From positions 1-24,138 of the IMG/VR virus record IMGVR_UViG_3300025133_000585: a DNA stretch of 24,138 nt; one strand, written 5' to 3'. Below are positions 1 to 24,138 of this stretch, piece after piece; positions within the stretch are counted from its first letter, which is position 1; each line of letters opens with the position of its first letter. A program made the position numbers and the translations under genes. This stretch comes from a virus. The notes beneath the pieces were generated by a model that was not told where the DNA came from, made no database searches, and saw nothing but the letters and a program-made list of their open reading frames with translations.

Positions 1-552
1 GTAAACGGCACTGATATCACATCTAGGGAGCTTGGCAACAGCGAGCAAATAGTTGTAGCGATAGGGTCACAGTTAATTATTGAAGATGGATCTCAAGTTA
101 ATAATGCTAATTCATTTGTGACTGATACAGAATATAAAGCCTATGCTGATTTAAGGGGCTTAAATGTTGCCAGTACACAACCAGACAGAGAGGCGCATTT
201 AGTCGCGGCAATGGATTACTTGCAAAGTTTTGAGGGTAATATCCAAGGGGTAAGGACTAGTTCCTCACAACCTCTTTTATTCCCGCGTAGCGGTGTAATA
301 TTGTATGGGTTCATAGCGGCGTCCGACAAAATACCTCAAGAGCTAAAGAACGCCCAAATGGAAGCGGCAGTTTATGCGACTTCAGGATCATTATTGATTA
401 ACTCGTCTAATAACAATGTTAAGTCTGAACAATTAGATAGTTTACGCGTTGAATACTTTCCAGGTGGCAAAACAACTTCGGTAAACTTGCAGCGGGTCAA
501 CGCTCAATTAAGTCATTTAATGAAGTCAACCGATACACTGGTGCGTACCTAA
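1..552 (+). CDS. DnaT-like head-tail connector protein (5' end outside window)
   Basis: The reading frame is open from base 1 to the stop at 550-552, so the gene is cut by the window edge. The segment LIIEDGSQVNNANSFVT, followed by a helix and then LLFPRSGVIL, matches the layout of the phage DnaT-like (DnaT_2) family: an 'ivEDGtg..nANSyvs' start, an 'A...Y' helix and a 'aWPR.GV' centre. In phage head-tail modules this protein docks on the portal as the first adaptor ring. A GTG at 118 is in frame, but using it would cut off the family's conserved N-terminus, and no ATG or GTG precedes it in the window. The true start is therefore probably upstream. The stop overlaps the next start (TAATG). 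The position directly before head-closure and gp10-like genes supports the role. The family call is from memory of motifs, not from a search. Confidence 0.72.
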   Translation, partial: VNGTDITSRELGNSEQIVVAIGSQLIIEDGSQVNNANSFVTDTEYKAYADLRGLNVASTQPDREAHLVAAMDYLQSFEGNIQGVRTSSSQPLLFPRSGVILYGFIAASDKIPQELKNAQMEAAVYATSGSLLINSSNNNVKSEQLDSLRVEYFPGGKTTSVNLQRVNAQLSHLMKSTDTLVRT

Positions 553-920
553 TGAGCGTGGCATCGTTTAGGGGTTTAACTAGTACTTTTGTAAAGAGTA
601 CGTTTGCGGTTTTTACGCAAGATTTTATAATTCAACAGTTAACCGAAACACCAGACGGGCAAGGCGGTTTTACTGCAACATGGTCAACATTTGCGAGCGT
701 TACCGGTTTTGTTAAAACAGTCACAGCAAAGGAAGCGCAACTTGATGATCATATCCATTCTGAATACCTTAAAAAGTTTAGCTTTGAGTATATTAGCGGC
801 ATTAATAACGATATGCGTATTCTTTATGGTGGTGACTATTATAATATACGTTCTAGCGTTTCGATTGCTGACAGTACTATTTGGATTGATATTGTCGCAG
901 ATAAAAACACGGCCACATAA
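552..920 (+). CDS. Phage head closure / head-tail joining protein
   Basis: This 122-aa protein resembles the phage head-tail joining family (Phage_H_T_join; SPP1 gp16-like). Residues about 33-53 carry the typical 'pDGqGGf..tW.t.asv.g.V' strand pair, and the middle has the following 'E' and the 'f.iry...i..dmri.y.G..Y.I' pattern (DMRILYGGDYYNIRS). The protein forms the stopper ring below the connector, closing the filled capsid and providing the tail docking face. Length is normal for the family (about 100-120 aa). The start overlaps the stop of the upstream gene by one base, which favours translational coupling. The downstream gp10-like gene starts 2 bases after its stop. Confidence 0.78.
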   Translation: MSVASFRGLTSTFVKSTFAVFTQDFIIQQLTETPDGQGGFTATWSTFASVTGFVKTVTAKEAQLDDHIHSEYLKKFSFEYISGINNDMRILYGGDYYNIRSSVSIADSTIWIDIVADKNTAT

Positions 921-922
921 AA

Positions 923-1363
923 ATGGCGTTAAAAATAACGGGTTTAGCTGAAATTCAAAAAGCACTTGGAAAAGCAGGTGTAAACATGGATGAAGCAATA
1001 GACGACGCGGTAAAAGCTACCGCTGTAAAAGTATTAGGCAATGCCACAATGGCAATAAAAGCGCCAAGTATGGGTACATGGGTAACAAGATACACGACAG
1101 CGGGAAACCCATACGATCACATAGCAGCCAAAGAGGGCGAAAGCCCCAACACTGACACAGGGCGACTAATTGGGTCTATTGCTTTAGACCACCAAAAGGG
1201 GCAAGGCGTGGCGTATGTTGGCACTAATTTAGAGTATGGTTTTTACCTTGAAACTGTATTGAATAGACCTTTTTTAGAACCAGCGCGGCGCGAAGAAATG
1301 AAAGGCTTTGATAAACGTGTTAAAAGCGCGATAAACAAACAAATAAAAAAGGCCCGTAAATAA
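923..1363 (+). CDS. HK97 gp10-like neck/tail completion protein
   Basis: The protein has 146 aa. Residues about 70-125 show the hallmark of the HK97-gp10/Bacteriophage_HK97-gp10_like family: GE(S)PNTDTGRLIGSI, then a VGTNLEYGFYLE stretch, then RPFLEPARRE, followed by a basic C-terminal helix rich in Lys. The family is found between the head-closure and tail-terminator genes and is thought to help complete or connect the tail. The location fits exactly. The basic C-terminus (KKARK) may contact nucleic acid or acidic partners; that is inference. The stop overlaps the next start (TAATG). Confidence 0.8.
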   Translation: MALKITGLAEIQKALGKAGVNMDEAIDDAVKATAVKVLGNATMAIKAPSMGTWVTRYTTAGNPYDHIAAKEGESPNTDTGRLIGSIALDHQKGQGVAYVGTNLEYGFYLETVLNRPFLEPARREEMKGFDKRVKSAINKQIKKARK

Positions 1364-1755
1364 TGAATGAAATTTACAGCGCGATATATAACAGGCTAAC
1401 AAGCCAACTAACAGAAAGCGTATACGACCATGTGCCGCAAGACTTAGACGAAAACAACTATCCTTTTGTACGTGTTGATTCATTAGAAATAAACAATAAT
1501 GATGTGGACGACAAAACAGGGTTTAGCGCAACCATCCAAATAGTTGGCTTTTCGCGCTATAGAGGTGTTAAGGAAGTTTCAAATATAGCTGATAGCGTGT
1601 ATAATAGCTTAAACCGTTTTGATTTTCCTGACACGTCAAATTATGGCATATCAGGAATAGAAGAAACATTAAGAAAAATCATTGTACAAAGTGACGGGTT
1701 AACTAGAAACAGCGTACAAAGATACGAATTAAATTTTGAACCATTGCCAATTTAG
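1363..1755 (+). CDS. Tail terminator / completion protein (DUF3168, gp17-like)
   Basis: This 130-aa protein matches the DUF3168 family (SPP1 gp17-like tail-to-head joining or tail terminator). It opens with a short helix (IYSAIYNRLTSQL), then VYDHVPQDLDENNYPFVRV, then a 'DDKTG.sa.i.I.gFSRYrG..ev..i.d.vy..L' region that is typical of the family. It caps the tail tube and sets its final length, and it interacts with the neck. Gene order (gp10-like, then this, then the tube protein) is the usual one. The tube gene begins 31 bases downstream with its own strong ribosome site. Confidence 0.78.
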   Translation: MNEIYSAIYNRLTSQLTESVYDHVPQDLDENNYPFVRVDSLEINNNDVDDKTGFSATIQIVGFSRYRGVKEVSNIADSVYNSLNRFDFPDTSNYGISGIEETLRKIIVQSDGLTRNSVQRYELNFEPLPI

Positions 1756-1786
1756 GCAAAATTAACTTATCCATAAGGGGTATATT

Positions 1787-2185
1787 ATGAGCGTAGGAAT
1801 TGGCATTAAAGGCCGTGACGTAACATTTACATTAGGCGGTGATGCTGTTTTGGGCATTAACTCAAAAGGTATCAGCTTTTCAAATGAAATGCTAGACAGT
1901 ACAGATGACGCAGCGGGCGGCTGGACTGAATTTGTAGCAACGCCAGGCTTAAAAAGCGCGGAATTTTCTGTTTCAGGTATTGTAAAAAACTTGGAACTGA
2001 TGAAAGCATATTTTGCAGCTAGTCAGATTTTTGAAGTGGTAAAAACTTACCCTGACGGGTCAACGCTGACTTTTGATGCAGCAATGACGGGCGCACCAAG
2101 CTTTTCAGGCGAATCAAACGCGCTAATGACCTTTGAGGCTAGTTTCACATCAAGCGGTGCAGTTGTATTTGTAGCGGGTACTTAA
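1787..2185 (+). CDS. Major tail tube protein
   Basis: This 132-aa protein is the likely tail tube subunit of the TP901-1/GTA-type (Phage_tail_2) group. It starts with GIGIKGRDVTFTLGGDAVLGI and continues with a 'eMLDsTDda..gWtEf.at.GlksaefsvsGi' core, the signature region of these tube proteins. It then shows alternating strands with a 'tf.a.vt..s.sge....mtFeasf.ssG.v' C-terminal half. It polymerises around the tape measure to form the tail. The ATG is preceded by AAGGGG about 8 bases upstream, the clearest ribosome site in this part of the operon, as expected for a highly expressed subunit. It sits in the only gap (31 bases) of the early tail cluster. Confidence 0.82.
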   Translation: MSVGIGIKGRDVTFTLGGDAVLGINSKGISFSNEMLDSTDDAAGGWTEFVATPGLKSAEFSVSGIVKNLELMKAYFAASQIFEVVKTYPDGSTLTFDAAMTGAPSFSGESNALMTFEASFTSSGAVVFVAGT

Positions 2186-2188
2186 TCA

Positions 2189-2536
2189 ATGGCTATGCGT
2201 AAAAAGCTAGAATTGAACTGGCAAGGGGTTGATTACCCTTTGCTAGTTACAATGGAAGTTATAGATCGCGTTGAAGATAAAATCAGCGTGGGCAATATTT
2301 TAGCTCGACAGTTAACAGGTGATGTGCGCTTTAGTCATGATGCTAAGTTTATTGCTATTGTTTTAAATGAAGCGGGCGCAAGCGCAACACAAGAAAGCGT
2401 TTATGAATATATGTTTTCAGATGGCGCGGTATCAATGGAAGAAACCAAAAAACTTTTAGGCTTTATTTTATCGGCTTTTTTTCCTGAGTCGAAAAAAAAA
2501 GATTCGTCAGCGAAGAAGAAAAGCAAAGCGAAATAA
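2189..2536 (+). CDS. Tail assembly chaperone, short form (gpG-like)
   Basis: This 115-aa protein lies between the tube gene and the tape measure gene, the fixed place of the tail assembly chaperone. The N-terminal part (LELNWQGVDYPLLVTMEVIDRVED) resembles the TAC_N type of GTA-like tail chaperones, which begin with a short strand region and then 'd.iEd'. The C-terminal 14 residues are lysine and serine rich (SKKKDSSAKKKSKAK) and follow a run of nine A (2492-2500), which is a slippery site. The stop is TAA at 2534-2536. The short form is expected to coat the tape measure during tube assembly. A second possible start, M3, lies 6 bases downstream. Confidence 0.75.
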   Translation: MAMRKKLELNWQGVDYPLLVTMEVIDRVEDKISVGNILARQLTGDVRFSHDAKFIAIVLNEAGASATQESVYEYMFSDGAVSMEETKKLLGFILSAFFPESKKKDSSAKKKSKAK

Positions 2537-2748
2537 TAGTTGATTACCCGTGGGATCAACTATATCAATTATTAGTCGGTGAATTTAACATCTCACCGAC
2601 TGACTATTGGAAAATGACGCCAGCCGAAGTCAATTCTATTATTGACGCAAAAAGGCCAAAAGTTATCAACGGCATTCATGAAGACGATCTAGAAGCAATG
2701 ATGATCCGCCGTCAACAGCTTATAAACGAAGGGGTTAATGTACTTTAA
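2189..2748 (+). CDS. Tail assembly chaperone, -1 frameshifted long form (gpGT-like)
   Basis: Reading 104 codons to the A run at 2492-2500 and then shifting back one base gives 82 further codons, ending in TAA at 2746-2748. The product is about 186 aa. The -1 frame is closed by a TGA at 2485-2487 just before the slippery run, and no ATG occurs in it until well into the extension, so the extension can hardly be translated independently. The extension is protein-like, with IVDYPWDQLYQLLVGEF and then YWKMTPAEVNSIIDAKR. 'yW.MTpaEv' is typical of gpT-like chaperone halves. Its stop overlaps the tape measure ATG as TAATG. In lambda and many siphophages the short and long chaperones are made the same way. 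Transcriptional slippage on the A run is an alternative route to the same frame. Confidence 0.83.
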
Positions 2749-5369
2749 TGGCTAATTCTACTATAGGCGCGTTAAACGTAAAGATCAGCGCCGATTCTAA
2801 AGGGCTAAACAAAGGCTTAAAAGAAGCGGGCGAAGCGCTAGAAGCCAGCGACAAAAGCCTTAAAAAATCCTCTGTTGAGTTCTCCAAGTGGGGCGCAGCG
2901 GGCGCACTAGCAGCGGGCGGTATTGCCGCAGCGATAGTTAAATCTAGTCTCACATCAATTCAAGAGCTAAAAAACACAGCTTACGCCGCGAATACCACCG
3001 TCGAGGCTTTCGAGCGTGGCGCATTTGCCGCAGAACAATTCGGTATATCTCAAGAGAAATACGGCGACATTTTAAAAGATGTTAACGATCGCGTGGGTGA
3101 TTTTCTTGCCACCGGTGGCGGCCCCATGGCTGATTTCTTTGAGAATATCGCGCCTAAAGTTGATGTCACAGCTCAATCATTTAAAGGTCTATCTGGCCAG
3201 CAAGCTATGGGCTTGTACGTTAAATCTTTGCAAAAAGCCAATCTTTCGCAGCAGGATATGACTTTTTATATGGAGGCAATGGCTAGTGATTCTACGCGAT
3301 TAATCCCACTATTTAAAGACAGCGCCAAACAGCTAAAAGAGATGGACAAGCAAGCCAAAGCGCTGGGTATTGGCTTGTCGGATATTGACGTGGCAAATGC
3401 CGAGGCCGCATCAAAAGAGCTTAAAAAAGCGAGCGCCCTTATTGATGCTATAGCGTCGCAAGCGGTGGTCGAAATAGCGCCTATTCTTGCAGAAGTGGCG
3501 CAGTCGTTTACTGACGCAGCTAAAGAAGCCGGCGGCGCTTCGGTATTAATCAAAGATTCAATAGAGGATGTTGCCGACGTATTAAACGCAGTGCTTATTG
3601 TTGCCATTGGACGTTACACAGGCGCAACGATAGCAGCAACAGCCGCAACCATTGCCGACACTATAGCTACAGCTAAAAATGCAGCAGCGAAAGGCGCACA
3701 GGCCGCAGCAACTAAAACAACAGGCTCATACCTCACAGGATACACAGTAGCGCAAACCACAGCGACAAGGGCAGCGGTGGCGGGTACGGTGGCAATGAAT
3801 GGGTTGCGCGGCGCAATGGCTTTTTTAGGTGGCCCAATTGGTGTCGCAGTGATGGCAGGGCTTGCGATCTACTCATTTGCTACAGCAGCAGAAGAAGGCG
3901 CAGACAAAGCCAAGATTAATGCCAAAGAGGTCAATAATTTAACAGGTAAATACGAAGGGCTTTCAAGGGCAGCAAGAGCGGCAACGCTTGCAGGATTAAA
4001 CAACGAGATGCAAGCTTTACGCGGGCAAAGCGTCGATCTATCAGCAGAGTTAGCCAAAGTTAACAAGAAACTTAAAAAAGAAACAGGAGGACAGCTCTAT
4101 TCATCGGCAGCAGCGCGGGCGGCTATATTAAAAAAAGAAATAAAGGCGATCAATGGCCAGCTTGATAAGCTTGCAGCTAAACAAGCTGTATTAGTTAAAC
4201 CAATCGACACAAGCGGGTTTAAGTCGCAAACCGTGGGCGGTGAAGAAGTCGAAACAAGCGTAAAACCTGACCTTGAACAAGACAAACAAACGCAAGCATT
4301 TATCCAAGCTTTAAAAAATAGATTTAAAAGCGCTGAAACTTTAGAAAACGAGCGTTATACTGCTGAACTAACAAGATTGCGTTCAAGTTATACGGATAAA
4401 AACAATTTAACGACAGAGCAACAAGCGCTTGAAGCAAGTATGTTACAAGAGCACCAAGCCAAAATTAAAGAAATAGAGGGCAGTGAGGGCGCTTATTTAG
4501 AGCAGTTAATCACCCGTTTTGCTAGCGCTGAAGAGTTAGAGCAGCAGCGCTATAATTCAGAATTAGAGCAACTAGCAGCGCACTACGCGAACAAAAGCGA
4601 GTTAACAGCAGAGCAAACAGCACAGCAAAATGATCTAGAGCAACAGCTTTTGTCTGAGCATTTAGACGCAATGGCCGCGATCAAGGAAGAAAACGAGGGC
4701 GGCGACGATTCTGCCGCCCTGCTTGAAATGATCGGTTTAGGGTATATTGCCGAAGAACAGCTATATATAGAGCATTTACAGCGCAAGCATGAAATATTAT
4801 TGCAAGCACTGGAGCAAGGCAAAATAACACAAGAAGAATATGACGCGGAAAAAATCAGGATGACAAAAGCCACAGAGGACGCGCAGAAAAATATTTTGAT
4901 AGGCTCAGGGAAAGCTATTTTAGGCTTTTTAGCGACTAACAGTAAGAAAGCGGAAAAAATACAAAAGGCGGCGGCAATAGTGCAGGCGGTGATCGCGGGC
5001 AAACAGGCAGTTATAGAAGCCTATAGATCCGGTATGCAGACACAGGGGCCTTGGGCACCTGTTGTAGCCGCAGCTTATTCAGCAGCAGCACTGGCGAACA
5101 CAGCAAGCCAGATCGCAAGCATTAAAGGCGGCGGCAAGTCAATGAGCGGCATGTCAGGCGGTAGCGGAGGTAGTACAGCAAGCAGCAGCCCAGCGGATGC
5201 CAGCGCGACGCAATCAGCGCCAGCGCAACAGGAGCAAGCAGCTAGAAGCATAAGCGTTGATTTTCAAGGTTCGGGCGGTTTACTTAACACTGAGCAAGTG
5301 AGAGAATTAATACAACAAATAAACGAGCAAGTCGGCGACGGTGTTGATCTTGCGGTAACAGGGGTTTAA
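2748..5369 (+). CDS. Tape measure protein
   Basis: This 873-aa protein directly follows the chaperone frameshift cassette. The N-terminal region (GALNVKISADSKGLNKGLKEAGEAL) is the usual TMP opening, followed by a Gly/Ala hydrophobic helix near residues 46-65. A second hydrophobic, Ala/Thr-rich region lies at about 280-380, including FLGGPIGVAVMAGLAIYSFA. Coiled-coil stretches occupy about 400-680. The C-terminal part has the alanine-rich helix AAIVQAVIAGKQAVIEAYRS followed by Gly/Ser-rich linkers (GGGKSMSGMSGGSGGS), common in Sfi-type TMPs. Residues about 517-578 and 583-646 are an internal duplication. The protein sets tail length; at roughly 0.15 nm per residue the tail would be near 130 nm (rule of thumb). 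It may also help DNA cross the inner membrane. The start overlaps the chaperone stop. Confidence 0.88.
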   Translation: MANSTIGALNVKISADSKGLNKGLKEAGEALEASDKSLKKSSVEFSKWGAAGALAAGGIAAAIVKSSLTSIQELKNTAYAANTTVEAFERGAFAAEQFGISQEKYGDILKDVNDRVGDFLATGGGPMADFFENIAPKVDVTAQSFKGLSGQQAMGLYVKSLQKANLSQQDMTFYMEAMASDSTRLIPLFKDSAKQLKEMDKQAKALGIGLSDIDVANAEAASKELKKASALIDAIASQAVVEIAPILAEVAQSFTDAAKEAGGASVLIKDSIEDVADVLNAVLIVAIGRYTGATIAATAATIADTIATAKNAAAKGAQAAATKTTGSYLTGYTVAQTTATRAAVAGTVAMNGLRGAMAFLGGPIGVAVMAGLAIYSFATAAEEGADKAKINAKEVNNLTGKYEGLSRAARAATLAGLNNEMQALRGQSVDLSAELAKVNKKLKKETGGQLYSSAAARAAILKKEIKAINGQLDKLAAKQAVLVKPIDTSGFKSQTVGGEEVETSVKPDLEQDKQTQAFIQALKNRFKSAETLENERYTAELTRLRSSYTDKNNLTTEQQALEASMLQEHQAKIKEIEGSEGAYLEQLITRFASAEELEQQRYNSELEQLAAHYANKSELTAEQTAQQNDLEQQLLSEHLDAMAAIKEENEGGDDSAALLEMIGLGYIAEEQLYIEHLQRKHEILLQALEQGKITQEEYDAEKIRMTKATEDAQKNILIGSGKAILGFLATNSKKAEKIQKAAAIVQAVIAGKQAVIEAYRSGMQTQGPWAPVVAAAYSAAALANTASQIASIKGGGKSMSGMSGGSGGSTASSSPADASATQSAPAQQEQAARSISVDFQGSGGLLNTEQVRELIQQINEQVGDGVDLAVTGV

Positions 5370-5371
5370 CA

Positions 5372-7546
5372 ATGGCGATCACACCAGAAACACCAGGCGG
5401 TATTAACCCGCCTAATGATTTATCAAGCGAAGCAGCTAGCAGCGTAGCAGCGCCTAACACTTTATCAAGTGAAAGCGTGGCTAGCGTAGCAGCACCAAAC
5501 ACGCTAACAAGTGAAAGCGCGGCTAGCATAGCAGCACCAAATACTTTATCAAGTGAAGCGGTGGTTAGCGTGGCAGCGCCTAACACTTTATCAAGTGAAA
5601 GCGCTGGCGCGGTGGCAGCACCAAATACTTTAACTAGCGAAAGCGCGGCTAGCATAGCAGCACCAAACACGCTAACAAGTGAGTCAGCGGCTAGTGTGGC
5701 AGCACCAAACACTTTAACAAGCGAAACAGCGGTTAGTGTTGCAGCACCAAATACTATTGGCGCAGTAGCGGCAGCGGCTTTGCCTCGGACACTAACGCCG
5801 ATGTTAAAGCTTAATTTTGCACATGATAGTTACCAGCAAAACGGTACGGCTAAAAGCTTGCTAGATATTGTCACTTACTCAAGAGCGTCAAGCGCAACAT
5901 TTATTAATAGACAGTTGAACCAATACGGTCAATACGAATATTTTGTCGATACTGACTACGTGGGCGATGTTGAAAATTTACTGACTTATTCAGAGCAGTT
6001 TGATAATGCAGCTTGGGTTAAAACGGGGAATATTACAACGGAGAAACAAAGTTTTAAAGCGCCGTGCGGCTCTGATGTTTATTTGGTTAATGATAAAGAT
6101 ACTACAAACGACAACGGAAAAATAAATCAAACATTGTCGGTAGCTAATGACCAAGTAACAAGGGCGTTTAGTATGGAGCTAAAAAAGGGCAATAGAGATA
6201 CAGTATCTCTATATGCTTTTTATACTGGTGGTGCAACGGTCACAACTCCTATTACTGTCAATCTGTCAACGGGGGCAGTGATTTATGGCGAGGGAACTGT
6301 CGTTCCAGTCGGCGATGGATGGTACAGAGTAACAATATTGAGTACTAACAACCTATCAGGTAATACGAGCGCACAAGTTAGATTATATCCCGGTACGACG
6401 GCGGCTTCTGAAACGGGAAATGTTTATGCATCAAAAGCACAGTTTACAGAGTCAACAAAAGCTTTGCCGTATGTTAAAACGATTGACGCGCCAGCGACAA
6501 AAGCATTTACTGAAACGGTGCGCCGCGAGTATGACCCAGAAACGGGCGAAAACTTAGGCGCATTAATTGAGGGCGGCAGTACTAATCTGCTAACGAGATC
6601 AGAACAGTTTGATAATTCAGCGTGGGTTAAATCAAGCACAACAGTAACAGCCAACGCGACGAAAGCACCAGACGGAACAATGAGCGCGGATAAATTAACC
6701 CCTTTGGGTAGCGTTTCTTACGGTGTTTACCAAACACCAACAGTAACAAGCGGTCAAGAACATACTTTTAGTGCATACTTTAAAAATATTGATAGTGCGC
6801 AAACGCTTTTTCGTGGGTTAACTACTAATAAATATGTATATATAAACTGGACAGGCAACACGATCACGTCATTAAGCGGTATGACCAGCGGCACAACAGC
6901 GAGCTATAAAAAAGTAGGTGATTTTTACAGAGTTGATCTAACTTTTACAACAGCAAGCACGACCGAGCAATGTATTATTTATCCTGACAGAGCAAACGGC
7001 ACAGGATCGGTTTACGCTTGGGGCGCACAGCTTGAGCAAAAACCATTTGCCACAAGCTATATTCGCACAGAGGGCGCGGCGGTTAGTCGTTCGGCTGATG
7101 TTTTGAGTGTTGATAACTTTTCGTTACCAAGTGAAGGCAGCGCATCGGTAACCGCTGATTATATCGGGGGATCTGATTTAGCGCCTACTTACAGAAACGC
7201 CATGTCTATAGATGACGGAACAAGCGCAAACAGGATGCAATTTTATAACGGCGCAGGACAACCAAACTATGTATATATATCAGCAGGAGGCACAGCGCAA
7301 GCGAGTATATCAACAGGCGCAGCGACAGATCAAGCGACAACAGCAACGCTGACATTTAAGCCTAATGATTTTGTTTTATATCGTGACGGGGCGCAAGTCG
7401 GTACAGGTACAAGCGGTTTAATACCTGTTACAACTAAAATCAATATAGGGTCGGCGTTTAATGGCGCATTCCAACTATTCGGCCATATAGCAGAATTCAG
7501 CACATACAACACAGCGTTAACAGCTCAGGAGGTATCATTATTATGA
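5372..7546 (+). CDS. Tail fibre / receptor-binding protein with 14-residue repeats and LamG-like end
   Basis: The 724-aa product has three visible parts. Residues about 13-130 are eight tandem 14-residue units of the form AAPNTL(S/T)SE(S/A)xxSV. Residues about 140-570 hold two related modules, each opening with a conserved asparagine-leucine motif: ENLLTYSEQFDNAAWVK near 199 and TNLLTRSEQFDNSAWVK near 403. The second is preceded by RREYDPETGENLGALIEGG. These motifs recur in phage fibres and have a jelly-roll, carbohydrate-binding look. The last part (about 576-724) is a strand-rich LamG/concanavalin-like domain ending in FQLFGHIAEFSTYNTALTAQEV. It likely binds host surface sugars. The gene is unusual in sitting between the tape measure and the tip genes. 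Function is inferred from motifs and context. Confidence 0.72.
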   Translation: MAITPETPGGINPPNDLSSEAASSVAAPNTLSSESVASVAAPNTLTSESAASIAAPNTLSSEAVVSVAAPNTLSSESAGAVAAPNTLTSESAASIAAPNTLTSESAASVAAPNTLTSETAVSVAAPNTIGAVAAAALPRTLTPMLKLNFAHDSYQQNGTAKSLLDIVTYSRASSATFINRQLNQYGQYEYFVDTDYVGDVENLLTYSEQFDNAAWVKTGNITTEKQSFKAPCGSDVYLVNDKDTTNDNGKINQTLSVANDQVTRAFSMELKKGNRDTVSLYAFYTGGATVTTPITVNLSTGAVIYGEGTVVPVGDGWYRVTILSTNNLSGNTSAQVRLYPGTTAASETGNVYASKAQFTESTKALPYVKTIDAPATKAFTETVRREYDPETGENLGALIEGGSTNLLTRSEQFDNSAWVKSSTTVTANATKAPDGTMSADKLTPLGSVSYGVYQTPTVTSGQEHTFSAYFKNIDSAQTLFRGLTTNKYVYINWTGNTITSLSGMTSGTTASYKKVGDFYRVDLTFTTASTTEQCIIYPDRANGTGSVYAWGAQLEQKPFATSYIRTEGAAVSRSADVLSVDNFSLPSEGSASVTADYIGGSDLAPTYRNAMSIDDGTSANRMQFYNGAGQPNYVYISAGGTAQASISTGAATDQATTATLTFKPNDFVLYRDGAQVGTGTSGLIPVTTKINIGSAFNGAFQLFGHIAEFSTYNTALTAQEVSLL
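5411..5758 (+). repeat. 42-bp in-frame tandem repeat in fibre gene (8 units)
   Basis: Eight degenerate 42-bp units each encode 14 residues with a conserved P-N-(T/D)-L-(S/T)-S-E core. The proline codons fall every 14 residues from residue 14 to 126, where the ninth, partial unit breaks off at PNTIGAV. Unit-to-unit variation is mostly at third bases and at three variable residues, so the array has been shuffled or has diverged after expansion. It probably forms a repeated rod or capsid/tail anchoring segment. Confidence 0.85.
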
Positions 7547-7965
7547 TCCAGTACGTTATAAAACTACCAGAGAATACAGACATAAACCTTTTAAGCGAGG
7601 AAGCGCAAGCAGCTATACAAGCATTTAAAGGTCAATTTCCATCGGGGCAGCTTATAGGCTCGCAAGCTGTTGACGGGTATGAACTAAGGTTAATCATGGC
7701 GGATATTGACGGCGAACAGTTTAACGAGGTTTTAACCAAAGGTTACTCAGTTATTGATGAAGAAGGCGAAGAAGTGCTGATTGATCTGGGTTTAGATTGG
7801 GAGATATTGGCAGAAGAAAAAAAGCAGATCGACCAAACAAAACTGTTGCCTTATATGTTAGATCTGCCGGTATTCGACGAAGAAGGCGAGCAAACAGGAA
7901 GCGAACCCGTAACAGACTTAACAGATAACCTACAAACATTCGCGGGTAAAAAGTGGATCTATTAA
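7543..7965 (+). CDS. Hypothetical acidic protein next to tail fibre, possible fibre chaperone
   Basis: I do not recognise this 140-aa protein. It is acidic and has few cysteines. Its first half (IQYVIKLPENTDINLLSEEAQ) looks like a small alpha/beta unit, and the second half has repeated acidic turns (DEEGEEVLI, DEEGEQTGSE). Its start overlaps the fibre stop by four bases (ATGA), with AGGAGG a few bases upstream, so it is tightly coupled to the fibre. Many phages put a fibre-specific assembly chaperone or a small tip protein in this place, so that is the leading guess. No motif proves it. Confidence 0.6.
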   Translation: MIQYVIKLPENTDINLLSEEAQAAIQAFKGQFPSGQLIGSQAVDGYELRLIMADIDGEQFNEVLTKGYSVIDEEGEEVLIDLGLDWEILAEEKKQIDQTKLLPYMLDLPVFDEEGEQTGSEPVTDLTDNLQTFAGKKWIY

Positions 7966-8742
7966 ATGATTAATTCAATTATTGAACCAACAACAAACGC
8001 GCGTAATGCGCGTATAGGCTATAAAAATTTATTAGTCGGCACAACCACAAGCGAAGCGGCGGTTATGCTCATTCCTAACACTTACGAGCGATATAAGCCG
8101 ACGTCAGGTAGTAAAACCATCAAGTTTCAACTAACAGCAAGCGCAACTGTTGATTTTGTTGGTATAGCAGCGCACAACGCAGGAACGCACGATAGCGGCA
8201 CAAGTATTATTATAAAATATGCTGCGACCGTTGGCGGCGCGTTAACTACTATTGACGTAATGGAGTTCGACGAAGAAAACAACGCCAAAATGATTAACTT
8301 TGATCCAGTGACAGCGGCAGAAATTGCGATCACGTTTACAACGTCAACGGCAGGGCTTGAGCTTGGGGTGATTTATGCGGGAGAAGCGCTAGAGATGGAG
8401 CGCCCTATTTATGGCGGGCATAACCCAATAGATTTATCAGCCGAAACAGATTACCAAAACACCAGAAGCGAAAGCGGAAACTTTTTAGGGCGTACAGTCA
8501 TTAGGCGCGGCGCTGAAACAAGCTATCAGTTTAAACACTTGAGCGATGAATGGATCAGGCAAAGTTTTAAGCCTTTTATGAAGTCAGCGATCAAACACCC
8601 GTTTTTTATAAAATGGCGGCCTGATTTATACCAAGCTACCGCGTTCGGGTTTACTACAAAAGATATTAAACCGTCGAACATGGGCGGCGGTAGTCGTTTA
8701 ATGCAAGTTAGCTTTAACATACAGGCGCACCAGGATATATAA
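7966..8742 (+). CDS. Distal-tail-like virion protein
   Basis: This 258-aa protein starts directly after the previous stop. Its first half is strand-rich with a galactose-binding-like pattern (TIKFQLTASATVDFVGIAAH). The second half has GNFLGRTVIRRGAETSYQF and then a motif-rich end, IKHPFFIKWRPDLYQATAFG. Proteins of this kind precede the hub in several GTA-like and Vibrio/Pseudomonas siphophages, and their C-terminal halves resemble distal tail proteins that form the ring joining tube and tip. The placement before the large hub fits. The assignment rests on context and on a general likeness, not on a diagnostic motif. Confidence 0.55.
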   Translation: MINSIIEPTTNARNARIGYKNLLVGTTTSEAAVMLIPNTYERYKPTSGSKTIKFQLTASATVDFVGIAAHNAGTHDSGTSIIIKYAATVGGALTTIDVMEFDEENNAKMINFDPVTAAEIAITFTTSTAGLELGVIYAGEALEMERPIYGGHNPIDLSAETDYQNTRSESGNFLGRTVIRRGAETSYQFKHLSDEWIRQSFKPFMKSAIKHPFFIKWRPDLYQATAFGFTTKDIKPSNMGGGSRLMQVSFNIQAHQDI

Positions 8743-8745
8743 CTA

Positions 8746-11049
8746 ATGAGCTATGCAAATAAAAAGAAAGAGATCGGCCGCGAACACTTATACATAGTTG
8801 AGCTATTAACAGATTATTGCTTTTTAACGCATGGTACATCGCCATGCGCCGCAACTGGTACGGGTGACGCGAAATGTTATAACACGCTTGAGAGTTGTCA
8901 AGATCCGCAAAATTTCACAAAAGAAACGGCTCGCGGTGTATATCGTTTTTATCAAAGCAGATCACCAGCGCCTATCAATATTTCGAGTGGTTTAGGCGGC
9001 AATTGCGACGCAATACCAAGCTTGCAAAACGTGAGCATTTCACCGTCTAAAATAGATATAGGCGGCGGCTTAGGTGTTCGCGCGAGTGTTAACTGCTCTT
9101 TTGTAGATCACCCACATTCTGACATTGGCGCAGACAAATACCTAAATGATCGTACCTATATAGCGTCAGATCGTGGCAGCTTTTGGACTAAATTCAGAGC
9201 AAGGAACCCTAACTACCAGTTCAAAGAAATGCGGGTGTTGTCAGGTTATCTTGTAGATGGGGTTTTTGACAGCGCAAACTTCGAAACGCGTTATTATGTT
9301 ATTGATAAAATGACCGTTACCGGTGGCAAGTGTACCATTACCGGTAAAGATCCGTTAAAATTAGCAAGCAGTGAAAAAGCGCAAGCGCCCACACCAAGTA
9401 AGGGCCAATTACAATCAGACATCACGGCAGGGGCAACAAGCGCAACATTAACCCCCGCGGGCATTGGTAGCGAATACGCGACAAGCGGTAAAATATTGAT
9501 CGGCTCGGAGGTTATGGAGTTTACCCGCAGCGGTGACAACTTAACGCTAACACGCGGCCAAAATAACACTGTAGCGGTTGAGCATGGCGCAAATGATACA
9601 GTGCAACAATGCTTGGAGTACACAAGCGAGCAAGTACACGATATAGTTTATGATTTACTAGTTAACTATGCAGGGGTTAACACTGATTACATCACAACTG
9701 CGCAACTACAAGCTTGGCAAAGCGAAGCAGACACGTATTTAAGCGGGTTATTGAGCGGTATTATTGTAAAACCGTATGATGTAAACAAGCTATTAAAAGA
9801 GTTATCCGAGGCAATGCCGCACTATTTATGGTGGGATGAAAAGCAGCAATCAATACAGTTTACTGCTTTAAAATCACCGCCTTCAAGCGCTAATGTTTTA
9901 AACATGGATGAAAACATAATAAAGCTTACAACGACCGATAAAACAGAGATGCGAAAATCAACTGTCTTTGTGAACTTTGGGCAAATTGATCCAACTAAAA
10001 AACTAGATGAACCCGGCAACTATTTACAATCACATGCGCGTGTTGATACTGATTCCATAGCAAAATATGGATCAAGCGAAGTTAGAACCATAAACTCGCG
10101 GTGGATAACCAACACAAACAAGGCCGCAGCTTTACAACTTGCAAGCTTAATTGGCAGGCGGTTTGCTAATCCACCCAGAGAAGTTGATTTTAGCTTAGAT
10201 GCAAAGGATTCTGATGTTTGGGTCGGTCAGTCTTTATCTGTCAATCACAGAGACATTACAGACTTTTCAGGCGCACCAGTTGACACAATATTCCAAATTA
10301 TCAGCTCGAAAGAAAGTAAAAACTTTGATTATAAAGGCTTGGAGTTTTTATATGGTGTTGCTTTGCCAGAGGATGAAGGAGGCAGCGAACCAGGTGTTAC
10401 ATTAGTTATTATCCCGCCTGACTCTAAAAACATTAATTTAAGGACGGTTTTTGAGGTGGATAATTTGCCGCCTACAGGCTCAACTATTGCCAAATTTGTT
10501 TTACAAAATGGATCGGTTGTTGGCTCAACGTCAACAAGCGCATTTGGCCTTGATACAGGTTCGTGGCCCGCTGGCGCAACAGTTAAGCTTATTATTGATA
10601 GCGGCGCGTATATTGTCGGTAAAGGCGGCGACGGTGGCACAGGTTCGGGCAACGGGTTTAGCGGCGGCGATGCCATCATATTAAACCATGCTCTAACGCT
10701 TACAAATGGCGGCGTTATTGGTGGCGGTGGTGGCGGCGGTGGTGCGGCAGAATCAACAGAGCCGGGTTTTAGTGGTCAGGTTAGCGGCGGCGGCGGTGCG
10801 GGTTATGAGGTCGGTTTTGGGAATGGTGGAGCTGACAACGGCACACTTGAAAACGGCGGCGAAGGTGAAAGCACCCAAGATATAACAGCATTAGCGGGCG
10901 AAGGTGGTGACTTGGGTCAATCAGGTTCTGCCGGTATCGGCAATATCACAGGGGCGGGAGGAGCGGCTGGCTTAGCTATAGATAAAAACGGCTATACATT
11001 AACGCAAACTATTACCGGCAGCGATATACGCGGCAATGTAATCCCGTAA
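8746..11049 (+). CDS. Tail hub / tip attachment protein with Cys4 N-terminus and poly-Gly adhesin tail
   Basis: The product has 767 aa. The N-terminal domain has cysteines at residues 25, 34, 44 and 51 (CYNTLESCQDPQNF), as in the BR0599/lambda gpL-like tail tip proteins that carry an iron-sulfur site. The middle (about 300-550) has a hub-like fold, with LLKELSEAMPHYLWWDE and then VFVNFGQIDPTKKL, and a final sheet region before EDEGGSEPG. From about residue 560 the protein changes to a J-like C-terminal unit. From about 621 it is glycine-rich (GKGGDGGTGSGNG and, at about 655, an eight-glycine run). This resembles poly-glycine-II adhesins such as phage S16 gp38 and the tips of some lambdoid J proteins. 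It should close the tail tip and may bind the receptor. Convergent terminator hairpins follow it. Confidence 0.7.
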   Translation: MSYANKKKEIGREHLYIVELLTDYCFLTHGTSPCAATGTGDAKCYNTLESCQDPQNFTKETARGVYRFYQSRSPAPINISSGLGGNCDAIPSLQNVSISPSKIDIGGGLGVRASVNCSFVDHPHSDIGADKYLNDRTYIASDRGSFWTKFRARNPNYQFKEMRVLSGYLVDGVFDSANFETRYYVIDKMTVTGGKCTITGKDPLKLASSEKAQAPTPSKGQLQSDITAGATSATLTPAGIGSEYATSGKILIGSEVMEFTRSGDNLTLTRGQNNTVAVEHGANDTVQQCLEYTSEQVHDIVYDLLVNYAGVNTDYITTAQLQAWQSEADTYLSGLLSGIIVKPYDVNKLLKELSEAMPHYLWWDEKQQSIQFTALKSPPSSANVLNMDENIIKLTTTDKTEMRKSTVFVNFGQIDPTKKLDEPGNYLQSHARVDTDSIAKYGSSEVRTINSRWITNTNKAAALQLASLIGRRFANPPREVDFSLDAKDSDVWVGQSLSVNHRDITDFSGAPVDTIFQIISSKESKNFDYKGLEFLYGVALPEDEGGSEPGVTLVIIPPDSKNINLRTVFEVDNLPPTGSTIAKFVLQNGSVVGSTSTSAFGLDTGSWPAGATVKLIIDSGAYIVGKGGDGGTGSGNGFSGGDAIILNHALTLTNGGVIGGGGGGGGAAESTEPGFSGQVSGGGGAGYEVGFGNGGADNGTLENGGEGESTQDITALAGEGGDLGQSGSAGIGNITGAGGAAGLAIDKNGYTLTQTITGSDIRGNVIP

Positions 11050-11055
11050 ACGATA

Positions 11056-11086
11056 AAAGCGCCTAGTTAGGCGCTTTATTTTTTGG
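11056..11086. terminator. Convergent intrinsic terminator after tail operon
   Basis: A perfect 9-bp stem AAAGCGCCT/AGGCGCTTT (11056-11064 and 11069-11077) with a four-base loop AGTT is followed on the plus strand by ATTTTTT. It ends the rightward tail operon. On the minus strand the same stem ends the leftward block but has only a short T tract (TTTAT), so it is weaker in that direction. The stop codon of the 76-aa leftward gene lies inside the stem. Confidence 0.85.
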
Positions 11087-11293
11087 TGTTAACCAAGCTC
11101 TTTGATGTTCGTCAACTGTCATGTAAAACTCATCAACAGCGTTAACTTCGTCGTGAAGTGCGGTTATTTGCTTTGCTAGTATGTCGTTTTCAACCACTAA
11201 CATTTTTATCAAAACAAAGCTGTCATCTATAGTTATTTTGTTTTGTTCGTATTCGCTAATAAGCGTATTTAATAAATCAACATCTTGTGTCAT
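11063..11293 (-). CDS. Small acidic coiled-coil hypothetical protein
   Basis: This 76-aa protein is not recognised. It is acidic and largely helical, with leucine/isoleucine heptad-like spacing from LLNTLISEYEQNK to VVENDILAKQITAL, and ends in a short proline/lysine tail. AAGGA lies about 7 bases before the ATG on the minus strand. It is the last gene of the leftward block, downstream of the methyltransferase, and its stop codon lies in the terminator stem. Its length and codon use look real. Confidence 0.6.
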   Translation of the reverse strand: MTQDVDLLNTLISEYEQNKITIDDSFVLIKMLVVENDILAKQITALHDEVNAVDEFYMTVDEHQRAWLTPKNKAPN

Positions 11294-11327
11294 AATGTAA
11301 TTCCTTACTTCGGTTGTTTAAAGTTTT

Positions 11328-11356
11328 GCTGGCGAATAATACCGCCAGCTTTTTTT
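11328..11356 (+). terminator. Second rightward intrinsic terminator
   Basis: A perfect 7-bp GC-rich stem GCTGGCG/CGCCAGC (11328-11334 and 11343-11349) with an 8-base loop is followed by seven T on the plus strand. On the minus strand the stem is followed by AAAAC, so it terminates only rightward transcription. It is thus a back-up that keeps late tail transcription from running antisense into the leftward genes. Confidence 0.75.
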
Positions 11357-11540
11357 ACTCATAATTTAATAAATACTCATCTTCTAGCGCTTTTTGCTCT
11401 TTTAATATTTCAATTTTACGCCGACTTTCTGAGCGGATTATTTTTTGCTCTTTTTCGTTTTTCTTAAGCGCGGTCTTAAGCATAACTTCTCGATCAATTT
11501 CGCGCTGTAAATATTTATTAATTCGTTCTTGTGTTGTCAT
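11355..11540 (-). CDS. Small charged helical hypothetical protein
   Basis: The 61-aa product is almost all charged residues in one long helix ([21 protein letters not shown] and on), with a predicted coiled-coil appearance. A ribosome site AAGGAG lies 10 bases before its ATG, inside the 3' end of the upstream methyltransferase, which it overlaps by 23 bases. The overlap and good SD support a real coupled gene. No family is recognised. Confidence 0.55.
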
Positions 11541-12177
11541 TGTTTATACGCTCCTTAGCAATATTAAAATAGTTTTCGTCTAACTCTATACCGATAAAAT
11601 TACGGTTTAAGTTTTTAGCGGCAACGCCTGTTGAACCACTACCCATGAAAGGATCAAGTATTGTTTGCGCTTCATTACTGAACTTTTCTAACAAGTACTG
11701 CAGTAAAGCTACTGGCTTTTGTGTTGGGTGTAATTTATTGCCAGTTCGATTAAACTTTAAAATATTAGGGTCGCGCTTACCGTTTATAAATCTACGTCCT
11801 TTCTGTATAAAAATAATCATCTCATACTTTGGCGCAAAGTCAGCTTTTAAATCACCCATGCTAGTGTTGTTCTTTTCCCATACAAGCACATTCTTTATTT
11901 TAAATTTTTGCTCTAGTGCTTGTTTGAATTTATCAATATTATGAAAGCTACAAAAAACATAATGCGCTGTATTGTCTGCAGCAACTCTAAACAACTCATT
12001 TACCCAAACATCAAGCCAACTTAAATCTTTGTCGTTTTTTATCTTGCTGTATTTCTCTTTTCTATGGTTACTCTGAAACTCCATACCATAAGGAGGATCA
12101 GTTAAAATCATATCAATAGATCCGCTTTCTATTTCTTTCATTCGTTCCAAGCAATCACCTTGTATTAAGTTAATCAT
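11518..12177 (-). CDS. Beta-class DNA amino-methyltransferase (N6-adenine or N4-cytosine)
   Basis: The 219-aa protein transfers a methyl group from S-adenosylmethionine to an exocyclic amino group of DNA. Motif IV DPPY is at residues 27-30. The AdoMet-binding FxGxG motif is near the C-terminus ([10 protein letters not shown], residues 175-184), preceded by HPTQKP at about 150-155. This order, catalytic motif before AdoMet motif, is the beta class of the N6_N4_Mtase family. The short middle gives a small target-recognition region. No restriction enzyme is encoded beside it, so it is an orphan and probably shields phage DNA from host restriction. The base methylated and the site cannot be read from sequence. 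Its start follows the upstream winged-helix gene, whose stop lies in the shared AAGGAATAA ribosome site. Confidence 0.9.
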
Positions 12178-12180
12178 TGT

Positions 12181-12483
12181 TTATTCCTTAACTGCTTTTA
12201 TATATAAAGTTTTAGATCGTCCATTCTTTACGCGTTTTGTAATTACTTTTCGCTTACACTCCAGTAATGCCACAGTGCGCTGAACAGTCGCGCGGCCGTA
12301 ACTTGTTTTGTCGACTATAAGTTTTATAGTAATAAAACCGCTGTAGCTACTAATCACTTTTAACACAGTATCAAGAGCTAATTGGCTGACATTACCTGCT
12401 AGCGGTTTGGCCCTTACTTTTCGACTAGCTGGTATATGATTTGTATTAGTATATATTTTTTTTATTGTTTCCGCTGTTAGCAT
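12181..12483 (-). CDS. Winged-helix DNA-binding-like protein
   Basis: The protein of about 100 aa has a winged-helix look: a helix (QLALDTVLKVISSYSG), then ITIKLIVDKTSYGRATVQRTVALLE as a possible turn and recognition helix, then a basic wing (KRKVITKRVKNGRSKTLYIK). The reading frame extends upstream to 12528, but that would overlap the cytosine methyltransferase by 52 bases. The ATG at 12481-12483 has AGGGGT 5-10 bases upstream and overlaps the methyltransferase stop closely (ATGCTAA), so it is preferred. It may be a local regulator or replication accessory. No closer family is recognised. Confidence 0.6.
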   Translation of the reverse strand: MLTAETIKKIYTNTNHIPASRKVRAKPLAGNVSQLALDTVLKVISSYSGFITIKLIVDKTSYGRATVQRTVALLECKRKVITKRVKNGRSKTLYIKAVKE

Positions 12484-13595
12484 TTTGTTACCCCTTTTAA
12501 AATATGTTTGATAACTTCCATCGTCCAAGCATTGCCCGTCATTTTGTAAAGCTGTGTGTTGCTGATACCAGCGTTTAACAGTGTGTTAATATGGCTTTCT
12601 GGCACTGTTTGGAGTCTCATACACTCGCGCGGTGTTAGTTTTCTTATTCTGTAATCCGTATCTAGTATTGTTTCAAAAAAACTTCTTGCGGCAGTTAGGC
12701 AGTTTGCTTTTTTGTGGCTGTGTGACTTATACATTTTTGATTTGTTGCACCTAGCGCTAGTATCTCTCCCTTTTGCGCGACTAAGCTCCTTCCTTAGTTG
12801 TTTGCCTAGCTCCGTTCTTGTTTCGTAGAAAGAGAATGGCGGCTTGGTTGACAAGTTGACCTCGATATCTTTAACTCCGTCCTGTTTTATTATCAAAAAA
12901 TTACCATTCCATGATGCGAATTGACGGGTGGTCATTGTTATAGCCTTATCATTAAAATTAGTTATACAGCTATATGACTTTAAAACCTGCTTGTCTATAT
13001 TATTAAAAAACCATTTATGCCAGTTGTCAGATTGATTCTCAAAATCTGGGTTCAACTCAATAATATCTTTGAGCAAAATACCTTTATCTTCAGGCTGTTC
13101 AACTTTAAAATTTGTCCAGTAATATCTATTGCGATTTTGAGCAGATACTAGGGCGCTATTAATTAAAATTTTATGAACATGACCAAGTGCATTTTCAGTG
13201 TGGGTTGTAATATACTGCTCGAATTCTTTTTTCATTTTTACGTTTTCAATCATAAAGTGCGCTTTCGGGTTGTGATGTTTAACATGCTTCATAATGTCTA
13301 GCATGACCCAGAACAGCATCCCGCGCTCGTCTTTGTCGCCTAACTGTTTGCCAGCCATTGACCAAGCTTGGCAAGGAAAGCCGCCAGTTACTAAGTCAAT
13401 ACTTGACCAATCGATACCCCATTCGCGCCATTTTGTAACATCGCCCATACTAATAGTGTTAGGGTATAGCGCGTTTGTCGCCTGGTTGGCGTACTTGTCG
13501 ATCTCACTACTGTAATAATTATTAACATTAATGTTTAGCGATTCCAGCGCCATGTGGCCTACAGACATCCCATTGAATAAACTTAATACATTCAT
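12477..13595 (-). CDS. DNA cytosine-5 methyltransferase
   Basis: This 372-aa protein methylates carbon 5 of cytosine in DNA. Motif I is LSLFNGMSVG (residues 4-13). The catalytic motif IV GGFPCQAWSMAG holds Cys75, motif VI is ENV (117-119), motif VIII is QNRNRYYW (153-160), motif IX is RKLTPRECMRLQ (318-329) and motif X is TGNAW (353-357). The spacing between VIII and IX is the variable target-recognition region. Motif X has W where GNS/A-V is usual, and the wider motifs resemble the phage/DNMT3-like subgroup; that last point is from memory. No cognate endonuclease is nearby. With the amino-methyltransferase it suggests anti-restriction, and the two may protect different sites. The recognition site is not readable. 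Confidence 0.92.
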   Translation of the reverse strand: MNVLSLFNGMSVGHMALESLNINVNNYYSSEIDKYANQATNALYPNTISMGDVTKWREWGIDWSSIDLVTGGFPCQAWSMAGKQLGDKDERGMLFWVMLDIMKHVKHHNPKAHFMIENVKMKKEFEQYITTHTENALGHVHKILINSALVSAQNRNRYYWTNFKVEQPEDKGILLKDIIELNPDFENQSDNWHKWFFNNIDKQVLKSYSCITNFNDKAITMTTRQFASWNGNFLIIKQDGVKDIEVNLSTKPPFSFYETRTELGKQLRKELSRAKGRDTSARCNKSKMYKSHSHKKANCLTAARSFFETILDTDYRIRKLTPRECMRLQTVPESHINTLLNAGISNTQLYKMTGNAWTMEVIKHILKGVTKC

Positions 13596-13597
13596 TC

Positions 13598-14053
13598 CTA
13601 CTCACTCCAATCTAGGCAAAGGTGTTTATGTTGATCAAACATGATTTCAAACTGATTAGCCTTTGCTATATCTTGCTTAAGCTTGTCTTTCTTTCCTGCG
13701 CGTATGCGGTACTTTAACGCGTTAAACAGACAAGCACCCCGCCATTGCTCAATAGTTAAATTTCTGACTATTATTTCAACCGTTTCATAACCTAAAAGCT
13801 GATAATGACTAGGGCTTTTAACCATGTCGGCGCTTTTATCTTTTGGCGTTGGTGCGGCTTCGGGCTTTGGTGTTAATGTGCCTAAAATATAACCGCTAAC
13901 AGGAACCCACTCTTTAGCGGGCACATCCCAACAAAAAATCTTGTGGCTATAAGCGCCTTGCAGATAGCGTATCCAGGGCGGGTTCTCCGGGTCATTATCG
14001 TAATGAGTAGCGCCTTCGGGGGCTGCGTTCCAGTTTATTTTTAAATCAGTCAT
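13598..14053 (-). CDS. DUF3310 phage protein
   Basis: The C-terminal half (about residues 76-140) matches the DUF3310 family, whose pattern is 'vk.PsHYq..g.E.ieii...lt.eq..g.c.gNaiKYi.Ragkkd....DL.KA'. Here it appears as VKSPSHYQLLGYETVEIIV, then LFNALKYRIRAGKKDKLKQD. The N-terminal half is a separate unit with WNAAPEGATHYDN, also found in phage proteins. Staphylococcal relatives are called SaV; a role as a nucleotide kinase accessory has been annotated, but the function is unclear. It starts after the stop of the ABA-sandwich gene with AAGGAATAAA as ribosome site. The stop is followed by the cytosine methyltransferase ATG two bases on. Confidence 0.72.
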   Translation of the reverse strand: MTDLKINWNAAPEGATHYDNDPENPPWIRYLQGAYSHKIFCWDVPAKEWVPVSGYILGTLTPKPEAAPTPKDKSADMVKSPSHYQLLGYETVEIIVRNLTIEQWRGACLFNALKYRIRAGKKDKLKQDIAKANQFEIMFDQHKHLCLDWSE

Positions 14054-14056
14054 TTT

Positions 14057-14395
14057 TTATTCCTTGTTGGCTTCAATTATTGCTAAGCAGATGGCTTTTT
14101 GTGGGTTATCATCTAGCCATTGAGCAGCACAAGTTTTATAATCAACTTGTCCATCAAACGTGTAAACATCTACAGATGATGCACACCAACAACCACTAGA
14201 CATAGGCGTTAATTCAATATTATACTTAACCATCAGGTCAAAGCACAAAGCTTTGTCTTTCAGGGGGCTGTATATTTTCCAGTTTGCCCCGTCGCCAAAC
14301 TCAAGCTGGGCGCACATATTTACAGACCAGTCCTCGCACTTGGTAAATTCGCCCTCAATCTCTGCAATACGCTTGCATATTTCTAAGTCATTCAT
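14057..14395 (-). CDS. Phage ABA-sandwich-like protein
   Basis: This 112-aa protein has the layout of phage ABA-sandwich proteins: an 'IaeIeG' start (EICKRIAEIEGEF), then IYSPLKDKALCFDLMVKYNI, then an aromatic, cysteine-bearing centre (SGCWCASSVDVYTF), and AICLAIIEANKE at the end. These short proteins are common in phage early regions; their role is unknown. The ribosome site of the next gene overlaps its final Lys-Glu codons. The likeness is from memory of the pattern, so the call is moderate. Confidence 0.6.
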   Translation of the reverse strand: MNDLEICKRIAEIEGEFTKCEDWSVNMCAQLEFGDGANWKIYSPLKDKALCFDLMVKYNIELTPMSSGCWCASSVDVYTFDGQVDYKTCAAQWLDDNPQKAICLAIIEANKE

Positions 14396-14410
14396 TTTTT
14401 TTATTCCTTT

Positions 14411-15163
14411 TTAAATTTCACAGATGCGGCAACCGTGGTTGCTTTCATCCCAACGCTGGCCGATTTTGGCAGTAAATACGCTTTTGTTAATTTCTTTTTC
14501 AATGATCTTTACGTCTATTAGTTGTTTTTTGCCGAAGTCATCATGTTCAAAGGCTTTTATTTTCCATTTGTCGCCCGATGCTAGACAGGGAAAACAACCA
14601 ACGCGATCAAAACCTTGATCATATAAAGGGTTGTGTTCGCCGCTCAGCAGCTCCATTACCTCGCTTGTGGTCCAATCTACAATAGGGAGGCGATACCTCA
14701 CGCCATTTTTGCCTAGATATTGAGGGTATTTTTTAAGTACTTCATGGGGTAAATATAATTCATCAGGATCTTTATAAGCGTAACGCTTTGATCGCTCTGA
14801 GCTTTCATCCGTTCGCATACCATACCAGACTTGCACAGGGCCGTTTTTCTCGGAATACTCTTTTAAAAAAATACGTGTTTCTCTAATTTTTAGTTCGTCG
14901 GTACAGTGCCTAGCCCCACCGCCTGGGAATCTTTTGTACTTTCGTGTTTTTTCCAGTACGCTGCCGCCGCATACGGTGTACATATCAACACTATAGATAT
15001 TAGATATTTTCTTAATGTGTTCGTATGTTAGCGGGTGTTCGTATTTTGTATCACAAAATAAACCTAATACATTTTCAGGGCCAAACTTCTTAACGGCTAA
15101 TTTCATGCAAGCTTGGCTGTCTTTGCCACCGCTAATAGGTACTATACAATTTACTTTTTTCAT
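14411..15163 (-). CDS. PP-loop ATPase, PAPS-reductase-like (possible DNA sulfur or assimilation enzyme)
   Basis: The 250-aa protein carries the PP-loop SGGKDS at residues 11-16 and the paired FCDTKYEHP region. Cysteines are at 87 (RHCTDELKI), 190 and 193 (GCFPC), and 245 and 248 (GCRIC). PP-loop enzymes activate a substrate through adenylation. PAPS reductases of the CysH group and DndC, which makes phosphorothioate DNA, share this fold, and DndC also has a cluster-binding cysteine set. The Cys pairs suggest an iron-sulfur or zinc site. The family member is not certain: assimilatory sulfur handling, base modification and DNA sulfuration are all possible. It sits upstream of two DNA methyltransferases in the same operon, which favours a DNA-modification role by context only. 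QueC-type 7-deazaguanine enzymes look less likely because the C-terminal zinc motif differs. Confidence 0.75.
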   Translation of the reverse strand: MKKVNCIVPISGGKDSQACMKLAVKKFGPENVLGLFCDTKYEHPLTYEHIKKISNIYSVDMYTVCGGSVLEKTRKYKRFPGGGARHCTDELKIRETRIFLKEYSEKNGPVQVWYGMRTDESSERSKRYAYKDPDELYLPHEVLKKYPQYLGKNGVRYRLPIVDWTTSEVMELLSGEHNPLYDQGFDRVGCFPCLASGDKWKIKAFEHDDFGKKQLIDVKIIEKEINKSVFTAKIGQRWDESNHGCRICEI

Positions 15164-15178
15164 CTTGTTTATTCCTTG

Positions 15179-15427
15179 TTAATGGCCGCAGCCGTATATT
15201 GATAATTCGCCGTTTTTTCTTTCCACTACTACATAAGGCCAAGTGCCTGATTTATTTAAGCCGCCCGATGGATCTTTAACGCTTAACCAAGCGATCACAG
15301 GATCGCACCCTTGAAAAAAGTTACCGGGTTGATTGTTCTTTGATTCTCTCACCACTAGCATATCTTCAAGCACTGTCGGCGCTAATGTCGCGCCTAGTCT
15401 GTTGGCGTATTCTGTTAATGTTTCCAT
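15179..15427 (-). CDS. Small hypothetical protein, first gene of the second leftward block
   Basis: The 82-aa protein has no family that I recognise. It is mainly strand-rich, with an acidic to neutral N-terminus (TEYANRLGATLAPTVLEDML) and an end WPYVVVERKNGELSIYGCGH. A ribosome site GAGGGAA lies about 6 bases before the ATG. It follows a consensus-like leftward promoter, so it should be the first translated gene of that transcript. Confidence 0.55.
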   Translation of the reverse strand: METLTEYANRLGATLAPTVLEDMLVVRESKNNQPGNFFQGCDPVIAWLSVKDPSGGLNKSGTWPYVVVERKNGELSIYGCGH

Positions 15428-15456
15428 TTTGTTTCCCTCTTTTTGAATATGCAGTT

Positions 15457-15485
15457 AATTTAACGGTTAGCTATTATCTTGTCAA
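15457..15485 (-). promoter_or_regulatory. Leftward sigma70-type promoter, second block
   Basis: On the minus strand the sequence has TTGACA (plus-strand 15480-15485), a 17-bp spacer and TAAATT (plus-strand 15457-15462). The -35 lies in the last codons of the 71-aa gene, whose stop is TAA. The promoter has the same two hexamers and spacer length as the rightward one at 23403-23431. It would drive the block that starts with the 82-aa gene and continues to the methyltransferases. No experimental evidence is available. Confidence 0.6.
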
Positions 15486-15689
15486 GCGTTTATTTACTCT
15501 TTTTATAAAATCCCTTAACGCACAATTAGCGGCAAAGCCTGCGGAGTTTTGTTTTTTGTGTTCTATAAGCTCATTATCAAACGCTTTTTGATACGTGTCT
15601 TTATACCCTTGCCATGCCTTTTTTTTATACTCAATATGAGGTAGCGTGGATATCTGTTTGCTCACCCATTTTTCATCATGGCTGTTCAT
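15474..15689 (-). CDS. Small basic hypothetical protein
   Basis: The 71-aa protein is lysine-rich and probably helical (EYKKKAWQGYKDTYQKAF, then CALRDFIKRVNKRLTR). It overlaps the end of the VRR-NUC gene by 14 bases, and its last codons contain the next promoter's -35 element. No family is recognised. The overlap and the stop next to the promoter support the frame, but there is little more to say. Confidence 0.5.
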   Translation of the reverse strand: MNSHDEKWVSKQISTLPHIEYKKKAWQGYKDTYQKAFDNELIEHKKQNSAGFAANCALRDFIKRVNKRLTR

Positions 15690-16059
15690 TAATCCACACC
15701 TCTAAAGCCTCTAACGCGCCCGTACAGCCGCGAGCGACACAAGCAAAGCCGCCTAACCTGTCAACGCTTTCAAGGTAGGCTATTTGCTCTTTGCTTGGCT
15801 TACTGCTTTTGCTATGTGTTTTTAGTTCACAACAAAAGGACGGGCAGCCATGTATAAAAATATCACTCGCGCCTTTAATCATTCCCTCGCTTTTTTGTTT
15901 TTGTGTTTGCGCTATGTTCCTTTTTCCCTCGTTCCTGATGTGGGTCGCAACTTTGGCAATCTCTGGATAATGTCTTTTTATATAATTAAAAAAAGTTATC
16001 ATCTCTGCACTTTCAGTTGGTTGTTTACCTTTTTTTGTTTCGCCAAAATAATGGATCAT
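15676..16059 (-). CDS. VRR-NUC domain nuclease
   Basis: The 127-aa protein has the VRR-NUC pattern: THIRNEGKR (39-47), GASDIFI with Asp66, and FCCELK with Glu78 and Lys80. This gives a PD-(D/E)xK metal-dependent nuclease core, followed by SKPSKEQIAYLESV. Viral VRR-NUC proteins act on DNA structures, often with helicases. The gene overlaps the helicase stop by four bases (ATGA), and the helicase lies directly upstream, so a joint function is likely. The exact substrate is not shown. Confidence 0.82.
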   Translation of the reverse strand: MIHYFGETKKGKQPTESAEMITFFNYIKRHYPEIAKVATHIRNEGKRNIAQTQKQKSEGMIKGASDIFIHGCPSFCCELKTHSKSSKPSKEQIAYLESVDRLGGFACVARGCTGALEALEVWINEQP

Positions 16060-17894
16060 GGTTGTTTATCCTCTGGTGCGTTGTGAGCTGTCACTTTGAA
16101 AAAATCACCCTCTTTTTTACTTGTGATAGTTGTTGGCATTCTACCGTGACCTTTATTTAGTGCTGATAAAAACAGATCAATACTTGGCGCAACTTTACCA
16201 AAAACAGCTATACATAAGTTATTCCACAAATGCTGTGCAAACATGCTTTTACTGTCTGGTGAATACCAAGCTGAAAAACTTCTGTACTCTGTCGTGTAGT
16301 CTACTCTCAGTGTTTTATTGCCTGCTTTGCTGTGCCATTCTTGAGCGTACCATGTTACAACTTTGTCACAACTTCTTTGATGTGGGCTGCTTTTCATGCG
16401 TTTAAATTCTATTTTTAGCTTTTCATTTGGATCAACCAGCTCTGCTTTACATTTTGAACAGTAACGGGCGGCAATATCGTTCTCATGATCACATTCAGAG
16501 CAAGCTTTAAAAGACCATCTACCGGCACATCGTTCATATTTGCCTTTGATTATTATTTCACTTGTGCAACGTCTACCAAAGTGCGCTGGCATTTCTTGCG
16601 GCTCTTCTGCATCCGTTGTTATTCTCTCACCAAGCAGATCAAGAAAATAACCGTTTTCATCAACTTCTAAGCGATCAGGGTTTGGTCTTGCTGAAAATTG
16701 ATTAAGAACGCCGCAGCATTCGCAAGCAGCATCAATAAGAACTTTCTTAGATCCACTGGCAGCAACTGTTATTTTTGGCTCAAATAAATTGTCCTCTAGC
16801 TCGTGGCGCTCTATATTTTCCGCAAAGTCTAATATTAAACAATCTTTTTTATTGTCAGCTAAGCGTAAGCCGCGGCCTATTATTTGTTGAAAAAGACTAG
16901 GGCTTTCGGTAGCTCGCAATACTGCTACAACGTCAACATGAGGAGCATCAAAGCCTGTTGTTAATACTGACACATTAACTAGATATTTAAACTTTTGCTG
17001 CTTAAAGTCGTTTATTATTTTCTCTCTGTATGCTTTTTTTGTTTTTCCTGTAATTAAAAAACTGTTTTCCTCTGGTAGGCTTTGAAGCACTTCATAGGCA
17101 TGTTGTATTGTAGCAGCAAAGAACATTACCCCTCTTCTATCCCTGCTAAACTCTACCACTTGTGCCACTATGCCCGCCGTTTTTCGTCCTTGCCCCTCGA
17201 AAGCCTGTTCAATTGTCGCTTGGTCAAATTTACCATTACTTTTTATTTCTAGGTTTTCAGTATTGTAGCCCTCGCATATATCAGCCACCGGTTGAGTTAA
17301 AAAGCGTTGATCAATAAGTTCCTGCGTTTTTACTTGATAAAGCAAACGTGTAAAATACGGGTTTATTGTTTGATCTTCATCTACTGCCTTATTGTCTTGA
17401 TCGATGCGGTAGATATAGCCCGTTTTCATGCGGTAAGGCGTAGCAGTTAAGCCAATTACTCTCAGTTTTGGGCTATGCTCTTTCATAGCCATTATTATGC
17501 TTTTAATGGTCGGTGTTATTTCGTGGGCCTCATCAATAACAACGGCTGAAAATTGCGCTCCAAACTTTTCAATACTATTCAACACAGACAAAGGCGAACC
17601 AAAAACAACACAATGTTTTAGCTCTTTTTTTCCTGCACTTGCGCTAAATATTGAAGCGGGTTCGCCGTAGGCTAGATATTTCTCTCTATTTTGTGTCACT
17701 AGCTCTTTTGATGGTGCCAAGCATAAAACTTTTTTATTAGATTTGTTTTTGATCCATCTTGCCACTTCTGCAACAATAAGCGATTTACCCGCGCCTGTCG
17801 CTAACTCTAGCAAACATGGATCATAACATTTACTAATAAATTCAGTTGTAGCATTCACCGCGGCTTGTTGGTATGGGCGTAGTTTAAATGTCAT
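16056..17894 (-). CDS. SF2 DEAD/DEAH-type helicase with zinc-ribbon region
   Basis: The 612-aa helicase has the Q-like start RPYQQAAV (6-13), Walker A ATGAGKS (32-38), DEAH box IDEAHE near 118, motif III SAT-like GLTATPYR near 155 and motif VI QQIIGRGLRL near 340. It thus looks like the phage UvsW/Rad25-like SF2 group. The region near 390-490 holds several CxxC pairs (CECC, then CSEC, then CSKC), giving a zinc-ribbon. It probably remodels recombination or replication intermediates. The start overlaps the YqaJ stop by four bases (ATGA), and the VRR-NUC nuclease overlaps its own end. The three genes form a coupled set. Confidence 0.9.
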   Translation of the reverse strand: MTFKLRPYQQAAVNATTEFISKCYDPCLLELATGAGKSLIVAEVARWIKNKSNKKVLCLAPSKELVTQNREKYLAYGEPASIFSASAGKKELKHCVVFGSPLSVLNSIEKFGAQFSAVVIDEAHEITPTIKSIIMAMKEHSPKLRVIGLTATPYRMKTGYIYRIDQDNKAVDEDQTINPYFTRLLYQVKTQELIDQRFLTQPVADICEGYNTENLEIKSNGKFDQATIEQAFEGQGRKTAGIVAQVVEFSRDRRGVMFFAATIQHAYEVLQSLPEENSFLITGKTKKAYREKIINDFKQQKFKYLVNVSVLTTGFDAPHVDVVAVLRATESPSLFQQIIGRGLRLADNKKDCLILDFAENIERHELEDNLFEPKITVAASGSKKVLIDAACECCGVLNQFSARPNPDRLEVDENGYFLDLLGERITTDAEEPQEMPAHFGRRCTSEIIIKGKYERCAGRWSFKACSECDHENDIAARYCSKCKAELVDPNEKLKIEFKRMKSSPHQRSCDKVVTWYAQEWHSKAGNKTLRVDYTTEYRSFSAWYSPDSKSMFAQHLWNNLCIAVFGKVAPSIDLFLSALNKGHGRMPTTITSKKEGDFFKVTAHNAPEDKQP

Positions 17895-18742
17895 CTAACC
17901 CCCCAACTGGTTTTACTTTCTGTTCTATACTGCTCTAGATCTACATTTTTTAATTCTGGGATCTTGCCGTATTGTACCGCCCCTTTGCGATCAATAGGGT
18001 ATACAAGCACCCCGCTAATATTGGTTTTTTTGCTGTCAGCTATTGTTATGAATTCTTTTTTTAGCTCATCCAGTCGCGTTTTAATTTCCTTTTCTTGCGC
18101 TTTTAATTGCCTGTATTCATCGGCTAATTTAACGGCCTGTTTGTTCTGCACTAAATCTGCTAAATGCTTATCAGGGCTTTTTAATTCAACCAAAAAAGAA
18201 TCATAAAACTTTTTTAGCTTTGGTAAATTTTCGCTTAGCCATGTGCTAGACAACTCTATTAATTCAATACGTGATCCAACGCTTGACCATTGGTAGAAAT
18301 GACATTTCTTGCGCCCTGTGCAGTACATTTCTATTTGTGTTTGCGCGTAGTAATGCGGTTGCTCACTAATACTTTTAAAATCGTTTTTATCGCGTTTACC
18401 ATAGGGGCATTTTATTTCTAACACAGCATCATCATTGATTAAACCGTCAGGACTAGCACCAAGCCATTCTAATTCATTGTGAACATGAAAACCCGTTTCA
18501 GTGACGTTTAGCCCCGTCTCCATCTCAAAGTCTGCCTGTGCATACGGCTCGAATTTTGTGCCGTATTCTGTCGCTATATTGCCCTTGAATTCACTTTCAG
18601 CGCCTAGCGCGTCACGCACCATCGCCCGCATGACATCGGCAGGCTTACGAAATGGATCACAACCGAGGATCGCGCCAATGTTAGAACCTGTTATTTTTTT
18701 CTGTCTTTGTTTAAACCACTCTGGAGATCTTTGTTCAATCAT
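17891..18742 (-). CDS. YqaJ-type recombination exonuclease
   Basis: The 283-aa protein resembles the YqaJ/lambda-exonuclease family. It begins with SPEWFKQRQKKITGSNIGAI, has EYGTKFEPYA (59-68), the catalytic core SPDG with Asp99, then LEIKCP with Glu109 and Lys111, and HYYAQTQIEMYCTG further on. It should digest one DNA strand from an end and expose single strands for annealing by the Sak4-like protein and the SSB-like protein encoded upstream. No clear ribosome site precedes the ATG. Instead a strong terminator-like hairpin ends nine bases before it. The C-terminal half is a charged helix of about 30 residues (KLADEYRQLKAQEKEIKTRL). Confidence 0.9.
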   Translation of the reverse strand: MIEQRSPEWFKQRQKKITGSNIGAILGCDPFRKPADVMRAMVRDALGAESEFKGNIATEYGTKFEPYAQADFEMETGLNVTETGFHVHNELEWLGASPDGLINDDAVLEIKCPYGKRDKNDFKSISEQPHYYAQTQIEMYCTGRKKCHFYQWSSVGSRIELIELSSTWLSENLPKLKKFYDSFLVELKSPDKHLADLVQNKQAVKLADEYRQLKAQEKEIKTRLDELKKEFITIADSKKTNISGVLVYPIDRKGAVQYGKIPELKNVDLEQYRTESKTSWGVR

Positions 18743-18748
18743 AATTTT

Positions 18749-18777
18749 AAAAAAGGCCAGTTATTAGCTAGCCTTTT
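18749..18777 (-). terminator. Leftward intrinsic terminator or attenuator before YqaJ gene
   Basis: On the minus strand a 10-bp stem AAAAGGCTAG/CTGGCCTTTT with one G-T wobble and a 7-base loop is followed by a run that totals six T. The arms lie at plus-strand 18751-18760 and 18768-18777. It lies between the 62-aa gene and the YqaJ ATG (18742). It would end leftward transcription unless read through, so it may act as an attenuator. Confidence 0.7.
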
Positions 18778-18779
18778 CG

Positions 18780-18799
18780 CTTGTTAAGTTAGTTTTTAA
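18780..18799 (+). repeat. 20-bp direct repeat, copy 1
   Basis: The sequence CTTGTTAAGTTAGTTTTTAA is identical to the copy at 19001-19020. It follows the stop codon of the 62-aa gene when read on the minus strand, where it precedes the terminator hairpin. Confidence 0.95.
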
Positions 18800-18801
18800 T
18801 T

Positions 18802-18990
18802 TTAAAGTCCGTTTGCAGTTAACCTGTCGACTATGCACTTTGTTACTTCTACCATTGAAGCACTGTCTAAGACTCTATCGTGATCATCGTTCCAACTGTT
18901 AACCCCTCTTAGTGTGTCCATGTATACAACTATATGATCGCGGTAATTCTCTGGAACTACACTTAAAAAACACTCGAATTTATCTTTCAT
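18802..18990 (-). CDS. 62-aa hypothetical protein between 20-bp repeats
   Basis: The protein begins KDKFECFLSVVPENYRD and is acidic, with two cysteines. No family is recognised. GAGGAT lies about 6 bases before the ATG. It lies between the SSB-like gene and YqaJ and is bracketed by two perfect copies of a 20-bp sequence, each just after a stop codon. It could be a mobile or moron-type insert in the recombination cluster, or a partner of these proteins. Nothing in the sequence decides between these. Confidence 0.55.
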   Translation of the reverse strand: MKDKFECFLSVVPENYRDHIVVYMDTLRGVNSWNDDHDRVLDSASMVEVTKCIVDRLTANGL

Positions 18991-19000
18991 TTTTTATCCT

Positions 19001-19020
19001 CTTGTTAAGTTAGTTTTTAA
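19001..19020 (+). repeat. 20-bp direct repeat, copy 2
   Basis: A perfect second copy of the 20-bp sequence at 18780-18799. On the minus strand it overlaps the stop codon of the SSB-like gene (TAA at 19017-19019) and sits directly before the ribosome site of the 62-aa gene. The copies are 221 bp apart. Confidence 0.95.
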
Positions 19021-19538
19021 AAGCCGATATCATCATCAAAATCGATGCTCATTGGTGCAGCTTGCTGTTGTTGCTGTTGCTGCTGTTGTGGTTGGCTCGC
19101 AGCGTTTAACGGGCTAACAGCTTTGATCCAGTTGCCCTTTTTATCGTTGATTTCCCAGATCGCAACAACTACAGCCATTGGCTTATTCGTTAGGTTCAAA
19201 CCAAGTGCCATATCATCGGGCATCACGCCATTTGCTAAAAGTTTACCGCCTGCGTTGCTGTCAATAGCAGCGAGCATTGTTTTAGCCTTGTCTGCTTTTG
19301 TCGTGTTGTCATCTAGTACGCGTACTTTTTGGAAGATCTTGCGGCTTTTATATTCGCCGTCAATAACCATCCAACGGAGCGAGATATAACGATCGCCGTC
19401 GTATTCATCCCATTTAGCTTCATCAATAAGCACTTTTAATTGTGTATTGTTAGGGATTGGCTCAAAGTCGCCGCCGCCTAGATCGAATGATTGGTTAGTT
19501 TGGATCGCTTGGTTGTCGCTAGTAGTGAAAAAGTTCAT
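19017..19538 (-). CDS. DUF669 SSB-like protein with poly-Q linker and acidic tip
   Basis: The 173-aa protein matches the DUF669 phage family. The N-terminal domain has LKVLIDEAKWDEYDGDRYIS and RKIFQKVRVLDDN. The C-terminus has nine consecutive glutamines (151-159) and then SIDFDDDIGF, nearly the acidic tip of bacterial SSB (DFDDDIPF). Family members sit beside Sak4-like genes and are taken as phage single-strand binding proteins. The tip suggests that it recruits partner proteins as SSB does. It is translated after the Sak4 gene, with AGGAT before the ATG formed partly from that gene's last codons. Confidence 0.8.
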   Translation of the reverse strand: MNFFTTSDNQAIQTNQSFDLGGGDFEPIPNNTQLKVLIDEAKWDEYDGDRYISLRWMVIDGEYKSRKIFQKVRVLDDNTTKADKAKTMLAAIDSNAGGKLLANGVMPDDMALGLNLTNKPMAVVVAIWEINDKKGNWIKAVSPLNAASQPQQQQQQQQQAAPMSIDFDDDIGF

Positions 19539-19541
19539 AGT

Positions 19542-20294
19542 TTATAATCCTGTAATAATTGTTTTAAATGGGTTTTCGTTTTGTGTGACTGTTAGATCTT
19601 CGGTTATTCCAAAGCGGTTTTTACTCACGTTTGCCGCCGTTGCTGTTACTGATAACAGTCTTGTGCCGTCAGAAATTGCTTTCTTTTTGTCGCCATCTCC
19701 TTTTAAGAATGTGCTTAGTTTTAAAAATCCAACAATGTCAGCATCATCAACATATGGAGCAGTTGATTTTTTACCAAGGCGCAAATTATAGCGCGTGTAC
19801 GGTTCACCATCGGGCAGATCAATAGTCTCAGTGTCAGCATGTGCAATAAATACTATGTGCATATTTTTATTATTATTTAAAATACCGCAAGCTTTTCTTA
19901 ATCGACCATGCAGCGCAGCGACAGCCGTTAACCCTGCACCATAACCTCCTAAAGCTTGGTTAATAGATTTGGGGTTTTTAGGGTCTGTCTCCACTATATG
20001 ATCTATAAATAAACGCTCTAGCGCTGTCACAGAATCAATAACAAGTGTTTTGTATTCGTGTTCCTCGCTAATAAGTGCTTTTAATTGCCCCCATAGATCA
20101 TCAACTTTACCGATAACAGGAAAGGCGTCAGGGCGTGTGGCCTCTGGTATAGCTTGTAATCCGTCCTCAGCGCGAATAAAGATAGGGTTGGGGAATGTTG
20201 AAGCAAGGCTAGTCTTACCTAATCCCGCATCACCTAGTATTGTAGCAATAACAGATCTATTTTCTGGCTTGCTAATTGTTGAAAGTAACGACAT
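19542..20294 (-). CDS. Sak4-like RecA-fold recombination ATPase
   Basis: The 250-aa protein has Walker A GDAGLGKTS (21-29) and Walker B TLVIDS (83-88), followed by FIDHIVETD. The fold is that of AAA_24 / phage nucleotide-binding proteins, called Sak4. HK620 Sak4 is reported to anneal single strands with help from its own SSB, which fits the adjacent SSB-like gene. This is the first gene of the leftward arm, with AAGGAG about 7 bases before the ATG. The ATPase likely works with the YqaJ exonuclease. A role as a replicative loader is the main alternative. Confidence 0.85.
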   Translation of the reverse strand: MSLLSTISKPENRSVIATILGDAGLGKTSLASTFPNPIFIRAEDGLQAIPEATRPDAFPVIGKVDDLWGQLKALISEEHEYKTLVIDSVTALERLFIDHIVETDPKNPKSINQALGGYGAGLTAVAALHGRLRKACGILNNNKNMHIVFIAHADTETIDLPDGEPYTRYNLRLGKKSTAPYVDDADIVGFLKLSTFLKGDGDKKKAISDGTRLLSVTATAANVSKNRFGITEDLTVTQNENPFKTIITGL

Positions 20295-20335
20295 AAATTG
20301 TCTCCTTTGTTTTTTTCTTACTTTTCGAGAGCTAG

Positions 20336-20362
20336 ATTATAGTAATATTTTGTTGCCGTCAA
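20336..20362 (-). promoter_or_regulatory. Leftward early promoter candidate
   Basis: On the minus strand TTGACG (plus-strand 20357-20362) precedes TATAAT (plus-strand 20336-20341) with a 15-bp spacer. The consensus -10 is strong but the spacer is short. It would transcribe the Sak4 gene and all that follows to the left. Confidence 0.55.
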
Positions 20363-20379
20363 TAATAAATTGTTATAAT
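20350..20379 (+). promoter_or_regulatory. Rightward early promoter candidate, overlapping the leftward one
   Basis: TTGTTG (20350-20355), an 18-bp spacer and TATAAT (20374-20379) lie 42 bases before the HTH gene. A -35 at TTGCCG (20353-20358) with a 15-bp spacer is an alternative. Its -35 region overlaps that of the leftward promoter, so one bound protein or polymerase could affect both. Confidence 0.55.
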
Positions 20380-20420
20380 ATTCTAATTAATTTCAAAAAC
20401 ACAATAAATAAGGGCGCACA

Positions 20421-20591
20421 ATGAAAGAGATATTAAAAGACGTAGTTAAGCGGTTACAAGACAGAAACCTAACCATAGTTTCAGAAAATACAGGTATTAG
20501 CTATAACACATTAAAAAATATAAGGGATGGCATTAACACTAACCCAACAATAAACACGTTAGAAACAATCAGCAACTACTTGAGAGGGTAA
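20421..20591 (+). CDS. 56-aa HTH DNA-binding protein
   Basis: A short frame runs from ATG 20421 to TAA 20589-20591. The protein begins KEILKDVVKRLQDRNLTIVS and continues ENTGISYNTLKNIRDGIN and TNPTINTLETISNYLRG. It resembles a minimal XRE/Cro-type helix-turn-helix, with the recognition helix around TGISYNTLKNIRDG. AGGG lies about 7 bases before the ATG. It is the first gene of the rightward arm and sits beside two overlapping promoters, so it probably regulates them. The primase gene starts 3 bases after its stop. Confidence 0.75.
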   Translation: MKEILKDVVKRLQDRNLTIVSENTGISYNTLKNIRDGINTNPTINTLETISNYLRG

Positions 20592-20594
20592 ACA

Positions 20595-22847
20595 ATGTTT
20601 AAGGAATATCATGAGGCAGGGTATAGGGTTTTTGGCTTATATGGCATGAGTAAAGGCGTTTGCGAATGCGGCAACAATGAATGCGAGGCATTTTATAAAC
20701 ATCCAAGGGTTAGCAACTGGCAACATACGCCGCGCTGGTCTGACGATCAGATCGCTTGCATGGAAATGACAGGACAGGTTAGTACAGGCTTTGGCGTTTT
20801 GTGTGACGGTTATTTGATTATAGATATAGATCCGCGCAACGGTGGCAACGAGGGCTATGCTCAACTAGTAAAAGATACAGGCATTGACTATAAAAAACAT
20901 TCTGCTTTTGTTGTCGCTACCGGTGGCGGTGGCTGGCATATATATTACAAACATGAGGGCGCAGAGCGTTTACATAGCCACTTAAAAGCTTACAAAGGCA
21001 TTGATTTTAAAAGTTCTGGTTTTGTCGTGGGCGCAAGTTCACGCCATGCAAGCGGTAATATATACGAAGTGGAGGAGGGTTTTTGTGACGAAGTAGAACC
21101 GTTGCCGCAGGTGCTTTTTGATTTGCTAGTCAAAAAGGTAACAGTTAAGAAAGAATTTTGCGCTATTAGTGACGAAGTAACAGCAGAAGAAATACAAGAG
21201 TATTTATCATTTGTACCATGTGCTGATGTCTATGAGGATTGGATCGAAATAGGGATGATCATTCATGAATCCCTTGGTGACGAAGGTTTTCAAATTTGGG
21301 ATAAATGGAGTCAAACAAGCGACAAATACGCACCTGAAACAATGGAGCATAAATACCATAGCTTTGGAAAAAATCCTAGCAGAGTGACAATAGGCACACT
21401 AATACAAAAAGCAAAAGAAAACGGCTACATTGAAAAGGTAACTTTTGAAACTACTTTAACGTATGAAGTTAATCCGCTTTTCACTGACGATATAGACACG
21501 AAAAAAGCACCTGGCTTGGTCGGTGAGTGTATCAACTACATTAATAGCTGCTCAAGATACCCCCGCGAACATTTAGCAGTATCAGCGGGCCTGATGTCTG
21601 TTGCTAATATTGGCGGGATGCGGTTCGAGGATGAAGACTTTGGTGTAACACCAAATTTTTTCGCGTTTAATGTGGCAGGATCTGCAACAGGAAAGGAAGC
21701 AATACAACAGGCACAGAGCGAGCTGTTAGTTTGTGCGGGCCTTGGCAAAGCCAATTACGGTGTTATCAAATCCGAACAAGAGATTTATAGAAACGTATAT
21801 AAACACCAGTTAACCAGTTATACAATTGATGAGTTTGGGATCTTGCTCAATAAGATAGAAAACGCGAGCAAAGGCGGTGCAGCTAGCTACTTGGGCGGCA
21901 TCATTGGCGCATTAATGTCTGTGTATTCAAAAGCTGACGGGAAACTCCCACTTGGCGCAGACTTTGGCGAATCCATACAATCAGAGCTAAACAAGGAGAT
22001 CGCGGCAATAACCAAACTGATTGATAATAACGAGGCCAAAGATTTTCACCATGAACTATTAGATAGCTTACGCGCGTTAGGTTTGCAGCTAGACGCGGGC
22101 TATATAGCGCGGCCATTCTTGACGCTTTCAGGTTATACAACGCCAAGCACTTTTCACAATATTGTTAGTTTTGCACAGGCTACAAACGGCTTTATCGGGC
22201 GAGCTATATTATTTGAGGAAAAGAACAATAACCCACTAGCCAAAAAGCGGTTTAAAAAGCCAAAGCTTAGCGAGGCATTGAAAACTAAGCTTGTTAAATT
22301 GAACTCAGGCGGACACGCTAGCGCGTACGCAGCACCACGAATTGAGTTTAATGGTACTCGGACACCAATTTTAACAGATAGCGCGGCTATGGACTTGCTA
22401 GACCTTATACAGGATGATTTGCATCACATGGCAGATCACGCGATGGAGACAAACGGATTAGAAGCCATTGTTCGTAGAGCTTTTGAGCTTGTTTTAAAGG
22501 TTAGCATGATCTTAGCAATGGGAGACGGTGAGCACAGAACCGTTGAGCATGTAAAGTGGGCCTATGCGTTGATCAAAAAAGACCTAGAAAATAAGATAAA
22601 CTTAACTGGCGCAAACATGGCAGCAGAAGAAAAAAACATCAGTGAGGAAATATTATCCAAAGTAAAACACAAACTAGATACTAAAAACGGTGTAAGCGTG
22701 GGGGTTATTTCAAACAAACTCAGAGGCGTACAACGTGAAAACATCGAGAAAGCTTTAGAGTTTTTACTCAAAAACGGTGAGGCAACAATGGAGGAAGTGA
22801 AGCCAAAAAGAGGTGCGCCAAGTAAGCGTTATTTTGCTAAAAATTAA
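20595..22847 (+). CDS. Primase-polymerase with PriCT and helicase-like domain
   Basis: The 750-aa protein starts with a Prim-Pol domain. A zinc-like set CECGNNEC (23-30) is followed by KHPR. The catalytic acidic pair is at LIIDIDP (77-79), His115 is in GGWHIYY and Asp137 in GIDFKSSGFVVG. Residues about 190-265 (YLSFVPCADVYEDWIEIGMI) look like PriCT-2. The rest resembles DUF3987, with the degenerate P-loop GSATGKE near 360 and a RRAFELVLKVSMILAMGDG end. It likely primes phage replication and may unwind the origin. The terminal part (about 690-750) looks like a winged helix. The 3' end overlaps an inverted repeat. Confidence 0.85.
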   Translation: MFKEYHEAGYRVFGLYGMSKGVCECGNNECEAFYKHPRVSNWQHTPRWSDDQIACMEMTGQVSTGFGVLCDGYLIIDIDPRNGGNEGYAQLVKDTGIDYKKHSAFVVATGGGGWHIYYKHEGAERLHSHLKAYKGIDFKSSGFVVGASSRHASGNIYEVEEGFCDEVEPLPQVLFDLLVKKVTVKKEFCAISDEVTAEEIQEYLSFVPCADVYEDWIEIGMIIHESLGDEGFQIWDKWSQTSDKYAPETMEHKYHSFGKNPSRVTIGTLIQKAKENGYIEKVTFETTLTYEVNPLFTDDIDTKKAPGLVGECINYINSCSRYPREHLAVSAGLMSVANIGGMRFEDEDFGVTPNFFAFNVAGSATGKEAIQQAQSELLVCAGLGKANYGVIKSEQEIYRNVYKHQLTSYTIDEFGILLNKIENASKGGAASYLGGIIGALMSVYSKADGKLPLGADFGESIQSELNKEIAAITKLIDNNEAKDFHHELLDSLRALGLQLDAGYIARPFLTLSGYTTPSTFHNIVSFAQATNGFIGRAILFEEKNNNPLAKKRFKKPKLSEALKTKLVKLNSGGHASAYAAPRIEFNGTRTPILTDSAAMDLLDLIQDDLHHMADHAMETNGLEAIVRRAFELVLKVSMILAMGDGEHRTVEHVKWAYALIKKDLENKINLTGANMAAEEKNISEEILSKVKHKLDTKNGVSVGVISNKLRGVQRENIEKALEFLLKNGEATMEEVKPKRGAPSKRYFAKN

Positions 22848-22869
22848 TTTTAGTCACTAAAATTAATTT
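22841..22869. repeat. 13-bp inverted repeat over the primase stop codon
   Basis: AAATTAATTTTAG (22841-22853) and CTAAAATTAATTT (22857-22869) are perfect inverted arms around the three-base centre TCA. The TAA stop of the primase gene (22845-22847) is inside the first arm. The next hairpin begins at the base after it. The repeat may be a protein-binding site or a weak structure in RNA. Confidence 0.9.
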
Positions 22870-22897
22870 GGCTACTAAAATTAGTAGCCTTTTTTTT
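22870..22897 (+). terminator. Intrinsic terminator after primase gene
   Basis: GGCTACTA/TAGTAGCC forms an 8-bp stem (22870-22877 and 22882-22889) with a 4-base loop, followed by eight T. It ends the rightward replication transcript from the promoter near 20350. Confidence 0.85.
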
Positions 22898-23221
22898 GCT
22901 TAAAAATCAGGGGCTTATGTTATTTTAGAAATTGTAGTTATTTTAGTAGCCCCTTATACATATATACATATATATACATACCCCCTATACATGTATTTTT
23001 CTGTATATTAGTAAATATCTCTATATGTCTGTTTTTCACCTCTGTAAATAATTAATAATTATTAATAATATAATAACTAAAATAATAATAATTAATAAAA
23101 TCAAAGACTTAGCTCAAAAAACACATTACTAATATTAATAAAATTAACTAAAATAAAAACTGTGTGTTTTTGTTAGCCCTGTGTGTTAAGATTTACTTTA
23201 CATAATTAACAGGAGAAAAAC
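22898..23221. other. AT-rich non-coding region with repeats, replication-origin candidate
   Basis: The 374-bp gap between the primase and Cro-like genes (22848-23221) contains no convincing gene. Beyond the inverted repeat and terminator it is very AT-rich. It has GTTATTTTAG twice (22919-22928, 22937-22946), with the core TTATTTTAG again in reverse orientation at 23077-23085 and 23148-23156. TATACATA occurs three times between 22955 and 22980. The two direct copies lie within a possible loop of 32 bases between AGGGGCT (22909-22915) and AGCCCCT (22948-22954). This mix of short repeats and AT-rich DNA beside a primase gene resembles an origin, but the function is inferred. Confidence 0.45.
23160..23187 (+). 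promoter_or_regulatory. CTGTGTGTT direct repeats upstream of Cro-like gene
   Basis: CTGTGTGTT occurs at 23160-23168 and again at 23179-23187, 19 bases apart, about two helical turns. They flank TTGTTA (23170-23175), a possible -35 element for the Cro-like gene. They may be operator sites. A matching -10 is unclear (TACTTT at 23194-23199 would give an 18-bp spacer). Confidence 0.4.
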
Positions 23222-23398
23222 ATGCTAGATAAATTAATTGAACACTTCGGAAGTCGTAAAGCTTTATATGAAGCACTTGGAGTATCGCGCCAAGCTTTGT
23301 TCCAATACGAACAACAAGGTTATTTGCCAGCGGCCAGGGCGATTGAGATCGAGACAATCACAAAGGGAAAATTTAAAGCTAAAGATATTTGTAAATAA
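23222..23398 (+). CDS. Cro-like repressor
   Basis: The 58-aa protein has the Cro/YdaS-type pattern LIEHFGSRKALYEALGVSRQ (5-24), then ALFQYEQQGYLPAARAIEIE and a TKGKFKAKDI end. Cro proteins of lambda- and P22-type phages have this 'fG.kaalA.aLGvsrqAvsqW...iP..RA.eIe.lT.GkfkasdL' layout. It binds operators as a dimer. AGGAG lies 8 bases before the ATG. No CI-type repressor or integrase was seen, so lysogeny cannot be judged from this window. Confidence 0.85.
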   Translation: MLDKLIEHFGSRKALYEALGVSRQALFQYEQQGYLPAARAIEIETITKGKFKAKDICK

Positions 23399-23402
23399 AT
23401 GC

Positions 23403-23431
23403 TTGACAATAAAATCAATAAAAAGTAAATT
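23403..23431 (+). promoter_or_regulatory. Rightward sigma70-type promoter
   Basis: TTGACA (23403-23408), a 17-bp spacer and TAAATT (23426-23431) lie 31 bases before the first alanine-rich gene. Spacing and -35 match the consensus. It should drive that gene and those following. It shares both hexamers with the leftward promoter at 15457-15485. Confidence 0.7.
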
Positions 23432-23461
23432 ACTAACCAGACAAAAAAAGGAACTAAACAA

Positions 23462-23752
23462 ATGAACAAACATATTTTATTAGTCATGAAATGGTTAGAC
23501 GATAAAGATTCAGTTAGTCAAGAAGAGTTAGAAGAGAATAAGCGTATTTCTGTCGCTGCTTATTGGGCTGATGCTGCTGACGCTTATGCTGCTTGTGCTG
23601 CTGCTGATGCTGCTTATGCTGCTGATTATGCCGCTTGTGCTGCTGATTATGCCGCTTGTGCTGCCGCTGATTATGCGGCTTATTGGGTCAATAAGTATTT
23701 TAAAGAAACTGGCGAAGATAAAAACGAATATGTAAAGGAGTTAGAGAAATGA
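23462..23752 (+). CDS. Alanine-rich repeat protein, paralogue 1
   Basis: The 96-aa protein has a conserved head (NKHILLVMKWLDDKDSVSQ, then EELEENKR) and tail (ETGEDKNEYVKELEK). Between them is a low-complexity helix of Ala, Asp, Tyr and Cys built on the heptad ADYAACA. The DNA of the centre holds an exact 21-bp tandem duplication at 23621-23662. The second gene downstream has the same ends and a different centre. Such proteins look like variable phage accessory proteins; I do not recognise a function. AAGGAA lies about 9 bases before the ATG, and AAGGAG in its last codons serves the next gene. Confidence 0.75.
   Translation: MNKHILLVMKWLDDKDSVSQEELEENKRISVAAYWADAADAYAACAAADAAYAADYAACAADYAACAAADYAAYWVNKYFKETGEDKNEYVKELEK
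23621..23662 (+). repeat. Exact 21-bp tandem duplication in alanine-rich gene
   Basis: The segments 23621-23641 and 23642-23662 are identical and encode two copies of the heptad ADYAACA. The repeat unit contains only GCN, GAT, TAT and TGT codons, so it can expand or contract by slippage without a frameshift. Confidence 0.95.
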
Positions 23753-24018
23753 ACAAACATATATTATTAGTCATGAAATGGTTAGACAATAAAGATTCAG
23801 TTAGCCAAGATGAGTTAGAGGAAAACAAACGCGAGGCTTGGGCTGTTTGGGCTGCTAATGCTGCTAATGCTAATGCTGCTGATGTTGATTGGGCGGCTGA
23901 TGTTGCTTGGGCTGCTGATGCTGCTGATGCTGCTGCTGCTGCTAATTATTGGATTGATGAGTATTTTATAGAAACTGGCGAAGATAAAAACGAATATTTA
24001 AAGGAGATAAACAAATGA
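23749..24018 (+). CDS. Alanine-rich repeat protein, paralogue 2
   Basis: The 89-aa protein has the same head (NKHILLVMKWLDNKDSVSQ) and tail (ETGEDKNEYLKEINK) as the upstream gene, while the centre has Ala with Asn, Asp, Val and Trp (WAADVAWAADAADAA). The 5' ends of the two genes differ at only a few bases over about 84. It overlaps the upstream stop by four bases (ATGA). Its AAGGAG codons for Lys-Glu act as the ribosome site for the next gene. The two genes must come from a duplication. Confidence 0.75.
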   Translation: MNKHILLVMKWLDNKDSVSQDELEENKREAWAVWAANAANANAADVDWAADVAWAADAADAAAAANYWIDEYFIETGEDKNEYLKEINK

Positions 24019-24138
24019 ATACAATGAAATTATATACGGCAGAATGGTGTGGCCCTTGCAAGGGGATTAAACAATGGCTAGCTACACAATCATATGATAT
24101 TGAGTATGTAGATATAGATAAGCTAGAAGAGCGCCCTG
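24015..24138 (+). CDS. Thioredoxin/glutaredoxin-like protein (3' end outside window)
   Basis: The gene starts with ATG 24015, four bases before the upstream stop ends (ATGA), and runs past the window edge. The first 41 codons give MNTMKLYTAEWCGPCKGIKQ and YDIEYVDIDKLEERP. The WCGPC motif is the redox site of thioredoxins, and the context (beta strand, CxxC, then a helix, then IEYVDID) fits a small thioredoxin or glutaredoxin fold. It may supply electrons for ribonucleotide reduction or replace host thioredoxin. A start at M4 (24024) is also possible. Confidence 0.85.
   Translation, partial: MNTMKLYTAEWCGPCKGIKQWLATQSYDIEYVDIDKLEERP

What the first reader, a model, noticed from the sequence alone, without database searches (positions are those of the whole stretch)
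23462..24018. Tandem alanine-rich proteins with changing centres
Two neighbouring genes keep the same first about 28 and last about 15 residues but have different Ala-rich, heptad-like cores. One core has an exact 21-bp duplication, which shows recent growth. The cores can change in frame by slippage or uneven recombination, a simple way to make diversity. Alanine-rich amphipathic helices could be coiled coils, membrane-active, or inhibitor proteins. The function is unknown and the genes are expressed from a consensus promoter, so an early host-takeover or anti-defence role is possible.
Basis: partly seen in the sequence, partly recalled or inferred. Interest (0 to 1): 0.62.

Follow-up and report, generated by a model that had tools for sequence, protein, structure and literature searches.

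The report
Phage proteins with remodelled alanine-rich cores
Two neighbouring phage genes make small helical proteins whose ends stay fixed while their alanine-rich middles, written in a repetitive and easily copied run of codons, are lengthened, shortened and rewritten; many phages carry such proteins, but nobody yet knows what they do.

Summary
Two ATGA-overlapping genes (23462-23752, 23749-24018) share 26/28 N-terminal and 12/15 C-terminal residues around different Ala-rich cores. One core holds an exact 21-bp tandem duplication (23621, 23642), more repeat than codon shuffles give (p=0.007). Relatives were found in 20 other IMG/VR contigs from unlike phages. In every full-length relative both ends stay in frame while core length runs from 23 to about 100 residues. 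Core Ala codons are 92% GCT (314/343), against 25-60% in neighbouring genes, as expected of an array grown by in-frame duplication. Against a close relative, the primase side is 87% identical in DNA but the Ala-rich genes only 69%, with many gaps. Two near-identical sibling contigs differ by one Ala codon. AlphaFold predicts a compact five-helix bundle (pLDDT 91), not an extended coiled coil. The same array type is common in phages, often in Imm5_like 'putative immunity' proteins, where tandem copies have 97-100% identical N-terminal DNA and rebuilt arrays. The window genes look like a stripped-down relative of that class, but membership is not proven (no Pfam cutoff met). Function is inferred only: best guess, a binder or inhibitor with an adjustable helical hairpin. 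Neutral array drift is the main rival.

The parts
23403..23431 (+). Sigma-70-like promoter TTGACA-17-TAAATT upstream of the cassette
   Evidence: Scan; same -35 hexamer and spacing 59-61 bases before the start codon in L003 and L004
23462..23752 (+). Ala-array protein 1 (W1, 96 aa, pI 4.4)
   Evidence: ORF; AlphaFold five-helix bundle pLDDT 91, pTM 0.83
23462..23545 (+). N-cap of W1: helix-turn-helix start leading into the core
   Evidence: 26/28 identical to W2; conserved in about 20 other contigs
23546..23683 (+). Ala-rich core of W1: 22 of 26 Ala codons are GCT
   Evidence: Codon test p=8e-10; core predicted as parts of helices 20-43, 48-65 and 69-83
23621..23662 (+). Exact 21-bp tandem duplication (7 residues, about two helical turns)
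23684..23752 (+). C-cap of W1; carries the AAAGGAG ribosome site of the next gene
23749..24018 (+). Ala-array protein 2 (W2, 89 aa, pI 4.2), ATGA overlap with W1
   Evidence: ORF
23833..23949 (+). Ala-rich core of W2: 20 of 21 Ala codons are GCT
   Evidence: Codon test p=4e-11
24015..24138 (+). Glutaredoxin/thioredoxin-like gene (cut by the contig end), ATGA overlap with W2, probably same operon
   Evidence: Pfam Glutaredoxin E 2.2e-6
23222..23398 (+). Cro/YdaS-like DNA-binding protein upstream (context)
   Evidence: Pfam P22_Cro 5e-12, YdaS 8e-11

Best explanation
The pair are tandem copies of a small phage accessory protein with a fixed frame and an expandable middle. The N-cap and C-cap hold a predicted five-helix bundle. 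Between them lies an in-frame codon array (GCT GCT NNT and variants, an interrupted CTG.CAG-type repeat) that encodes the Ala-rich central helices. Replication slippage and unequal exchange within or between copies add, remove and shuffle array units in multiples of three, changing helix length and moving Tyr, Asp, Trp and Cys side chains without losing the frame (array turnover shown by comparison; slippage as the agent is inferred). Most likely the helical surface binds a host or rival protein, as immunity proteins and phage inhibitors do, and array turnover retunes that binding (inferred, about 30%).
For: Ends conserved and in frame in all full-length relatives, with cores of 23 to about 100 residues. 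GCT makes up 314/343 core Ala codons against 25-60% in neighbouring genes. Exact in-frame repeats beyond codon shuffles at offsets of 21 (W1), 66 (L009), 60 (L062a), 15 (L007) and 12 bp (L010). L005 and L006 are identical around the gene except one array codon and one synonymous array base. Window versus L003: 87% DNA identity up to the promoter, 69% with 57 gaps in the Ala genes. Tandem copies in the wider class have N-terminal DNA 283/285, 299/309 and 108/108 identical, with arrays of 97/56, 71/146 and 64/93 residues. Two AlphaFold models with different core lengths both give five helices (pLDDT 91 and 82).
Against: No functional evidence at all; no toxin or defence partner seen beside the genes; no match in PADLOC and no fold match in PDB or BFVD. 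Array homogeneity can arise neutrally. W2's core shows no excess repeat, and dS between the caps of W1 and W2 (about 1) says the gene duplication itself is not recent.
Confidence: 0.6

Rival explanations
1. Neutral array drift: the core is a low-constraint helical spacer, and slippage changes it without selection for variety.
For: Arrays keep mainly Ala with loosely placed aromatics and acids; acid spacing shows no pattern and heptad spacing is absent. Very different cores keep the same caps.
Against: Spacing 2 is depleted and spacing 3 enriched (z -5.5, 5.5), so helicity is kept; the arrays persist across unlike phages instead of collapsing.
Confidence: 0.35
2. Divergent immunity-protein relative: the genes are stripped-down Imm5_like proteins that neutralise a toxin or a toxin-like defence protein.
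For: The N-cap aligns to the segment just before the array of Imm5_like-type phage proteins (hhalign prob 79%, P 1.6e-5; with Ala residues trimmed prob 21%, P 0.001, above all 60 column shuffles). Same array type and same tandem habit.
Against: No member of the window family matches PF21805 or PF14423 even at relaxed E; the N-terminal domain of Imm5_like is missing; no toxin gene seen nearby.
Confidence: 0.3
3. Acidic DNA mimic that blocks restriction enzymes.
For: Net charge about -9 and -11, pI 4.2-4.4.
Against: The L005/L006 core has almost no acidic residues (2 of 37-38) and acids show no regular spacing across the family.
Confidence: 0.08
4. Extended coiled coil or membrane-active helix.
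For: High Ala content, helical periodicity.
Against: Confident compact bundle; no i+7 enrichment; the proteins are acidic.
Confidence: 0.08
5. Assembly or sequencing artefact in a repeat.
For: Repeats are prone to misassembly.
Against: Same architecture in about 20 other contigs and, for the Imm5_like class, in isolate phages; ends always in frame.
Confidence: 0.03

Closest known systems
Imm5_like (PF21805) and Imm5 (PF14423) putative immunity proteins, including phage copies in PHROGs 18326, 38757 and 21347
   Same: Helix-loop-helix with a T/S-x-E-E-L motif leading directly into an in-frame Ala-rich array; short helical tail after it; tandem copies with changed arrays
   Different: The window proteins lack the roughly 60-100-residue N-terminal part, have their own C-cap (YWVNKYF..TGEDK..Y), and show no match to either model. 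Imm5 was described as mostly alpha and paired with DYW deaminase and CdiAC toxins (PMC3482391)
PHROG 3483 / 7798 (phage proteins of unknown function)
   Same: L005, L006, L010, L017 and L018 fuse the same Ala-array module to this C-terminal domain
   Different: The isolate phage members checked share only the C-terminal domain, not the Ala array; the window proteins lack that domain
Contingency loci / in-frame tandem repeat proteins (general knowledge)
   Same: Repeat tract inside a gene that changes length, plausibly by slippage
   Different: Not on/off switching: units of three bases keep the frame, and the tract encodes packed helices of a bundle

Membership tests
Imm5_like (PF21805) | Score above the curated Pfam cutoff | tested here: not met
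   No PF21805 match for W1, W2 or their relatives at E up to 1-10; larger phage array proteins do meet it
Imm5_like (PF21805) | Pre-array helix-loop-helix with T/S-x-E-E-L running into the Ala-rich part | tested here: inconclusive
   hhalign prob 79% with Ala residues, 21% without; collinear placement at the array boundary in 24 of 45 other array proteins
Imm5_like (PF21805) | N-terminal domain before the array | tested here: not met
   W1 and W2 start at the N-cap
Imm5_like (PF21805) | Neutralises a neighbouring toxin | not testable with these tools
   No toxin gene seen; the contig ends 120 bases downstream
PHROG 3483/7798 | C-terminal W[DN]GEGLPP.G.ECE domain | tested here: not met
   Absent from W1 and W2; present in several fused relatives
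Coiled-coil protein | Heptad repeat, extended helix | tested here: not met
   No i+7 enrichment; compact bundle predicted
Diversity-generating retroelement target | Reverse transcriptase and template repeat; A-to-N substitutions | tested here: inconclusive
   No reverse transcriptase among the window proteins scanned, but the contig is a fragment; the variation seen is by in-frame repeat units

The most novel reading that the evidence does not exclude
Phages across many lineages use in-frame codon arrays as a general way to keep one helical scaffold changing fast, making a hypervariable class of binding or immunity-like proteins in which array turnover is selected because it lets the phage follow changing host or rival targets.
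Probability: 0.25. Interest if true: 0.78.

Novelty: new variant of a known kind. Interest (0 to 1): 0.5.

Why it matters
Hypervariable phage genes usually mark a contest with the host or with rivals. Here the variable part is a codon array inside a fixed protein frame, it is common in phage contigs, and a specific candidate parent class (Imm5_like) can be named, so both the mutation process and the binding idea can be tested directly. It also suggests why such proteins are overlooked: low-complexity filters hide them, and protein searches of 50,697 phage records with the window proteins found no relative.

Tried and rejected
tblastn against INPHARED phages with full, trimmed and cap-only queries found nothing useful, probably in part because of low-complexity masking. 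Both GTDB scans found no relative. Pfam, PHROGs, NCBIfam and PADLOC gave only chance-level hits for W1/W2. Foldseek gave no significant match. An RNA element: no Rfam match. Literature searches found no description of this family. The DNA-mimic and coiled-coil ideas were tested and set aside. A DNA-level hairpin role was considered: core strands fold somewhat better than shuffles (z -1.3 to -3.8), which fits slippage-prone CTG-type repeats but does not show a separate function. A primase relative (L066) shows no Ala-array gene in the 1.1 kb held downstream, which fits an accessory gene.

Full report
Setting. The window is a whole 24,138-base IMG/VR record. Its gene content (tape measure, tail fibre, helicase, YqaJ exonuclease, AAA ATPase, PrimPol primase) and its primase, 45% identical to Vibrio phage pYD21-A and 43% to Pseudoalteromonas phage H103, place it near marine siphovirus-like phages (inferred). 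The Ala-rich genes lie between a Cro/YdaS-like regulator and a glutaredoxin gene at the contig's end.

Observation. Two genes of 96 and 89 codons overlap by ATGA. Their first 28 residues are 26/28 identical and the last 15 are 12/15 identical, around different Ala-rich cores. The 21-bp duplication is exact and lies at 23621 and 23642. The 27-bp longest repeat in that core exceeds codon shuffles (p=0.007), while W2's core shows no excess. The N-cap is constrained as protein: dS about 1.0 against dN 0.03. The C-cap shows few synonymous changes between W1 and W2 (pS 0.10, on about ten sites), possibly partly because it contains the AAAGGAG ribosome site of the next gene, seen in W1, W2 and L003 and as AAAGGA in L004.

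Family. Relatives were found by conserved cap peptides and by a DNA pattern of the array: 20 further contigs, from phages with a T7-type RNA polymerase (L009), with GroEL or GroES/PhoH-like genes (L062, L021), and with terminase or tail neighbours (L005, L006, L008) (neighbour names read from the sequences). Tandem copies recur (window, L003, L014, L021, L062), and truncated N-cap remnants follow full copies in L007 and L014. Some relatives carry an extra C-terminal domain of PHROG 3483/7798. No relative was found in GTDB genomes.

How the core changes. In 20 members, 314 of 343 core Ala codons are GCT, although neighbouring genes on the same contigs use GCT for 25-60% of Ala. These 20 members were found through their caps, not through the array, so this is not a search artefact. 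Selection for alanine alone would not fix one codon; growth by copying does. In the window, core codons end in T 85% of the time against 29% elsewhere. Several cores hold exact repeats beyond shuffles at offsets divisible by three: 21 bp in W1, 66 in L009, 60 in L062a, 15 in L007, 12 in L010. L005 and L006, near-identical siblings, differ by one inserted codon and one synonymous base, both in the array. Against L003, DNA identity is 87% over the primase, regulator and promoter and falls to 69% with 57 gaps over the Ala genes. GCT repeats are CTG.CAG repeats, known to be prone to slippage (general knowledge); the cores fold as single strands somewhat better than shuffles. Slippage or unequal exchange as the agent is inferred.

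Wider class. Most hits are larger proteins; five of ten tested pass the Pfam cutoff for Imm5_like. Tandem copies in this wider class show the same habit more sharply: in L145, L112 and L137 the N-terminal DNA is 283/285, 299/309 and 108/108 identical while the arrays are 97/56, 71/146 and 64/93 residues long. Isolate phages PPpW-3, AF and Bcep176 have arrays of this type written only in GCC and GCA, and P26059A mainly in GCT, so the codon is lineage-specific while homogeneity is general. The window family's N-cap aligns just before the array of these proteins (hhalign prob 79%; 21% without Ala residues, but above all 60 shuffles). I treat this as a probable but unproven relationship: no window-family member matches the Pfam model and the N-terminal domain is absent.

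Structure and function. AlphaFold gives W1 five helices at pLDDT 91, pTM 0.83 and L009, with a longer core, five helices at pLDDT 82, pTM 0.75. The array therefore probably builds packed central helices, not a free coiled coil. No fold match was significant. Function is inferred. A binding or inhibitory role fits small size, tandem copies, accessory placement and the resemblance to putative immunity proteins; I give that specific role about 30%. Neutral drift of a tolerant helical spacer remains the main alternative.

Verdict. Observation confirmed; array turnover well supported by comparison; biological role open. Known kind (Ala-rich Imm5_like-type arrays), new variant (a minimal family with its own caps and documented array turnover).

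Noticed in passing
window 5419-5755 (gene 5372-7546): The tail protein's N-terminus holds an in-frame 42-bp repeat (about 8 copies): a second repeat-built coding region in the same phage.
   Followed up: no
window 11518-12177 and 12477-13595: Two DNA methyltransferases (N6/N4 type and C5-cytosine type) near each other, plus a PAPS-reductase-like gene at 14411-15163.
   Followed up: no
window 19062-19089: CAA/CAG-type repeat giving a Gln run near the end of a DUF669 protein.
   Followed up: no
L112, L137, L145: Tandem copies of Imm5_like-type proteins with nearly identical N-terminal DNA and completely different Ala arrays.
   Followed up: partly
L003:3000-3188: A small protein ends in an N-cap-like segment (SILTVMKYLNNPDSVNLEELKEL), so the N-cap can occur without an array.
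   Followed up: partly
L003:3702-4426: Another pair of tandem duplicated small genes (MKTIEHK...) right after the Ala-array pair.
   Followed up: no
L004: The promoter plus Ala-array gene sits beside head-tail genes instead of the primase, so the cassette appears to move between sites.
   Followed up: partly
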